A DNA stretch of 64,000 nucleotides from Phormidium tanganyikae FI6-MK23 (GTDB taxonomy: Bacteria; Cyanobacteriota; Cyanobacteriia; Leptolyngbyales; Leptolyngbyaceae): NCBI GenBank assembly GCA_019359175.1, contig JAHHHU010000024.1, positions 1-64,000 on the forward strand, read 5' to 3'. The position numbers were made by a program, and so were the translations under genes. Position 1 is the stretch's first letter. The number at the start of each line of letters is the position of its first letter. The notes beneath the pieces were generated by a model. The model searched no databases. It was not told where the DNA came from and saw only the letters and a list, made by a program, of their open reading frames with translations. This document shows, piece after piece, positions 1-64,000 of the stretch.

Positions 1-189
1 CAGTCGAATGCTGAAGGACGATTGCTGTTTCTGAATTTGCTACAGCACTCACAATTCGTTACTCAACGTGTCGCAGGTGAGGTGCGCTCGGCGAGGTGTT
101 ACCGGAGTTTGATCTGCTTTCATTACCTGCGAGCATTACATGATCTCCATCTAAAGGTTCAAGAACTCTACAAGGTACTGTCAACTTAA
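1..189 (+). pseudogene. 3' part of an unrecognised gene, cut by a MITE
   Basis: Frame 1 is open from the window edge and runs about 57 codons before entering the MITE, whose terminal repeat supplies the TAA stop. The visible peptide contains LLFLNLLQHSQFVTQRVAGE and later HDLHLKVQELYK. I do not recognise the family. The left part lies outside the window, so this is either a truncated gene or a chance open frame. The stop falling inside the element matches the pattern at the other copies, where the insertion replaces the true C-terminus. Confidence 0.3.
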
Positions 190-303
190 CTAGATTTCGC
201 TCTAATTATTGAGAATGAGCCACGAAGAAATGAGCTGTTCAGCCTTTGAAAATTAGGCAATTTTTCAATAAGCAAGCCTTTGAGCGGTTAAGTTGACAGT
301 ACC
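174..303 (+). mobile_element. 130-bp MITE, copy 1 (orientation A)
   Basis: Perfect 17-bp terminal inverted repeats (GGTACTGTCAACTTAAC) bound a 130-bp element that has three near-identical sisters at 8265, 11803 and 13549. It encodes no protein. No target-site duplication is visible: the left flank ends CTACAA and the right flank begins CCTGGA. It abuts a truncated GNAT gene on its right. The terminal sequence is loosely like IS6-type ends, but assignment to an IS family is only a guess. Confidence 0.9.
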
Positions 304-415
304 CCTGGACGTAATGCGCGATCGCGGATTCGATTCTAAACCATTCTGGTAGGAGACGCAGAATCGGCTCACAAACGGTCGCCTGATTTAACTGAGCGGG
401 TGAAATTTCAAACAT
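239..415 (-). pseudogene. N-terminal fragment of a GNAT acetyltransferase, truncated by MITE copy 1
   Basis: Starting at ATG 415, the peptide begins MFEISPAQLNQATVCEPILR, followed by LLPEWFRIESAIAHYVQ. This is the N-terminal signature of a bacterial GNAT subfamily in which 'LPEWFGIE' precedes the acetyl-CoA core. After about 37 codons (position 304) the frame runs into the MITE and stops at 239 with an element-encoded tail. The acetyl-CoA binding core is therefore absent and no enzyme can be made. It lies just downstream of the AAA ATPase gene on the same strand, with about 14 bp between them, so it was probably the second gene of that operon. The family call rests on the short motif. Confidence 0.6.
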
Positions 416-429
416 GCTATAGGAGAGCT

Positions 430-2214
430 TCAACGAGTCATTTCGCGCTGTAGCGATAGTCGCTGGTAGGCGATCGCAAAGTCTTCCACCGTAATTTGCA
501 AAGCACTAGGATCACTCAAGCCTTGAACACGATAGCGACGAACCGCCTCCAGCGCTGCTTGATTGCTGAGCAGTGCTAAATCTGCACCGTTCCATCCCTC
601 GGTCTGCACCGCAAGCGATTCTAAATCCACATCCGCTAAGGGACGATTGTGATTATGAACCTGCAAGATCGCAAGACGGCTCGCTTGATCGGGGAGATCG
701 ACTTTGAGTTGCAAATCCAATCGTCCAGATCTCAATAAAGCAGGATCTAATGTTTCTGGGCGATTGGTTGCTCCAATGAGAAGCACGTTAAGGCAGTCAT
801 GCAAGCCGTCGAGTTCGGTGAGGAGTTGACCCACCACGCGATCGCTGACCCCTGAATCGCTTTGATATCTCCCGCGTGCAGGCGCAAGCGTATCAATTTC
901 ATCCACAAATACGACACAAGGTGCTGCCTGCCGCGCCTTCGTGAACAATTCCCTCACCGCTTGTTCGGAGGCTCCAACCCATTTGCTCAGTAATTCTGGA
1001 CCATTCACTGCAATGAAGTTCGCCCGCGCTTGAGCGGCAACGGCTTTCGCTAACAATGTTTTTCCCGTTCCAGGCGGACCCCATAGCAGAATGCCACGAG
1101 GTGCTTTAGCTTTTGTGCGGTGATACAGTTCGGGATAGAGTAACGCCCCTTCGACGGATTCCTGCAGGGTTTGCTTAACAGAGTCAAGTCCGCCGATCTC
1201 ATCCCAAGTCACTTTAGGCGCTTCAACCTCAATCGATCGCAGCACCGCAGGTTTAATTTCTTTGATCGCCTGAAGAAAATCCGCTTGCATGACGGTCATG
1301 CGATCAGGCAAGGGTCCCTCTAAAGTGGGTAATAGTCGCCGCAGGGCAAGGTAAGCAGCCTTTTGCGTCAAAGCTTTGAGGTCTGCGCCAACCATGCCGC
1401 CTGCTAGATCTGCGATCGCATCGAGATCTACGGATTCATGTAACGGCATGGAAGCGGTTAGAATTGCGAGAATTTCCAAGCGTCCTGCTCGATCAGGAAC
1501 CCGAAATGCAATCTCGCGATCGAAGCGTCCCGGACGGCGCAGGGCGGGATCAAGATGATCCGGGCGATTTGTTGCCGCCAGGACAATAATGCCTTTCGTT
1601 TTCGCGAATCCATCCATCAGGCTCAACAGTTGTGCGACAACTCGTTTTTCGACTTCCCCTTCCGCTTTGGCGCGATCGGGTGCAAGGCTATCGATTTCGT
1701 CAATGAAAATAATGCAGGGGGCAGAGCGACTCGCTTTTTGAAAAATGCTTCGCAGTCGGGCTTCTGCTTCCCCATAATATTTGCCCATCACTTCCGGCCC
1801 CACCAGCGCGATGTAGTTTATATCAAGAGCAGCAGCTAATGCTCGCGCTGTGAGCGTCTTGCCAGTTCCAGGAGGACCTGTGAGCAAGACTCCTGTCGTC
1901 GGTTCTAGCCCCAGGGCTGATAAGAGTTCAGGACGCTTAAGGGGAAGCTCCACCAGTTCGCGTAACTCATGCAGCACCGACGACAGTCCACCCACTCCAG
2001 CAAGCGTGGGCGGCGGCACAGCATCTGTACTCGGCGGCGTGATGAGAACTGCTAAGGTAGAGTCCGCTGATGGCTCATTCGTTGAACGGCTCCGCTCAGT
2101 CACGCGAACGTCAGGCTCGTTCGGTTCGCGCCCTTCGATCACCCGAACGATGTCCAGCAGCCCTTCAAAACCTTGATCGACCAGGGATTCCAGCTCTTCA
2201 AAAAAGTTATCCAT
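430..2214 (-). CDS. CDC48-like double AAA+ ATPase
   Basis: A 594-residue protein with two AAA modules in the p97/CDC48 arrangement. The first Walker A (GPPGTGKT) is at about residues 113-120 with Walker [10 protein letters not shown] second GPPGTGKT lies near residue 385 with Walker [10 protein letters not shown]. Arg-finger regions of the type [19 protein letters not shown] are visible in both. The N-terminal 70 residues lack the double-psi barrel adaptor domain of true p97 and include a low-complexity linker ([12 protein letters not shown]), so this is a stripped-down paralogue. The likely role is ATP-driven protein unfolding or remodelling in the cytoplasm; the client is unknown. The start is ATG 2214. 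Downstream on the same strand is the truncated GNAT. Confidence 0.9.
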
Positions 2215-2429
2215 ACACCTTGCCTACCTCTATCTTCAGTATAGAGAGTTGCGTTCGAGTCGGTTGGACGTTGGATGAAAGCCTTAGTTAAATAAAAAAG
2301 TTAGAGTACGAATTTTCAATGCCTGAACCTCGGCAGAGAGAAGGCGCGATCATGCAAGCGATCGAATTGCTGGTGCTAGAAGTCAGAAAATCGTTGCAGC
2401 ATCGAATTGCCAATGAGGTGTTGCTATCT

Positions 2430-2470
2430 AAAAAACTTCAGGAAAGCAGTTGTCCACTCCCCTGAAGTTT
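2430..2470 (-). terminator. Rho-independent terminator of the site-2 protease gene
   Basis: On the minus strand a 10-bp stem (AAACTTCAGG/CCTGAAGTTT) is followed directly by a run of T. It lies about 85 bp beyond the stop of the site-2 protease gene and before the AAA ATPase start, so it separates two minus-strand units. Confidence 0.7.
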
Positions 2471-2553
2471 CACCATGCTGACTATTCTTGATTTCAGGAC
2501 TGCCATCCATACGGGGCAGCGATCGGATGATCAACGTACCGTTCATGCTGAGT

Positions 2554-3678
2554 CTAAGCCGGAGTAGCTTGTACGCGATTCTGTAGCAGATTCACGATGG
2601 CAGTTTTTTCTAGCAATCCCACTAAGACATTGTTTTCTTGGACAACAGAGAGTGCAGTTAACTTACGTTCTTCCAACAATGCCACCACTTCCGACAGGGG
2701 ACGATCGCTCTGCACCGTTAGAGATGGATCAAGCGGTTTTACGAGGGATTGAACCAAGGTTTCAGACCACCGCTCACTCGGAATTGCTTTCAAATCGTCG
2801 ATGGAAAGAGTACCAATGAGTTGCCCATCAGAATTCGTGACTAAAAACTTCTGCCACGCCCGCTGATCCAGAATTCGCTGATCGGCAAACGCTCGCAATG
2901 TTGACGAAGCATTGACAACCGGACTACTTGCGCTAACTGCATCAGCTGCCGTCAGCCCTGCTAATTTATCCAAGACCACACCATACTGGGCAGCTTGACC
3001 AGCATTCTGAAGTAAGAACCAGCCAATCAGGACATTCCAGAAGTTCAGCCCACTGCCAAAGACAACCAGCGGCAGAAGTCCTGATGCGATCGCCAGCCAA
3101 CCGATCAGTTGACCGACCCGACCTGCAAACTTCATCCCCTTGTAAGGGCTACCCGTCACCTTCCAAACCAATGCTTTCAGAATGTTACCGCCATCAAGCG
3201 GCAAACCCGGAATGAGATTAAAGAGCGCTAACGCTAAGTTAACCGAAACCAATACCCCTAAGATTGCAGCAGGTGCGCCAGATACCCCGGTACCGGCTGC
3301 CAAAATGGTTGCCAAGCCAGCGAGGAGCAAACTGACTAAGGGACCTGCGATCGCGATCTGAAATGCCTCGGCTGGGGTTTCCGACTCTTTTTCTAAGCTC
3401 GCTAATCCCCCAAATAGGAACAACGTAATGGATCTGACACCCACGCCCTGCTTCAGTGCTACAAAGCTGTGCCCGAGTTCGTGAGCCAGCACAGAGCCAA
3501 ATAACAATAGCGCTGTGAGCAGCCCTAAACCCCAAGATAGCCCCAGGGGTAAATTTGGGAATTGGGCTGCCAATCCTGAGCCATAGCTGAAGGTGACTAA
3601 ACCCAACACCAAAAACCAGGACGGGTTGACATAGAAAGGAATTCCAAACAAACTGCCGACACGAATGTTGTTATTCAT
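2554..3678 (-). CDS. Site-2 protease family membrane metalloprotease with CBS domains
   Basis: A 374-residue polytopic protein of peptidase family M50. Helix-borne HELGH at about residues 66-70 is the zinc HExxH motif, and NLIPGLPLDGG near residue 160 carries the second zinc-ligand Asp. Hydrophobic segments occupy roughly residues 15-230. The C-terminal 130 residues look like a CBS pair (VNASSTLRAF..., LTVQSDRPLSEVVALLEE), which in this subgroup is thought to sense nucleotides. It should cleave substrates within the membrane; the substrate is unknown. ATG 3678 follows GAGGTACCCGAT on the coding strand, giving a usable ribosome-binding site. It is transcribed divergently from the FAD oxidoreductase gene. 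Confidence 0.9.
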   Translation of the reverse strand: MNNNIRVGSLFGIPFYVNPSWFLVLGLVTFSYGSGLAAQFPNLPLGLSWGLGLLTALLLFGSVLAHELGHSFVALKQGVGVRSITLFLFGGLASLEKESETPAEAFQIAIAGPLVSLLLAGLATILAAGTGVSGAPAAILGVLVSVNLALALFNLIPGLPLDGGNILKALVWKVTGSPYKGMKFAGRVGQLIGWLAIASGLLPLVVFGSGLNFWNVLIGWFLLQNAGQAAQYGVVLDKLAGLTAADAVSASSPVVNASSTLRAFADQRILDQRAWQKFLVTNSDGQLIGTLSIDDLKAIPSERWSETLVQSLVKPLDPSLTVQSDRPLSEVVALLEERKLTALSVVQENNVLVGLLEKTAIVNLLQNRVQATPA

Positions 3679-3910
3679 ATCGGGTACCTCCGATGTAGCA
3701 GACGATCGTGATCGCCCTTGGTTTTGTCTTCTTTAATGTAACGAAACGTAAAACACTTTTTAATCTTTCCATTACCGTAATGACCGTCTCTTTCTGGTTC
3801 GTCAAAGAGAGAAAAATACGAATTGTAATCGCTATTCTCCAGCGTGAATTTTCTGAAATGCTCCTCAGTTTGCTTGTGTCTATGAAAGGCAAGCGATTTG
3901 GGATAGTGCA

Positions 3911-5415
3911 ATGACTGAACTCACTGGAAAAGTCATTTACGCAGGCGAAGCAGGCTATGCAGATGCGCGGCTGAACTTCAATACGCGATTTGCTGCCTCG
4001 CCATTGGCGATCGTCTTCTGTCAGTCTGTACAAGATGTCGTCAACGCTGTAAATTGGGCGCAGATGAGCGGAGTTCCGGTACGAGTTCGGGGCGGACGAC
4101 ACAGTTATGAGGCGTTTTCGGTTGCAGATGATGCACTGATTATCGATCTCAATGATATGGAGCAGATTCGCTTTAATCGCACCACAGGGCAAGCCACTAT
4201 CCAGGCTGGCGCAGAACTCGTTCCAATTTATGAAGCCCTTGCCGCAGAAGGGGTAACAATTCCAGGTGGGTCTTGCGCGACGGTTGGCATTACTGGATTG
4301 ACACTAGGAGGCGGCTATGGGTTACTCGCTCGCTGGAAAGGATTGACTTGTGATAGCTTGCAAGCCGTGGAAATAGTGACGGCTGCGGGAAAACTCATTG
4401 TTGCCAATGCGACTCAGAATACCGATTTGTTTTGGGCATTGCGGGGTGGCGGAGGTGGAAATTTTGGCATTGTGACGGCGCTGAGGTTCCAAACTCATGC
4501 GATCGATAAAGTCACCGTCTATCAACTCAAATGGGATGCTAGTGAGATAGAACGGGTGATTCAACAATGGCAAGCTTTTGCACCAGAAAGTGACGATCGC
4601 CATACGAGCATTTTGAAGCTTACACCGGGAAGCTCGGTCTATGTGGTGGGTCAATTTGTGGGAACCGAAGCAGAATTACGCACGGTGCTCGCGCCTTTAT
4701 TCTCGATCGCACCGAAAGAAAGCGAGATCGAGACATTGCCTTACTTGGAAGCGGTTTATGGCTTTGCTGGGTTGAAGCCGGATTATCCAAAACGCTTAGC
4801 GCATTGGCATGGTTCACAGACGAAATTTAAGAATGCTTCTGATTATGTTGCTCGTTCGCTGGATGCAAAGGGCATTGCGACTATTGCTCAATTCCTTAAG
4901 CAAGCGCCGAGTCAGAATGTGGTGCTGCAATTTGATAGTTATGGCGGCGCGATCGCTATAACTCCCCCTGATGCTACAGCTTTCTTCCATCGCCAAGTGC
5001 AGTGGAATATTCAATATCAGGCATATTGGACAAAACCGCAGGAGCAGGCCGTCCATATCAGTTGGGTGCAGAACTTCCGCTCAGCAATGCAGCCGTATGT
5101 CACCGGGGGATGCTACGTGAATTACTGCGATCGCTCTATTAAAAACTGGCAAACCGCCTACTACGGCAGTAATTAGAGTTGTTGGGTTATAAGCTCAAAA
5201 AACCCCGAAATCTAGTTCCAGTGCGCTTTTCAGCGATTTTTGACTAAAACAGCTGAAACTTAATCCTGACAGGGCTTTTAGCGATTTTTTCTGTTAAATC
5301 CCAACAGGTCTATTGGCAACGATTAAAGCAGGTGAAACAGCAATACGATCCAGGTAACTTTTTTAGTTTTGAACAAAGTATTCCTGTTTATTCTGGCGAT
5401 CGTGGATTTGCCTAA
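3911..5415 (+). pseudogene. FAD-linked oxidoreductase (berberine-bridge type), interrupted near its 3' end by a MITE
   Basis: The upstream 421 codons (3911-5176) encode an FAD_binding_4/BBE protein. RVRGGRHSYEAFSVADDALI carries the His used for bicovalent FAD attachment; GGSCATVGITGLTLGGGYGL and ALRGGGGGNFGIVT are FAD-fold motifs. The frame stops after NWQTAYYGSN. The expected C-terminal tail resumes in frame at 5311 as YWQRLKQVKQQYDPGNFFSF and ends at 5415. The intervening 135 bp has inverted ends and TA on both sides; removing it restores ...GSN-YWQRL.... The truncated product lacks the last ~34 residues, including the conserved DPGNFF segment that packs on the flavin domain, so it is probably inactive. 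Substrate unknown. Confidence 0.85.
5176..5310. mobile_element. 135-bp MITE with TA target duplication (IS630/Tc1-like)
   Basis: The element starts GAGTTGTTGGGTTATAA and its reverse complement starts GACCTGTTGGGATTTAA, giving imperfect 17-bp terminal repeats. It is flanked by TA at 5174-5175 and 5311-5312. Excision of the element plus one TA rejoins the oxidoreductase reading frame exactly. TA duplication is the hallmark of IS630/Tc1/mariner transposases, so this is probably a non-autonomous derivative mobilised in trans. It carries two internal near-repeats of GCTTTT.AGCGATTTTT. Confidence 0.85.
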
Positions 5416-5628
5416 ACAATCACTAGACAATCGAGGCGGCAATCGCGACCATTTCTTACTCCAGACATTTCGTTGATAAATTCGTTGATAAATTGTGCTT
5501 GAGATACACCGAAGAAACTTCAGCGACAGGAGGAGAACAAGTTTCGTTATGAGGCGAAGTAGAGCCATCTTGTAAAAGCATTTCTTATGTAAACTAACTC
5601 AAAAGTTAAAAAAGTTAAAAAAGTCCCT

Positions 5629-7191
5629 ATGCCCCCAAAAATTCAAGGTGCGATTGCCGCAGGACATGCCACAACGGTCGAAGCAGGCTTAGAGATGTTT
5701 CGGCTGGGGGGCAATGTCTTTGATGCGGTTGTGGCAGCAGTCATGGCATCTTTTGTCACTGAACCCACTTTGACTTCTCCCGCAGGCGGTGGCTTTCTGC
5801 TCGCGCATACGCAGGCTGGAGAAAACGTTCTATTTGACTTTTTCACTCAAACACCATGCCAGAAGCGCCCGCGAGATACAGTAGATTTTTACCCAACGCA
5901 GGTCAAATTTGGCAACGTTTTGCAAGAGTTTCACATTGGGCTGGGTTCCATCGCCGTACCCGGCACGATCGGCGGACTGCTGCATGTGCATCAACGGCTG
6001 GGGCGGCTGCCATTAGCTTGGGTCGCTGAACCCGCCATCCACTATGCCAAAACTGGAGTTGAAGTTACTACCTTTCAGAGCTACTGTTATCAAATTTTGG
6101 CACCGATTTTGCTCAATAATCCTGGCTCACGGCAGGTCTTTACCGTGCAAGAAGCGTTACCGCAGCCCGGAGCGCTGATGACGATGCCCGATTTGGCGGA
6201 AACGCTGTCCTACCTAGCGGCAGAGGGTGCTAACGGCTTCTACAGGGGCGAGATTGCCCATCAGCTTGTGAAAGACTGTCAAGCGCAGGGGGGTTATTTA
6301 ACGCTAGCTGATTTGTACCATTATCAGGTGATTGAGCGGCAGCCGCTGACAACCCGCTATCGTGGCAGAACGTTTCTCACGAATCCACCACCCAGTTCCG
6401 GGGGAGCACTGATTGCGTTTGCGCTAGCCTTGCTGGAAGACATAGATTTGTCAATGCTGAAATTTGGCTCGACTGAACAAGTACGCCTGTTAGCTCGCGT
6501 GATACAGCTTACAAACCGAGCTAGAGCCGATGGTTTTGATGCCAATCTCTATCAGGCTGATGTCGCAAAGCAATTTTTGGCGGCTGACCATTTGGCAACC
6601 TATGCCCAACAGTTAAATACCCATCCAATCAATAAATGGGGCAGCACAACCCATCTGAGTGCCATTGACAGTGAAGGCAACGCTGCCAGTGTCACGACTT
6701 CTAACGGTGAAGGTTCCGGTTATGTGATTCCGGGGACGGGGATCATGACCAACAACATGCTGGGAGAAGCGGATTTGCATCCGCATGGCTTTCACAATTG
6801 GCAGGAGAACGTCCGCATCTCCTCAATGATGGCTCCAACGATGATCCTGCGGCAGCAGAAGCCAGAGATTGTCCTCGGTTCTGGTGGCTCTAATCGAATT
6901 CGCACGGCAATCTTGCAGGTGATCTCCAATCTGCTAGATTTCAAGATGTCGGTGGAGCAGGCAGTGAGCAGTCCGCGAATCCACTGGGAAGATGGAGTAT
7001 TGAACCTAGAACCCACCGCTGAGTCGCTGATGATTGACCGTAGCCTTTTTCCGTTTGATCAAGTGCTAGAGCTGTGGCAGCAGCAAAATATGTTTTTTGG
7101 TGGGGTTCATGCCGTGACTCGGAGTCAGAGTGGAGCATTTGCCGGGGCGGGCGACCCTCGGCGAGACGGAGCGGTTGGAATTCTGATTTGA
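5629..7191 (+). CDS. ggt: Gamma-glutamyltransferase
   Basis: A 520-residue member of the Ntn-hydrolase gamma-glutamyltranspeptidase family. GLEMFRLGGNVFDAVVAAVM and TSPAGGGFLL are N-terminal family motifs. The autoprocessing site is near residue 342 in GSTTHLSAIDSEGNAASVTT, where the Thr of TTHLS becomes the nucleophile of the small subunit. GSGYVIPGTGIMTNNML and the later GSGGSNRIRTAI are the gamma-glutamyl and oxyanion regions. There is no signal peptide, so it may be cytoplasmic, unlike the periplasmic E. coli enzyme. It would cleave glutathione or other gamma-glutamyl compounds. The start is ATG 5629; no strong Shine-Dalgarno is seen. It stands alone. Confidence 0.88.
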   Translation: MPPKIQGAIAAGHATTVEAGLEMFRLGGNVFDAVVAAVMASFVTEPTLTSPAGGGFLLAHTQAGENVLFDFFTQTPCQKRPRDTVDFYPTQVKFGNVLQEFHIGLGSIAVPGTIGGLLHVHQRLGRLPLAWVAEPAIHYAKTGVEVTTFQSYCYQILAPILLNNPGSRQVFTVQEALPQPGALMTMPDLAETLSYLAAEGANGFYRGEIAHQLVKDCQAQGGYLTLADLYHYQVIERQPLTTRYRGRTFLTNPPPSSGGALIAFALALLEDIDLSMLKFGSTEQVRLLARVIQLTNRARADGFDANLYQADVAKQFLAADHLATYAQQLNTHPINKWGSTTHLSAIDSEGNAASVTTSNGEGSGYVIPGTGIMTNNMLGEADLHPHGFHNWQENVRISSMMAPTMILRQQKPEIVLGSGGSNRIRTAILQVISNLLDFKMSVEQAVSSPRIHWEDGVLNLEPTAESLMIDRSLFPFDQVLELWQQQNMFFGGVHAVTRSQSGAFAGAGDPRRDGAVGILI

Positions 7192-7523
7192 ATCATGGGC
7201 GTGATTGTATTGTGATCGCCGATAGGATAGCGGTATTGTGAGCGATTCAGTTTCCAGTTATTCATGCCCGTTCTCCTTAGCATTGTTGAGTGATGTTGTC
7301 CTTTGTGTTGACGATCGAACCTGGTCGCTTAGACCCTGTTCCAGCAGTAGAAAAGCGATTGAGAGCAGACTCGTTAATCTCTGAGTTTACTGTCTGTAAT
7401 GTCGAGCATCAGATGAAGTTGGCTCATGCGTATTCTTGGGGAAAAGGAGGGCAACCGCCTATTTATCTAACGTAAATTCTCAGTTTTTGGCTACTTTTAG
7501 TTGAGTTAAACTAGCTGACCCCC
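7192..7523. other. Gene-free stretch with a vestige of a duplicated gene start
   Basis: No convincing gene. Positions 7249-7291 resemble positions 9785-9826, the start and leader of the small secreted protein gene at 9435-9800: both contain TTTCCA...ATTCATG, a CTCCT..AGCATT block and GTTGAGT. On the minus strand this encodes MNNWKL compared with MNHWKL. It is probably the remnant of a second copy. The rest shows no repeat or terminator that I can support. Confidence 0.4.
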
Positions 7524-8264
7524 ATGCCTCCTACCCTCACTCTGCGGCAAACTTTGCTCTATAGTTGCACTTCGATCGGCATCAATTTAATCAATACTGC
7601 TGTTTCGACCTGGCTGCTTTACTACTATGCGCCTCCACCTAATACAAGCGCTGTGCAATATCTCTCGGTTACGGTCGTGGGTTTCTTACTGGCGATCGGT
7701 CGCGTTTGGAATGCCATCATTGATCCCTTCATCGGACACTGGAGTGATAACACCCAGAGCCAGTGGGGACGACGAAAGCCCTTCTTGGTACTCGGCAGCC
7801 TCATGACCCTCGGGGCACTGTGTTACTGCTCTGGACGCCTTTGACTGCTTATCCTAGCTTGCTGAATGCCCTCTATTTCCTGACGATGACGATCGTCTTT
7901 TACACAGGAGTTAGTCTCGTCGGCGTCCCCTATGATGGCAGCTTACCGGAAATGGCAGCGACGGCAGCTGAGCGTGTTCGACTCAGTATGTGGAAAAACA
8001 TTTTTGGGATTGTGGGCGTGTTGGGCGGTGCAGTCATTACCAGTATTGTCTACAACCAGTGGGGCGCGATCTCCATGGGGGGAGTGCTCGGAACCCTTGG
8101 GGTGGTAACAGTGGGACTGACCCTCCTAGTTCTCCCAAAACGAATCCGGCCTGCGGTTGGGTCGAGCGCCAAGGTCGAAGTCATCGCATCGATGAGCTTT
8201 TGGCAAAGCCTGCGTGCGACGCTGCGGAATCGCAAGTTTTTGATCCTTTGTAGCTCCACGATTC
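7524..8264 (+). pseudogene. GPH-type sugar:cation symporter (MFS), frameshifted and truncated by MITE copy 2
   Basis: The first frame encodes the N-terminal half of a glycoside-pentoside-hexuronide symporter, with the diagnostic loop GRVWNAIIDPFIGHWSDN and RRKPFLVLGS. The frame breaks near 7822-7826: TGTTACTG would give a continuous reading if one T were added (TGTTTACTG, ...CLLWTPLTAYPSLLNALYF). The second frame continues through VSLVGVPYDGSLPEMA to ILCSSTI, where the 130-bp element begins. About half of the usual ~450 residues are missing. The gene is dead twice over. Substrate unknown. Confidence 0.85.
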
Positions 8265-8394
8265 GGTACTGTCAACTTAACCGTTCAAAGGCTTGCTTAT
8301 TGAAAAATTGCCTAATTTTCAAAGGCTGAACAGCTCATTTCTTCGTGGCTCATTCTCAATAATTAGAGCGAAATCTAGTTAAGTTGACAGTACC
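8265..8394 (-). mobile_element. 130-bp MITE, copy 2 (orientation B)
   Basis: Bounded by the same 17-bp inverted repeats as copy 1, with the internal sequence reversed relative to copies 1 and 4. It differs from the others at only one to three positions. It terminates the MFS pseudogene on its left, and on its right adjoins a 69-bp segment also found next to copy 4. No target duplication is seen (CGATTC on the left, CTTTGA on the right). Confidence 0.9.
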
Positions 8395-8463
8395 CTTTGA
8401 GGGGTAAAGATTCAACGGATAATCTTACTTCCGATGCAACCCGTTTGCCCGGTTCTTCGACTT
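8395..8463 (+). repeat. 69-bp segment duplicated at 13679-13747
   Basis: This stretch differs from 13679-13747 at one position (CTTTGAGGGG versus CTTTGAGTGG) and then the two diverge abruptly. Both lie immediately right of a 130-bp element, but the element cores are in opposite orientations. Read on the plus strand, this copy continues into an open frame with a hydrophobic end (FISFLFFTLIFAYVQNWL, stop near 8550), so it may be the tail of a lost membrane-protein gene. Confidence 0.8.
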
Positions 8464-8530
8464 TTGTACCCTATCTGCGGACTTTTATTTCCTTCTTATT
8501 TTTTACCCTTATTTTTGCCTATGTACAAAA

Positions 8531-8708
8531 CTGGCTAACTGGCTAACCCTAGAAAGCCAGAACGCCTGATATATAAAGTCTTTAGGCAAGTTAGTCAGTT
8601 TTTGAAGTGCCTAAACTGGCTAACTTAACGGGGGTCTTTGAGAGACCGAAACGCCCATCCCGTATAGCGGTTAGCCAGTTTTTGAAGTGCCTAACCAAGT
8701 GGCTAACC
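8531..8708. repeat. Two imperfect 80-bp tandem units with a conserved 24-bp core
   Basis: Each unit starts CTGGCTAAC, has a middle block like GA.AG.C.GAACGCC, and ends in a 24-bp core beginning TTAG(T/C)CAGTTTTTG at 8591 and 8671, exactly 80 bp apart with one mismatch. A final TGGCTAACC closes the array. The spacing and AT-rich cores resemble iterons or clustered operator sites, but no replication gene is nearby. Function not assigned. Confidence 0.65.
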
Positions 8709-8799
8709 ATGCTAGAAAACGGGGCACGATCGCGAGTGTCTCCACTTGCAATCCGATCGTGGAATTTGGCACGATCTACCTGTCCCCCCACGAACCGCA

Positions 8800-8934
8800 A
8801 TGGAAGAAACCACTCTTGATTTGATGTTGAATTCCGATTCACCCATTTCGCCCATGTAGATCGAAGCCTGGTTGCTCTTGGCATTCATGCTTGGGCTTGT
8901 GGTTTGGGGACTTGTGGGAGAGCGGCACGATTAG
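8800..8934 (+). pseudogene. Small one-helix membrane ORF, decayed copy A
   Basis: An in-frame 45-codon reading, MEETTLDLM... then IEAWLLLAFMLGLVVWGLVG ending ERHD, interrupted by TAG at codon 20. It aligns with an intact 38-residue ORF at 63339 (MNSEPAIAPMPIEACLLLAF...) and with decayed copies at 9954 and 10865. The predicted product is a short acidic N-terminus plus one transmembrane helix. Function unknown; I recognise no named family. Confidence 0.55.
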
Positions 8935-9195
8935 TGACAACCGCTTCAATTGCGAAACTTCCTGCTCTAACTTGGCAATTCGGCGCAATCGCGCATTGTT
9001 GCTGGCGATTCCTAGGCACGATCGGGAATTCTGAAATTACTCCATTTTTAATTCACGCTTTCATCCCGTCAAATTGGCGGGATTCTTTGTTTGAGGATGA
9101 GCGCGATCGCTCAGTGATAACCCTTAAAACTGCTTGCAGGCGCGATCGTCTCTTAGATGTGGGAATCCTTGAGCCATCCCCCTTTTAAGGCAGCG

Positions 9196-9417
9196 ATGAA
9201 TAAATCTCAGTGGCGCTCTCAATGGCATATCAGGCGCGATCGTATCCCCCAAATGATTCTCATCATCGTGATCGGCGCGATTCCCCTGAGCTATACGATC
9301 GCTCGGGTGTCTGATGAATTTCGACTGTGGCAGGCGGGCGGGAAATGGTGCGCTCAGATTGCGCCGAGCGGTGAAGAAAAAGTTCTCTACGGCTCCGAAT
9401 GCAGTGGTTTCAGATAG
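9196..9417 (+). CDS. Hypothetical single-pass membrane protein
   Basis: A 73-residue reading from ATG 9196: basic N-terminus MNKSQWRSQWHIRRDRIPQ, a hydrophobic helix (MILIIVIGAIPLSYTIA), then an external tail with two Cys (WCAQIAPSGEEKVLYGSECS). The positive-inside pattern and two tail cysteines make it plausible as a membrane-anchored periplasmic or lumenal peptide. An AAGG lies 14-17 bp before the start, rather distant for a ribosome-binding site. No known family; it may be spurious. Confidence 0.4.
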   Translation: MNKSQWRSQWHIRRDRIPQMILIIVIGAIPLSYTIARVSDEFRLWQAGGKWCAQIAPSGEEKVLYGSECSGFR

Positions 9418-9434
9418 CGCGATCGCTTCTATGC

Positions 9435-9800
9435 TTATCTACCCGAATTGTTCTTGAACGCTTTCATCTGTGCATCCACAGCATTCATGTAACCCTGATC
9501 CTGCAAAATGCTCTGCGGCAGTAGATTTGCCTTGATTGCTGCTTGCGCCACATCGTTTGCGGTTAGAGTCCCTTGGTTACAGCCATCCGCAAAGGCTCCA
9601 TAGCTGCGCAAGCCCTGCGCCCGGAGACGGCCTTGGTATGCAGCATACACTAAGTCATACGGCGTTAGAGGCGGAACGGCTGCCGCTGTCGCAACGGGAG
9701 CAGTCGTTGCATTCGTCGGGGTTGATTCTGCTTGCACGATCGGCATCGGAAGTAAAACAGTAGTCAGGAGCAGTCCCAGCATGAGTTTCCAATGATTCAT
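9435..9800 (-). CDS. Hypothetical secreted protein
   Basis: A 121-residue protein from ATG 9800, which follows GGAGAAAGGAC on the coding strand. A signal peptide is clear: MNHWKLMLGLLLTTVLLPM followed by PIVQA as the likely cleavage site. An Ala/Thr-rich linker leads to a compact domain (PPLTPYDLVYAAYQGRLRAQ, SYGAFADGCNQGTLTANDV) that is probably helical. It should be exported to the periplasm. The domain is not one I can name. A vestigial copy of its first codons and leader is at 7249-7291. Confidence 0.7.
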   Translation of the reverse strand: MNHWKLMLGLLLTTVLLPMPIVQAESTPTNATTAPVATAAAVPPLTPYDLVYAAYQGRLRAQGLRSYGAFADGCNQGTLTANDVAQAAIKANLLPQSILQDQGYMNAVDAQMKAFKNNSGR

Positions 9801-9953
9801 GTCCTTTCTCCTAAGCATTCGTTGAGTTAGCGCACGCTTTAGCGAGCAAGTTTTACAGCTTACAGGATGTCTCAGCAGTTGAAAAGTGGTCAGAACACTA
9901 AAGCCATCCTCTCAAGGTTTAAGCAATGGAAGAATCTTTAGTCGATCTATGTA

Positions 9954-10061
9954 ATGAACTCTGAACCCGCGATCGCGCCTATGATGATCGAAACATAGCT
10001 GATTCTGGCGTTCACGTTTGGGTTAGTGACTTGGGGGCTTATGGGAGAGCGGCGGGATTGA
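9954..10061 (+). pseudogene. Small one-helix membrane ORF, decayed copy B
   Basis: 36 codons in frame: MNSEPAIAPMMIET, TAG, then LILAFTFGLVTWGLMGERRD and stop. The TAG replaces the TGT/TGG codon seen in the intact copy at 63339 and in copy A, consistent with a Trp-to-amber nonsense change. The shared leader ATGGAAGAA is at 9926. The rest of the 9819-10291 gap shows nothing else that I can support. Confidence 0.55.
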
Positions 10062-10291
10062 CGATCGGTTGAAGGCGCAATGGCAAGCTCAATTCTTCAC
10101 AACCTGTGTTGGAACAATTCTGTAGGACTCAGAACATTAGGCTTCGGTTTGTTGAGGGTGTTTGTGTTAAATGCTGGGGAGCTAAAACAATTACGATCAC
10201 CTTGGGCTTTACGCCGTCCTAGCTTGATTACGGTACTCTGAAGCATAGAGGATCTTTCTCACTCATTTCGCTGAGCGATTGCTTTTATCCG

Positions 10292-10732
10292 ATGAATAGC
10301 GAATCTTCTCATCCGTTGCCTTGGTTCTCGTTAGGACTGTTTTGGTGTGCTCACGCCATGCTGGGATGGTATCTTGCCGCTCATCATGTTGTCTGGCTCA
10401 TTGGAGTCGCCGCAATCCTCGCAATCGTGATTATTTCTGGAAAGGGAAGGGCTTTGCTTGAGCAGTTGTCGGGGGTGATTTCTCGCACTTTATTTATCGT
10501 TTTATTCGTTAGCGTTTTGATTAGTGTTTGTGCATTTCTGTTTGTCAGCAGGTTTGAGTTCTTGGGTTTGGTCTTTCTACCCCTTGTGACAACGGTTCTG
10601 GCGGATCTGCAGATGCGTTCTGCGGGTTTTGAGCAGCGGCAGATATGGATTTATCTTGCAGTTATCGCTGGATTGGGACTTGGTTTAGGCGAGGTGCTCG
10701 ACCTTGTATTCCTTCCGAGCATGCGGTACTGA
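10292..10732 (+). CDS. Hypothetical polytopic membrane protein
   Basis: A 146-residue protein with four to five predicted transmembrane helices: about residues 10-28, 31-47, 64-85, 88-108 and 121-139. The sequence is strongly hydrophobic, with few charged loops (SGKGRALLEQ; QMRSAGFEQRQ). No catalytic or transport motif is recognisable. The length and even hydrophobicity argue for a real membrane protein. Start ATG 10292. It stands between two decayed small membrane ORF copies. Confidence 0.6.
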   Translation: MNSESSHPLPWFSLGLFWCAHAMLGWYLAAHHVVWLIGVAAILAIVIISGKGRALLEQLSGVISRTLFIVLFVSVLISVCAFLFVSRFEFLGLVFLPLVTTVLADLQMRSAGFEQRQIWIYLAVIAGLGLGLGEVLDLVFLPSMRY

Positions 10733-10864
10733 GAAAGTTCAGATCATTAGAGCACATCTACCGCGGCAAACAGAAAACCGACTTAATCTTCAAGACGGCA
10801 GCCAGTTCAAGTACGATCGACAAATCCAATCTGGGAACGCTGAACCTGTTTCTTATTCCCAGCA

Positions 10865-10989
10865 ATGGAAGAAATCGATTTTTTAATGAATTCTGAACCC
10901 GCGATCGTCGAACCCGCGAGCGCGCCTATGACGACTGGTTGATACTTGGGTTAGTAACTTGGGGATTTCTGGCAGAGCGGCGGGATTGA
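10865..10989 (+). pseudogene. Small one-helix membrane ORF, decayed copy C
   Basis: Begins MEEIDFLMNSEPAIVEPASA, stops at TGA after TTG, and then continues in another frame as LGLVTWGFLAERRD. Relative to copy B, a ~20-bp stretch before the helix is missing. It is the most degraded of the four copies in the window. Confidence 0.5.
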
Positions 10990-11214
10990 TGAGCGGTTAA
11001 GGCGTGATCGCGCTGAATACTTTAGAGAATTGAGTCGTGTTCTAGACCTCTGGATCAACGTGATTGAATGGCTCTTCTGACGGAAATCTTTGGAAAGCCA
11101 GCCACAGGTCCCAGCATTTGTTCTGTGCTCCATTTTGCTCAATGGTTTTGATCGGGGTGCAATTTTTTTCGATTTAGAGCACGCTAAGAATAGGTCGTAT
11201 TGGGGGAGAACACG

Positions 11215-11745
11215 ATGAATCCGCTTACTCCAACTGGAATTTCTGAAAGGATGCAGCAAATTGAAGGAACCCTTTCAGGTGTAGGAGAAAAAATGAAAGA
11301 AACGGCTACTCTTCCTCTTCACAAAGCCGGAAGCTTAAGCGATGCGATTACCGCGAATGTTCAAAATTCTGTGCAAGCCTGGATCGATATACATCCCATT
11401 TTTGCGTGGATTCTGTTGCATCCGCTTTGGAGCATGGGCCTTGCGATTCTTGTCCTTTGGCTTGCATTTAGTTTGTTAACGGCGCTGGTGGATGCAACTG
11501 TTCAGTTGATTTCACCGATTCTAAAATTACCGTTTACTGGATTCAAACGGCTGCTTTTGCCGCGTCGATTCGTTAAGCCTGATTCTTCTCAACGATTGAT
11601 GGAAGTGCTTGATCGATTAGAAGCTTTACGACAAGAACAAGACGACTTACTGAAACAAGTTAAAACAATGTTAGCGTCGGAGCGCAATGTTAATGTTAAA
11701 GAGAAATCTGTGTCCGCCGATCAAACCTTGTCATCAAAACGCTAA
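11215..11745 (+). CDS. Hypothetical membrane-anchored protein with coiled-coil tail
   Basis: 176 residues from ATG 11215, preceded by GGGGGAG. An amphipathic N-terminal region (ISERMQQIEGTLSGVGEKMK) precedes a hydrophobic pair (PIFAWILLHPLWSMGLAILV and WLAFSLLTALVDATVQLI). Then come a basic stretch (FKRLLLPRRF) and a coiled-coil-like end (LMEVLDRLEALRQEQDDLLK). The layout suggests a cytoplasmic coiled coil tethered to membrane. Similar proteins of unknown role are common in cyanobacteria. MITE copy 3 lies about 57 bp downstream and does not damage it. Confidence 0.7.
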   Translation: MNPLTPTGISERMQQIEGTLSGVGEKMKETATLPLHKAGSLSDAITANVQNSVQAWIDIHPIFAWILLHPLWSMGLAILVLWLAFSLLTALVDATVQLISPILKLPFTGFKRLLLPRRFVKPDSSQRLMEVLDRLEALRQEQDDLLKQVKTMLASERNVNVKEKSVSADQTLSSKR

Positions 11746-11802
11746 TAAAACTTTTGTAAAGTTAAATTTAGACAAGCGGGCTGCAATAGCAATAGTTTAA
11801 CG

Positions 11803-11932
11803 GGTACTGTCAACTTAACCGTTCAAAGGCTTGCTTATTGAGAAATTGCCTAATTTTCAAAGGCTGAACAGCCCATTTCTTCGTGGCTCATTCTCAATAA
11901 TTAGAGCGAAATCTAGTTAAGTTGACAGTACC
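11803..11932 (-). mobile_element. 130-bp MITE, copy 3 (orientation B)
   Basis: Same ends and core as copy 2, within one to three differences. It is the only copy that lies cleanly between two intact genes, and it still lacks an obvious target duplication (TTTAACG left, ATCTAAC right). It and copy 4 form an inverted pair around the carotenoid oxygenase gene. The rest of the 11746-12098 gap holds only the leader of that gene. Confidence 0.9.
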
Positions 11933-12098
11933 ATCTAACTCTAGTTTGGTGCTCATTTTTCGAGAGTGTTGGCCATCGCACCTTCTTAGCTGATGAAGAT
12001 TAATAGAAGGGATGTTTGCAGAACATTTAATGCCCATAACGTAATCCCCATAACGAGCATTTCTGCTACAAGGAAGAAGCAAGCTATTTTTCAAACCC

Positions 12099-13478
12099 AT
12101 GACCGCAACTCTCAACCCTTACCTTGCAGACAACTTTGCTCCCGTTCAAACTGAATTAACTGTTGATGAATTGCCTGTCCTGGGTGAGCTACCCCCGGAG
12201 CTGAATGGAATGTTTGTCCGCAATGGACCTAATCCCCAGTTTCCTCCCTTAGGCCGTTATCACTGGTTTGATGGGGATGGAATGCTGCATGGCGTTCAGA
12301 TTCAAAACGGCAAGGCAAGTTATCGCAATCGCTACATTCGGACTCAAGGGTTTGAGCAAGAGCGGAAAGCCGGACGGGCCTTGTTTGGTGGGTTGCTAGA
12401 ACCCTCACAAGCAGGCTTCAAGAATGTTGCCAATACGGCTCTGGTGCGGCATCGAGAGCGCCTGCTTGCACTCTGGGAGGGCGGCGCACCTCATGCTATT
12501 GCAGTACCGAGTTTAGACACGATCGGGGCTTACACGTTTGATCACAAGCTGACTTCCCCAGTGACTGCTCATCCCAAGGTTGATCCAGTGACCGGGGAAA
12601 TGATGTTCTTTGGCTATTCACTGGCACAACCGCCCTACGTGAAACACAGCGTTGTGTCTGCCGAGGGAAAACTGCTGCGAACTGTCCCGATCGATTTACC
12701 CGTCGGCGTGATGATGCACGACTTTGCCGTCACCGAGCACTACACAATTTTTATGGACTTGCCCCTGACATTTCGCATGGAGCGGCTCCAACGGGGAGAA
12801 CCTGCTTTTGCCTTTGAGCGCGATCGTCCCAGTCGATTTGGAATTTTGCCTCGACACGGCGATCCTCAAACGATTCGTTGGTTTGAAGCATCGAGTTGTT
12901 ATGTCTTCCACACGCTCAATGCTTATGAAATGGGAGATGAGATTGTTTTGATTGCTTGTCGCATGGGCAGTACCAGTATCTTGGGTGCGTCTCCTGGTTC
13001 ACATGAGGGAGATAATCGCGCCATTGAGAGTGATGTGCCATTACTTTATCGCTGGCAGTTCAATTTGAAGACGGGAACAGTGCAGGAGCAGACTATTGAC
13101 GATCAATCCTGTGAATTTCCCCGCATCAATGAACAGTATTTGGGACGACCGATCCGCTACGGCTATGCAGGAAGCAGTGCACCCACCTCAATGCCAAAAT
13201 TTGATGGTTTACTCAAGTTTGATTTAGAACAACAGAGCACTCAAAAACACTCGTTTGGCAAAGGACGGTACGGTGGAGAGGGCGTGTTTGTACCAAGACC
13301 TGGTGCAACGATCGAAGATGATGGTTGGCTAATGACGTTTGTACATGACGAAATTCAGGATACCTCTGAGTTCGTGATTATCAGCACTCAAGCAATGTCT
13401 GATGAAGCGATCGTTCGTATCCAGATGCCCCAACGTATTCCCTATGGCTTTCATGGTACTTGGGTTTCATATAACTGA
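12099..13478 (+). CDS. Carotenoid cleavage oxygenase (apocarotenoid-15,15'-oxygenase/Diox1-like)
   Basis: A 459-residue seven-bladed propeller enzyme of the RPE65/CCD family. Four iron-binding His are visible at about 158 (TAHPKVDP), 207 (MMHDFAVTEHY), 271 (YVFHTLNAYE) and 452 (GFHGTWVS). RNGPNPQF and WFDGDGMLHGV near the N-terminus are also family signatures. It oxidatively cleaves a carotenoid or apocarotenoid double bond, giving aldehydes such as retinal; the exact substrate cannot be read from sequence. Start ATG 12099. It is followed after 21 bp by the truncated start of an SDR gene, which might have processed the aldehyde. Confidence 0.92.
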   Translation: MTATLNPYLADNFAPVQTELTVDELPVLGELPPELNGMFVRNGPNPQFPPLGRYHWFDGDGMLHGVQIQNGKASYRNRYIRTQGFEQERKAGRALFGGLLEPSQAGFKNVANTALVRHRERLLALWEGGAPHAIAVPSLDTIGAYTFDHKLTSPVTAHPKVDPVTGEMMFFGYSLAQPPYVKHSVVSAEGKLLRTVPIDLPVGVMMHDFAVTEHYTIFMDLPLTFRMERLQRGEPAFAFERDRPSRFGILPRHGDPQTIRWFEASSCYVFHTLNAYEMGDEIVLIACRMGSTSILGASPGSHEGDNRAIESDVPLLYRWQFNLKTGTVQEQTIDDQSCEFPRINEQYLGRPIRYGYAGSSAPTSMPKFDGLLKFDLEQQSTQKHSFGKGRYGGEGVFVPRPGATIEDDGWLMTFVHDEIQDTSEFVIISTQAMSDEAIVRIQMPQRIPYGFHGTWVSYN

Positions 13479-13499
13479 GAGAATTTTGTAGGAACAGCC

Positions 13500-13548
13500 A
13501 TGTCCTTTCTGAATCAAACGATCGTTCTGACAGGTGCATCGGCTGGAA
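13500..13548 (+). pseudogene. First 16 codons of an SDR dehydrogenase, cut by MITE copy 4
   Basis: ATG 13500 begins MSFLNQTIVLTGASAG, the beta-1 strand and start of the TGxxxGIG nucleotide-binding turn of short-chain dehydrogenases. The 130-bp element starts right after the GGA codon. The rest of the gene is absent to the right, where unrelated sequence follows. Spacing of 21 bp from the oxygenase indicates a former operon. Confidence 0.75.
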
Positions 13549-13678
13549 GGTACTGTCAACTTAACTAGATTTCGCTCTAATTATTGAGAATGAGCCACGA
13601 AGAAATGAGCTGTTCAGCCTTTGAAAATTAGGCAATTTCTCAATAAGCAAGCCTTTGAACGGTTAAGTTGACAGTACC
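13549..13678 (+). mobile_element. 130-bp MITE, copy 4 (orientation A)
   Basis: Same orientation as copy 1. It truncates an SDR gene on the left. On the right it adjoins the 69-bp segment shared with copy 2 and then a YifB/ComM N-terminal fragment. Because its core is inverted relative to copy 2 while the right flank is the same, the two copies cannot derive from a simple segmental duplication. Confidence 0.9.
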
Positions 13679-13747
13679 CTTTGAGTGGTAAAGATTCAAC
13701 GGATAATCTTACTTCCGATGCAACCCGTTTGCCCGGTTCTTCGACTT
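13679..13747 (+). repeat. 69-bp segment duplicated at 8395-8463
   Basis: Matches 8395-8463 with one mismatch and ends abruptly at the same base. Here it continues into sequence that encodes the YifB/ComM N-terminus on the minus strand. That frame runs on through the segment as VEEPGKRVASEVRLSV, so the segment could also be part of that pseudogene. Confidence 0.8.
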
Positions 13748-13865
13748 CCGTTCCGGGTAAGCCCACCACAACGATTCCTGGCAATCCTCCTGCAACATCG
13801 ACCTCGACACCCACTTTCACGGCATCGATCCCAACTAAGGAGGCACTCCAAACTCGCGCTAACAT
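13748..13865 (-). pseudogene. YifB/ComM-like Mg-chelatase-related protein, N-terminal fragment
   Basis: From ATG 13865 the peptide reads MLARVWSASLVGIDAVKVGV and then EVDVAGGLPGIVVVGLP. This is the characteristic N-terminus of the YifB/ComM AAA family involved in branch migration during transformation. A full protein has about 510 residues; here only ~40 convincing residues remain before the duplicated 69-bp segment and the MITE. The AAA module is missing. Loss may matter for natural transformation unless an intact copy exists elsewhere. Confidence 0.75.
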
Positions 13866-13974
13866 ACTTTGTGTTCCGATTGATTCTAATCGGTAGCGTA
13901 CCCAGAATCAGGAAGCGCTTTGAGTTTTTACGATCGAATCGACTGATACAATGAGCAGCAAACGCATTCGATAA

Positions 13975-14331
<357 letters not shown>

Positions 14332-14376
14332 AAGCGGTTTACGCTACGATCGAACAAGCGAATCGGAGGAAAGACC

Positions 14377-14973
14377 ACGGTTTACACACGCCCCCTCGCT
14401 CGATTGATCGAGCAATTGCAGCACCTCCCTGGTGTTGGCCCCAAATCGGCTCAACGTTTAGCCCTGCATCTGATCAAGCGCCCCGAAGAAGAAGTCAAAG
14501 CTTTGGCGATGGCGTTGATGGAAGCAAAGCTACAGGTTGGGTACTGCTCCGTGTGCGGTTATTTGGCGGCAGAACCTGTTTGCGATATTTGTCGATCGCC
14601 TCAGCGCGACACGAAAACAATTTGCGTCGTGGCAGATTCGCGTGACGTGATTGCGCTAGAGAAAACGCGGGAATATCGCGGAAAGTATCACGTACTCGGC
14701 GGGTTGTTTTCCCCGATCGATGGAATCGGGCCAGAGCAACTCAACATCAAGCAACTGATTCGACGGGTGAGCCAGCAGCAAGTTGAGGAAGTGATTCTAG
14801 CCATCAGTCCGAGCGTCGAAGGTGAAACCACGACGCTGTATGTCGGAAGTTTGCTCAAGCCCTTTACTCGTGTGACTCGGATCGCGTTTGGGTTGCCGAT
14901 GGGCGGTGATCTGGAATATGCCGATGAGGTGACTTTGGCAAGGGCGCTTGAAGGTCGGCGTGAATTAGAGTGA
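14377..14973 (+). CDS. recR: Recombination protein RecR, probable ACG start
   Basis: The protein carries the RecR helix-hairpin-helix ([16 protein letters not shown]), the four-Cys zinc finger ([16 protein letters not shown]) and the Toprim domain ([16 protein letters not shown]...[12 protein letters not shown]). It works with RecO/RecF at single-strand gaps. The conserved N-terminus [14 protein letters not shown] is encoded in frame upstream of the first canonical start (TTG 14404) but begins with GTT, not GTG. A strong Shine-Dalgarno GGAGGA at 14365 lies 6 nt before ACG 14377, which I choose as start. No ATG or GTG occurs in this frame between the TAG at 14329 and that point. Confidence 0.88.
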
Positions 14974-15045
14974 TTTTCTATAAGAACATTTTACACACTT
15001 GCTCGATCGTGTGAAGTTTCAGTGTAGAAATAACATAAGTGCCAG

Positions 15046-15090
15046 ACGCTACTCGTTCTCTCCGTAGAACTGCGAGTAGCGTTATTTGTT
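15046..15090 (+). terminator. Rho-independent terminator after recR
   Basis: A perfect 10-bp stem ACGCTACTCG/CGAGTAGCGT with an extra inner GTTCT/AGAAC pairing is followed by TATTTGTTTGTT. Confidence 0.75.
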
Positions 15091-15176
15091 TGTTGGGTTA
15101 CGACTTCAGATCGTTCTCCTGCTCTCGCTGCATCAGATTGCTTGTCATACTGTCACCTGCTGAGGAGCTTGACTGA

Positions 15177-15977
15177 ATGCAATTAATTCCAAAAACGCTG
15201 ATTAAAAGTTTAATTCTCACCGCCCCGATCGCATTCGCTTCGACGATAGCGATCGCACCCAGCTATGCGGCAAGTATTGCCGGAGCCAGTGGAGAACTGA
15301 TCCTTCAAGATTTTAGTTGGGCAGCAAACTCAGATTCTTTTGAAGCCATCACGAACACCTTCACCACTGCGATCGCGCCTGCACCGGGTGCAACTGCGAT
15401 GGCGGATGCGGTGGCGGATGCGAGCGTCAAACCTGAGAAAGTCGAACAATTCTCGGCTGCCCTGGCAACAGGTTCTGGAACCGACTATTTTGCAACTGGT
15501 AAGGGCAATTCACAAACTGGAATCGGGTTTGATCCGGGATGCGGCTGTTTTCAGTTCAATTTCAAGGCAACGCTCGCGCTGCTGACCGTTGCTGATCCGG
15601 GTGAAATTGCACAAGCGCATAGCTTTGTCGCCTTCAAAGTCTACAAGAATGACGATCCGTTCACGTTTGTGGATTATTTGAAAGCCGATTTATGGTCGCC
15701 AACGGACTTTCAATTGAGACTCAGCGATACAAACTACATCAATGTTTCACTGTTAGACCAGCAGGATGGATTTGCCCAAGTTGAGGGAACCTACCGTCGG
15801 AAATTTGATGATGGTACTGGGTTAACAGTGCGAGGGTTCACCAACACTGAAGCGGTTGCCACAGTTCCAGCACCCCCGATGTTTGCGGTTGTAATTCTGC
15901 CTGTTTTGACCTGGCTTAAGCGTCGTGCCCAAATGAAGACTTCGCCCCAAGAGGTTAGCAGTCGCCAAGCGGATTAA
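15177..15977 (+). CDS. Secreted protein with PEP-CTERM-like tail, paralogue 1
   Basis: 266 residues. The signal peptide is LIKSLILTAPIAFASTIAIA followed by PSYA. The C-terminus VPAPPMFAVVILPVLTWLKR has the layout of a PEP-CTERM sorting signal (Pro-rich motif, hydrophobic helix, Arg cluster), although the canonical VPEP is VPAP here. The body is Ala/Thr-rich, with FQFNFKATLALLTVADPGE and YRRKFDDGTGLTVRGF matching the neighbour at 16237. Start ATG 15177 follows GAGGAG. Exported, probably surface or envelope located; function unknown. Confidence 0.75.
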   Translation: MQLIPKTLIKSLILTAPIAFASTIAIAPSYAASIAGASGELILQDFSWAANSDSFEAITNTFTTAIAPAPGATAMADAVADASVKPEKVEQFSAALATGSGTDYFATGKGNSQTGIGFDPGCGCFQFNFKATLALLTVADPGEIAQAHSFVAFKVYKNDDPFTFVDYLKADLWSPTDFQLRLSDTNYINVSLLDQQDGFAQVEGTYRRKFDDGTGLTVRGFTNTEAVATVPAPPMFAVVILPVLTWLKRRAQMKTSPQEVSSRQAD

Positions 15978-15991
15978 ATTCACCGCCCAAG

Positions 15992-16032
15992 ATGACAATC
16001 GGATCGGGATTTAGACTCGATCCGATCGTCAT
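15992..16032 (+). terminator. Hairpin between the two secreted paralogues
   Basis: ATGAC.ATCGGATCG pairs with CGATCCGAT.GTCAT around a short loop. It lacks a clear T-run, so termination or mRNA protection are both possible. Confidence 0.45.
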
Positions 16033-16236
16033 GAAAAAATTCGATCGAATTCACGGTCTGTTCATCGTTTTGTAAGAGTTTTGTAGAGAAAAATTACTCC
16101 TACTGACACTCCTAATTTCTCTCAGTAGAATCACGAATATCTGTTTGTTCGCCCGTAATTACATCCCCTGTAATTACACTTTGGTATCGCCTCCTACCCC
16201 GCCGCACTCGATCTCTTGTTTTAGGAGCGCTATTCA

Positions 16237-17046
16237 ATGAAAGTATCGAAAAGACCAATGATCCAGGGTTTGCTGTTTGCAGCACCGATCGTACTGAGTT
16301 CTACGATCGCAATTTTCCCCAGTCGCGCTGCCAGTCTCGCCTTTTCTACTGGAAGCTTAACGCTTGAGAATTTCAATCGTTCAGGCGCAGTCAATCCAAA
16401 CTTTCCAGCAGCAACTACATTCACAGCAACAACCACGAACGCAACCGATGGCACGGTTGAGGCAACTTCGGATGCCTTAGCGATCGCAGTAATACCGCCC
16501 CTGGCAACTCGCGTCACGCAATCGTCAAACGCAAGAGTGAAAGGCTCCGGACGCAAGCTCTCCGGTTTTGCGTTCGGAGGTTCAAGCTCGAATCTTGATT
16601 TTGATACAGAAGATGGGTTTTTCCGATTCGACTTCGCAGCAAGCTTGAGCGCGATCTCACAATCGACGAATCCCACTCCGGGCGAACGTCCCTCTGCAAC
16701 CTCATTTGCTGGATTCCAAATTTTGGATGATCAAGAGAATGCGATCGATTTTTTTGAGGCGAATTTTACGGCTGGCAATCCGTTTGTCGTTCGCAGTAGT
16801 CCCTTTATTCAATTCACAATCGCAGATACTCCAGAAACAGCAGTCGTGAGCGGGTTTTATGCGCGGCAGTTTGCGGAAGGCACTCAGTTGAGAGTGCGGG
16901 GGATAACGCTATCAACTGCGGCTGTGACTGTGCCGGAGCCCTCGATGTTTGCTGCTTTGGTAATTCTGCCTGGGTGGATGGGGTTGAAGCGGCGGAAGAC
17001 GTTGGTGCAAGAAGCAGTTAGTTCTCGCGATCGCCAATTTGAGTAG
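16237..17046 (+). CDS. Secreted protein with PEP-CTERM tail, paralogue 2
   Basis: 269 residues, a tandem paralogue of the previous gene. The signal peptide is IQGLLFAAPIVLSSTIAIFP then SRAA; the C-terminal sorting motif is VPEPSMFAALVILPGWMGLK followed by RRK. The shared body motifs are FFRFDFAASLSAISQ and YARQFAEGTQLRVRGI. TTTTAGGAGCGC lies 10-20 bp upstream of ATG 16237. PEP-CTERM proteins are processed by an exosortase and sent to the envelope or matrix; no exosortase is in the window. Its 3' end overlaps the convergent VOC gene by 29 bp. Confidence 0.8.
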   Translation: MKVSKRPMIQGLLFAAPIVLSSTIAIFPSRAASLAFSTGSLTLENFNRSGAVNPNFPAATTFTATTTNATDGTVEATSDALAIAVIPPLATRVTQSSNARVKGSGRKLSGFAFGGSSSNLDFDTEDGFFRFDFAASLSAISQSTNPTPGERPSATSFAGFQILDDQENAIDFFEANFTAGNPFVVRSSPFIQFTIADTPETAVVSGFYARQFAEGTQLRVRGITLSTAAVTVPEPSMFAALVILPGWMGLKRRKTLVQEAVSSRDRQFE

Positions 17047-17452
17047 CGTTTTGCTCTCCAAAAATCGCTTCTTGATGGGCGTAGTATTTGTACTCCATCA
17101 GGTTGCCGAATGGATCGACAAGGAAGAAAGTCTGGTGTTCTAAGGTAGTACCGAGAAAGCGTTGTTTCGGTTGTTGGTAGAACGAGAGTTGTTTTTGTTC
17201 TGCTCGATCGAGCAGTGCTTTCCAGTCGGCTTCGTCGGTGAACACCAGCCCAAAGTGACGTGGATAGATGCCTTTTTGCGGTGCGATCGCATCGGGTGTA
17301 ACGTGCGCGACGAGTTGATGACCATACAAATTTAAGATTGCAGATTGATAGTTTTCTCGCCCCAAACCACAACCTAAACCGTCTACGTAATAGGTTTTCG
17401 TCGTCGGAATATCGCGAACTGGAAACGCCAAATGAAACAGAACTGAAGACAT
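17018..17452 (-). CDS. VOC family (glyoxalase/dioxygenase-like) protein
   Basis: A 144-residue vicinal-oxygen-chelate protein. The N-terminal beta-alpha-beta (LFHLAFPVRDIPTTKTYYVD) contains a metal-ligand His. HQTFFLVDPFGNLMEYKYYA at the C-terminus holds the conserved DPxGN.xE with the Glu ligand, and PRHFGLVF gives the third ligand. Likely a small metal enzyme on a ketoacid or related substrate; the exact reaction is not inferable. Start ATG 17452. It overlaps the end of the PEP-CTERM gene on the other strand. Confidence 0.85.
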   Translation of the reverse strand: MSSVLFHLAFPVRDIPTTKTYYVDGLGCGLGRENYQSAILNLYGHQLVAHVTPDAIAPQKGIYPRHFGLVFTDEADWKALLDRAEQKQLSFYQQPKQRFLGTTLEHQTFFLVDPFGNLMEYKYYAHQEAIFGEQNATQIGDREN

Positions 17453-17506
17453 GATCGCGCCATAGAAGATGTCACAATCAATTATGGCGAATTTTTTCTG
17501 TGAATC

Positions 17507-18259
17507 ATGCCTCTAACTTCTTCAGTCTGGCTGATCGCGATCGTAGTCAACACCGTTCTATTGGGAATTGCTGCGATCGTGCCGAAAAAACTTCTGACTC
17601 CGGGTGGACTGGCAAACGCTTGGATTTTAGGCGTGATTGTCTGGGGCTGTCTTGGTTGGCAGGGCTATCTTTTAGTAATGTTCTACTTTCTGGTTGGGTC
17701 TGGTGTGACTTTTATCGGCAAAGCACAGAAAGAAGAATTGGGAATTGCAGAAGCGAGATCGGGAGCCAGAGGAGCCGGAAATGTTTGGGGATCGGCACTG
17801 GTCGGTGCGATTTGCGCGGCTTTAGTGTTCATCCTGGTGAATCAGCAGATCGCGATCGAGCTTATCCCATTGCTGCAATTAGGATTCGTGGCAAGTTTTT
17901 GTACAAAGTTATCCGACACTTGTGGAACGGAAATCGGCAAAGCTTACGGGCAGCGAACTTTTTTGATTACGACTTTGAAGCCTGTGCCGCGTGGGACAGA
18001 AGGAGCCGTGAGTTTAGAAGGCACGATCGCGGGAATTGTCGGATCAATCGCGATCGCAATCGTCGGCTGGTTGCTTGGATTAATTAGTCCGATCGGGATT
18101 GTGATTTGTGCGATCGCGGCATTTGTCGCAACGACGATCGAGAGTTTGATCGGAGCCACGATCGAAGATAAAGTTCCATTTCTCACGCATGATGTGGTGA
18201 ATATTGTGAATACGCTGATTGGTGCGATCGTGGCAATTGCGATCGGACTTGCACTTTAG
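17507..18259 (+). CDS. DUF92 membrane protein (VTE6/phytyl-phosphate kinase-like)
   Basis: 250 residues with about six transmembrane helices, from family TIGR00297/DUF92. Motifs: TPGGLANAWILGVIVWGCLG, ARGAGNVWGSALVGA, KLSDTCGTEIGKAYG and the late EDKVPFLTHDVVNIVNTLIG. Plant and cyanobacterial homologues (VTE6) phosphorylate phytyl-phosphate to phytyl-diphosphate, salvaging chlorophyll-derived phytol for tocopherol and phylloquinone synthesis. That activity is inferred from family. Start ATG 17507. It is followed 30 bp later by Uma2, with no obvious functional link. Confidence 0.85.
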   Translation: MPLTSSVWLIAIVVNTVLLGIAAIVPKKLLTPGGLANAWILGVIVWGCLGWQGYLLVMFYFLVGSGVTFIGKAQKEELGIAEARSGARGAGNVWGSALVGAICAALVFILVNQQIAIELIPLLQLGFVASFCTKLSDTCGTEIGKAYGQRTFLITTLKPVPRGTEGAVSLEGTIAGIVGSIAIAIVGWLLGLISPIGIVICAIAAFVATTIESLIGATIEDKVPFLTHDVVNIVNTLIGAIVAIAIGLAL

Positions 18260-18289
18260 AATAGAGCCAACCTTTCTACAGGTTTCATC

Positions 18290-19189
18290 ATGCAGCCGAA
18301 CTTGAGATTTCCCGCCACAAATCAGAAGCTCCCGACCATGTATGATCTGCCGAGTGAAGATCCAGAGGAGTCCGGTTTGCCTGACGAATTCCATGACATT
18401 CAACCACACTTATTAAGCCAGACGCTTCGGCTCGTAGATTATGGCAGCGATCGCATCTTCACGGGCACGGATACGAATCTCTACTACGCGCCCGACCATC
18501 CCCGCTGGCACAAACGTCCCGATTGGTTTCTCGTCGTTGATGTGCCGAGACTCTACCACCAAGAAGATCTCAGAAACAGCTATGTGGTTTGGGATGAAGG
18601 CAAATCGCCCAGCGTCGTTGTCGAGTTGCTCTCACCGAGACGGGAATTTGAAGACTTAGGCGCGTTCACCGATGAACTCATCGAGGAAGACATCCCGCAC
18701 GATTTGCCGCCGTATACGATCGAAGACGACGAAACGGGAATCAAACCGCCCCATAAAATGCAGGTTTATGGAGAAATTCTGCAAGTACCGTACTACTTTG
18801 TGTTTAGTCGGTACAGTAATCGCTTGCGGTTTTTCCAACTGAACCAGGGACGCTATCAGGAACAGCGAGTCGATCGCGAAAATCCCAGAGTCTGGCTACC
18901 GTTGTTAGGCATCGGTTTAGGGGTGTGGTACGGCGAATTCGATGGCATTACCCGATCGTGGATACGTTGGTACGATGCTGATGGTAATTGGATTCCGAAC
19001 AATGAAGAACGCATCTTGCAGGAGCAACAATTACGAGTGCAGGAGCAACGAGCGCGGGAACAGGCGGAATCTCAATTAAGACAAGTTGCGCTGAATTTAT
19101 TGCAGTCGGGAATGCCGATCGAGCAAGCCGCACAACTCACTGGACTATCCGAAGCCACAATTCGCAAATTTGAAAATCAATCGCTCTGA
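18290..19189 (+). CDS. Uma2 family (DUF820) protein, long form
   Basis: 299 residues. The restriction-endonuclease-like core is visible as PDWFLVVDVPR, SPSVVVELLSP (the Glu of the PD-(D/E)xK-type site) and YFVFSRYSNRLRFFQL. Uma2 proteins are greatly expanded in cyanobacteria and are believed to be nucleases tied to mobile DNA, but their role is unproven. The C-terminal 60 residues form a Glu/Arg/Gln-rich coiled coil (EERILQEQQLRVQEQRARE) ending in an HTH-like helix (LTGLSEATIRKFE), common in this subfamily. Its last 13 bp overlap the convergent TetR gene. Confidence 0.88.
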   Translation: MQPNLRFPATNQKLPTMYDLPSEDPEESGLPDEFHDIQPHLLSQTLRLVDYGSDRIFTGTDTNLYYAPDHPRWHKRPDWFLVVDVPRLYHQEDLRNSYVVWDEGKSPSVVVELLSPRREFEDLGAFTDELIEEDIPHDLPPYTIEDDETGIKPPHKMQVYGEILQVPYYFVFSRYSNRLRFFQLNQGRYQEQRVDRENPRVWLPLLGIGLGVWYGEFDGITRSWIRWYDADGNWIPNNEERILQEQQLRVQEQRAREQAESQLRQVALNLLQSGMPIEQAAQLTGLSEATIRKFENQSL

Positions 19190-19767
19190 TGCCGAGTTAA
19201 TAAGATTTCGACTAGCTTTTGAGCCGTTTTTAATCGTTCAGGATCACTCGATTGTGCTACCCATGTGGCTAGTTCGTTTAGCGAACCATTGACTAAATGA
19301 GCAAAGCCTTCCGTATCGATCGTGTTTAATTTCCCTTGTTCAGCAACGGTTTGGATCGATTCATACAGCAATCCAAATCCAGTCTGATCAAACTGCACTA
19401 ACGTATCTGCGGCTAAAACGGCTGGCGCTTCAATGAATACTAATCGCCGCAAATCTTCGCGCTGTGCAATTTCCAAAAATGCCTGACAGCCGAAAACTAA
19501 CTGTTCCCAAGGATCTTCGATCGGCTGTACTTTCACATTGATGTACTTTGCCATTTCGTTGTAAGCTTCCGCAATCACAGCTTTAAAGACTCCCAATTTA
19601 TCCCCGAATTGGTGATATAACGCGCCGCGAGTAATGCCTAATTCGCTGATGATTTCCTCGGTTCCAGTGGCTGCATAGCCTTTCGTTGCAAATAGATGAC
19701 GCGCTCGATCGAGAATTGCCCGACGAGTCCGCAAAGTTTGTTCAGCCTTGGTTAGTTTGGCAGACAT
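19177..19767 (-). CDS. TetR/AcrR family regulator
   Basis: 196 residues. The N-terminal HTH is LFATKGYAATGTEEIISELG followed by ITRGALYHQFGDKLGVFKAV, a textbook TetR DNA-binding domain. The C-terminal ligand domain is divergent. It is divergent from the GNAT/membrane/SDR unit, with two palindromic sites in the 96-bp gap, so it probably represses both itself and that unit. The ligand is unknown. Confidence 0.92.
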   Translation of the reverse strand: MSAKLTKAEQTLRTRRAILDRARHLFATKGYAATGTEEIISELGITRGALYHQFGDKLGVFKAVIAEAYNEMAKYINVKVQPIEDPWEQLVFGCQAFLEIAQREDLRRLVFIEAPAVLAADTLVQFDQTGFGLLYESIQTVAEQGKLNTIDTEGFAHLVNGSLNELATWVAQSSDPERLKTAQKLVEILLTRHQSD

Positions 19768-19780
19768 AGCAATTTAACAT

Positions 19781-19846
19781 TCATACAGTATGTATCTTGA
19801 CAAAAGAAAAGCAGTTTTTGTATTTTAGATACATACAGATTGTATC
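19781..19846. promoter_or_regulatory. Two TetR-type operator palindromes
   Basis: TCATACAGTATGTATC at 19781-19796 and GATACATACAGATTGTATC at 19828-19846 are related inverted repeats (consensus GATACATACnGTATGnATC). They lie in the divergent gap between tetR and the GNAT gene. The spacing between sites would allow two dimers to block both promoters. Confidence 0.7.
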
Positions 19847-19863
19847 TTTTATGAGGATGCGTG

Positions 19864-20556
19864 ATGGAAGCGACATTGAGAACTCGCAAAGGCACGATTG
19901 CAGATATCCCTTTCCTTGCCAGAATCCAGTATGAAGCCTCTTTGCCTCCCTTGAATCACTGCTTTTGGGATGACGTTTTGCAGGGTACAGGAACCAGTGC
20001 ATTACGATTTATCGAAGCAATGCTGAGTGCGAATGCTTCTAATTGGGGAAATGTCAGTGATTTTTTGATTCTGGAAGAACAGAAAAAAACAGTTGCAGCG
20101 GCGGCAGGCTACACACCAAATTCAGAGGATTACTGTCCGCTGCGTTTGTCTGGATTGGATGAGATCGCGCAAGATTTAAACTGGTCAAAGGAAACGGCGG
20201 GTGAGTTTCGCGATCGCTATGAAGAATCATGGGGTGGCGATGTCCGACCTTTTTTCCTGACTCCTCAAGCAACTTGGATCATTGAATATGTTGCAGTTGT
20301 GCCAGAAGCACGCGGACGGGGACTCGGAAAGATGTTGCTCAAAGCACTGCTCGAAGAAGGAAGAGCAAAGCAGCATTCTCACGCTGGAATCATGGTGATC
20401 AAGGGGAATGAAGTGGCGCGGCGGACTTATGAATCGATCGGCTTTAAGCCCTATCTCACCTTTCACGCTGACTATTTCAGCAAGCAGTACAACATCGACT
20501 TTCCCGGTGTGACGAAGTTCAGTCTTAATTTAAGCGTTCCAATGGAGGGAGAATGA
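19864..20556 (+). CDS. GNAT family N-acetyltransferase
   Basis: 230 residues from ATG 19864. The acetyl-CoA site is EYVAVVPEARGRGLGKMLLK (V-x-P-x-x-R-x-x-G-x-G motif), followed by NEVARRTYESIGFKPYLTF, typical of GNATs. The acceptor is unknown. First gene of a TetR-controlled unit: its stop overlaps the next start (ATGA). Confidence 0.88.
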   Translation: MEATLRTRKGTIADIPFLARIQYEASLPPLNHCFWDDVLQGTGTSALRFIEAMLSANASNWGNVSDFLILEEQKKTVAAAAGYTPNSEDYCPLRLSGLDEIAQDLNWSKETAGEFRDRYEESWGGDVRPFFLTPQATWIIEYVAVVPEARGRGLGKMLLKALLEEGRAKQHSHAGIMVIKGNEVARRTYESIGFKPYLTFHADYFSKQYNIDFPGVTKFSLNLSVPMEGE

Positions 20557-20966
20557 GAGATCAAGTCTGGTACGTTGCTCTGTTGATCGGGCTGATGTGC
20601 ATGATCCGATTTAGTCTGAGTGCTTTCGGTTATCTCAATCCACCTTGGTTTATGGAGGAGATTGGCATTTCGCTATCTGCCAATCTCCAAATGCCCTATG
20701 CCATTCGAGCTTGGGCGATTAGAGATATTGTGATTTCTATGTTGGTTGTATTCGCCGACAAGACATCACTAAAACTGCTTTTAATCGGCTGTATCGCGAT
20801 CGATTTTACTGATATTATTTCTGCTTACTTGAGCGGTGTAGCAGGACTGTTTGGTACGGCAGACGGTTGGTTGCTAAAACTAACTTCAACGGCGATCGCT
20901 GCCTTACTACTGGAATGTGTCGCCTTGATATTGCTCTTTGTTCCCAGCAGAGTTTCAACTCAATAG
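20553..20966 (+). CDS. Small four-helix membrane protein
   Basis: 137 residues, with helices at about 5-22, 49-66, 72-96 and 107-131. It resembles DUF4267-like membrane proteins in length and in the central RAWAIRDIVISMLVVF segment, but I am not sure of the family. Its start overlaps the GNAT stop by 4 bp, and its stop overlaps the Shine-Dalgarno of the SDR gene, so the three genes are translationally linked. Confidence 0.7.
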   Translation: MRDQVWYVALLIGLMCMIRFSLSAFGYLNPPWFMEEIGISLSANLQMPYAIRAWAIRDIVISMLVVFADKTSLKLLLIGCIAIDFTDIISAYLSGVAGLFGTADGWLLKLTSTAIAALLLECVALILLFVPSRVSTQ

Positions 20967-20976
20967 GAGAACATTT

Positions 20977-21672
20977 ATGGCGTTCAAAACGGTTCTTGTT
21001 GCGGGGGCGAGTCGTGGAATTGGGCTTGCTGTAGCGGAACATTTGGCATCTCAGACGGAGCGATTGATTTCGGTTTCTCGGACTGAAGCACCGATCGGCG
21101 AATGGATTCAAGCCGATTTATCGAATTTGGCAGGTGTGGAAACGGTGGCGCAAGCGCTCGATAACGCTCCTCTAGATGCACTCCTGTACATGGGCGGAAC
21201 CTGGGAGACTCATGCGTTTACGGATCAGTACAGCTTTGAGAATTGCTCAGATTCAGACATTGCAAACGTGATTGCAGTCAATTTGGTCGCGCCGATTCGA
21301 TTAGTGAAAGCTTTGTTGCCTGCATTGCGAAAATCTGAGAATCCGAAAATCGTTTTTATGGGTGCGCTTTCGGGTCGGGAGAATGTTCGGGGGCGAGAAG
21401 TTGCGAATAGTGCGTCTAAGTTCGGGTTGCGGGGCGTTGTGCATTCGCTGCGGGAGGAACTACGATCGCAGCAAATCAGCGTAACCGTGATTAATCCTGG
21501 GAACGTTGGAACACCCGAAGTTTTAGCAGATTTGACATCGGATAATCTACTCGGTGGTGGAGCTATTCCATTGAGCGATCTGCTGAAAATTATCGATTGT
21601 GTTCTCTCAGTCTCAAGAGCCACTTGCATTAAAGAAATCGATGTTCCTGCAATGTTGGGAACTTGGGCTTAG
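20977..21672 (+). CDS. SDR-like protein lacking the catalytic Tyr
   Basis: 231 residues from ATG 20977, preceded by AGGAGA. The Rossmann motif VLVAGASRGIGLAVAEHLAS is intact. At the YxxxK position the sequence is NSASKFGLRG: Asn (AAT) stands where Tyr is expected, while Lys is kept. The Ser region is GALSG. Substitution of the proton-donating Tyr predicts loss or change of oxidoreductase activity; a binding or regulatory role is possible. Last gene of the TetR unit, overlapping xth by 4 bp at its 3' end. Confidence 0.85.
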   Translation: MAFKTVLVAGASRGIGLAVAEHLASQTERLISVSRTEAPIGEWIQADLSNLAGVETVAQALDNAPLDALLYMGGTWETHAFTDQYSFENCSDSDIANVIAVNLVAPIRLVKALLPALRKSENPKIVFMGALSGRENVRGREVANSASKFGLRGVVHSLREELRSQQISVTVINPGNVGTPEVLADLTSDNLLGGGAIPLSDLLKIIDCVLSVSRATCIKEIDVPAMLGTWA

Positions 21673-22457
21673 GAGAGTTCTACGATCACAGGCGTATGAT
21701 CGCTTGGTTGTTCGAGTTCGCGGGGAGCGCGATCGATGACACAAGAAAGCGCCCGTTCATACAAATCGGGACTGAGATAGTGGTGATCAATTCGCCATCC
21801 TGCATTGCGACGAAATCCCATTGATCGATAATCCCACCAGCTAAAGTGTCCGCCTTCTGCCGTGAATTTACGAAACGCATCTGACAAGCCGAGTTCCAAT
21901 ACATGACGCAAAGCTTCACGCTCTACATCCGTTGCCATCACTTGTTTCGCACGTCCTTTCGGATTGTGAATATCGATATCTTCAAGTGCAATATTAAAGT
22001 CACCGCAAACGAGAAGAGAGGGGGATTGCTGGAGTAACGCTTGAAGATATTCGCGGAGAAGTTTCAACCAGCGCAGCTTATATTCATATTTCTCACTTCC
22101 TACGGCTGAACCATTTGGAACATAGAGATCCACAATCCGAACGCCATCAAGAACAGTGCTGATCACCCGTTTTTGATCATCCAAATCGCCTACAGTTTCC
22201 GCAGGTAGGATCGCACCAAATCCTAGATCAAGCGTTTCGAGCGGCGATCGACTAATCAGAGCAACGCCGTTATAACTCTTCTGCCCAAACGCATAAGCGT
22301 GATAGCCAATCTCAGAAATTGCCTCATGCGGAAACAATTCATCGACTACCTTTGTTTCCTGTACGCATAAAAGGTCGATCGGATTGTCAGAAAGCCACTC
22401 CGTTACATGAGCAAGGCGCGTCCGAATCGAATTTACATTCCAGGTTGCAATCTTCAT
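21669..22457 (-). CDS. xth: Exodeoxyribonuclease III
   Basis: A 262-residue AP endonuclease/exonuclease of the EEP fold. MKIATWNVNSIRTRL gives the Asn ligand, LLCVQETKV the metal-binding Glu, CGDFNIA the Asp/Asn pair, WRIDHHYLS the IDH motif, and QPSDHTPVIVEL the catalytic SDH. It acts in base-excision repair. I start at ATG 22457 because homologues begin MKIATWN; an in-frame start lies 18 bp upstream. Confidence 0.93.
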   Translation of the reverse strand: MKIATWNVNSIRTRLAHVTEWLSDNPIDLLCVQETKVVDELFPHEAISEIGYHAYAFGQKSYNGVALISRSPLETLDLGFGAILPAETVGDLDDQKRVISTVLDGVRIVDLYVPNGSAVGSEKYEYKLRWLKLLREYLQALLQQSPSLLVCGDFNIALEDIDIHNPKGRAKQVMATDVEREALRHVLELGLSDAFRKFTAEGGHFSWWDYRSMGFRRNAGWRIDHHYLSPDLYERALSCVIDRAPRELEQPSDHTPVIVELS

Positions 22458-22493
22458 AAGGCGATGGGAAATCAAACGGATTCCATCATCGCA

Positions 22494-23768
22494 CTAAATC
22501 AGCGATCGTAACGCCGCTCCCACTTCCCGCGCAGACTGATAGCGATCGCTCGGATTCGGCTCGGTTAATTGGTATAAAACTTCGATCAACTCTGGCAGCA
22601 ACCCCGGAATCAAATCGGGACTGAAGCGATAGTCCTGCTGCCATTGACGATAAAACAGATGGGGTTGCTGACCGGAAATCAAAAACGCTAACGTTGTCCC
22701 GATCACATATAAATCAGATAAATAAGTCGCCTGTCCATTCCTTTGTTCTAGAGCGAGATAAGCGGCGGAAAGCTCGTCGAGATCCAACCCTCGCACGCTA
22801 CCAAAATCGACTAATGCCAACTGATAAGAAGAAGTAGAATGAGCGCGATAAATCAGATTTTGGGGACGGATATCTTGATGCAAAACGGGCGGCGACTGCT
22901 GATGCAAGTATTCTAGGATTTCGCACACCTCGATCATCCAGGCGATCGCTTGTTTGAGATCGACTTTTCCGCGATCGAGAATGTGCTGAAACAAAGTCTT
23001 GCCCGCGATCCTCTCTGTGACTAGAAACGGTTGCCCGTCGATGCGAAAGAAATCGCGCCACCGAGGAAGTCCAGGATGATTTAACTGCCGCAACATTTTC
23101 GCCTGTCGCTCGAACAGAGAGAGCGCTTGCGGATGATTGATCCAGCCCGGATTTAGCGTTTTTAGCAGTACCGTTTCACTAGATCGCTCACCCAGGTAAG
23201 TAATCCCAACTTTCCCTTGGCTGAGAAGCTCGATCGACTGATATTTCCCGATCGTCGAACCGTCTTGTCTGAGTATCCATTCTTCACTCGGCTCACCGGA
23301 TGACGAATCTGTGTCCATCGTCGTTTTTGAATCTGGAACCACAGCCGTTTGCATTTTTAACAAAGGCTGAGTTTTGTCATCTTCTTCGGCATCGTTAAAT
23401 GGGAGATTTAAGGCAGGAATTGGAATTCGGGCAGATTCAGTCGATCGCTTAACGCTGACCGTATCAGGGCGACTGAAATGAATTTGCAGATTTGGGCCGG
23501 ATCGCGCCAGTCGAAAAATCATGCCGTCGCGCACGGGCAATTGTGAGATGCGTTTTCCCTCGAAATACGTCCCATTTGCACCCAAACTGACCAATTCCCA
23601 AGACGAATTTACCCGCCGAATTTCGGCATGGTAGCGAGACACCACGGCACTGTAAAGCACGACCTGATTATCGGTCGATCGTCCCACCCGCACGATCGAA
23701 GCTTCATCAAATGTCCAGTGCTGAACGGGCGTTAGCTGAACTGGATGTAAGAGAGTTAAAGTAATCAC
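22494..23768 (-). CDS. FHA domain-containing serine/threonine protein kinase
   Basis: About 424 residues. The N-terminal FHA domain (VRVGRSTDNQVVLYSAVVSR then YHAEI and GANGTYFEGKR) binds phosphothreonine peptides. After an acidic linker comes a protein kinase: VLLKTLNPGW with the ATP Lys, VLHQDIRPQNLIY as the catalytic loop (HxDIxPxN) and LALVDFGSV as DFG. The glycine loop is weak (LSQGKVGITYLG). There is no transmembrane segment, so it is soluble. The start is uncertain: GTG 23768 gives VITLTLLHPVQ, as in homologues; TTG 23798 is the alternative. Confidence 0.88.
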   Translation of the reverse strand: MITLTLLHPVQLTPVQHWTFDEASIVRVGRSTDNQVVLYSAVVSRYHAEIRRVNSSWELVSLGANGTYFEGKRISQLPVRDGMIFRLARSGPNLQIHFSRPDTVSVKRSTESARIPIPALNLPFNDAEEDDKTQPLLKMQTAVVPDSKTTMDTDSSSGEPSEEWILRQDGSTIGKYQSIELLSQGKVGITYLGERSSETVLLKTLNPGWINHPQALSLFERQAKMLRQLNHPGLPRWRDFFRIDGQPFLVTERIAGKTLFQHILDRGKVDLKQAIAWMIEVCEILEYLHQQSPPVLHQDIRPQNLIYRAHSTSSYQLALVDFGSVRGLDLDELSAAYLALEQRNGQATYLSDLYVIGTTLAFLISGQQPHLFYRQWQQDYRFSPDLIPGLLPELIEVLYQLTEPNPSDRYQSAREVGAALRSLI

Positions 23769-24041
23769 ATTCACGCCACAAAAGCTTGGACGAAACAAAA
23801 CTGAAAAATGACATTGCTTTCAGGAATTTGAGACCGATGTAACCTGAGAAAACGCTGTAAATAATGTAACTCAGGGCTTGAAAACTGATACAGAAATTAT
23901 TCAGAACAGAGCAAATCGACTACTTTCAAAATTCCCAGAAGTTCCCTGCTTTCTAACGCCTTTATCCAGTCGCGCTTCTATCTTTGCCGCAAGCCCCTAT
24001 ACTGTACATTTGGGATTTGAGCAGAAAATAGGGAGTTTCGT

Positions 24042-25490
24042 ATGGCATCCATTCGCGAGTTGCATCAACAACTCATCGGTAAAGAACGCTCGGCAGTGGA
24101 AATTGTGCAGGAGTCGCTGAATCAGATTCAGACGCTTGAACCGATGCTGCATAGTTTTTTGCAGGTGACGAGCGATCGCGCTTTGGAACACGCCAAACAA
24201 ATCGATGCGAAGATTGCGACGGGTGATGAGATTGGATTACTTGCGGGAATTCCGATAGCAATTAAAGATAATCTCTGTACCCAAGGCGTTCCCACGACTT
24301 GCGCGTCTAAGATTCTGCAAAACTTTGTGCCGCCTTACGAATCAACTGTGACGCAGAAGTTGATCGATGCGGGTGCGGTGATGGTCGGCAAAACGAATCT
24401 CGATGAATTCGCGATGGGCGGATCGACTGAGACTTCTGCATATGCGAAAACGGCGAATCCTTGGGATACGTCGCGGGTTCCGGGTGGGTCATCTGGGGGA
24501 TCGGCGGCGGCGGTTGCGGGGGGAGAATGTCCGATCGCGCTTGGTTCTGATACGGGTGGATCGATTCGTCAGCCTGCTTCGTTTTGCGGCATTGTGGGGA
24601 TGAAACCAACTTATGGATTGGTGTCGCGTTATGGATTGGTGGCGTTTGCGTCGTCGCTTGATCAGATTGGCCCGTTTGCTCGATCGGTAGAGGATGCCGC
24701 GATTTTGTTAAATGCGATCGCGGGATACGATCCCAGAGATTCGACAAGTCTGAAAGTTGATGTCCCGGATTACACGCAGTTTCTCGCCTCGGATTTGAAA
24801 GGAAAGCGCGTCGGGGTGATCAAAGAAACGTTTGGGGAAGGGCTTGATCCAGAAGTTGAAAAAGCGGTGAATCGCGCGATCGAGCAACTCAAGGCTTTAG
24901 GAGCCGAAGTCAAAGAAATTTCTTGTCCTCGATTCCGGTATGGAATTGCCGCGTACTACATCATTGCACCGTCGGAAGCTTCCGCAAATTTGGCGCGGTA
25001 TGACGGGGTGAAATATGGGGCGCGGGTCGAAGATGCTGAGAATTTGATGGAAATGTACACGAGAACGCGATCGGAAGGATTTGGCGCGGAAGTGAAACGC
25101 CGGATCATGATTGGAACCTATGCGCTGTCAGCCGGATATTACGATGCGTATTATTTGAAGGCTCAAAAAGTAAGAACGCTGATTAAACAAGACTTTGAGG
25201 CGGCGTTTGAGCAAGTTGATGTGTTAGTTTCGCCCACTGCACCGACCACCGCGTTTAAATTAGGCGATAAGTCACAAGATCCGCTGAGTATGTATTTGAT
25301 TGATTTGATGACGATTCCGGTAAATTTGGCGGGATTGCCGGGGATGAGTGTGCCTTGTGGATTTGATTCGCAGGGTTTACCGATCGGGCTGCAAATTATC
25401 GGCAATGTCTTGAGAGAAGATCAGGTGTTTCAAGTGGCATCAGCATATGAGCGATTGACCGATTGGCATACGCGAGTTCCGAAGCTGTAA
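24042..25490 (+). CDS. gatA: Glutamyl-tRNA(Gln)/aspartyl-tRNA(Asn) amidotransferase subunit A
   Basis: 482 residues. The amidase signature and Ser-cisSer-Lys triad are visible: [14 protein letters not shown] (Lys), [16 protein letters not shown] and [14 protein letters not shown]. It supplies ammonia from glutamine to transamidate misacylated tRNA within GatCAB. A TATACT box lies about 45 bp upstream and may be the -10. gatB and gatC are not in the window, as is usual in cyanobacteria. Start ATG 24042 follows AGGGAG. Confidence 0.96.
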
Positions 25491-25617
25491 CGGAATGCTG
25501 GCGTATACAGTTGCGCTGTTATTTGCGATTCCACAAGTCCGAAATAGACTAAATACAAACATAGAAACGCAATAAAAAAGCGTTTGAAAATGAGTACTTT
25601 GCGATCGAGCTTTAACC

Positions 25618-26007
25618 CTAACGCCGCTTCTCCTCTGCTTGATAAATGTAAAACTTCCCCATCATGCCCACGGTTTCCAACTGAAAAGCAGGAAGATCGA
25701 GAAAAATCGGCAAGTCTGGCACAATCGATCTCGTTGATAAATTTGTGCGATACAGGCTGAACAATCCGTAATTTTGACGCTCAGTACTTTGAACAATCAG
25801 CTTTTTTACCTGCGCCTGATTGTCCTGGACAAACTGCGGACACTGACTACGAATAATTTGAGGCACTTCTTTACAGCCCTGAGTTTTAATCTGCTCCAGG
25901 GCAAATTCACCGAACGCAGTCTCATCAGGATTTGTCACCGCCATGAGTCCCGCGACTCCAAGAACGCCCAGCCCCAACACACCGAGGAGAATTTGAGAAG
26001 TTTTCAT
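25618..26007 (-). CDS. DUF4359 secreted or membrane-anchored protein
   Basis: 129 residues. The N-terminal signal/anchor ILLGVLGLGVLGVAGLMAV is followed by TNPDETAFGEFALEQI, and the end is GMMGKFYIYQAE, the layout of cyanobacterial DUF4359 proteins. A pair of Cys (GCKEVPQIIRSQC) may form a disulfide. ATG 26007 is preferred over an upstream in-frame codon because it begins the hydrophobic segment correctly. Function unknown. Confidence 0.8.
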   Translation of the reverse strand: MKTSQILLGVLGLGVLGVAGLMAVTNPDETAFGEFALEQIKTQGCKEVPQIIRSQCPQFVQDNQAQVKKLIVQSTERQNYGLFSLYRTNLSTRSIVPDLPIFLDLPAFQLETVGMMGKFYIYQAEEKRR

Positions 26008-26116
26008 GATGCACCGCTTCAATTCACGATCGGGTTTCTTCGACGTTTTACCACGTCTACAAGTTCTCGGATCTTTTTTGCACTTTTCGACGCTCGTGCT
26101 ATACTATGAATCGAAT

Positions 26117-26190
26117 GGCGAGCGTGGCCAAGTGGTTAAGGCAGAGGTTTGTGGTACCTCCATTCGTGGGTTCAATTCCCATCGTTCGCC
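26117..26190 (+). tRNA. tRNA-His (GTG)
   Basis: Cloverleaf with anticodon loop TTGTGGT (anticodon GTG), T-arm GTGGGTTCAATTCCCAT and a 7-bp acceptor stem. An extra G-1 (26117) pairs with C73 (26190), the identity pair unique to tRNA-His. CCA is not encoded. Confidence 0.95.
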
Positions 26191-26262
26191 CTGATTTTAT
26201 GCTTCAGTGTCAAAGATTTCCCTAGATCTGAACTGAACAATAAGATAGGCTCGGCGATCGTA

Positions 26263-26450
26263 GTGCAACGATCAGAGGATGAGTTTAATCAGCGATTGAG
26301 CGATCGCATTATTGCCTAATTGGAATATACGATCGAGGAAGCCTTAAGCGTCGAATCGGTTCTGAGGAACGAAAACGAATATTTGATCAGGTTCTACGAG
26401 ACAACGGCATCGCTCCTGGGGCACTGTCACGAGACGAGGAAAACCAATGA
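26263..26450 (+). pseudogene. Degraded small ORF upstream of the Uma2 gene
   Basis: One frame reads VQRSEDEFNQRLSDRIIA then stop. Another reads KRRIGSEERKRIFDQVLRDN followed by GIAPGALSRDEENQ and ends in a TGA that overlaps the ATG of the Uma2 gene (ATGA). The stop-start overlap and charged helical composition suggest a former small partner gene, now frameshifted. The family is not recognised. Confidence 0.35.
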
Positions 26451-27025
26451 CCCAACTACTGACAAAAACCACTGATCAGCGGATCGTGCTGCAAGGGAAC
26501 TGGGAGCGCTTCAAGCTCATCCAGCAGGGGTTTGATGCAACTCCGGGCGCAAAGTTGTCCTACTACGAAGGAACGATCGAAATTTTTATGCCGGGTGAAG
26601 ATCACGCTACGTTTGCTCACGTCATTGGGTATTTGATCAGCACGTTTCTGATTGACAAGGGCATTGCGTTTAAGCCCACGGGTGACAAGACCCAAGAACG
26701 AGAGGGTGAGGCATCTGCTCAGGCGGATCAATCTTATTGGGTTGAACGACCAAAATCGCTTCCTGATCTCGCGATCGAGGTTGTTTTTACCAGCGGTAAC
26801 GCCTCTAAACTGGCTAAATATCGAGCATTAGGCGTTTCTGAAGTATGGTTTTGGGAAGACGGCATATTAGTGCTGTATCGTCTGAGAAATGGAGAATACG
26901 AGCGCATTGATCGCAGTGAGCTACCAGGTTTGGAAGATCTAGACTTAGACCGATTGAAGCGCTGTATTCTCATTGGAGAAACTGATTTAGGTGAAGCAGT
27001 GCGGACATTTCGAGGAGCAAACTAG
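26447..27025 (+). CDS. Uma2 family (DUF820) endonuclease-like protein
   Basis: 192 residues, the short canonical form. LSYYEGTIEIFMPGEDHATF, LPDLAIEVVFTSGNASKLAK (the [I/V]E-V motif of the PD-(D/E)xK-like site) and YRALGVSEVWFWEDGILVLY are diagnostic. Probable nuclease of unknown biological target. Its start overlaps a degraded upstream frame by 4 bp. Confidence 0.9.
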   Translation: MTQLLTKTTDQRIVLQGNWERFKLIQQGFDATPGAKLSYYEGTIEIFMPGEDHATFAHVIGYLISTFLIDKGIAFKPTGDKTQEREGEASAQADQSYWVERPKSLPDLAIEVVFTSGNASKLAKYRALGVSEVWFWEDGILVLYRLRNGEYERIDRSELPGLEDLDLDRLKRCILIGETDLGEAVRTFRGAN

Positions 27026-27072
27026 AGAGAGTCACGCTTTCAGTTCGGCTCTACTAATCAGCCTCAGTCAAA

Positions 27073-27117
27073 GAGAATTAGCGATCGCATTTTCAGATAA
27101 ACACGATCGCTAACTCT
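27073..27117. terminator. Bidirectional hairpin between Uma2 and the carotenoid protein gene
   Basis: GAATTAGCGATCG pairs with CGATCGCTAACTC (one mismatch) between two convergent genes. A short TGTTATAAAA follows; only a moderate T/A tract. Confidence 0.5.
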
Positions 27118-27135
27118 GTTATAAAAGCTAAAAAA

Positions 27136-27636
27136 CTACAATCCAGTTTCGGGGTCGAGTTCAACCGCAGCCGGGTCAACACCCATCGGCGCAACGTAAT
27201 CTCTTAAGAATGTAATCTGCTGTTCAAACTCCATTTGCTTCAAGCGATCGAGCAACTGCTGTGCTTCTTCGGCAAGCTGATATCCGGGGGGCATGGGAAC
27301 GATTGAAGCGTTTTCCATTCCTTGCGCCAACAGATACCAGACGAGCAGCTTTGTTGTATCGCTAAGTGCGCCGTACTCGCGAGTGAATTGGGTGTTGCGG
27401 CGGCAAATCAAATCGCGCTGTACGTTTAACTGTTCTTCGTGGGGCAATTCTTTGATCTGATTGAAGATACCTTCCGCGATCGCGGGTGAAACTGTGCTTG
27501 CACCAGGAGCGGCAGGCGTGATCGCACCCCCCATTTCTTTATAAATGAACCAGAACAAAGCGAGTTGAGTATCGGCATCCAATTGCTGAAACGCTTCTAC
27601 CAAATCGTTTGCGGTATTTGAAGTTGTATAAGTCAT
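27136..27636 (-). CDS. Helical carotenoid protein (OCP N-terminal domain homologue)
   Basis: 166 residues corresponding to the all-helical N-terminal domain of the orange carotenoid protein, with no C-terminal NTF2-like domain. Matching stretches: LVEAFQQLDADTQLALFWFI then YKEMG, ITPAAPGAS, LLVWYLLAQGMENASIVPMP then PGYQL, and QQITFLRDYV.PMG. HCPs bind a ketocarotenoid and act as singlet-oxygen quenchers or phycobilisome quenchers depending on clade; the clade is not assigned here. No CTDH or FRP gene is nearby. Start ATG 27636. Confidence 0.88.
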   Translation of the reverse strand: MTYTTSNTANDLVEAFQQLDADTQLALFWFIYKEMGGAITPAAPGASTVSPAIAEGIFNQIKELPHEEQLNVQRDLICRRNTQFTREYGALSDTTKLLVWYLLAQGMENASIVPMPPGYQLAEEAQQLLDRLKQMEFEQQITFLRDYVAPMGVDPAAVELDPETGL

Positions 27637-27787
27637 AAAATAATCACCATTCGACCTCAAAACCGTAGCAAAGTAAGCTCGATCGCTCGACTTACCAGAG
27701 GTAGACTGTCGAACCTAGCTGAAGGCAGAGGCAGAATGTCACCGTTATCAGCATCGTGGAAGCGGACGATTTCTCGATAAGGAAACT

Positions 27788-28570
27788 ATGCAATTCTCAG
27801 GTAAGGTTGCGGTGATTACGGGGGCGGGGTCGGGAATCGGGCGCGAGACGGCGCTGCAATTTGCAGAACAAGGCGCGGTCGTGGCTGGGATTGATTGGTC
27901 TGCGAGTGCGGTTGAGGAAACAGTTGAGAAGATTCAGCATCAGGGCGGAACGGCAATTTCTGCGATCGCAGATGTGTCACAACCAGATCAGGTGGAAAAG
28001 GCGATCGATAAAGTTGTGCAAGAGTTTGGACGAATCGATATTGTTTTCGCTAATGCTGGAATTAACGGTGTATGGGCACCGATTGAAGAAATTTCACCTG
28101 AAGATTGGAACAAAACGATTAATACGAATTTGAATGGTACGTTCTACACCGTTAAATATGCGGTTCCTTATCTAAAAAAACGGGGTGGATCAGTCATCGT
28201 TACTTCTTCGGTAAATGGAACAAGAACGTTTAGTAATACAGGTGCAACTGCTTATTCCTGTACGAAAGCTGCACAAGTCGCATTCGCAAAAATGATTGCA
28301 TTGGAACTCGCAAAGAATAAGGTGCGGGTGAATGTGATTTGTCCAGGTGCGATCGGAACGAATATTCAAAATACATCGCATCCAGTGCATATCGAAGCAA
28401 TCAAAGAGCCTGCGGACTATCCTCATGGTCGAGTGCCGTTAAATGGCGGACTGCCGGGAAGAGTTGATCAAGTGGCGCAGTTAGTTCTGTTTTTGGCATC
28501 GGATGCCGCGAGTCACATTACAGGCACAGAAGTTTGGATCGACGGGGCGGAATCTTTGTTGGTTGGCTAG
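27788..28570 (+). CDS. SDR family oxidoreductase (FabG/glucose dehydrogenase-like)
   Basis: 260 residues with an intact classical SDR set: VITGAGSGIGRETALQFAEQ, NAGI at the NNAG position, VTSSVNG, and the catalytic YSCTK. GAESLLVG closes the protein, as in typical SDRs. Followed after 22 bp by the GH31 gene, suggesting a carbohydrate-related operon. Coenzyme and substrate are not inferable. Confidence 0.88.
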   Translation: MQFSGKVAVITGAGSGIGRETALQFAEQGAVVAGIDWSASAVEETVEKIQHQGGTAISAIADVSQPDQVEKAIDKVVQEFGRIDIVFANAGINGVWAPIEEISPEDWNKTINTNLNGTFYTVKYAVPYLKKRGGSVIVTSSVNGTRTFSNTGATAYSCTKAAQVAFAKMIALELAKNKVRVNVICPGAIGTNIQNTSHPVHIEAIKEPADYPHGRVPLNGGLPGRVDQVAQLVLFLASDAASHITGTEVWIDGAESLLVG

Positions 28571-28592
28571 GTTGTTTATTCTCTGATTTATC

Positions 28593-30908
28593 ATGCCTCA
28601 AGTTTTTGGAAAGCTTCCGACAACTCGTCAGCCTTGGATTTCGTTGGGTGATGTCGATCGCATTGAGCGTTCTGATCGCTCTATCATGCTTACGTGCGGT
28701 GAGGCTTGCTTAAAGTTGAGTATTCTTGCAGCGAATCTAATCAGAGTACAGCTTGCTCCGACTGGTGAATTTCTCCCGCGTCGATCGTGGGCGGTCAATC
28801 GACCTGACGAAGCGTGGGAAACAGTGCAATTTGAGGTGGAAGAAAAAGAAGCGATCGAGATTACCACTCATCAAATGCGCGTGATCATTGATCGATCGCC
28901 TTGTCGAATTCGCTGTTTTGATCTCGATGGCAAACCGTTTGCACATGACACAAACATTGCATGGCGCATGGGGCAAGTTGCCTGCTGGAAAACAATCGAA
29001 GCCGATGAACATTTCTATGGCTTTGGGGAACGCGCGGGACTGTTAGATAAGCGATCTCAGATTAAAACCAATTGGACAGTCGATGCGCTCGATTATTCGT
29101 CGATCGATGATGAGATGTATCAAGCGATCCCATTTTTCATCGCGCTTCGTCCACAGCTAACTTACGGTGTTTTTCTCAACATCACCCACTTAAGCCAGTT
29201 CGATCTCGGAGCAACAGAACCAGGAATCTGGCAGATGCAAGCTCAGAGCCAAGAACTAGACTATTACATCATTCATGGAACTGCTCCGGCTCAGATTCTC
29301 GAAACATACACAGAACTCACCGGACGAATGCCACTCCCGCCAAAATGGTCGCTTGGCTATCATCAATGTCGCTGGAGCTATGAATCGGAAGATGTGGTGC
29401 AGAAACTTGCTCAAGAGTTTCGATCGCGCAAAATTCCCTGTGATGTGATTCATCTCGACATTGATTATATGAACGGATATCGAGTGTTTACTTGGAGTCC
29501 GAAACGCTTCCCTGATCCGGCAAAAATGATTGCTGAACTGAAGCAAAATGGCTTCAAAACAGTCACGATCGTTGATCCAGGCGTGAAATACGAACCGGAT
29601 GGAAACTATCCGCTCTATCACGAAGGCTTAGAGAAAGATTGCTTTGTTAGAAGTGCAGACGGGAAGTTAGTCGCGGGCTATGTGTGGCCCGATAAGTCTG
29701 TGTTTCCTGATTTCTTGCGCTCTGAAGTGCGGCAGTGGTGGGGCGACTGGCAGCGATCGCTAACGGATGTGGGAGTTGAAGGCATTTGGAATGATATGAA
29801 TGAGCCTTGTCTCGCCGATCGACCCTTCGGAGATGAAGGCAAACATATCCCTTTCCCAATGGATGCTCCGCAAGGCAATCCTGAAGAACATGGAACGCAC
29901 GCAGAAACGCATAATTTGTATGGATACAACATGGCGCGTGCATCCGCAGAAGGCTTAAATCGACTCAGACCAAATGCACGATCGTTTGTTTTAACTCGCT
30001 CAGGATTTGCCGGAATTCAGCGCTGGTCTTCGGTATGGATGGGAGATAACCAATCGCTCTGGGAACATCTCGAAATGTCGCTTCCCATGTTATGCAATAT
30101 GGGACTATCCGGGGTTGCTTTCGTCGGTGCGGACATTGGCGGATTTGCGGGAAATGCGACAGCGGAACTATTTGCGCGTTGGATGCAAGTGGGAATGCTT
30201 TATCCATTGATGCGGGGACATTCTGCATTGACGACCGCCCAGCATGAACCGTGGGTTTTTGGCGATCGAGTCGAAGCAATCTGCCGCGAATACATCGAAC
30301 TACGATATCAATTGCTGCCTTATTGCTATTCATTGTTCTGGCAAGCTTCCCAAACAGGTGCACCGATTCTTCGACCCTTGCTGTATGAGTATCCGAATGA
30401 TCCACAGACCTATCACATCCACGATCAAGTGCTGCTAGGTTCGCATTTGATGGCGGCTCCGGTCTATCGTCCGGGTGTGGAATACCGCGCCGTTTATCTT
30501 CCAGAAGGCACTTGGTTTGATTGGTGGACAGGGGAGAAATTCAACGGCAACCAGCATATTTTGGCTCATGCTCCATTAGAACGAATGCCAATGTATGTGA
30601 AAGCAGGTGCCATCATTCCGATGCAATCTGTGATGCAATATGTCGATGAACATCCGATCGAGCGACTTCGATTTAGAGTCTATCCAGGTACGGGTGAATT
30701 TACGCTTTATGAGGATGATGGTCGATCTCTTGACTATCAATCTGGACAATTTGCAACAACAACTTACCGAGTGAACAATACAGGCGTTGAAATTGAACCA
30801 AGACAAGGACAATGGCAACCGAGCGATCGCACCATTCAAGTTGAAATGATTGGACTCGGTGAACAATCGATCGTAGATGATAGCAGTGCGAAACAATTAG
30901 ATTTTTAA
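28593..30908 (+). CDS. GH31 family alpha-glucosidase
   Basis: 771 residues, the family's usual size. EAIEITTHQMRVIIDRSPCR is in the N-terminal beta-sandwich; the barrel has PPKWSLGYHQCRWSYESE. The nucleophile Asp is in GIWNDMNEP (about residues 393-401). The acid/base region is RWSSVWMGDN. LMAAPV.RPG and VYLPEGTWFDWWTGE lie towards the C-terminus. It releases glucose from alpha-glucosides in the cytoplasm; no signal peptide is visible. Confidence 0.93.
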   Translation: MPQVFGKLPTTRQPWISLGDVDRIERSDRSIMLTCGEACLKLSILAANLIRVQLAPTGEFLPRRSWAVNRPDEAWETVQFEVEEKEAIEITTHQMRVIIDRSPCRIRCFDLDGKPFAHDTNIAWRMGQVACWKTIEADEHFYGFGERAGLLDKRSQIKTNWTVDALDYSSIDDEMYQAIPFFIALRPQLTYGVFLNITHLSQFDLGATEPGIWQMQAQSQELDYYIIHGTAPAQILETYTELTGRMPLPPKWSLGYHQCRWSYESEDVVQKLAQEFRSRKIPCDVIHLDIDYMNGYRVFTWSPKRFPDPAKMIAELKQNGFKTVTIVDPGVKYEPDGNYPLYHEGLEKDCFVRSADGKLVAGYVWPDKSVFPDFLRSEVRQWWGDWQRSLTDVGVEGIWNDMNEPCLADRPFGDEGKHIPFPMDAPQGNPEEHGTHAETHNLYGYNMARASAEGLNRLRPNARSFVLTRSGFAGIQRWSSVWMGDNQSLWEHLEMSLPMLCNMGLSGVAFVGADIGGFAGNATAELFARWMQVGMLYPLMRGHSALTTAQHEPWVFGDRVEAICREYIELRYQLLPYCYSLFWQASQTGAPILRPLLYEYPNDPQTYHIHDQVLLGSHLMAAPVYRPGVEYRAVYLPEGTWFDWWTGEKFNGNQHILAHAPLERMPMYVKAGAIIPMQSVMQYVDEHPIERLRFRVYPGTGEFTLYEDDGRSLDYQSGQFATTTYRVNNTGVEIEPRQGQWQPSDRTIQVEMIGLGEQSIVDDSSAKQLDF

Positions 30909-30982
30909 GCGATCGCTTGTCATTTTGTTGTCATAAATCTCCCTCATCATAAGAATATCGTTTCTGATTCATCTACTCTACG

Positions 30983-31399
30983 ATGTTTCAACATTTCTCA
31001 AGTTCTGCCAGACGATCGTCGATCTGGATCGCGGCAGCCGTTGGAAGCTTAATGACCACTCAAGGATTCTTTGGACACGCTTCACGCCCGCTCACATTGG
31101 CTCAATTCCCAGAACCTCGATCGACGCAAGTGGAAACAACTGACGATCGCTCAATGGCTGCTTTTGCGCTTACTGCGATCGGTGTTGGCATTGTTGGCTT
31201 TAGTTGGGCACGATCGACAAAACCTTCTAGTTCTCAGCCGAATTCGACCAAACTCGATCGACATCTCCTACTCTTGCTCCATCAAGATCGCGCCGCTGCT
31301 GAACGTCTTGTAACTCAAGTGCAGCGCAAACACCCAGAGCGATCGCGCGAATGGTGCATTGAAAAAGTTGAGTACGATCTCTCACGCGATCGACATTAA
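30983..31399 (+). CDS. Hypothetical protein with N-terminal membrane segments
   Basis: 138 residues. An N-terminal hydrophobic stretch (IWIAAAVGSLMTTQGFFG) resembles a signal or anchor. A second helix (MAAFALTAIGVGIVGFSWA) precedes a cytoplasmic-like tail that is predicted helical (HLLLLLHQDRAAAERLVTQV, then KHPERSREWCIEKVEYDL). The tail ending is common in cyanobacterial proteins of unknown role. Start ATG 30983. Confidence 0.65.
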   Translation: MFQHFSSSARRSSIWIAAAVGSLMTTQGFFGHASRPLTLAQFPEPRSTQVETTDDRSMAAFALTAIGVGIVGFSWARSTKPSSSQPNSTKLDRHLLLLLHQDRAAAERLVTQVQRKHPERSREWCIEKVEYDLSRDRH

Positions 31400-31470
31400 T
31401 GTAATCTGAGTTCGGGTTAAGCCGGAAACAGGAGATTGTGTTTGATCCCAAAGGCAACAAAAACTCTCCT

Positions 31471-31659
31471 CTACGCTGACACATTGACCTGGATATTGTT
31501 GAGATCCGTTAAAGCAATGCGATTTTTAACATTCAAGATTTCAATTCCAACAACTTGATCGCGATCGTCAAAGTCCAATATCACACCCGGATGAACCTCT
31601 TCTGATTCAACGACGTCAGATTTATCTAAGCGAATATAGAGTGCATCTGCCTTGCTCAT
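31471..31659 (-). CDS. DUF2283 protein, 5' end frameshifted
   Basis: 62 residues from ATG 31659: MSKADALYIRLDKSDVVESE then VHPGVILDFDDRDQVVGIEI, the DUF2283 family. Homologues usually begin MKVHFDE.ADALYIRL. That beginning is present one frame away from ATG 31675 (MKVHFDEQ), which overlaps the stop of the DUF4258 gene by 4 bp. One extra G near 31650 would explain the shift. A shortened protein may still be made from the internal ATG. DUF2283/DUF4258 pairs look like toxin-antitoxin modules, but that is not proven. Confidence 0.75.
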   Translation of the reverse strand: MSKADALYIRLDKSDVVESEEVHPGVILDFDDRDQVVGIEILNVKNRIALTDLNNIQVNVSA

Positions 31660-31671
31660 CAAAATGTACTT

Positions 31672-31930
31672 TCATAGCTGATTCCGTTGTGAGCGATCGA
31701 AGTAAGCCGTGACAATCCACCAAGGTTTTGTAGTTCCATTGTAGACAACTCGTAGCACTCGATGCCGTATTCAGGAATTCGAGCTAGTGCATAACGCAAA
31801 GTAGGATCTGTCTCATGAGGTTCAGTTTGCTGTGGAGCCTGGACAGTTCGCGCAACCCATTCCAAAGGTATTTTCCTTTCAGAGATTGCTTGCGCTGCAT
31901 GAGCAGTTAGTTGATATGGAAAAATTATCC
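31672..31930 (-). pseudogene. DUF4258 (toxin-like) gene, frameshifted
   Basis: The frame YQLTAHAAQAISERKIPLEW then VARTVQAPQ and LRYALARIPEYG matches DUF4258. It then slips: one frame on, the expected end HRVLRVVYNGTTKPWWIVTA then YFDR is present up to TGA 31672. Adding one C near 31764 (GGCAT to GGCCAT) repairs it. No ATG, GTG or TTG start precedes the conserved N-terminus, so the 5' end may also be damaged. Adjacent DUF2283 is also shifted. Confidence 0.75.
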
Positions 31931-31935
31931 ACAGC

Positions 31936-33102
<1,167 letters not shown>

Positions 33103-33142
33103 TCAAAACGCGATCGTCAAACAATTCTTCAACCGAGATGTC

Positions 33143-33361
33143 CTACTTTTGTTCTTCGCTCATGCCGTACTTCCGCAAGAACCGCTCCACTCGTCCCTCA
33201 GTGTCAATAATCTTCTGAGTTCCAGTGAAAAATGGGTGATTGCCTGACCACACATCAACGTGCAGTTCTGGTCTAGTCGAACCGATCGTTGCAACGTGTT
33301 CGCCGTTACAGAAAACCTTGGCTTCAGGGTACCAAGTGGGATGAATGCCTTTCTTTGCCAT
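33143..33361 (-). CDS. rpmE: 50S ribosomal protein bL31
   Basis: 72 residues, MAKKGIHPTWYPEAKVFCNG then HPFFTGTQKIIDTEGRVERF. It has only one Cys of the zinc-binding set (FCNG), so it is the Cys-minus-like form common in cyanobacteria. Lies between rpsI and prfA, the usual cyanobacterial order. Confidence 0.96.
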   Translation of the reverse strand: MAKKGIHPTWYPEAKVFCNGEHVATIGSTRPELHVDVWSGNHPFFTGTQKIIDTEGRVERFLRKYGMSEEQK

Positions 33362-33397
33362 TGCCTTATCTCCGGTGTTCTATATCGATTGTAACAA

Positions 33398-33805
33398 TTA
33401 GCGTTTCGAGAACTGGGGAGCTTTCCGGGCTTTGCGTAGACCGTATTTTCTCCGCTCTTTTGCTCTTGGATCGCGAGTTAAATAGCCTTCAACTTTCAGC
33501 GGCTTGCGGTTTTCGGGGTCGAGTTGGCACAAGGCACGCGCAACACCCAATTTGATCGCGTCAGCTTGTCCAGTCAGACCGCCACCGTGAGCATTGACCA
33601 AAATATCGTACTCGCCTTCTAAACCGAGGGTTTCCAGGGGAGCCTTCGCACCCGACAGATACTCAGCGTTGAATTGAAGATAGAGATCTCCAGGTTTGCC
33701 GTTGATCGTAATCGTGCCCTCACCGGGAACTAGACGGACACGCGCGATCGCATTTTTGCGGCGGCCTGTGCCCTGATACATCACTCGTCCTTCAGTTGCT
33801 TGCAT
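33398..33805 (-). CDS. rpsI: 30S ribosomal protein uS9
   Basis: 135 residues. [39 protein letters not shown] and the basic end [17 protein letters not shown], whose tail contacts P-site tRNA. Starts 4 bp after rplM ends. Confidence 0.97.
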
Positions 33806-33808
33806 GGA

Positions 33809-34264
33809 TTACTTTTCTCCCGGAATCGTTTTGATGTCTAAAACTTTGGGTTGCTGTGCAGCATGGGGATGATCCGTGCCTGCATACACTTTCATTTTGG
33901 TAAACAGTTGGCGACCGAGCGAATTTTTCGGCAGCATTCCTTTGACGGCTTGTTCGATGATGCGTTCTGGCAGTCTCGCTTGCAGCTTTTCAAAGGATTC
34001 AGTTTTCATCCCACCCGGACGACCGGAGTGACGACGATAGATTTTCTGGCTGCTTTTTTTGCCTGTGACCACAACTTTCTCAGCATTGATCACCACGACA
34101 AAATCGCCTGTGTCAAGGTGCGGAGTGTAGGTTGGCTTGTTCTTACCGCGAAGTACCATCGCGATTTCAGTCGCCAAACGTCCGAGGCGTTGATCCGCTG
34201 CGTCCACAACGTACCAATCGCGCTGGATTTCAGCGACGGGAGGAATATAGGTTTTGTTTTCCAT
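33809..34264 (-). CDS. rplM: 50S ribosomal protein uL13
   Basis: 151 residues. [38 protein letters not shown] and [10 protein letters not shown] are hallmark segments. Preceded by truA in the same direction with a 15-bp gap. Early assembly protein of the large subunit. Confidence 0.97.
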
Positions 34265-34279
34265 GAGCGTGAGGTTTGG

Positions 34280-35131
34280 TTAAAAAGAAGGAGTCAGTTC
34301 GGTAACAGTCGATCGAGGTAAAACCAGTTTCGGCTGTGAATCGAACCAGAGTTCCGGGGGAAAAGGCATTTCGGGATATCCCACTCTCAGCAAGCTGAGT
34401 CCTTGAGGCGGAGCCGCATACCGCACTTCATCGCGCCGTTCTTCTGTCCACAAGCGCGTAAAGTCCTGAATCGATCGATCTCCGCGTCCCACTTCTACCA
34501 GCAGGCCCACCAAAAGCCGCATCATGCCGTACAAAAATCCGCTTGCCTGAACTTCGATATAAAGGAAAGAGCCTTCTCGGACACATTCCGCAGATTGAAG
34601 ATCCACCCAAGCATGAGGACGGCTAGAATTTGCTCTCTGAAAGGCTGCCATGTGATGGCGACCGATCATCGGATCAAGGGCTTTCTGAATTTTGGATTCA
34701 TCTAGCGGGGCGTGGTAGTAGTGCCAAGACAACGATCGAGCAAATAAATTCGGTCGCGCCTCGGTATAGATCGTATAACGGTATCGTCGCCAAGAGGCAG
34801 AGAATCGCGCGTGCCAGTCAGAAGGAACCGCCGCCGATGCCCGAATCAACACGTCCTCGGGAAGTCGAGCATTGATCACATCTGCCCATCGGTGTGCCGG
34901 GATCACAGACACCACATCGAAATGTGCCACTTGTGCCGCTGCATGAACCCCCGTGTCGGTTCGTCCTGCCGCGTGAATCACCACCCGATGACCGACGACT
35001 GACCCGATCGCAGTTTCGATTTCCTCTTGAACACTGCGATGATTCGGTTGCCGTTGCCACCCATAAAATCGAGTGCCCAAGTACTGAATCAGGAGGGCGA
35101 CTCTTTGTAAGGATGGCTGAACAGTTGACAT
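34280..35131 (-). CDS. truA: tRNA pseudouridine(38-40) synthase
   Basis: 283 residues. The catalytic Asp is in AAGRTDTGVHAAAQVAHF near residue 60; YRYTIYTEARPNLFARSLSW and LYIEVQASGFLYGMMRLLVG are conserved core segments. Modifies U38-U40 in the anticodon arm. Nested in the ribosomal cluster, as usual in cyanobacteria. Confidence 0.96.
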   Translation of the reverse strand: MSTVQPSLQRVALLIQYLGTRFYGWQRQPNHRSVQEEIETAIGSVVGHRVVIHAAGRTDTGVHAAAQVAHFDVVSVIPAHRWADVINARLPEDVLIRASAAVPSDWHARFSASWRRYRYTIYTEARPNLFARSLSWHYYHAPLDESKIQKALDPMIGRHHMAAFQRANSSRPHAWVDLQSAECVREGSFLYIEVQASGFLYGMMRLLVGLLVEVGRGDRSIQDFTRLWTEERRDEVRYAAPPQGLSLLRVGYPEMPFPPELWFDSQPKLVLPRSTVTELTPSF

Positions 35132-35132
35132 C

Positions 35133-35483
35133 TTAGGTCAATTCGATAATTGCCATTTCAGCGTTGTCACCGCGACGACGAATCGTTCTCAAGATGCGGG
35201 TATATCCGCCTTGACGATCGGCGTAGCGCTCAGGAGCATTCTCAAACAAAGCATGAACGAGCTGCTTGTCGTAGATATATCCCATCGCTTGACGACGAGC
35301 CGACAAAGAGCCGTCTTTCGCCAACGTGATCATTTTTTCGGCTTCCGATCGCACTGCTTGAGCGCGAATTTTGGTCGTTTTGATTCGACCGTTGCGGATC
35401 AGTTCGGTGGTCAGCGCTCGGAGGAGGGCTTTCCGCTGATCCGCAGGTTTTCCCAACATGGGAACTTTGCAACCGTGACGCAT
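35133..35483 (-). CDS. rplQ: 50S ribosomal protein bL17
   Basis: 116 residues. [20 protein letters not shown] then [17 protein letters not shown] is diagnostic. Between rpoA and truA, the standard order. Confidence 0.97.
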
Positions 35484-35491
35484 AGCTACTC

Positions 35492-36430
35492 TTAGGATTT
35501 AGATTTTTCTTGCGGCAGGGTGATCCCCAACCGTTGTTGCAGTGCTTCGACGACTTCCTCGGCAGACTTTGCCCCGAAATTCTTTATTTCGAGGAGGTCT
35601 TCTTGGCTGTAGTCGAGCAAGTCCGCGACCGAGTTGATTTGTGCGCGTTTCAGACAGTTGTAAGCTCTGACTGAGAGTTGCAGTTCTTCGATCGGGATTT
35701 GATTTTCGATCCGCTCATCGCTGAGATCATCGCCATCCGAAGGCTCGAACGTGATGTCTTTCAGCGGATTAAACAGATCGACTAGGATATTTGCCGCTTG
35801 GCTCAACGCTTCTTGCGGAGTCAAACTGCCATTTGTCCAGATTTCCATGATCAAACGGTCTTTTTCAGCCGTTCCACCTTGGCGAGCATCTTCGACGCTG
35901 TATTGCACTTTCCGCACGGGCATGAACACAGAGTCGATTTGCAAAAAGTCGAGCGCGGTTTCGTCGGTGAACTTTCCAGCCCCCCGATAGCCTTTCCCCT
36001 TGTCAATTTTGAACTCCATCTCCAACGTCGCGTTTGGAGCAAGCGTCGCAATATATTGATCTGGATCGACTAGCTCAACTTCCGAAGGCAAATCAAAGCT
36101 TTCAGCCGTCACGGTCGCTTGACCTTGAACCAAAAGCCGACCAATCTGAGTCTGAGATGAATACGTTCTAAACACCAGCTTTTTCATGTTCAGCATGATG
36201 TCCAGCACGTCTTCCCGCACGCCCGGAATCGTTGCGAACTCGTGAGTTACGCCTGCGAGTCTCACCGCTGTGACCGCTGCGCCTTCTAAGTTCGACAGCA
36301 ACACGCGGCGAAGTGCATTTCCAACAGTAGTCCCTTGTCCCCGCTCTAGCGGCTCCAAAACGAACTTACTGTATTGGCTTTGGTCCTTATCCGTCGTGGT
36401 ATCAATACATTCGACCTGAAACTGTGCCAC
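35492..36430 (-). CDS. rpoA: RNA polymerase subunit alpha
   Basis: 312 residues from GTG 36430 ([11 protein letters not shown]), which follows GGGAGG at a good distance; upstream in-frame ATGs lack homology. The alphaNTD includes [20 protein letters not shown] then [12 protein letters not shown]. The alphaCTD includes [20 protein letters not shown], which contacts UP elements and activators. Core transcription gene inside the ribosomal operon. Confidence 0.97.
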
Positions 36431-36525
36431 GGAGTAGCCTCCCTTTCTCCTTGAGTGTGAGGGTTGCCCCTCAATTTGACATCCAACCCGTTTCGTGCCG
36501 TCCATTATAGACAGCAAAACCGCGA

Positions 36526-36921
36526 TTAAACGCGACGGCGTTTCGGCGGACGACAACCGTTATGGGGAATGGGGGTCACATCTCGGATCAGGGTGATTTC
36601 AATTCCAGTGCCTTGTAAGGCTCGAATCGCAGTTTCGCGTCCCGCTCCAGGTCCGCTCACCATGACTTCAAGCTGGCGCATTCCTTGATCCATTGCGCGA
36701 CGTGCGGCTGCTTCGGCTGCGGTTTGAGCCGCAAAGGGAGTTCCCTTCTTTGCACCTTTAAAGCCACTCGATCCCGCTGATGCCCAGGAGATCACCTCGC
36801 CCTGAGTGTCCGAGATCGTTACGATCGTATTGTTGAAGGTCGATTGAATATGAGCGACCCCACTGGGGACATTCTTTTTCGCCTTGCGCGGACCCGTTTT
36901 CCGCTGCGGTTGTCTTGCCAT
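36526..36921 (-). CDS. rpsK: 30S ribosomal protein uS11
   Basis: 131 residues. [36 protein letters not shown] and the end [19 protein letters not shown] are typical. Platform protein of the small subunit. Confidence 0.97.
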
Positions 36922-36985
36922 GTCAAATCTCTTAATTTACGCTGCTACGTTCCTACAAGCCATGATTACCCGAAGGCAATGCACG

Positions 36986-37369
36986 TTATTTCTTACCGGG
37001 AGCCTTTTTCTTCCCTGCGACAGTCCGACGACCGCCCCGGCGAGTCCGCGCGTTGGTTCGAGTCCGCTGACCCCGAACAGGCAAGCCCATCCGATGCCGC
37101 CGACCGCGATAGCAACCGATATCCATCAATCGCTTGATCGACATCGATTCAAACCGCCGCAAGTCCCCTTCAATCTGATAGCCGCCTTCCACTGCTTCAC
37201 GCAGGGCAGCGACATCTGCTTCGCTTAGATCTTTCACGCGGGTGTCGGGATTGACACCTGATTTCGCGATGATTTCTTTAGACCGAGTCGGTCCAATTCC
37301 GTAGATATATCGAAGACCAATTTCCACTCGCTTGTCGCGAGGTAGGTCTACGCCCGCAATCCGCGCCAC
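36986..37369 (-). CDS. rpsM: 30S ribosomal protein uS13
   Basis: 127 residues from GTG 37369 ([20 protein letters not shown]), which follows GGGAGAATCAAC. Longer in-frame upstream sequence has no homology. [19 protein letters not shown] and the basic tail [17 protein letters not shown] are diagnostic. It contacts P-site tRNA and bridges the subunits. Confidence 0.96.
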
Positions 37370-37463
37370 GTTGATTCTCCCTAAAACATACATAAACAGT
37401 CGAAAATGTCTGCCGTGTTGGAGGATGTTCCCCCAGTTCGGCAGACTCGCACACGAAGTCTCG

Positions 37464-37577
37464 TTAACCCTGGCGTTGTTTGTGCTTCGGGTTTTCACAG
37501 ATCACCATGACGCGCCCCTTCCGACGAATGACGCGGCATTTTTCGCAAATTCGTTTCACTGACGCACGTACTTTCAT
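37464..37577 (-). CDS. rpmJ: 50S ribosomal protein bL36
   Basis: A 37-residue protein: [20 protein letters not shown] then [17 protein letters not shown]. It carries the zinc ribbon CxxC...C...H. Lies between infA and rpsM, the classic position. Too short to be found by simple length cut-offs. Confidence 0.96.
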
Positions 37578-37658
37578 GCCTTTATCTCGGCAACATTACA
37601 AACACAATATCCTAACAATTTTTTATATCACTTGTCAAAGAGATCTTTTGATGCAAGT

Positions 37659-37892
37659 CTAACGACCACCTTTGTTTTTCAGACGGTAAGTGATGCGCCC
37701 TTTGGTGAGGTCGTAAGGAGTGAGTTCGACTTTGACGCGATCGCCGGGCAGGATCTTGATATAGTTGCGCCGAATTTTTCCAGAGATGTGAGCAAGTACG
37801 TTGAAACCATTGTCGAGATCTACGCGAAACATTGCGTTCGGCAGCGAATCGACGACGGTTCCTTCCATTTCAATCAGGTCTTGTTTAGACAA
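37659..37892 (-). CDS. infA: Translation initiation factor IF-1
   Basis: 77 residues: [20 protein letters not shown] then [20 protein letters not shown], the S1/OB-fold of IF-1. First gene of the cluster as seen here: neither adk, map nor secY lies upstream, and the next gene is on the opposite strand 209 bp away. The promoter for the cluster is therefore probably between 37893 and 38100. Confidence 0.96.
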
Positions 37893-38101
37893 GCGGCAAT
37901 TTCCTCCAAAAGAGAGTCGGGGTCAGATCTTAACCTATTTGAGTGTAGATCATTCAACCCCTTTTCGACATTTTTTGAAATGGAAGGGGCGATCGTTCCT
38001 TAGTGGTTTAGCTAAAACTTCAGCATCTATCTACAGAAACGCCCTGTTCTAGAGGTAATCGTATTGGGCATTCTGAATTTAAAGTGTTGAAGTTTAGAAT
38101 T

Positions 38102-38296
38102 ATGAGCAAATACAAGATCACCATTCGCGTTACAGGCGCAGATTACGAGGAAAAAATTAGTTTCTTTGGATTTCAAACTACTCGCAAAGGCTCAACCTTG
38201 GAAGCGGTAATCGAAGCACCTGATGCAGAAAGTGCCAAAAAAGTCATTCAAGATGCAGTGGGTAAAAACTTGCAGCTAGAGGCTCAAAAGATTTAG
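38102..38296 (+). CDS. Hypothetical small protein
   Basis: 64 residues: MSKYKITIRVTGADYEEKIS, then FFGFQTTRKGSTLEAVIEAP and a helical end (AESAKKVIQDAVGKNLQLEA). The alternating beta pattern followed by a helix suggests a small ferredoxin-like or ACT-like fold. A clear terminator follows. The family is not identified; divergent from infA. Confidence 0.65.
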   Translation: MSKYKITIRVTGADYEEKISFFGFQTTRKGSTLEAVIEAPDAESAKKVIQDAVGKNLQLEAQKI

Positions 38297-38303
38297 GGCT
38301 TAC

Positions 38304-38335
38304 AGGGCGAGTGTTAATCGCCCTTCTTTGTGTTT
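38304..38335 (+). terminator. Rho-independent terminator
   Basis: AGGGCGA/TCGCCCT stem with a 7-nt loop, followed by TCTTTGTGTTTT, just after the small gene at 38102. Confidence 0.75.
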
Positions 38336-38561
38336 TGAAGCGATACCCAATCCCTAAAAACTGGTGATCCGGCGCTTTACAAAAGATAATTGCAAGCAAA
38401 GGGGGTGCGATCACGAATAGTCGCTACAGCGATCGCACGTTCTATGATGAGTTGAATTTTTGTTCGTTAGAGCATTCAGGCCGGTCTCATCCGAGCTTCT
38501 CAACACTTTGCAAGAACTTGATCGCGGGCTACGTAGTCCCTGTGATGCTTAGGCAACCGCT

Positions 38562-39014
38562 TTACATTTCTTGTCGCGGATCTTCTGAACGTGGATGCCA
38601 ACCGCCCTGAGTCCAAAACTGCCTGGACTTTTGGATAAATCCTTGGTTGTGAAACTCATCATTGAAATCGAGTCGATGAGCCATTGCGCGACCTGTAGTG
38701 GTGGTTCTCAGAATTTTGAGTGCGTCGGCTGTCCAAATCAAGTGATCTGCCCAAAGTTGTTGGCGCAGATTGTACAAAGCAACTTCTTGCTGAGTTTGAG
38801 GATCGATCTCTGTTGTAAAGTTGTAGCGACGTTCATTGCAGCGACGACAAGCCAGCGCTAAGTTATCAAACTCATCTGAGCCACCTAACGACTGTGGAAT
38901 GAGGTGATCAAGGGTAAAGACAACTGAGCTAGAGCGTTCCGGCGAGTGGCAGTATTCACAAAGAAATTTGGCTCGATCGCGGACTGATTGCCGAGTTCGA
39001 TCGTTAATTGCCAC
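38562..39014 (-). CDS. HNH endonuclease
   Basis: 150 residues from GTG 39014. CEYCHSP, the His-Asn-His core FTLDHLIPQSLGGSDEFDNL and ALACRRCNERR form the zinc-stabilised HNH nuclease. Its GTG start lies inside the 3' end of the upstream partner's corrected frame (overlap of 11 bp), indicating coupling. Cyanobacteria carry many such HNH/partner pairs of uncertain role, possibly mobile or toxin-like. Confidence 0.88.
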   Translation of the reverse strand: MAINDRTRQSVRDRAKFLCEYCHSPERSSSVVFTLDHLIPQSLGGSDEFDNLALACRRCNERRYNFTTEIDPQTQQEVALYNLRQQLWADHLIWTADALKILRTTTTGRAMAHRLDFNDEFHNQGFIQKSRQFWTQGGWHPRSEDPRQEM

Positions 39015-39268
39015 GATTTGCGATCAACTTAGCGTTAACAAAGGTCATAATTCGTTCTAATTCAGAAATACCAGCATATTCAGCTTCTTCCTCTGAAGTT
39101 TAGAGAGCCTGATTTGTGCTTCCCTAAGAGGTCTTCCAAGCCCGTTTGTAGCTCAGGTGTAAACTTTACGAGGTTGACTTGATCAACGTTCTCGATCGTG
39201 ATTCCAGACCGCAGCCACGATGAAGGTTCAATCATTAGAACAGGAGTCACGACTTGAGGAGACATACT
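39004..39268 (-). pseudogene. Partner protein of the HNH nuclease, frameshifted
   Basis: From ATG 39268 the frame reads MSPQVVTPVLMIEPSSWLRS then ENVDQVNLVKFTPELQTGLE, and stops at 39080 after a non-homologous tail. One frame over, SEEEAEYAGISELERIMTFV then NAKLIANRGN continues to TAA 39004, where the HNH gene begins. Removing one A of AAA near 39100 (CTAAACTTC) would give ...GSLTSEEEAEY... This is a small helical partner protein that precedes many cyanobacterial HNH genes. Confidence 0.7.
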
Positions 39269-39356
39269 TTTTCCAATCTCAATAAGTGTTATTTTACCCG
39301 AATCCTTTATCACGATCGCTAAACCTAAAACACCAACAGAGTAGAAGCACAAGGCT

Positions 39357-39986
39357 TTACTTTCGGATTGCCGCGAGGATAAACGCGATCGCGCTTTCCG
39401 TATGTTTCTCTACATTCTCAGCACTTAAGCGATCGACCTCTGGCATCAGGTGTTTCCAATTCTCTTGCACCGTGAAATAGAAGATACAAACGCCGAGAAT
39501 GTGAGTCAGCGTCAGCATTGGATCAAGCGATCGAAAATGCCCCGATTTGATGCCTCGCTCTAACACTTTTGTGACGCGCTCAAATAAACCTGTCCAGTTG
39601 CCTTGCTTAAAATATAAGCCTTGGTTTTGACTCGCTTCTTGAAACCAAAGCATTTGGCGGTAAGGATTGTGAAATTCGTTGGCGATCGCCATTCGGATCA
39701 CAAAAACGATCGCATCTTCGGGAGAGAGATGATCGAGATCTAATTGGCTGACGAAGGTTTGAACTTCATTGATCGGGCGTTGTAGAACGGCTTTGTATAG
39801 TCCCTCTTTGTTCTCAAAATAGTAGTGAATCATTGCAGTCGTAATTTCTGCCCGCTTTGCAATGTCACTGATCCGTGCTCCCTTCAGTCCATGTCTTGAA
39901 AACTCAATCTCTGCGGCATCGAGAATTTGTTTTTGCGTAGCTTCTGCATTCCGGATTTGTCGTTTGACGGTTCGCAATCGCGCCAT
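39357..39986 (-). CDS. TetR/AcrR family regulator
   Basis: 209 residues. HTH: EFSRHGLKGARISDIAKRAE then ITTAMIHYYFENKEGLYKAV. The C-terminal region (VFVIRMAIANEFHNPYRQML) resembles the TetR_C domain of the YcdC/HapR-like group. It is upstream-linked to the ParD-like gene and divergent from the Rieske oxygenase, so it may control that oxygenase. Ligand unknown. Confidence 0.9.
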   Translation of the reverse strand: MARLRTVKRQIRNAEATQKQILDAAEIEFSRHGLKGARISDIAKRAEITTAMIHYYFENKEGLYKAVLQRPINEVQTFVSQLDLDHLSPEDAIVFVIRMAIANEFHNPYRQMLWFQEASQNQGLYFKQGNWTGLFERVTKVLERGIKSGHFRSLDPMLTLTHILGVCIFYFTVQENWKHLMPEVDRLSAENVEKHTESAIAFILAAIRK

Positions 39987-40013
39987 AGTTATTCCTCGTC
40001 GATCGCTAACAGA

Positions 40014-40277
40014 TCAGCCACTCGCTCTCTTTTGCTCAAGTTTCTCTCTAAGTTGCTTGATAAAAGTTTCTCCATCTAAAGTCTCTCCACGCTCGATCTC
40101 AGCAAGTCCTTCATTGACTTTCGCTCGTGCTTCCTCAATCCACTCTTGTTCCTCTCGTTGCGCTTTCTTGAGTAATCGAAGTGCAACCAGGATTACTTGC
40201 TCTGATGTGCTGAAGCGACCTGTTTCTAAAAGAGCCTGAACTAGACTTTCTTGTTCTGGAGTTAGTGTGATGCTCAT
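40014..40277 (-). CDS. ParD-like antitoxin (orphan)
   Basis: 87 residues from ATG 40277. SITLTPEQESLVQALLETGR then FSTSEQVILVALRLLKKAQR is the ribbon-helix-helix of the ParD/CC2985 family; the C-terminal half (LDGETFIKQLREKLEQKR) is the toxin-binding helix region. A ParE gene normally follows directly; here TetR follows instead, so the toxin is missing. It may act as a free regulator or be a remnant. Confidence 0.82.
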   Translation of the reverse strand: MSITLTPEQESLVQALLETGRFSTSEQVILVALRLLKKAQREEQEWIEEARAKVNEGLAEIERGETLDGETFIKQLREKLEQKRASG

Positions 40278-40337
40278 AATTTGCTCGATCGCGCTTTTTC
40301 CCATAATACGCTTGATCGCTCAATTGACAGGTTCTCA

Positions 40338-40371
40338 CTCGATTGAGTAAACTAATTAAAAAATTAATTAG
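40338..40371. promoter_or_regulatory. Putative operator upstream of the Rieske oxygenase gene
   Basis: ACTCGATTGAGT is followed closely by CTAATTAA-AAAA-TTAATTAG, a perfect 8-bp inverted repeat, ending 9 bp before ATG 40380. The position suggests control by a regulator, plausibly the neighbouring TetR protein, but no binding motif is known for it. Confidence 0.45.
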
Positions 40372-40379
40372 CAAAGATT

Positions 40380-41369
40380 ATGACGATGCTAGAAGGATCG
40401 CCCTGGTTGTTAGCACATCGATCGATGTTGAAGTCGAACCAACCAATGAAGGTTTCGCTGTATGGTCAGGACTATGTGATGTGGCAGGATGCAAACGGTG
40501 AAATTCATGCTTTGCCGAATGCTTGTCCACACATGGGAGCAATGCTTTCTGAAGGGTGGTGTGTAGCGAAATCGAATGGAACAAGTACGATCACTTGTCC
40601 GTTTCACGCCTTGGAATTTGATCAAGCTGGATCAACAGTGCTATCAGGTTCTAACAAAGCTACGAAATCATTGTTAAAGCCATTAGAGTTGATCATTCAA
40701 GGTGACTTCATCTGGTCGTATGGTGGGGTGGAGCCGAAGATCCCGATTCCGACTGTGCTAGATGCGATTGCAGCAGAGTATGAGTTTGCTGGAGCAGCAG
40801 GGCATCGGAGCATCAAAACAGATTTGCTTACAATGCTGCTGAATATGCACGACTACAACCACCAGAATGGGACGCATCGACCATTATTTGAGATTGAATG
40901 TGTGGAGTTTAAGCAGTTCATTGATCAAGGATTGCAGTCTCATGCCTACTACGATATGCCGAGAGCAAAGCCGAAAGTTCAAGACATTCTAAAAAATCCT
41001 GCGCTTCTAGCGATGCCGAAGGTGATTGAAGCGCATTTAGAAAACCATTTTCCAGCATTGATTATCTTTCATGGTGAAACACCGATCGGAACAATCAAAC
41101 AATGCCACATCTTTGTGCCTGAATCAGAGACCCACACTCGAACCTTTGTTTTAGTGTTCGGTAAGTTTGTGAATCCGGTGTTTCGATTGTTGAAAGGCAA
41201 TGCTCTAAAGTTAGTTGAAACTGTCGTAGAACAAGATGCTGATATTTTAGGTAAGCTCTATCCGAACACGCCGCAGCACATCAAGATGAATAACGAAATG
41301 GGAATGGATTGGGTGCGGAGAAACTTTGAGAACTTTCCAGAAGTCGTAGAGCCGAATCTCAGCCGGTAG
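40380..41369 (+). CDS. Rieske 2Fe-2S ring-hydroxylating oxygenase-like protein
   Basis: 329 residues. Rieske ligands CPHMG (about residues 42-46) and CPFHALEFD (about residues 67-75) follow the C-x-H...C-x-x-H pattern. The C-terminal catalytic domain has LNMHDYNHQNGTHRPLFEIE, with mononuclear-iron ligands HDYNHQNGTH similar to cyanobacterial PaO/CAO-like oxygenases. The reaction is unknown; chlorophyll-catabolite, sterol or aromatic oxygenation are possible. Preceded by a putative operator. Confidence 0.85.
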   Translation: MTMLEGSPWLLAHRSMLKSNQPMKVSLYGQDYVMWQDANGEIHALPNACPHMGAMLSEGWCVAKSNGTSTITCPFHALEFDQAGSTVLSGSNKATKSLLKPLELIIQGDFIWSYGGVEPKIPIPTVLDAIAAEYEFAGAAGHRSIKTDLLTMLLNMHDYNHQNGTHRPLFEIECVEFKQFIDQGLQSHAYYDMPRAKPKVQDILKNPALLAMPKVIEAHLENHFPALIIFHGETPIGTIKQCHIFVPESETHTRTFVLVFGKFVNPVFRLLKGNALKLVETVVEQDADILGKLYPNTPQHIKMNNEMGMDWVRRNFENFPEVVEPNLSR

Positions 41370-41402
41370 AATTTTCTAGCAAACCCGTGAAATCGCGCTA
41401 AA

Positions 41403-41771
41403 GTGATACAGTCAATTCTCTCGGATCGCTCGATCGTGGATTACGAAACTGCTCGTCGTTTGCTCATCGACCAAACGAACCTCAATGCTGGTGATACCTT
41501 TCTCGGACGGTTGGAACAAAGTAAGCCACCGATGCCGGGACAGGTCACTTCGGTTTTGCTGGCGTTGAAGGTGATGTTTGAGGCGCTGAAAGATCAGACG
41601 GTGATCGATCGAGAATTAGCCTCTGCGCTATTCCTAATTTCAGGTGAAGCGAGGCGTTTGTTTGACAGTGGACTTGCTCGGAGTTTGGACTGTCCGCCGT
41701 TGTTGAATGAGGATTTGGGGAGAATCGCGATCGCAGTTAAAAGCATTTTTTCGGGAAATTGGCAGGCTTAA
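41403..41771 (+). CDS. Conserved cyanobacterial hypothetical protein
   Basis: 122 residues from GTG 41403, or 111 from GTG 41436, where homologues appear to begin (VDYETARRLL). KPPMPGQVTSVLLALKVMFE then ALKDQTVIDRELASALFLIS is the conserved core. It is all-helical and soluble; related proteins are sometimes mislabelled as dethiobiotin synthetase without support. Function unknown. Confidence 0.7.
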   Translation: MIQSILSDRSIVDYETARRLLIDQTNLNAGDTFLGRLEQSKPPMPGQVTSVLLALKVMFEALKDQTVIDRELASALFLISGEARRLFDSGLARSLDCPPLLNEDLGRIAIAVKSIFSGNWQA

Positions 41772-41791
41772 AACTGCGATCGCTTCAAGCG

Positions 41792-42667
41792 TTACGCTTT
41801 ATCCCACATTTCCCGGATCTCATCGGGCAAGAAACTTGCAACTTCTGCGACGCGCTCTGGTGAGAGTTCATCTTTTGTTGCAGAGAACACTGCCGATACG
41901 ACTCGCTCAGGCGTTGTATTTGGCTGTAAGCCGCCTTCGTTCTTCACTCGGAACAAGAATGTACTCGATCTGATTTTCAACTGTGGACGAATGTGGCTGA
42001 GGAAATGCACGATCGGATTTGTATCTTCCCACAAGTCCGAAACTTGGGTGGCAAGCGGCGTTGCAGTGTATAACGTTCTGTCTGGGTTGCCTTCATCGAG
42101 GGGGACATGAAGTTCTTCCGAAACGTGCTCGACCGCCTCATTGGTCATCAGGTCGCGCATCACACGGTATACAACCTCGGTGAGGTCACGAGCATCATAC
42201 AGGTCGGAAATTCCACCTTTGAGGGCGACTTTTTCGAGAAAGGGCGTATCTTTTGATGCGATCGGAACTGTGGGTCCAGATTGCATCGTTTTTGGCGGAT
42301 TCACCTCCATATCTTGCAGCATTGCTTGACCTTTTTTGGTCAGTTCTGCCTTCTTAAACTCAATTAAGTGAGGCAAAGGGCCATCGGGCGCACCATAGGT
42401 ATTTGCAATTCGCAGTCCAAATTCTTCTTCATTCACTAGATTCGGCACATCGTCTTGGTTGCCGTAAGCGTTGCCAGAAAATTCAGCATTAATGTACTGT
42501 CTTTGGTTGAGATAGTCTAAGTGTCCGAGAAACTCAGCAGTGGTCATTGGAATTCCAGCAAAATCGGTCTCACTGAACTGCACGGGGTCAGGCCCTGGCC
42601 CTTTATCGCTCTCGTCAATCTTTTTCAGCATGATATAAACCACGTCATCGCGAATCGTGATTGTCAT
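41792..42667 (-). CDS. DUF2267 domain protein
   Basis: 291 residues from ATG 42667 after AGGAGAAGG. The N-terminal ~100 residues form a predicted winged-helix-like region (MTTAEFLGHLDYLNQRQYIN). The C-terminal DUF2267 has EVVYRVMRDLMTNEAVEHVS then EELHVPLDE, and ERVAEVASFLPDEIREMWDK at the end. DUF2267 proteins are associated with stress responses, but the biochemistry is unknown. Confidence 0.8.
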   Translation of the reverse strand: MTITIRDDVVYIMLKKIDESDKGPGPDPVQFSETDFAGIPMTTAEFLGHLDYLNQRQYINAEFSGNAYGNQDDVPNLVNEEEFGLRIANTYGAPDGPLPHLIEFKKAELTKKGQAMLQDMEVNPPKTMQSGPTVPIASKDTPFLEKVALKGGISDLYDARDLTEVVYRVMRDLMTNEAVEHVSEELHVPLDEGNPDRTLYTATPLATQVSDLWEDTNPIVHFLSHIRPQLKIRSSTFLFRVKNEGGLQPNTTPERVVSAVFSATKDELSPERVAEVASFLPDEIREMWDKA

Positions 42668-42806
42668 AATCCTTCTCCTATAAGTTGTGACTTCACAACT
42701 ATTTCGCGATCGCGCCAAATACTTCATCCATCAAGTGAGACATTCGTAACTCTGACCTGCCTCTACCGCAAGTAGGAAGACAAACAGGGATGAAGCAAAA
42801 TCATCG

Positions 42807-43271
42807 TTAACTCAGTTTTGCTGTGCATTCCAAAATCAATCGCTGATTCTCGATCGCATACGGTTGAACCTTTAGCGCCTGCCGAAATGCCCCGATCGCA
42901 TCCTGATATTCTCCTAACGCCGCATAGGATAATCCCAACCCATGTAGCGCCCCAAAATGAATCGGATTTAGCTCGATCGTCTTTTGACAATCCGCGATCG
43001 CTTTCCGGTACTGCTGCTGCACAAAGTACAATACCGCTCGTCGATTCCAAGCCTCTGCAAAATCTGGCAGCTTCTCAATCAATTCCGACAGGACTCCTTC
43101 TGCCTGAGTTGCCTCGCCCGACTCCAATAGCACCTGTGCCCGCTGTAAGGTTTGCAGTCCAGCAACGCCTTTCTGACCAAACCAAATCTGCCACAATGCC
43201 TGAGTTGCATCCGCTCGCACATCTTCGTTTGGATCTTTTAGCGCTTCGAGTAGAACTTTAATCTCTTTCAT
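42807..43271 (-). CDS. TPR repeat protein
   Basis: 154 residues from ATG 43271. A HEAT-like opening (VLLEALKDPNEDVRADATQA) precedes three TPR units with W/Y/G-A-F signatures: FAEAWNRRAVLYFVQQQYRK, FGALHGLGLSYAALGEYQDA and AIGAFRQALKVQPYA. A scaffold for protein-protein contacts; the partner is unknown. Confidence 0.85.
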   Translation of the reverse strand: MKEIKVLLEALKDPNEDVRADATQALWQIWFGQKGVAGLQTLQRAQVLLESGEATQAEGVLSELIEKLPDFAEAWNRRAVLYFVQQQYRKAIADCQKTIELNPIHFGALHGLGLSYAALGEYQDAIGAFRQALKVQPYAIENQRLILECTAKLS

Positions 43272-43313
43272 AGCAACTGCAACAGGTGTCGAAACACAGG
43301 ATAGCATTTTTGC

Positions 43314-44228
43314 TTATTGCGATCGTGGATCAAACCCGTCGCGCAATCCATCACCCAACAAGTTAAACGCAAGAACAACGATCGTAATCGCTAATCCTGG
43401 AAAGATGGTTGTCCAAGGCGAAGTGAGTGAATAGCCTCCGCGAAACGCATCCGCCAACATCGTACCGAGTTCGGGGGTCGGTGGCTGTGCGCCTAATCCT
43501 AAAAAACCGAGTCCCGCAGCTTCGAGCGTTGCCGTTCCCAGAGATAGCGATGCCTGAACGATAATGGGGGTTAGACTTCCCGGCAAAATGTGGCGCAAAA
43601 TGATCTGTGGAGTAGTTGCGCCGATCGCAATTGCTGCTTGGACAAAATCCTGTTCTCGCAGCGACAACACAATACTACGGGTGAGGCGAATGTAAATCGG
43701 AATTTGCACAATCCCCAAGGCAAGAATCACAGTTTGTAGGCTGGTGAAAGAAACGGAGAAGGAAATTTGCACAATCCCAAGCGCGATCGTCATTCCGATT
43801 CGTCCGGCGCTAGTTACGGTCAAAAGCACGATCGCTAACAACGTTGATGGAAACGCCAGCAATGTATCTGTAACCCAACTAATCACCGCATCAATCCAAC
43901 CGCGAAAATAGCCTGCAAGCAAGCCCAGAATTAACCCGATCGTAGCTCCCACTCCGACCGAAACTAAGCTAATGAGCAAAGATGTTCGGACTCCATGCCA
44001 AATCAACGTCAGCAAATCGCGCCCTAAACCATCGGTTCCGAGCCAATGCGTCAAGCTTGGAGGCTGTAATCGAGCAATAAAATCGAGATTGCTCCCCGGA
44101 TCGTAAGGTCTTAGAATTGGGGCAAAAAGCGCGATCGCAAACAGTGCGATCGTTAAAATCAATCCAGTTCTGCCAGAGTTCGATCGCCAAAAACGCCGAA
44201 CAGAGCGAGTCTCAAACAGATTATTCAT
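43314..44228 (-). CDS. ABC transporter permease (DppC/OppC type)
   Basis: 304 residues from ATG 44228. LIWHGVRTSLLISLVSVGVG then IGLILGLLAGYFRG and the EAA loop EQDFVQAAIAIGATTPQIIL are typical of peptide/nickel permease C subunits, with the OppC_N motif (RSNSGRTGLILTIALFAIAL) at the start. Six helices. Overlaps the DppB-type gene by 8 bp. The ATPases and binding protein are not adjacent. Confidence 0.9.
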   Translation of the reverse strand: MNNLFETRSVRRFWRSNSGRTGLILTIALFAIALFAPILRPYDPGSNLDFIARLQPPSLTHWLGTDGLGRDLLTLIWHGVRTSLLISLVSVGVGATIGLILGLLAGYFRGWIDAVISWVTDTLLAFPSTLLAIVLLTVTSAGRIGMTIALGIVQISFSVSFTSLQTVILALGIVQIPIYIRLTRSIVLSLREQDFVQAAIAIGATTPQIILRHILPGSLTPIIVQASLSLGTATLEAAGLGFLGLGAQPPTPELGTMLADAFRGGYSLTSPWTTIFPGLAITIVVLAFNLLGDGLRDGFDPRSQ

Positions 44229-45231
44229 ATCGAACTCTTGGATCAACGATCGCGTAAGACAGATCTACCAATAGATTAATCAACACAAATACGATCGCTA
44301 CAAACACTACGCCGCCTTGTACTACGGGATAGTCCCGCGCCAAGATGCCTTCATAAATCCAAGATCCAATTCCCGACCACGAAAAGATCGTTTCTGTCAA
44401 AATTGCACCGCTCAACAGCGCCCCAAACTGAAGCCCGATCGTCGTATTAATCGGCAACAGTGCATTTTTCAACGCATGACGCAGAATCACTAAGCGATCG
44501 GATAATCCTTTCGCCTTCGCTGTCCGAATGTAATCTTGAGACAACACCTCTAACATTGCACTGCGCGTAATTCGTGCCACGATCGCTAATGGAATCGTTC
44601 CCAACGTCAATGCTGGCAGGATCAAATGTGTAATCACATCTATGAACGCTGAAGGATTCAGCCTTAACAACGAATCTAATACGTAAAAACCCGTGAGCGG
44701 TTGAAACGTGAATCCAGTTTCAACACTAATCCGCCCGCTCGGAGGTAACCAGCGCAGCGTCACCGAAAATAGATAAATCAACAACAATCCTAACCAATAC
44801 ACCGGAAGCGAGACACCGAGTAACGAACCCGCGATCGTCATTTGATCTTGCCAGCGGTTTTTTCGGAGTGCCGCAATCATTCCGGCAGGGATTCCAACAA
44901 CGATCGAAATTAGAATTGCCGCGATCGATAACTCAAACGTTGCCGCCCAGCGTGTCCGAATCTCATCCATCACTGGGATTCCGCTCAAAATACTGTTGCC
45001 TAACTTTAACTGCAACAGATTTCCGACAAACGAGAAATACTGAAGCAACAGTGGTCGATCGAGTCCGAGCTGCGTTCTCAATGCTGCGATTTGTTCGGGT
45101 GTAGCTCGTTCTCCCGCAAGCACGATCGCTGGATCACCAGGAATCAACCGCAGCAACAAAAACACCGCCAACGTGATTCCAAATAACACAGGAATCAAAC
45201 CCAAAAGTCGTCTCAGAATGTATTGCGCCAT
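44221..45231 (-). CDS. ABC transporter permease (DppB/OppB type)
   Basis: 336 residues from ATG 45231. MAQYILRRLLGLIPVLFGIT, FLLLRLIPGDPAIVLAGE and the EAA loop LSQDYIRTAKAKGLSDRLVI identify the B-subunit permease for dipeptides, oligopeptides or nickel. First gene of a two-permease operon. The substrate cannot be told from the permeases. Confidence 0.92.
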   Translation of the reverse strand: MAQYILRRLLGLIPVLFGITLAVFLLLRLIPGDPAIVLAGERATPEQIAALRTQLGLDRPLLLQYFSFVGNLLQLKLGNSILSGIPVMDEIRTRWAATFELSIAAILISIVVGIPAGMIAALRKNRWQDQMTIAGSLLGVSLPVYWLGLLLIYLFSVTLRWLPPSGRISVETGFTFQPLTGFYVLDSLLRLNPSAFIDVITHLILPALTLGTIPLAIVARITRSAMLEVLSQDYIRTAKAKGLSDRLVILRHALKNALLPINTTIGLQFGALLSGAILTETIFSWSGIGSWIYEGILARDYPVVQGGVVFVAIVFVLINLLVDLSYAIVDPRVRYE

Positions 45232-45262
45232 AGACACACAGAATCACTCAGTCGCAACTCTA

Positions 45263-45676
45263 TCACTCTCTCCGCTCATCGCTCATCAACCGCGCGATCG
45301 TTCTCAATAAAATTCCCGAATCATAGGGCTTCGGCAAATACACCTCGAACCCTGCCGAGTCTGGATCAACGCGAATCATTTCGATCGCTTCTCCAGTCAG
45401 CGCGATCGCGACCGTTTGCCGCCCCAACTCCAGATCTTGCTGTCGAACTGCCTCTAACACACGCGCCCCGTTGCCATCGGGTAAGCGAATATTACTCACT
45501 AATAGCTCTGGCTGAAATCCAGACTTGATCGCATGAATGCCTTCTTGAATTGATCCGACCGAAACGACGATCGCGCCTTGATACTCCAGAAGAACAGTCA
45601 GCGCTGTCCGCGTAACTGCCTCATCCTCTACGATCAAGACCTGTGACGAATTTAGAACAGAAGTTTGAATTGCCAA
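45263..45676 (-). CDS. Pseudo-receiver domain protein (phospho-acceptor Asp replaced by Asn)
   Basis: 137 residues from TTG 45676, a single response-regulator receiver fold. The acidic pocket is VLIVEDEAVT, the Thr is in VAIALTGEA and the Lys in YLPKPYD. The acceptor position reads LLVSNIRLPDGNG, with Asn (AAT) where Asp is expected. It therefore should not accept phosphate in the usual way. There is no output domain. It ends 31 bp upstream of the DppB-type start on the same strand. Confidence 0.85.
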   Translation of the reverse strand: MAIQTSVLNSSQVLIVEDEAVTRTALTVLLEYQGAIVVSVGSIQEGIHAIKSGFQPELLVSNIRLPDGNGARVLEAVRQQDLELGRQTVAIALTGEAIEMIRVDPDSAGFEVYLPKPYDSGILLRTIARLMSDERRE

Positions 45677-45800
45677 AACGCTCAGAGTCGAATCTCACTA
45701 AACAACATTAATTTCTAATGGTATTAAAATTAATGCACCTTAAGATAGATTGGTTTCTCTAACTTCGGGTACGTTTCACCGAAGAATCCACCTTTTTTGT

Positions 45801-46853
45801 ATGGCAATCGTTCGACTTGACCGAATTACTCGACGTTTTAGCAGAGCCGCAGCGGTTGAGGATATTAGCTTTGAGATTCCCGATGGCGAGTTTTGGGTAC
45901 TGGTTGGACCTTCTGGCTGCGGGAAGTCAACGATTTTGCGAACGATCGCAGGACTCGAAACGGCAACCTCTGGAAATTTGTATATTGGCGATCGCTTAGT
46001 CAATCAGGTTCCTGCCCGTCAGCGGGATGTTGCAATGGTGTTTCAAAACTATGCTCTCTATCCTCACATGAGCGTGGCGGAAAATATTGCATTTGGGTTG
46101 AAAATGCGGCAGGCAGAGCCGAAAACGATTCAAGAACGGGTGGAGACGGTTGCAAGAATTCTAGAAATCAGTCATTTACTGGAGCGCAAACCGAGACAGT
46201 TATCGGGTGGACAGCAGCAGCGGGTTGCTTTGGGAAGAGCGATCGCACGTCAGCCTCAAGTGTTTCTCCTCGATGAGCCGCTCTCAAATCTCGATGCTCA
46301 ATTGCGCGACGGAACTCGCACCGAATTAAAACAACTGCATCAACAAGTTGGAATTACGACGATCTATGTGACGCATGATCAAGTTGAAGCAATGACGTTA
46401 GCCGATCGTATTGTCGTCCTCGATCGCGGCAAGATTCAGCAGATCGGCACACCGCAGCAAATCTACGATCGACCGCTCAATCGCATGGTTGCCGCATTTC
46501 TCGGCAGTCCTCCGATGAATCTGATTCCAGCCACCTTCACCGGATCAAGTGTGCAAATCGGCGGACAATCGTTTCCGATCGCGCTCAACCTTTCACCCGG
46601 TCAATTTGATCTAGGAATTCGACCCGAACATCTCTCCGTCAACGCTCAAGATCCGCACTGTGTTGCCCAAGTGAGCCTGATCGAGCCATTGGGACGAGAA
46701 GTTCTCGTTCGCGCGATGTTAGAAGGTCGATCGATCAATTTGCAAACTGATCCAGCTTTGAATTTGACCTTGGGCGATCGCTTACCGTTGCGGTTTAATC
46801 TCGATCGAATTTTCCTGTTTGATTCGATTTCTGGTGTGCGTATGTATCCCTAA
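45801..46853 (+). CDS. Sugar-type ABC transporter ATPase (UgpC/MsmX-like)
   Basis: 350 residues from ATG 45801. Walker A GPSGCGKST near residue 37, signature LSGGQQQRVALGRAIAR, Walker B VFLLDEPLSNLD, H-loop VTHDQ. The C-terminal TOBE/MOP domain (GIRPEHLSV, LGREVLVRAML) is typical of CUT1 importers for sugars or glycerol-3-phosphate, whose single ATPase often serves several permeases. No permease is adjacent on this strand. Confidence 0.92.
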   Translation: MAIVRLDRITRRFSRAAAVEDISFEIPDGEFWVLVGPSGCGKSTILRTIAGLETATSGNLYIGDRLVNQVPARQRDVAMVFQNYALYPHMSVAENIAFGLKMRQAEPKTIQERVETVARILEISHLLERKPRQLSGGQQQRVALGRAIARQPQVFLLDEPLSNLDAQLRDGTRTELKQLHQQVGITTIYVTHDQVEAMTLADRIVVLDRGKIQQIGTPQQIYDRPLNRMVAAFLGSPPMNLIPATFTGSSVQIGGQSFPIALNLSPGQFDLGIRPEHLSVNAQDPHCVAQVSLIEPLGREVLVRAMLEGRSINLQTDPALNLTLGDRLPLRFNLDRIFLFDSISGVRMYP

Positions 46854-47106
46854 GCCATTTCGCTATTCAGACATTATTGCTAAGAAATCACAGAATAGAG
46901 ACATGGCATATGAAGCTATAAGAACAAATACTGAATCTACCAGCAATACAAAAAATTCATTTCAAACCAGATTTCTGTAAAAACCAGCATAAAGTAGAGG
47001 CGTTTTTATTCGAGCTTGCTAGAGTTGAATCGCCCCCCTATTCGTATAAATGCGTACTCCGCATTAACGTCACTTTTTTAACTCAGTTTTGTCAAGGGGA
47101 AACACA

Positions 47107-47706
47107 ATGAAATCTAAGGTATTCCTGCCAGCATCGCTATTCGCAGTTGGTTTACTCTCACTGCCGTCTCTGCCTGCTAGTGCCGCAGCCTTGTGTACCG
47201 CAGGGACTGTGACCGCTTCGGGTTTGGGTTCTTCAACCAGTTGTATTGGAGCATTCTCTGGCAATGACGCTCAAGGGAATGGAACAGGAGCGCTGTTCGA
47301 TCAGTTGTCCACAGGGGTCTTCAGCGGCATCACAAACTGGACATTCGTTGGCAAATCCGACGAAGGTGCGTTTACCGCCCCAGATACTTCCAGTTCCGGC
47401 AACTGGAGCATCGCGACGGGCATCACAGGTCCATTTGTTCTCAGTTTGAAAGCTGGGAACGCCTGGAGTGCTTATTTCTTCGAGAACGTGAACAATCTGG
47501 CGGTACTCGGTGGAACCTGGGAGACCGATGGGGTTTCTACAAATCAAAGAGGAATTGCCCAAGATCTCTCTCATGCCACCATCTATCGCGCCGTTGTCGA
47601 TACTCCTCCTCCCCCAAAACCTATTCCTGAACCTGGAACGACTGCTGCTCTGGGACTCTTCGCACTTGGTGCATTTGGGCGACTCAAACAGAAGCGAGTT
47701 GGATAA
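47107..47706 (+). CDS. PEP-CTERM secreted protein
   Basis: 199 residues from ATG 47107, after CAAGGGGAA. The signal peptide (FLPASLFAVGLLSLPSLPAS then A) precedes a beta-rich body (GKSDEGAFTAPDTSSSGNWS, FVLSLKAGNAWSAYFFENV). The end is IPEPGTTAALGLFALGAFGR then LKQKRVG, a canonical PEP-CTERM sorting signal. Exported and anchored through an exosortase encoded elsewhere. Confidence 0.88.
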   Translation: MKSKVFLPASLFAVGLLSLPSLPASAAALCTAGTVTASGLGSSTSCIGAFSGNDAQGNGTGALFDQLSTGVFSGITNWTFVGKSDEGAFTAPDTSSSGNWSIATGITGPFVLSLKAGNAWSAYFFENVNNLAVLGGTWETDGVSTNQRGIAQDLSHATIYRAVVDTPPPPKPIPEPGTTAALGLFALGAFGRLKQKRVG

Positions 47707-47775
47707 GCGGAGAATTTGTTAACGAAGGCAACTTTTATCAGCGCTCCGTGGCAGAGCGCTGGTTGCTATGGTCAA

Positions 47776-48726
47776 TTATTGATAAAGCGATCGAATCCAT
47801 TCCCATTCGTGGGTCAGCCCTTCTTGCAGCGACACGTTTGGCTGATAGTTCAAAATTCGTCTTGCTTTAGACACATCCGCAGAAGTATGCCGCGCATCAC
47901 CGATCGCCGTTTCAATCTTTTCTTGTCGAATCGATCGACCGATGATCGCCTCCATTGTTGCGATCACATCTGTGAGAACCACTCGGCTACCGCCACCGAT
48001 GTTAAAGATTTCTCCGACTGCTTCAGGAACGGTTGCTGCTGCGAGATTTGCCGCGATCGCATCCGAAACAAAGGTAAAATCGCGCGTTTGTTGTCCATCG
48101 CCGTAAATGACGATCGCTTCATCGTGCAAAGCTGCTTTGAGAAACTTGTGAAAGCCCATATCAGGGCGTTGTCGCTGACCGTAAACCGTGAAATATCGCA
48201 GCGCACAAGTCGGAACGCCGAAGTTTTGATGATACAGTCCGCATAGTTGCTCTGCGGCTAGCTTCGTAATGCCATAAGGTGAAACAGGCTGCGGGCAAAG
48301 AGTTTCAGAGGTCGGAAGTGTTTCCGCATTGCCGTAGATCGAGGAACTAGAGGCGTAGATAAATCGTTGAAGATGCTTTGCAGACTTCACTGCTTCCAGG
48401 AGAATTTGAGTTGCGTTAATGTTCTGCTCAGTGTAGGTGCGAAATCCCGCGCCCCAGCTCGATCGCACTCCCGCTTGAGCCGCTTGGTGGTAGACGACTT
48501 CGACATCCGTTAAAAGCGCATTCCAATCGAGTTTCTGAATGTCAGCTTCGATGAGTTCAAAATCTGGATGTGACAGGCTACGAGCAAGATTCTTCCACTT
48601 CAGAGCGGAATCGTAATAATCATTAAATTGATCGACTCCGATGACGCGATCGCCACGATCGAGCAATGCTTCAACTAAATGAGAGCCGATAAATCCCGCC
48701 GCTCCGGTCACTACGCTAAGGGTCAT
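47776..48726 (-). CDS. NAD-dependent sugar-nucleotide epimerase
   Basis: 316 residues of the extended SDR family. VVTGAAGFIGSHLVEALLDR binds NAD, YHQAAQAGVRSSW is typical of UDP-glucuronate/UDP-glucose 4-epimerases, and SPYGITKLAAEQL holds the YxxxK pair. It would supply an activated sugar, possibly UDP-galacturonate or UDP-galactose, to the glycan genes that precede it on the same strand. The precise substrate is inferred only broadly. Confidence 0.9.
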   Translation of the reverse strand: MTLSVVTGAAGFIGSHLVEALLDRGDRVIGVDQFNDYYDSALKWKNLARSLSHPDFELIEADIQKLDWNALLTDVEVVYHQAAQAGVRSSWGAGFRTYTEQNINATQILLEAVKSAKHLQRFIYASSSSIYGNAETLPTSETLCPQPVSPYGITKLAAEQLCGLYHQNFGVPTCALRYFTVYGQRQRPDMGFHKFLKAALHDEAIVIYGDGQQTRDFTFVSDAIAANLAAATVPEAVGEIFNIGGGSRVVLTDVIATMEAIIGRSIRQEKIETAIGDARHTSADVSKARRILNYQPNVSLQEGLTHEWEWIRSLYQ

Positions 48727-48797
48727 ATTGCCAGTCGATGCCTCACGCCTAAAGGGTTGATCTTACTCGATCGTGGGGTTCGGTTTTCAATGACGTT

Positions 48798-49841
48798 TTA
48801 GCCGCGCAGTTTGTTCAGTTGGTGTTTGAGCTTGCGAAATCGGTGATTGAGATTGTTGATTTTCTGCTTACGGAACTTCGCGATCGCGGATTGAGCTTGG
48901 GTAATTGCGCCCAGAGACTTGAATTCTTGTGGGCGATTTTGCGGTGATTTGAGATAGCGATAGTGTAAGAACAAGTCGCGATAAGCAAGCGAAACGCTTT
49001 CACCTCGACAGAGTTTTGTGAATACAGAGGATGAAATACTCATGTAGTGGAGATACATTAGTCGCTTGTCACGATCGTAGAGAACGAAATCTCGATCGCT
49101 AAATTCGGATGACCAATGAGAACCCGTCGCATTTTCTGGGTCGTGATAAGCGAAGTTGAAAAACGAGAGCTTGTTGCCCAAAACGGTGTAATTCAACATC
49201 GGCTGATCTGATCCACGCACCGACATAAAATCAGCTTCACCCGCTTTCAATCGCTCTAGAAACTGCGCCGCTTTTTCTTGACTAAAGACACTTTTCTTTG
49301 AAGCAAAAAAGCCTGAACAAAAGATATTTGCTTTTAATTCTTCGGGGCTGAATTGCTCTAATAGTTCTTTTGAATCCGTATTGAAAATTAGATTTATAGC
49401 AGATAAATATTGAAAGTCATTAACAACCCAATCATATCGATCGAGCTTTTCAAAAACTTGATCAATTGGACTCATCAATAGTGTATCTGCATCGATATAA
49501 AGAAAGCGATCGAACATTCCATCAAAGCAGCAGAATTTACGATGAAACTCAGCCCGTCGCATTGCAGGTCTGCCTTGTTCTTTCCAAACTCTTTGCGCGG
49601 TTGGATGAGATAACCATGCTTGAGTACCAAAATCTTCCCAAAATGCGATCAACTCTGGCTGATCAAACAAAGTCACATTTTCGCGAGTCTCAATCTCAGC
49701 TTTGATTCTGTCAATTCGATCATTAAAAGGAATAATACAAACCGGAATTTTTCGCCCTGCATTTACTTCGATACTGTTCAACAAAGCTACAAGCTGATCG
49801 AACACCACATCATTTGCAAATGTATAAATTCCATCGATCAT
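48798..49841 (-). CDS. Putative GT-A glycosyltransferase (Npun_R2821/R2823-like), 1
   Basis: 347 residues: MIDGIYTFANDVVFDQLVAL then LNSIEVNAGRKIPVCIIPFN. FLYIDADTLLMSP supplies the DxD-type metal/nucleotide-sugar motif (DAD) seen in GT8-like enzymes. The C-terminal ~45 residues are basic and helical. It is closely related to the gene at 50909. I infer a glycosyltransferase adding a sugar in the local pathway; experimental function of this family is not known to me. Confidence 0.72.
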   Translation of the reverse strand: MIDGIYTFANDVVFDQLVALLNSIEVNAGRKIPVCIIPFNDRIDRIKAEIETRENVTLFDQPELIAFWEDFGTQAWLSHPTAQRVWKEQGRPAMRRAEFHRKFCCFDGMFDRFLYIDADTLLMSPIDQVFEKLDRYDWVVNDFQYLSAINLIFNTDSKELLEQFSPEELKANIFCSGFFASKKSVFSQEKAAQFLERLKAGEADFMSVRGSDQPMLNYTVLGNKLSFFNFAYHDPENATGSHWSSEFSDRDFVLYDRDKRLMYLHYMSISSSVFTKLCRGESVSLAYRDLFLHYRYLKSPQNRPQEFKSLGAITQAQSAIAKFRKQKINNLNHRFRKLKHQLNKLRG

Positions 49842-49902
49842 GGTTCGACCTCCTTTTGAATATGAATTCGATGAGTTTTTCGCTTCGTTGGTAGCGACTT
49901 GT

Positions 49903-49987
49903 GCCCCCTAAATCCCCCATTCTGGGGGACTTCAAGCCAAAATATCCTCAATCTTCAAAGTCCTCCAGAATGGGGGATTTAGGGGGC
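49903..49987. repeat. 30-bp inverted repeat of the CCCCTAAATCCCCC type
   Basis: GCCCCCTAAATCCCCCATTC and its near-perfect reverse complement at 49958-49987 flank a 25-bp centre. This family of palindromes is widespread in cyanobacterial intergenic regions. Here it lies between two convergent-free, same-strand glycan genes and could act as a transcript-stabilising or terminating hairpin. Confidence 0.85.
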
Positions 49988-50036
49988 TACCCGGAATTAC
50001 AACCGGAGCGAGAACTTTTGCCGCACTAACGTTCTT

Positions 50037-50912
50037 TTAAGCTTTGAATGGCACGAGTCGAGACAATTTGCGCCAGAAGGCAGAACTCGGTTCATGTAAA
50101 CATCGGTAGTGTTCCCACAAGTCCCAATAAGGCGCACCTGGACGAATTGAAATTCCTGCCCAGTGGAGATATTTCAGTTTTTGACCTCGATCGTATAAAA
50201 CATACTGTCGATCTTCAAAATGTGTAGAACCTGCCCAGCTTCCTGCTGTATTTTCAGGCGGCTTTACTAAATTCATCCGTTTCTCAAAGCATTTTAGAAT
50301 CAAATAGTTGAGAACTGGCTGATCAGTAACTCCTTGAGTGAAGTCAAAATATTCGCGATGTTGGGCGCAGTCTTTTAGCACTTCATACAGTTGATCTTCT
50401 GTGATCACACCTTTTCGAGATCCCCAAAATCCACTATTAAAAACGTCTTGTAGCTGTTCATCAGTGAAAATGCTCTCTTTCACAACGGGCGAAAAGATGT
50501 TTCTCAAACCTTCGCTTGAATGATGGTAATCGCAACAAAAGAAATCGCAGTTTGATAAATGATTCAGCGTATCTGAAATCTTATCGAATACAACAATATC
50601 TGTATCGATGTAGAGAAACTCATCAAACTCTCCAAACCAAACTGCGAGCTTTCGCATCTTATTTGGGAGTTTGAGAAAATCTCGATCGAAGATCTCACTT
50701 ACTCGATTTGTTAAACGATCAAGTAATTCCAAATCTGGAAATAGTTGCACATTATGTAACTGGTTCAATGTTGAGAGAACATTCTGATACTCATCATTAA
50801 ACGGAATCAAATGGATTGAAATTTCTCGATCGTACAAGCGAATACTGTTGAGAAGCGCGATCGCATTCTCTATCACTTTGTCATTTGCGACAATATAAAT
50901 TCCTCGTTTCAT
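50037..50912 (-). CDS. Putative GT-A glycosyltransferase (Npun_R2821/R2823-like), 2
   Basis: 291 residues: MKRGIYIVANDKVIENAIAL then LNSIRLYDREISIHLIPFND. The metal motif is FLYIDTDIVVFD (DTD). YVLYDRGQKLKYLHWAGI is shared with its neighbours. It is the most divergent of the three. Its start overlaps the stop of the gene at 50909 by 4 bp, so the two are translated together. Confidence 0.72.
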   Translation of the reverse strand: MKRGIYIVANDKVIENAIALLNSIRLYDREISIHLIPFNDEYQNVLSTLNQLHNVQLFPDLELLDRLTNRVSEIFDRDFLKLPNKMRKLAVWFGEFDEFLYIDTDIVVFDKISDTLNHLSNCDFFCCDYHHSSEGLRNIFSPVVKESIFTDEQLQDVFNSGFWGSRKGVITEDQLYEVLKDCAQHREYFDFTQGVTDQPVLNYLILKCFEKRMNLVKPPENTAGSWAGSTHFEDRQYVLYDRGQKLKYLHWAGISIRPGAPYWDLWEHYRCLHEPSSAFWRKLSRLVPFKA

Positions 50913-51868
50913 GCTCTTCTCAACTTTTGTAAAACTTTCTGAACTAGACTCGGCTGCACTCTGGAAATTGGTGCTTCAGTAAAAACAGGTCGCTTCTCTG
51001 ACTCATGTAAAAATCGATAGTGCAAAAATAAATCACGGTAGGGAAAGGCAACATTTTCGCCCTGACAAGCTCGCTCCATACGCTGCGGTTTCACGCCGAT
51101 ATAGTGCAAGTAAGTTAAGCGAAGTTCTCGATCATATAAAACGTGATCTTTCTCTTCAAAATGCTTCGTCGTGATCGAACAACCCGTCGATTTCCCAAAC
51201 GGTAAAAGATGCGCCAAATTGCACGATTTGATGCCCGATTTCATCACCATGTAATTAACCACGGGCTGTTCACCTGCGCCCCCGTAGAGAATTTCTCGAT
51301 CGCCTGCTTGCAATTGTTCAATCAGTGACTCTCTCTGCTCTGCGTCAAACAATCCACCTTTTCCAGCAAAGAACCCTGAGCAAAAGATTTCTTTATCAAC
51401 TCGTTCCTTTGGAAAAACCTCGTACAACTTTGGAGAATCAACGTTATAGATCTTGCTCGGATCGAGAAACTGGAAATCGTAAACGACCCAATCATGATCG
51501 TTTAATTGCTCAAAGATGTGATTCATCGAACTCATCGCCAAGGTATCCGCATCCATGTAGATAAATCGATCGAACGGCGCATCAAACGCGCAAAACCGCC
51601 GATGTGCCCCATAGAGCCGCGTTTTCTGATCCAATCGTTCGGGTGCAATCCGCTGCATGAAACTATCCCAACGATCAATCGAGGCTTGATCCTCGTAAAT
51701 CATTACGTTCGGACGGTTGCGAATCTCATCGCGAATGCGATCAAGCTGATCATCAAAGGGATAAATGCAAACGGGAATATCACGGCTAATATTTACTTCA
51801 ATGCTATTGAGCAAAGCGACTAATTGATCAAAAACGCGATCGTTTGCCAGAGTACAGATCCCATCCAT
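50909..51868 (-). CDS. Putative GT-A glycosyltransferase (Npun_R2821/R2823-like), 3
   Basis: 319 residues: MDGICTLANDRVFDQLVALL then NSIEVNISRDIPVCIYPFDD; DxD-type FIYMDADTLAMSS; HVLYDRELRLTYLHYIG near the end. It is a near paralogue of the gene at 48798. The start overlaps the GT10 stop by one base (TGATG), and the end overlaps the next start (ATGA): a tightly coupled run. Confidence 0.72.
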   Translation of the reverse strand: MDGICTLANDRVFDQLVALLNSIEVNISRDIPVCIYPFDDQLDRIRDEIRNRPNVMIYEDQASIDRWDSFMQRIAPERLDQKTRLYGAHRRFCAFDAPFDRFIYMDADTLAMSSMNHIFEQLNDHDWVVYDFQFLDPSKIYNVDSPKLYEVFPKERVDKEIFCSGFFAGKGGLFDAEQRESLIEQLQAGDREILYGGAGEQPVVNYMVMKSGIKSCNLAHLLPFGKSTGCSITTKHFEEKDHVLYDRELRLTYLHYIGVKPQRMERACQGENVAFPYRDLFLHYRFLHESEKRPVFTEAPISRVQPSLVQKVLQKLRRA

Positions 51869-52836
51869 CACGAAGTCACCTGCTCCACGTATTCAGACAA
51901 CCAGTTCATCAGATTGAGTTTGTGCAAAATCACTTGTCGAGCTTCCGCGATCGCTTCTCTCGCTTCAAACCAAGCATCCGGAGTCGCAGTCACTTCCTCA
52001 ATGTACTTCCAACCCTTTTCGTCCATGCTCGGCAAGCGTAAAAAGCTACCAGGCGGCAACAATTTATCCGCCGCAGATCCACCATAGTAAATCGGCAGAC
52101 ACCAAGCTAGAAGAGAATCCCAGAGCTTCTCGGTCACATACCAATCATTTTCGGCATAGTTCTCGACCGCTAAGTTGTAGTAGTAAGGAGCCATGCCGTA
52201 CCACTTTCCACCGATGCGCCCTGTCGTTTTTGCCCACTCTGGCAAATCGCGCCCGTACAAATCAAACTCCAATTCATTCTGCTGCAACAATTTTAGAAAT
52301 GCTAATCGCTTCAGGTGATTTTCAGTTCTGCTAATTCCAGAGGTGATCCAGCTACACTTACGAATCTTCTCAGGTGGTGGCATCTCATTCAACTCTCGAA
52401 ACGAGTTGCCTAAGTACCAGATTGCAGGCATATAGTCGGGCATAGGTGCATAGTCATCAGGGCCCGAAACGTAGACGCAGTGATGACTCGCCTTTTCGTA
52501 GTTTGCTTTTGTAATGTACAAAATCTCATCGAGCGGAGGTTCGCGCAATAAGTAAAGCATTCGCTCTTTTGGTACTCCTTTGAACTGTGGAGTCACATCG
52601 GGAAGCGGAGTCGGACGCAACTGAGCGCGAACTTTCGAGATCAATGTTTTTGGCGGTTTAGGGCGCGGGAAATCGAACTGATACAGCAATAGAAAATCTG
52701 GATTCTCGGCAGAAGCTTCAAGCTGAATGTTGCCCCAGTGCCCAAACGGATAAGGAGATTGTTGCCATAGCCAATCGATCGGGCTAGGCTTCAACCCCGC
52801 ATAGCTACTTACCATTCCAACTACTTTTTTTTGCAT
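51868..52836 (-). CDS. GT10 family fucosyltransferase-like glycosyltransferase
   Basis: 322 residues from ATG 52836. The alpha-1,3-fucosyltransferase motif is clear: YYYNLAVENYAENDWYVTEK then LWDSLLAWCLPIYYGG. It would transfer fucose, or a similar sugar, from GDP to an acceptor glycan. No transmembrane segment. It sits between the ABC exporter and the DxD glycosyltransferases. No GDP-fucose synthesis genes are in the window. Confidence 0.88.
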   Translation of the reverse strand: MQKKVVGMVSSYAGLKPSPIDWLWQQSPYPFGHWGNIQLEASAENPDFLLLYQFDFPRPKPPKTLISKVRAQLRPTPLPDVTPQFKGVPKERMLYLLREPPLDEILYITKANYEKASHHCVYVSGPDDYAPMPDYMPAIWYLGNSFRELNEMPPPEKIRKCSWITSGISRTENHLKRLAFLKLLQQNELEFDLYGRDLPEWAKTTGRIGGKWYGMAPYYYNLAVENYAENDWYVTEKLWDSLLAWCLPIYYGGSAADKLLPPGSFLRLPSMDEKGWKYIEEVTATPDAWFEAREAIAEARQVILHKLNLMNWLSEYVEQVTS

Positions 52837-52846
52837 CGTCCTATTC

Positions 52847-54649
52847 CTAAACGGTCTGAGGTTCTTCTGAAAATTGCATGGCGTGAAGTTGGGCATACAA
52901 TCCGCCCTGCTTCAACAGTTCAGCGTGTGTTCCAACTTCCACAACTCGCCCTTTGTCCAACACTGCAATCTGATCTGCTTTCCGCACTGTAGACAATCGG
53001 TGAGCAATCACTAATGTTGTACGATCGCGGCTCAGTTCGTCGATCGCGCTTTGTACCAATCGCTCTGAAACCGTATCGAGTGCTGAAGTTGCTTCGTCAA
53101 GAATGAGAATTTCTGGGTCACGTAGTAAAGCTCTAGCGATCGCTAATCTCTGCCGCTGTCCGCCCGATAACATCACTCCTCGATCGCCAATCAAGGTATC
53201 GAACCCTTGCGGCAACTTAACAATGAACTCATAAGCATTCGCACGTTTTGCCGCTTCGATGATTTGATCGTCGGTGGCATCCCTGCGAGCATACGCGAGA
53301 TTGTTCCGCACCGAATCGTTAAACAGAAAGGTGTCTTGGCTGACAATGCCCATCGACTGCCGCAGAGAACGAGTTTCAAAGTCTTTGAGATCGCGATCGT
53401 CAATTAAAATCCGCCCCGCTGTCGGGTCATAAAATCGCGGCAGCAAATCTGCTAATGTCGATTTCCCGGCTCCTGATGATCCGACCAATGCTAATGTCGT
53501 ACCTTTGGGAAGCCAGAGATCGACGTGATTGAGAACTTGTCGATCGTGTCCTGGATAGGTAAATGCTAAACTCTCAAATCGAATGCCCTTAGCCATTCCA
53601 GTATAAGGAATATGTCCTTTTGGCATAAACGGCTTACCTTCACGCCGCAGAAAATCATTTACAACCGAAACACTCGGAGCTAGATTTGCAAAGGAACTGC
53701 GCGAGTTGTTCAGTTGTCCCACAAATGGCAACATTCGGAACAACACTAAGAGATAGGTTAACAACACTGCTGAAAGGTTTTCTAGTTGCCCTCTGAAAAA
53801 GATTCGCCCTAGTAAGAGAATGGCGATGACTACGGTTAATCCTGCCATCTCATTCGCGGGAGCAATCAGCGCCGAGTTTGCTTGAGAATTGAAGTCTGCT
53901 TTTTCTCGATCGTGAATTAACTGTTCTAATTTCTGATATTCGTGCGGTTCGCTTCCCGTTGCTTTAACTAATCGAATTCCCGATAGCATTTCTAAAACTG
54001 CCACAGAGTAATCGCGCGACTGGTCAGAAAGCTGCTGACCAAATTGTTTTGCTCGTTTAACAAAGAAGTTATTTGCAAGAGACACAGCCGCCAATAGCAA
54101 AGTAGACACTAAAGTTAACTGCCACGAGATCGATAAAAGAATGATAATAAATACAAAAATGGTAATGACTGTAGACAGCATTTGAACCGCTGTACGAATC
54201 GCAGTCGCTGCCGCTGCAATCTCGCCGCCTAATCGATTCATCAAATCACCGACCTTGGTTTTGATATAAAAATCAAGATCGACATCGAGTAGCAATCGTA
54301 AGCCTTCTTTGCGGATATCACTGACTAGCGATCGAGATAAATGCCCCGAAGATAATGTGCTTGCATATCCGGTGATATTCTTGAGCAAAATCGCCAGTAG
54401 AATGAACCCCATCATCCATAAAAATTGCGACTCGCCGCCCGTTTTACCAAAGCCCGAAAACACCTGCTGTAAAATCGGGGGCGCACCTTTGAGGTTGACT
54501 TCCTCGCCCAACAATCCCAGCACGACGGGAATTACGAGCATCGTACTCACACCGTTAAATAATGCACCTGAAAATCCGAGTGCGATCGTCAATCCAATCC
54601 AGACCGGATGACGCAGGGCAAATTGAAGCAGCAATCGATTTTGGGACAT
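52847..54649 (-). CDS. MsbA-like ABC exporter (half transporter)
   Basis: 600 residues. An N-terminal six-helix exporter domain (residues ~15-320) is followed by the ATPase: Walker A VGSSGAGKSTLADLLPRFYD, signature MLSGGQRQRLAIARALL, Walker B ILILDEATSALD, H-loop IAHRLST. Forms a homodimer. Context between glycosyltransferases points to flipping of a lipid-linked glycan or glycolipid across the cytoplasmic membrane. Confidence 0.92.
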   Translation of the reverse strand: MSQNRLLLQFALRHPVWIGLTIALGFSGALFNGVSTMLVIPVVLGLLGEEVNLKGAPPILQQVFSGFGKTGGESQFLWMMGFILLAILLKNITGYASTLSSGHLSRSLVSDIRKEGLRLLLDVDLDFYIKTKVGDLMNRLGGEIAAAATAIRTAVQMLSTVITIFVFIIILLSISWQLTLVSTLLLAAVSLANNFFVKRAKQFGQQLSDQSRDYSVAVLEMLSGIRLVKATGSEPHEYQKLEQLIHDREKADFNSQANSALIAPANEMAGLTVVIAILLLGRIFFRGQLENLSAVLLTYLLVLFRMLPFVGQLNNSRSSFANLAPSVSVVNDFLRREGKPFMPKGHIPYTGMAKGIRFESLAFTYPGHDRQVLNHVDLWLPKGTTLALVGSSGAGKSTLADLLPRFYDPTAGRILIDDRDLKDFETRSLRQSMGIVSQDTFLFNDSVRNNLAYARRDATDDQIIEAAKRANAYEFIVKLPQGFDTLIGDRGVMLSGGQRQRLAIARALLRDPEILILDEATSALDTVSERLVQSAIDELSRDRTTLVIAHRLSTVRKADQIAVLDKGRVVEVGTHAELLKQGGLYAQLHAMQFSEEPQTV

Positions 54650-54805
54650 ATTGATCTGTGGGGGAAACGATCAGAAGAAACACGCAATTCAGGATGTTGG
54701 ATTACGAATTTCTGGTAAAGAACTGCTTCTAGTTATCCCGTGATCTCAGCATAGGCAACAGTCATTTTTAGAGCAAAAAAAGTGTAGGTTAAACAGACAG
54801 AAACT

Positions 54806-55969
54806 TTAATCAAATCTCGCTCCAAGTTGAGCGATCAAAGGTTCAACGATCGAAGACATTGCCTCAATGCTGTAATGCGCTAAACATCGTTCTCTCGCTT
54901 GAGTTCCACGCGCTTGAGCTGCATCCCAATCCTGAAAAATTTCAGCAAGTGTTTCAGCAATTCGATCGGGCGATTCTGGATCAACAAGAAATCCGGTTTC
55001 ACCCAAAATCTCTGGAATATCTCCAACACGAGTCGCCAAAATCGGCTTTGCCATTGACATTCCTTCAGTCAGCTTGATCGGGAATTGTGCCTGAGCCGTG
55101 ACCGTATCGCGCTGAGGCACAACGACGACATGAGCCGCCGCTACGATTTCCGGCATTTTTGCAAACGGAACAGGCGGGATTTTGATCACCCATTTTCCCC
55201 AGGTTTCGATCAACTGTCGATCGTAGTCATCATAAGGACTCCCCCCAACAATCACGAGCTTGAGATCGGGCTGATTTAAGCGAACGAGCGCTACCAACAC
55301 ATCTTCTAATCCTTTGTGCGGACGCGATGCCCCCGGAAACATCAGCACCCGATACTCAGACAAGCCATATTTGCACCGGCTTTCCTCTGGATCGAATCGG
55401 CTCGGATCAAACATATCGGTATCTTTGCCGTTGGGGAGATAGGTTCCACCGAAGCGCTTTTGAAGAAAATTTGTGTCGATCGTGATCGCATCCGCAAACA
55501 CCATCAGTTGTTCCAGTCCTTGCAGATAGAACTGGTGATCCGGCGATCGTAGCGCCCCATCAGATTTCAAAAGATCTCGTGCAAATTGCTTCAGTCCCGG
55601 TCGATAGGGCGTTTCGCCGCCTTTCCAACTCAATTCCCAGTCATCGACATCGAGCAGAACGGGCACACGAGTTTGCAGTTTTTTCAACAGCGCAATCCCA
55701 AAGCTGGAAAGCTTTGGCTTCACTGCATAAATGAGATCGCCATCAATTCGATCGAGCAATTTTTCCACAGCAGGGAACAATCGCGGGTAGTCGCGGGCGG
55801 GGAGACAAACGATCGGCAAATCTGCGGGTGGCTCTGGGTAGATCTTTTCACCAAACAGAAATCCGAGAATTTCAACTTCGTGATTGAGCTTTTTCAGAAC
55901 TTGAGCCAGGAGATAAGCGCGATCGACACCGCCTTTGGAAAAGTCGGGGGTGAGAATAGAAACCTTCAT
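54806..55969 (-). CDS. Glycosyltransferase family 4
   Basis: 387 residues from ATG 55969. MKVSILTPDFSKGGVDRAYL gives the N-terminal Rossmann loop; VLMFPGASRPHKGLEDVLVA and EGMSMAKPILATRVGDIPEI then L contain the E-x7-E nucleotide-sugar motif. GT-B fold, retaining. Acceptor unknown. Confidence 0.92.
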   Translation of the reverse strand: MKVSILTPDFSKGGVDRAYLLAQVLKKLNHEVEILGFLFGEKIYPEPPADLPIVCLPARDYPRLFPAVEKLLDRIDGDLIYAVKPKLSSFGIALLKKLQTRVPVLLDVDDWELSWKGGETPYRPGLKQFARDLLKSDGALRSPDHQFYLQGLEQLMVFADAITIDTNFLQKRFGGTYLPNGKDTDMFDPSRFDPEESRCKYGLSEYRVLMFPGASRPHKGLEDVLVALVRLNQPDLKLVIVGGSPYDDYDRQLIETWGKWVIKIPPVPFAKMPEIVAAAHVVVVPQRDTVTAQAQFPIKLTEGMSMAKPILATRVGDIPEILGETGFLVDPESPDRIAETLAEIFQDWDAAQARGTQARERCLAHYSIEAMSSIVEPLIAQLGARFD

Positions 55970-56022
55970 AATCAAAAAATGGGGAATGGAGGCGTGCTAA
56001 AAGATGCGACTCCCCAATTCGT

Positions 56023-57312
56023 TCAGTATTCCCCTATCAAGCTTCGATAAAGCTGTAACATCTCTGCGGCGACTGCTTGCCGTGTTTTTACGGGTTGAAT
56101 GCCTTGCTTGAGCTGCTCGATCGTATCGGGATTTTCGGAGAGATGCGCGATCGCATTCGCCCAAGATTTCACGTCTCTGGCTGGAACTAGCCAGCCATCA
56201 ATTCCATGTCTCACCAGTTCCGAAATTCCACCGAGATCTGAGCCGATCACTGAAGTTCCTGCGGCAAGCGATTCCAGCACGACTAACGGGCCTGTTTCTA
56301 ACCATTGGGACGGAACCGCAAGCAGATCGAATTGGGCGAGCGCGTTGGTAATCTCCGATCGAGCTAAAGGAGGATTTATCTGGATTCGGGAATCAGTTTT
56401 GGCGATCGCTAAAACTGATTCCCGATTTGCTGCACTATGCTGATCTGCGTGAGTGGCATGAATGACGAGTTCGACAGGTGCATTTGGAATTTGTTGCAGT
56501 GCTTGAGCGAGAATTTGAACGCCTTTAGTTTCTTGCCAGCGACCGAGAAAACCGATCCGAATCGGGGAGTTGGGCGATCGAGCAATCGGTTTCACAGAAG
56601 TCGAAACTCCGTGACGACTCAGAACCAGCTTTGATTCGGGCACACCGTTCAGAACGAAAGCATCATAGAGCCATTGGCAAACCACAACGATTCGATCGCT
56701 CAATTCCACCATTTGATCAAATTGCCGCCGCTGGTTGCGAACTTGGGCAGGAGTCGCGATCGTGGTTCCCAACTGCCGCAATCGCACATCCGAAGCGTGA
56801 CGTAAGAGATCGCGCATTGGAACCGCGATCGAGCTTGGTAAACGGCTCAGTACCTCACTCGCCCAAATTGGAACCCGCTTAGAAACTCCCAAACACGCAC
56901 TACATCGCGCAATCTCAATTTTGCCATCACACGCAGAATTGCCGCCCTGCATCATCGTTCCGCGCAAACACGCCACATCCGGCATATGAATCGTCACGAT
57001 CGTTTTCATGCCCAGTTGTTTCGCGCTCTGCAAATGCGGCAACCCACAGCCCGATCGCAAAGTGTGCTGATGATAAATTTCGCAGCGATTCTCAATCAGC
57101 CAATTTCGAAACGCCTTCAGATCCTCAGTCGGATAGCGATACACTTCGGTTTGGTTGTATTGCTCGATCGTCGGTTGATTTTGCGATCGAGCCGCTGCCA
57201 CTTTACAATTCAAGCCGATCGCGCTTAAGTCATTGACTAAACCATCGAGATAGACCTCAACGCCGCCAAACGAATCGGGCGGAAACCAAGCGCTGGTCTG
57301 AATCACATTCAT
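56023..57312 (-). CDS. Glycosyltransferase family 4 with an in-frame palindrome
   Basis: 429 residues. MNVIQTSAWFPPDSFGGVEV, IRIGFLGRWQETKGVQILAQ and LVVLESLAAGTSVIGSDLGG then ISELV identify GT4. A Cys-rich insert (SACDGKIEIARCSACLGVSK, with CLRG before it) is present between the two domains and could bind metal. Residues around NRESVLAIAKTDSRIQ are encoded by a 40-bp palindrome. The start overlaps the stop of the upstream small gene by 4 bp (ATGA). Confidence 0.9.
   Translation of the reverse strand: MNVIQTSAWFPPDSFGGVEVYLDGLVNDLSAIGLNCKVAAARSQNQPTIEQYNQTEVYRYPTEDLKAFRNWLIENRCEIYHQHTLRSGCGLPHLQSAKQLGMKTIVTIHMPDVACLRGTMMQGGNSACDGKIEIARCSACLGVSKRVPIWASEVLSRLPSSIAVPMRDLLRHASDVRLRQLGTTIATPAQVRNQRRQFDQMVELSDRIVVVCQWLYDAFVLNGVPESKLVLSRHGVSTSVKPIARSPNSPIRIGFLGRWQETKGVQILAQALQQIPNAPVELVIHATHADQHSAANRESVLAIAKTDSRIQINPPLARSEITNALAQFDLLAVPSQWLETGPLVVLESLAAGTSVIGSDLGGISELVRHGIDGWLVPARDVKSWANAIAHLSENPDTIEQLKQGIQPVKTRQAVAAEMLQLYRSLIGEY
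56386..56425. repeat. 40-bp HIP1-centred palindrome inside the GT4 gene
   Basis: TCGGGAATCAGTTTT and its exact complement flank a GCGATCGC core; only one pair in the 40 bp is mismatched. It is in frame and encodes ESVLAIAKTDSR. Confidence 0.9.
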
Positions 57313-57533
57313 GAGGGTGAAAATCCTTCGTCTACGAGCTTGATCCGACCCGACTGGATCTGATCAAAAATTTGATTGACTTGTCGCCGTTCTTCGGGAG
57401 TCAGGCGATGGTTGGCAAGCAACAGGGACGCGAGATGTAAATGCTCGTGGCGGTTGAGTTGGCGCAGTTCGAGAATGCGATCGAGAATGCGCTGCGTGGG
57501 TAGATTGAATCGATTTTGGGCTGCTCTTACCAT
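57309..57533 (-). CDS. Small helical protein in the glycan operon
   Basis: 74 residues from ATG 57533: MVRAAQNRFNLPTQRILDRI then LELRQLNRHEHLHLASLLLA, ending RQVNQIFDQIQSGRIKLVDE. It is entirely helical and resembles small proteins that accompany polysaccharide or cell-surface genes in cyanobacteria, but I cannot name it. It overlaps the following glycosyltransferase by 4 bp, so it is probably co-expressed with it. Confidence 0.65.
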   Translation of the reverse strand: MVRAAQNRFNLPTQRILDRILELRQLNRHEHLHLASLLLANHRLTPEERRQVNQIFDQIQSGRIKLVDEGFSPS

Positions 57534-57768
57534 AGGAATCGGTGCTTCGCGGTCTAACAGGGGCAAGTCAAACTACAAGTAAATCTGGGTAAAAAGCGTC
57601 ACACTTTCTACCTCTTCTACTGTTGCGCGTTTTTGCGGGAGACACACGAAGGTTAGATGAGAACTTCATCAAGACTGAGTAAAATCTTAAACAGTTCTCT
57701 CTACAGCTTCAGTATTGACGACTTCAGGATCGGAACAAACACGGAACTCTTTATCATTCTTTAGCTAT

Positions 57769-58533
57769 ATGCAAATTTACCGGATTTCAGCGCTTTCGGA
57801 TAATTATATTTTCCTGATGTATGATGCGACTCAACAAATCGCGGCGGTCGTCGATCCAGGAGAAGCCCGCCCCGTCTTGCAAAAGCTTGAAGAATTGGGT
57901 GCAAAATTAGTTGCGATTTTCAATACGCATCACGATCGAGATCATGTCGGAGGTAACTCCGCCATACACGATCGCTTTCCAAATGCGATCGTGTATGGCG
58001 GAATTCACGATCGTGGACGCATTCCCGGACAGCAAGTGGAATTGAATGCGGGTGATCGAGTGCAATTTAGCGATCGTACTGCTGAAGTTCTCTTCGTACC
58101 CGGACATACACGCGGTCATATTGCCTATTACTTTCCGCCCAGAGCCGATGAGCCAGGGGAATTATTCTGTGGCGATACGCTGTTTAGTGCAGGTTGTGGA
58201 CGACTGAAGGAAGGAACGCCTGCTCAAATGGTCAATTCGCTGAGTCAGATTCGAGCGCTGCCAGACAATACGCGGGTTTGGTGCGCGCATGAGTACACCT
58301 TGAACAATTTGAAATTTGCGGTGACAGTCGATCGACAAAATCCCGATTTACAAGCAAGATTGGCTGAAGTGCAAGCCGCACAAAATCAGCCAACAATTCC
58401 AACCCATTTGGGACTGGAGAAACGCACGAATCCGTTTCTACGTTGGGATACACCGGAAATTCAAGCGGCAATGGATCGAACAGATGCGGTCGAAACCTTC
58501 GCTGCTCTTCGTCAGAAAAAGGATCAGTTTTAA
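57769..58533 (+). CDS. gloB: Glyoxalase II-like metallo-hydrolase with an altered metal site
   Basis: 254 residues from ATG 57769. The fold and most ligands of hydroxyacylglutathione hydrolase are clear: [40 protein letters not shown]. The first motif reads [10 protein letters not shown], where THHHxDH is expected: the second Zn1 His is Asp (GAT). This may change metal preference or activity. Residues 64-77 ([15 protein letters not shown]) are encoded by a perfect 18-bp inverted repeat. Normally it hydrolyses S-D-lactoylglutathione. Confidence 0.85.
57958..58002. repeat. Perfect 18-bp inverted repeat inside gloB
   Basis: TCCGCCATACACGATCGC and its exact reverse complement flank a 9-nt loop. 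The palindrome is in frame. Both arms end in a HIP1-like GCGATCG. Confidence 0.95.
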
Positions 58534-58534
58534 G

Positions 58535-58969
58535 ATGGCTTCAATTCTAAATTTTGTCCAAATCAACGATCGATTAGCTACCGCTGGACAACCAACGATC
58601 GAACAGTTCACTGAGATTAAAAATGCAGGCTACGACATCGTGATCAATCTTGCCGTTCCAACCTCAGAAGGTGCGATCGCAAACGAACGCGAAATTGTGG
58701 AATCTTTGGGAATGCAGTATTTTCACATTCCGGTGATTTGGGAGAATCCAACGATCGACGATTTCGATCAATTCTCAAACGTGATGCAAACGCACGCTGA
58801 TCAATCGATCTTTGTGCATTGTGCAAAAAATATGCGGGTGTCAGCGTTTGTTTATTTGTATCGTCGATCGCATGAAGGAATTAGCGAGGAACAAGCCAAA
58901 GCGCAGATGAACAAAATTTGGCGACCGAATCCGACTTGGCAGGCGTTTCTCGATCGCCAAATGAATTAG
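58535..58969 (+). CDS. Protein tyrosine phosphatase-family protein
   Basis: 144 residues from ATG 58535, one base after the gloB stop. LNFVQINDRLATAGQPTIEQ is the opening of this small DSP-like family. The P-loop-like segment is FVHCAKNMRVSAF, with Cys and Arg spaced by four residues rather than the canonical five, as in this subfamily. The catalytic Asp may be in ENPTIDDFD. It might act on phosphoesters or as a sulfur carrier-like protein; coupling to gloB is by position. Confidence 0.75.
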   Translation: MASILNFVQINDRLATAGQPTIEQFTEIKNAGYDIVINLAVPTSEGAIANEREIVESLGMQYFHIPVIWENPTIDDFDQFSNVMQTHADQSIFVHCAKNMRVSAFVYLYRRSHEGISEEQAKAQMNKIWRPNPTWQAFLDRQMN

Positions 58970-59811
58970 AAAATGGGCGATCTCTTCTCCAAATCGAACT
59001 TATAGCCAGTTGGCAACACATGAAGCGTTGCACCACAAAGCGCTAAGTCTTCATCGGGTAAAAGCGATTCAATGTTGTTGTGCGTCACAGTCGATTCATC
59101 AACGATTGTCACCGCACCTTCACCAATAACTTCTACAATTTTGCCGCTTACGACGATCGCAGTATTTTCATCAATTCCAAAGCCCAAACTTGCGGGCTGT
59201 TGCGCCAAAGCTGAGAGCAGTCGTCCCAGTCGTCCCCGTTGTGCAAAGTGCTGATCGATCACCACATTCGGCAGAAATCCCATGCCGCGATCCATTTCAG
59301 CCACTTCGCGCCGAGGATTCGTTGCACCTTCACCGACTACGATCATCATATCGGGCATCATTGCCGCGCCCGCACTCGTTCCCCCGATCACTGCTCCTTC
59401 AGAAAAACGTTTGTGTAACGTCGTTTCTAGCTCTGTATCTTTGAGGCATTCTGTGATCCGGGCTTGGTTGCCTCCGGTAAAAAAGACCCCAGTTGCTTGA
59501 GTGATATTGTCGATCGCTTTTGGATCGCTAGCATCTTCGCGTCGCGCAGTGTCTACAACTCGTACATCTTCCGCACCCAAGCGTTTAAAAATCCCAATAT
59601 ACTGTTCGCCTACTTCACCCGGCAATCCGGTTGCAACGGTCATGACCACAATGTGCGACTGAAGCCCACCCGCACGCCGCACAAATTCCCGCAGAATTCG
59701 ACATTCTCCTTCCCTATCTTCCGCCCCACCAATAATGACAAGCTCCCCATGTGTCTCAGGTAGTGCAACACTATCTTGAGGCTGGTTTTGAGTTTCAATC
59801 TGGCCTACCAT
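58966..59811 (-). CDS. cphB: Cyanophycinase
   Basis: 281 residues from ATG 59811, after GGAGAAAG. The S51 peptidase fold has the nucleophile Ser in IGGTSAGAAMMPD; GELVIIGGAEDREGECRILR, VFFTGGNQARITECL and GFGIDENTAIVV are family motifs. It cleaves cyanophycin to beta-Asp-Arg dipeptides. Its 3' end overlaps the convergent phosphatase gene by 4 bp; the CphA2-type synthetase is divergent 0.5 kb away. Confidence 0.93.
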   Translation of the reverse strand: MVGQIETQNQPQDSVALPETHGELVIIGGAEDREGECRILREFVRRAGGLQSHIVVMTVATGLPGEVGEQYIGIFKRLGAEDVRVVDTARREDASDPKAIDNITQATGVFFTGGNQARITECLKDTELETTLHKRFSEGAVIGGTSAGAAMMPDMMIVVGEGATNPRREVAEMDRGMGFLPNVVIDQHFAQRGRLGRLLSALAQQPASLGFGIDENTAIVVSGKIVEVIGEGAVTIVDESTVTHNNIESLLPDEDLALCGATLHVLPTGYKFDLEKRSPIF

Positions 59812-59929
59812 AGCTTTCTCCAGTAGCAATATCAATCAGATCTACTGAACCACATTCGATCGGGACTGCATCACAACCAAACGGTAGATTTCGATACAGT
59901 TTGGTTAAGGAATCGCAACAGATTTCGAG

Positions 59930-60208
59930 CTATCTTGGTCTATCGTTATTTGATCGACGACGATAGCTCTCAATTAGCAACATAAAGCCCAATCGAAACT
60001 GGTTGAAGCTCTTCATTTCGGGCTGCATTAAGTTGATTAAGAATGCTTTGGCACGCTCTAAAGGTAGATGGCGTGGCTTTCCCTTATACACAATCTGATA
60101 TTCACCTTCATATTCACCATCGCCATAGCCTGAAATCAAGTGTAGGTGAAAAGCTTCTTCGGCTAATGCGTGTACCTCTTCGCGTAGATTGTCTGTAGAA
60201 GTAGTCAT
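59930..60208 (-). CDS. Hypothetical small protein between cyanophycin genes
   Basis: 92 residues from ATG 60208. MTTSTDNLREEVHALAEEAF then HLHLISGYGDGEYEGEYQIV and LPLERAKAFLINLMQPEMKS. A helical N-terminus, a small beta hairpin, and a helical end with a basic tail (YRRRSNNDRPR). Family not recognised. It lies between cphB and the synthetase and is probably transcribed with cphB. Confidence 0.65.
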   Translation of the reverse strand: MTTSTDNLREEVHALAEEAFHLHLISGYGDGEYEGEYQIVYKGKPRHLPLERAKAFLINLMQPEMKSFNQFRLGFMLLIESYRRRSNNDRPR

Positions 60209-60355
60209 AATGTTATCTTTTCTTGATTTAGTCTGTTTGTAATGCGATCGACGATCCCCTGTCACCCTGCCAAAGTTCTACTTCTCCAGTGAGTTAAGAA
60301 GTATCCAGAGATAGACGCGCTCAACGTTCTCACCGAGTACAGTCTCAACGTAGAG

Positions 60356-62290
60356 ATGAATGGAAATCTTATGGTGGTTGATCGCGTGTCCGAAGTTAGC
60401 CGAGTGAATGCTAGAAAGACTGATGCGTTTGACATCTTTAACATTCGCTATTACATGGGTGCAAATCCATACCTATCAACCGCAGCAACAGTATTCGATT
60501 TTGCACAGACTGAAAATCAAAGTGCATTGCCATTAGAAAAGTACGTGGATGTAATCTGCGATCGCTATCCTCATTTTCGCGAGATTACCTTTACTTCTCA
60601 TGCAGATCTGTTTGCTCGAACGATGGCGCAAGTGAGCCAGCTTGAAATGGATTTGCACTTAGAGCAGTGGAGTTTGAAAGCTTATCCAAAGTTCGATCGC
60701 ATTGCGTTTGAGACGTTGCACGCCCGTACCAGTCGGGAGATGATCTTTTCAGTGTGGGATTGGTTTGAGGCGATTACACAAGGGCGCAATTTCGCGATCG
60801 GGGATCATATCGAAGTGCTACAGGCGCAATTTCGTCGATCGGTATATGGCGGACCAACTGTTTATACACTGTTCAAATCTGCCCAGTCTCAAGGAATTCC
60901 GACCTTCTATCTCTGGGATGAAGGATTGATGCAGTATGGTTACGGTCGTAAGCAAGTGCGAGGAATTGCAACTACGTTCGATGGTGATAGTCATCTCGAT
61001 TCAGATTTCACGACGCGCAAGGATGACTGCAAAGCATTTCTCAGCACGCTAGGCTTTCCTGTACCAAAAGGAAGGATTGTTAGCACACTGAAAGAGGCTA
61101 AAAATTCGGTCGATCGATTAAGTTATCCGGTGGCAGTGAAGCCTGTTGTTGGACATAAGGGAATTGGTGTAACCGCGAATGTTCGCACCGATGAAGATTT
61201 AGAGGCAGCGTTCGATCGAGCCGTTGATGCCGTTGAGCCAGATCATTCGATTTCGATCATTGTGGAGCAGAGTATCGAAGGTAATGATTTTCGCTTGCTG
61301 TGCGTCGATGGTAAGTTTGTTGCAGCAACAGAACGTCGTCCGGCTTCTGTGATTGGTGATGGAACGTCAACGATCACAGAACTAATCGATCGAGCAAATC
61401 GCTCCAGCGATCGCAGCGACACTCCAACTTCACCGATGGGAAAAATTAAGCTCGATGATGCAATGGAACGCTATTTAACTGAGCAAGGTTTGACATTGGA
61501 AAGCGTTTTGGAAAGCGATCGAGAAGTCTTTCTGCGTAAAGTTGCAAACCTTTCTTCAGGGGGTCTGAGTATTGATGCTACTTCTGTGATTCATCCTGAC
61601 AATGTTGTATTAGCTCAAGATGTCGCACAGCATTTTCGTTTAACTTGCCTGGGGATTGATATTATTACTCGCGATCTCAGTCGTTCTTGGAAAGAAGGCA
61701 ACTTCGCAATCATTGAGATTAATGCTGCTCCGGGTGTTTTCATGCACATGAAGCCTGCACTGGGTCAAAGCGTCGATGTTACTTCTCACATTCTGAGAAC
61801 CTTTTTCTATTCTGGTGATAATGGTCGAATTCCGGTGATTACGTTCAATCGCGTTACCATTTCGGAACTTCAAGAAGCGATCGCTTATATTCTCCGCCAT
61901 CATCCACATTGGACGATCGGAGCCGTTTGCCAAGATGGGGTTTTGATCAATCATTCGGAAAAACCGCTGCACTCTGACTACAATATGAATGTTCAGAATC
62001 TACTGCGGCATCCGAAACTAGATTTACTGATTGCTGAATATCCAGAGTCAGTTCTCGATCGGGCTGGAATGTTCTACTCTGGTAGCAACCTGGTTATTTT
62101 GCACGATCCAACTGAAATCGAAATGATGTTGACGCGCGATGTATTTGACGATGCCAGAGTCGTAATCAAGCAGGGAAGTACTGTATCAACGCAGCATCAA
62201 GGTTTGATCGAACAGTACTCGTTGAGCGAAGCAGAAGGATTCAGCCGCGTGTACCTTGAAGCGATCGCTGCAATGATCCTGCCAAACTAA
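60356..62290 (+). CDS. cphA2: Cyanophycin synthetase 2-like (short CphA, degenerate Mur-ligase module)
   Basis: 644 residues. The N-domain is followed by an ATP-grasp module: CKAFLSTLGFPVPKGRIVST, YPVAVKPVVGHKGIGVTANV, RLLCVDGKFVAATERRPASV and FAIIEINAAPGVFMHMKPAL. Full CphA1 (~870 residues) then has a Mur-ligase domain with P-loop TGTNGKTT. Here the same place reads ITFNRVTISELQEA, so the P-loop is gone and the protein ends ~150 residues later. This matches CphA2, which polymerises beta-Asp-Arg dipeptides released by cyanophycinase, using one ATP site. The frame is open upstream of ATG 60356 to 60293 (LNVLTEYSLNVE), so a longer start is possible. Confidence 0.9.
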   Translation: MNGNLMVVDRVSEVSRVNARKTDAFDIFNIRYYMGANPYLSTAATVFDFAQTENQSALPLEKYVDVICDRYPHFREITFTSHADLFARTMAQVSQLEMDLHLEQWSLKAYPKFDRIAFETLHARTSREMIFSVWDWFEAITQGRNFAIGDHIEVLQAQFRRSVYGGPTVYTLFKSAQSQGIPTFYLWDEGLMQYGYGRKQVRGIATTFDGDSHLDSDFTTRKDDCKAFLSTLGFPVPKGRIVSTLKEAKNSVDRLSYPVAVKPVVGHKGIGVTANVRTDEDLEAAFDRAVDAVEPDHSISIIVEQSIEGNDFRLLCVDGKFVAATERRPASVIGDGTSTITELIDRANRSSDRSDTPTSPMGKIKLDDAMERYLTEQGLTLESVLESDREVFLRKVANLSSGGLSIDATSVIHPDNVVLAQDVAQHFRLTCLGIDIITRDLSRSWKEGNFAIIEINAAPGVFMHMKPALGQSVDVTSHILRTFFYSGDNGRIPVITFNRVTISELQEAIAYILRHHPHWTIGAVCQDGVLINHSEKPLHSDYNMNVQNLLRHPKLDLLIAEYPESVLDRAGMFYSGSNLVILHDPTEIEMMLTRDVFDDARVVIKQGSTVSTQHQGLIEQYSLSEAEGFSRVYLEAIAAMILPN

Positions 62291-62377
62291 GCGGTTTCGA
62301 GAACAACCTCGGAAAAATTAGAATTTGTTAGCGCAAGAATTTGATGAAGAATAGAAGAGGCGAGTTATGCAAAAAGA

Positions 62378-62779
62378 ATGGGACAGTACGATCGCTTAAT
62401 TCTCATGGCAGAAGATGAACTGACGCAGTACAGCACGGATGCCCGCAAAATTGAAAAACTGCGGCAAAAAATTGGTTTATCGGTGTCAGCAAAAGAACAG
62501 AAACAAGTGAAAGAGCAGATTTTAGCGGAACTGCCGAGCGATCCCATTAACAAAATTATTGAGGAGCAGCGTCAAACGGTCGCGCTGCCATTTTGGGGAA
62601 TTGCCGGATTGGGCTTACTGCTCGGCATTTCGATGTCGCAACCGTTAGATTTTATTGCAACGATCGCAGGAGGCGCGATCGCGTTCCAAGTTCAAAAAAT
62701 CGGCTGGCAACTTCAGGCGAAACGCCTCGTTCTCAAAACGCTAGAAGAAATTGAGGAACGAGTGCGAAAGCCGAATTAG
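62378..62779 (+). CDS. Hypothetical protein with coiled coil and two membrane helices
   Basis: 133 residues from ATG 62378. A helical N-terminal part (YSTDARKIEKLRQKIGLSVS, KEQKQVKEQILAEL) precedes two hydrophobic segments (LPFWGIAGLGLLLGISM; FIATIAGGAIAFQVQ) and a basic helical end. Similar small membrane proteins occur in other cyanobacteria with no known function. A strong terminator follows. Confidence 0.65.
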   Translation: MGQYDRLILMAEDELTQYSTDARKIEKLRQKIGLSVSAKEQKQVKEQILAELPSDPINKIIEEQRQTVALPFWGIAGLGLLLGISMSQPLDFIATIAGGAIAFQVQKIGWQLQAKRLVLKTLEEIEERVRKPN

Positions 62780-62782
62780 CAG

Positions 62783-62835
62783 GATCGATCGAGAACTTCG
62801 ATCGACTGACTCGAAGTTCTCGATCGATCGCACTT
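62783..62835 (+). terminator. Strong hairpin terminator
   Basis: A perfect 19-bp stem (GATCGATCGAGAACTTCGA and its complement, 62783-62829) with a 9-nt loop is followed by GCACTTTTG. It ends the transcript of the gene at 62378 before tRNA-Val. Confidence 0.75.
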
Positions 62836-62884
62836 TTGAAAAGACTAGACAATTTCTCTTTGATTTGATACTGTAAATAACTAC

Positions 62885-62956
62885 GGGCGATTAACTCAGT
62901 GGTAGAGTGCATCCTTGACAGGGATGAAGCCACAAGTTCGAATCTTGTATCGCCCA
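62885..62956 (+). tRNA. tRNA-Val (GAC)
   Basis: Acceptor GGGCGAT pairs with ATCGCCC; anticodon loop TTGACAG (anticodon GAC); T-arm ACAAGTTCGAATCTTGT. 72 nt, discriminator A, CCA not encoded. Confidence 0.95.
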
Positions 62957-63338
62957 TAGGTTTGAGGGTTTCGGATTTCACAGATCCCTAAAAAATCCCT
63001 AAAACCCGGACAATTGAATACCATGAGACGCGATATCTATGGCGTATTTCCAGCTTTTTAGAGGAGTCTTACCCCTAAAAAGCCGGAAATACCGGGACTA
63101 TTACCGCATTTTGCCGTGTGTGAGAAGCTAATTTATGAACTAGAACGCTTATACTCCGGTTCACACACACAAAGTTTTGCTTGCGGCGCACCCTCACCAA
63201 ATTACTCACGGCGGTAAACTATTGTTCCTAATTTAAAACTGTTTGAATTCAAACATTTACGATCGCGCCTCGCCGAGGAACTCTAAACCCGTCCCTTATG
63301 CCAGCGGCGATGGAAGAAATAGATCGATAGATCTATTG
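62957..63338. other. Gene-free stretch rich in inverted repeats downstream of tRNA-Val
   Basis: No gene. An imperfect ~20-bp inverted repeat (GTATTTCCAGCTTTTTAG ... CTAAAAAGCCGGAAATAC) spans 63044-63092. A second pair GTGTGTGA/TCACACAC spans about 63115-63171. ATCCCTAAAA repeats at 62984-63004. The site directly after a tRNA is a common integration target, but no integrase or att duplication of the tRNA end is seen here. Confidence 0.55.
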
Positions 63339-63455
63339 ATGAACTCTGAACCCGCGATAGCTCCGATGCCGATCGAAGCCTGTTTGCTCTTGGCGTTCAT
63401 GCTTGCGTTAGTCGTTTGGGGGCTTTTACCGGAGCAGCGCGACTTGGGAAGATGA
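63339..63455 (+). CDS. Small one-helix membrane protein (intact family member)
   Basis: 38 residues from ATG 63339: MNSEPAIAPMPIEACLLLAF then MLALVVWGLLPEQRDLGR. A short acidic N-terminus, one ~20-residue helix, and a charged C-terminus. Decayed relatives lie at 8800, 9954 and 10865. All share the leader ATGGAAGAA about 20-30 bp before the start, which here runs into a stop (TAG 63327). Function unknown; the size is like small membrane subunits or regulators. Confidence 0.55.
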   Translation: MNSEPAIAPMPIEACLLLAFMLALVVWGLLPEQRDLGR

Positions 63456-63458
63456 TCT

Positions 63459-63486
63459 GTTAGAGAGTGCGATCGCACTCTCTAAC
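63459..63486. repeat. 28-bp perfect palindrome centred on HIP1
   Basis: GTTAGAGAGTGCGATCGC continues to its own complement with no loop. It lies 3 bp after the small membrane ORF stop. It lacks a T-run, so a terminator role is uncertain. Confidence 0.8.
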
Positions 63487-63775
63487 GCCACTCTGAAGAA
63501 TCAATGCTTTGCCGATTAGATTAAATTGCTTTAGGTTTTGTCAAAAGCTTCTGAAAATTTCATAGGTATTGCTCAAATTGCTTATCGAGTTCCTTAGTTT
63601 TACTGTGATGACAACTTAACAATGGAAAAATAGAAGAGCGGCAATCAGCGGCTCATGGCAACTTTTGGTGAAAACGGCTGCGATCGCAAGTTTGCCCAAC
63701 GTACTTTCTAGGTTTTAGCCTGCTTGATTTACCGACTTCACCAAAAGCTGACATGAACCCAATCAGCTTGTCATC

Positions 63776-64000
63776 TTGCAAGTGTACGTTCCGGCAAGTC
63801 TAGCAAGTGGGATCAGTACTCGCACCCTCTATAACCATCTAGAGCTATGGCATCCGATTCACTATCAATCAGGATCGTGTAAAACAATCCAGCCAGAGAC
63901 AATTTCAGCGATTTTAGAGCCTGAATTTGAAGATCCACCAAAATCGCTAGAACCCTGTAAGGAAAGAAGATTTTACACAGAGGAAAGAGATATGAAGGGT
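63776..64000 (+). CDS. Possible start of an HTH protein, cut by the window edge
   Basis: Open from 63752 to the window end, with TTG 63776 or GTG 63782 as possible starts. VYVPASLASGISTRTLYNHL then ELWHP looks like a helix-turn-helix of the kind seen in cyanobacterial plasmid or mobile-element proteins. An AGGAAAGAG before ATG 63992 offers another start. Positions 63487-63775 show no other feature. Confidence 0.35.
   Translation, partial: MQVYVPASLASGISTRTLYNHLELWHPIHYQSGSCKTIQPETISAILEPEFEDPPKSLEPCKERRFYTEERDMKG

Follow-up and report, generated by a model that had tools for sequence, protein, structure and literature searches.

An apparently IS6/IS26-type miniature element with the same flank joined to opposite ends of its core in a cyanobacterial genome

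Results

Four mini-element copies and their surroundings

The window analysed here is a stretch of 64,000 nucleotides (C20:1-64000) from the source genome (G000, 5.74 Mb in 77 contigs). It holds four copies of a mini-element, with broken genes beside some of them and a 69-bp segment, F, to the right of two (Table 1). The 17-bp terminal inverted repeat GGTACTGTCAACTTAAC was perfect at all eight ends in the window, against a chance expectation of 0.06 matches with up to 3 mismatches.

Table 1. Positions of the mini-element copies, the F segments and the broken genes in the window.
Feature	Position	Strand	Remark
Mini-element copy 1	174-303	-	at breakpoint
Truncated, frame-shifted MFS_2 transporter gene	7524-8264	+	cut off by copy 2
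Mini-element copy 2, core +	8265-8394	+	130 bp
Copy 2 right 17-bp terminal inverted repeat (core-right end)	8378-8394	-	joined to the 69-bp segment
Segment F, right of copy 2	8395-8463	+	continues into dispersed repeat (..GTACCCTATCTGCGGAC..), repeat also in G005, G007:C74 and contig C1
Mini-element copy 3	11803-11932	+	at breakpoint
First 49 bp of short-chain-dehydrogenase-like gene	13500-13548	+	cut off by copy 4
Mini-element copy 4, core -	13549-13678	-	identical over all 130 bp to the copy at G000:C62:12991-13120 (C62b)
Copy 4 right 17-bp terminal inverted repeat (core-left end)	13662-13678	-	joined to the 69-bp segment
Segment F, right of copy 4	13679-13747	+	last ~11 bp overlap start of comM homology
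N-terminal fragment of comM/YifB-like (magnesium chelatase-like) gene	13737-13865	-	fused to F

Copies 2 and 4 were 99% complementary across 130 bp. The reversal of the core was not exact: at core position 40 the two copies carry different bases (A/G). Copy 2 also differed in its core from the other copies compared. The gene start to the left of copy 4, which we take from its translation to be short-chain-dehydrogenase-like, had a 51-bp match of 86% in G001.

The whole source genome contained 12 matches to the mini-element, and 74 of its sites lay within 3 mismatches of the mini-element end, compared with 16 for the reversed control. Matches were also found in three other genomes (G005, G007 and G011), both in the search of relatives (3 of 57 other genomes) and in the family search (3 of 41). 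The exact 17-mer end occurred in 67 stretches of a genome collection of 257 billion bases, across many phyla; we do not take this spread as a signal, since about 30 occurrences were expected by chance. Positions 7500-14500 gave no Rfam match at gathering scores.

Copies 2 and 4 share a flank on reversed cores

The initial annotation described copies 2 and 4 as sharing a right flank of 69 bp while their cores are reversed, and this was borne out. F follows both copies in the same orientation, and its sole mismatch is at position 8 (G after copy 2, T after copy 4). Leftward from F the two copies were identical for exactly 17 bp, the terminal inverted repeat, and the identity ended where the cores start; it thus comprises the 17-bp end plus the 69 bp. 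In copy 2 it is the core-right end that adjoins F, in copy 4 the core-left end. Because F touches opposite core ends, simple duplication is ruled out, as had been argued.

The flank of copy 4 (query 13679-13950) matched 4 places in the genome and recovered the copy 2 site in G000 with E = 5.9e-28. None of the 4 matches lay on the far side of a copy, which leaves a larger ancestral element with the 69 bp on both sides, as once envisaged, unsupported. The earlier idea that the ends served as crossover points survives in part: the identical ends are the likely crossovers. Ordinary homologous recombination, or an inversion, that spans all 130 bp is out by logic, as every flank stays on its own end.

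After a core-less end located at G000:C1:214,837 comes CTTTGAGTTGTA, which agrees with the start of F after copy 4 at 11 of 12 bases. Past these 12 bp there was no likeness to F, and the score of the whole stretch was matched by 14 of 500 shuffles. We rejected homology to F for the flanks of this end and of a solo end in G001, since without the first 8 bp 221 and 119 of 500 shuffles, respectively, scored equally.

F, part of a dispersed repeat, is fused to a broken comM gene

The 69-bp segment belongs to a dispersed repeat and is fused to a broken comM gene, which the initial annotation had not recognised. Homology to intact comM begins at about 13737 in the comparison with G003 and at about 13734 with G006, whose intact comM/YifB protein matched the Pfam families ChlI and Mg_chelatase. 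A C-terminal part of comM lies at G000:C1:205166-206365, and the C62b copy of G000 has further F-like DNA 136 bp to its right.

G005 has this F-comM junction too (C37:129,210), 83% identical over 180 bp and lacking a mini-element. The blocks to the right of the junction are longer and 77-86% identical between G000 and G005, so the junction is probably older than the split of these two genomes, judging from sequence divergence; other pieces among the elements showed 74 to 94% identity. The G005 counterpart of the DNA downstream of copy 2 starts at C37:121,169 and was 74% identical over 1 kb. At C37:121,156 in G005 the part of F that adjoins an end begins at about position 45, and the same holds for the end of G005 copy L056. 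Compared by eye on the alignment, the first 12 bp were not recognisably alike between G005 and F, and the next 21 bp held 6 differences; perhaps these amount to ordinary divergence. The sequences to the left of F in G005 and G007 matched at 97% over 2819 bp in BLAST.

Similarity to the IS6/IS26 family

We examined loci for pairs of ends (up to 3 mismatches each) at larger spacing and found 10 pairs 828-858 bp apart, eight in G000 and one each in G005 and G007. These lengths are inside the 700-890 bp range of full-length IS6/IS26 elements (PMC7986276). Two transposase frames, both from G000, were scanned and matched PF13610 (DDE_Tnp_IS240) at 2.6e-34 and 2e-36. The genome of the mini-element thus also contains full-length relatives that share its ends and encode a DDE transposase of the IS6 type. 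Its terminal inverted repeat starts with GG and has a G at position 7, as do nearly all of a large group of IS6 members, with one exception (PMC6807381). The element therefore looks like a non-autonomous IS6/IS26-type MITE. We say 'IS6/IS26-type' rather than 'member' because the 8-bp target-site duplication of the family was not seen; several IS6 members are marked 'nd' for no duplication observed in the submitted sequence (PMC6807381). The initial annotation had not considered an element of the IS6/IS26 kind, a kind that rearranges adjoining DNA.

The copies mark rearrangement breakpoints

Target duplications were sought at 16 mini-elements of 129-141 bp (10 in G000, four in G005 and two in G011) that had both ends in the examined loci. 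An 8-bp duplication with at most one mismatch was found at 0 of these 16 and at 0 of the 10 full-length relatives. For five copies, compared by eye, one neighbour was also located in uninterrupted form: for copy 1 in G007:C179 and G005:C37:160,593-160,765, for copy 3 in G007:C154 and also in G001, for the dehydrogenase-like side of copy 4 in G001, for the right side of the C62b copy in G007 and G000 homologs, and for G005 copy L053 in G007:C33. The native sequence resumed across the element in none of the five. As neither native continuations nor target duplications were seen, the mini-elements mark rearrangement breakpoints and are not clean insertions, and copies at breakpoints lose their target duplication.

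At C62b, G005 has about 160 bp between the common left flank and its copy that are absent from G000, and this loss is what an adjacent deletion would leave. IS26 produces both deletions and inversions of adjacent DNA (PMC10433875). The copy 4 flank GGCTGGAA and the C62b flank GGCTGGAG matched at 7 of 8 positions in a comparison of 169 ends, which included many unrelated genomes, gave other pairs matching at 7 or 8 of 8, as is to be expected from so many comparisons, and was traced only for pairs involving copies 2 and 4. A target duplication split between copy 4 and C62b was rejected as a likely coincidence, as the flanks come from different genes (the dehydrogenase-like start and the homologs of the other flank). 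The ends also hold ACTTAAC..GTTAAGT, which we take to fit the attC consensus; an integron attC site was rejected, as the copies lie in both orientations at breakpoints and do not form a like-oriented array.

Flanks shared by other copies

The left flank of copy 3 (..TTTAACG) adjoins its core-left end. In G007:C113 a solo 17-bp end has this same flank, reversed, on its inner side and, on its outer side, the flank found at the core-left end of L056 in G005. The solo end is perhaps a mini-element that has lost its core, maybe through slippage at a short CCGTT repeat. If it is such a remnant, one flank must have changed ends, since both cannot be core-left. Orientation was kept in the two flanks common across species, C62a with G005 L059 and C62b with G005 L056. 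Among the five comparable flanks there was thus one swap, that of copies 2 and 4, one more by inference, and none in the other three. A search for more flanks shared among copies covered 9 of 14 flanks (the older copies and those of G005 and G007): it yielded one more empty site (G007:C33) and no further filled site among the matches inspected.

Discussion

A recombination patch between copies 2 and 4 is our tentative explanation, with a chance that we put just short of even. In this proposal the two copies lay in opposite orientations beside two different members of the F family, and a recombination tract would have copied the end together with F between them. Its anchors would be the 17-bp end on one side and, on the other, the conserved stretch of roughly 35 bp with which F ends. 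Such a tract would be blind to core orientation, since every copy has the same 17 bp at its two ends. It would halt where the cores differ and, at the other limit, where F passes into comM after copy 4 and into the dispersed repeat after copy 2. That F continues differently after the two copies supports the patch. The model asks for one event and draws only on identities that already exist (17 bp at one anchor, some 35 nearly invariant bp at the other), and the limits seen are those it predicts. At C37:121,156 in G005, where F starts only at about position 45, the sequence looks as it would have before a 44-bp patch was copied in. The core-less C1 end with nearly the same first 12 bp also counts for the patch, although a similarity that ends at 12 bp fits site preference too, and G007:C113 would count as a second case.

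Against the patch, 17 bp is short for homologous recombination. For two IS26-family members no reaction occurred at an end with only 16 bp in common (PMC7885326, section 11), so that either host recombination or template switching would have done it here, or the present family is less demanding. A nick made at the end by an IS6 transposase may have been the trigger. We infer that the transfer was conversion-like; as the divergence of F in G005 is maybe ordinary, either copy could have been the donor.

Copy 4 could instead have arisen by inversion of the core in place between its 17-bp ends, through a hairpin, a template switch or recombination of the ends, after the element and F had been copied as a block to the comM locus. 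Either strand folds as a DNA hairpin with a 17-bp stem (z about -6), and in chloroplast trnH-psbA, loops of 25-27 bp flanked by inverted repeats of 18 bp or more occur in both orientations within six species (PMC2903610). The G007:C113 case would fit a flip as well. However, the loop here is 96 bp and so longer than in the chloroplast case, more steps are needed (block transfer, flip and a new left flank), and no flip was seen in the two cross-species pairs C62a/L059 and C62b/L056. Copy 4 also carries the other base at core position 40, which together with its identity to C62b argues mildly against a flipped copy 2, although this single base could be a later mutation. On balance we regard in-place inversion as unlikely, if a serious competitor to the patch.

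Rather improbable, in our estimate, are two independent events that joined an element, in opposite orientations, to one and the same base of F because of a preferred target such as CTTTGAG. A third, core-less end (G000:C1:214,837) adjoins CTTTGAGT, and CTTT starts 4 of 32 mini-element flanks (the pair and the unrelated copies G000 L011 and G011 L061) where the expectation for any one four-base start is 0.1; this count was made post hoc and shifts slightly more weight to site preference and away from the patch. CTTTGAG was, however, beside none of the other 14 mini-elements, target duplication was absent from all 16, and a CTT start was found at 0 of 20 flanks of the full-length relatives. The F segments, moreover, are alike at 68 of 69 positions despite joining different DNA, and this itself calls for recent copying. 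The preferred insertion site of the initial annotation thus holds weakly at best. A mis-join of identical mini-copies in the 77-contig draft seems very improbable. It would be helped by the identity of copy 4 with C62b over 130 bp, through which the far flanks could have been swapped, and by ends lying 109-127 bases from the start of C31, C47, C52, C57 and C60, as at short-read repeat breaks. Only the far flank of copy 4, however, requires bridging of an identical 130 bp, and the core end touching F does not; copy 2 has a core that differs from those of the other copies compared, and G005 backs both right-hand continuations.

Going beyond the recombination patch, and with a probability that we consider small, an IS6-type transposase acting in trans might exchange unlike (left and right) ends of miniature elements, so that a MITE with identical ends would be a symmetric dock for flank swap or core inversion with no target duplication. 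For flank exchange between unlike ends there is one clear case and a second that is inferred, both from draft genomes. If such exchange does occur, cyanobacterial mini IS6-type elements would be interchangeable joints more than passengers, any end being able to take any neighbour, which would fit the missing target duplications in the 16 tested copies. The orientation of an element would then be an unsafe orthology marker, and two points become testable: the minimum common sequence for exchange at IS6-type ends, and whether unlike ends react.

As an IS6-type MITE, the 130-bp element adds to a known kind, for which MITEBth2 and MITEHarch3 are named examples (PMC6807381). It resembles the IS6/IS26 family in its ends, in the size of its relatives and in their transposase domain, and differs in its length from the two IS6 MITEs mentioned in PMC7986276, those being 227 and 336 bp, and from the family in the lack of an 8-bp target duplication in all 26 elements tested, short and full-length. 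The MITEs of Anabaena sp. 90 were termed type II, without matching IS ends (PMC3542288). The copy 2 and 4 pair resembles the 'minute' hairpin-loop inversions of trnH-psbA in having short perfect inverted repeats and a segment in both orientations (PMC2903610), but it differs in its longer loop, in being a mobile element and in showing no orientation polymorphism within one locus, with one assembly per species. The excerpts of the literature searched held no description of exchange between unlike ends by IS6 MITEs. The closest parallel is the targeted conservative reaction of IS26, in which flanks are exchanged at IS ends without target duplication, in some cases with gene conversion (PMC10433875). 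That reaction joins like ends over a long identity, in contrast to the unlike ends with 17 bp in common found here, and flank exchange between unlike ends would be a new variant.

The comM/YifB gene and the segment F

The comM/YifB gene, a fragment of which is entered by F (the 69-bp segment to the right of mini-element copies 2 and 4) after copy 4, was found in two parts in both Phormidium tanganyikae FI6-MK23 (G000) and the compared genome G005, and was whole in G007, G001, G003, and G006. The two G005 pieces lie on a single contig, on the same strand and 46 kb apart, an arrangement suggestive of an island inserted into comM. Additional decayed comM/YifB pieces, covering codons ~33-116, were also present, and the one in G005 has an end 0.26 kb away from a mini-element.

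A 2.8-kb block with F at its end was 97% identical between G007 (C74:1183-4000) and G005 (C37:126,455-129,273). Beyond F, the block enters the dispersed repeat in one genome and comM in the other. Read on the minus strand in the comM frame, F (8395-8463 and 13679-13747) gives EEPGKRVASEV adjoining GTEV, with GTKV instead after copy 2. By-eye comparison showed this EEPGKRVASEV and GTEV reading to be similar to comM's own GTEVQESKERVK. An ancient sequence of the comM type may have been the origin of F.

Coordinates of comM/YifB pieces, repeats, and element-associated segments
Feature	G000	G005	Remark
comM/YifB N-terminal piece	window 13737-13865	C37:129220-129384	
comM/YifB C-terminal piece	C1:205166-206365	C37:81702-82904	
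Dispersed module	window 8827-8930, 9954-10057, 10946-10998, 63339-63442		direct repeats D1 and D4
2.3-kb segment	C62:10689-12990	C37:108659-110961	mini-element at its start in each
Different mini-element, CCTGAGTTCGGG..CCCGAACTCAGG		C37:120,951-121,166	

Repeats near F-like DNA and mini-elements

The dispersed module, perhaps a small repeated reading frame, starts with ATGGAAGAA, has a conserved tail, and also adjoins elements in G005 and on contig C1 of G000. On C1, a fragment with the reading MEPRPRKLLEQVSDLLRVKHYSYRTQQTYIR (236,216-236,312), which looks similar to the beginning of a tyrosine integrase of the integron type, is directly followed by an F-like stretch and by repeats rich in GGCTAAC motifs. 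The different mini-element on G005 C37 appears to have cut into an IS6/IS26-type mini-element copy, leaving a solo end (a lone 17-bp end without core).

A segment bordered by mini-elements

The 2.3-kb segment was 99.0% identical between G000 and G005, against only 77-86% for longer blocks common to both genomes. Beyond it a second, like-oriented mini-element follows in both, directly in G000 and ~160 bp on in G005. Judged from these sequences, the segment looks like a unit with mini-element borders that was exchanged recently, similar to an IS26 pseudo-compound transposon.
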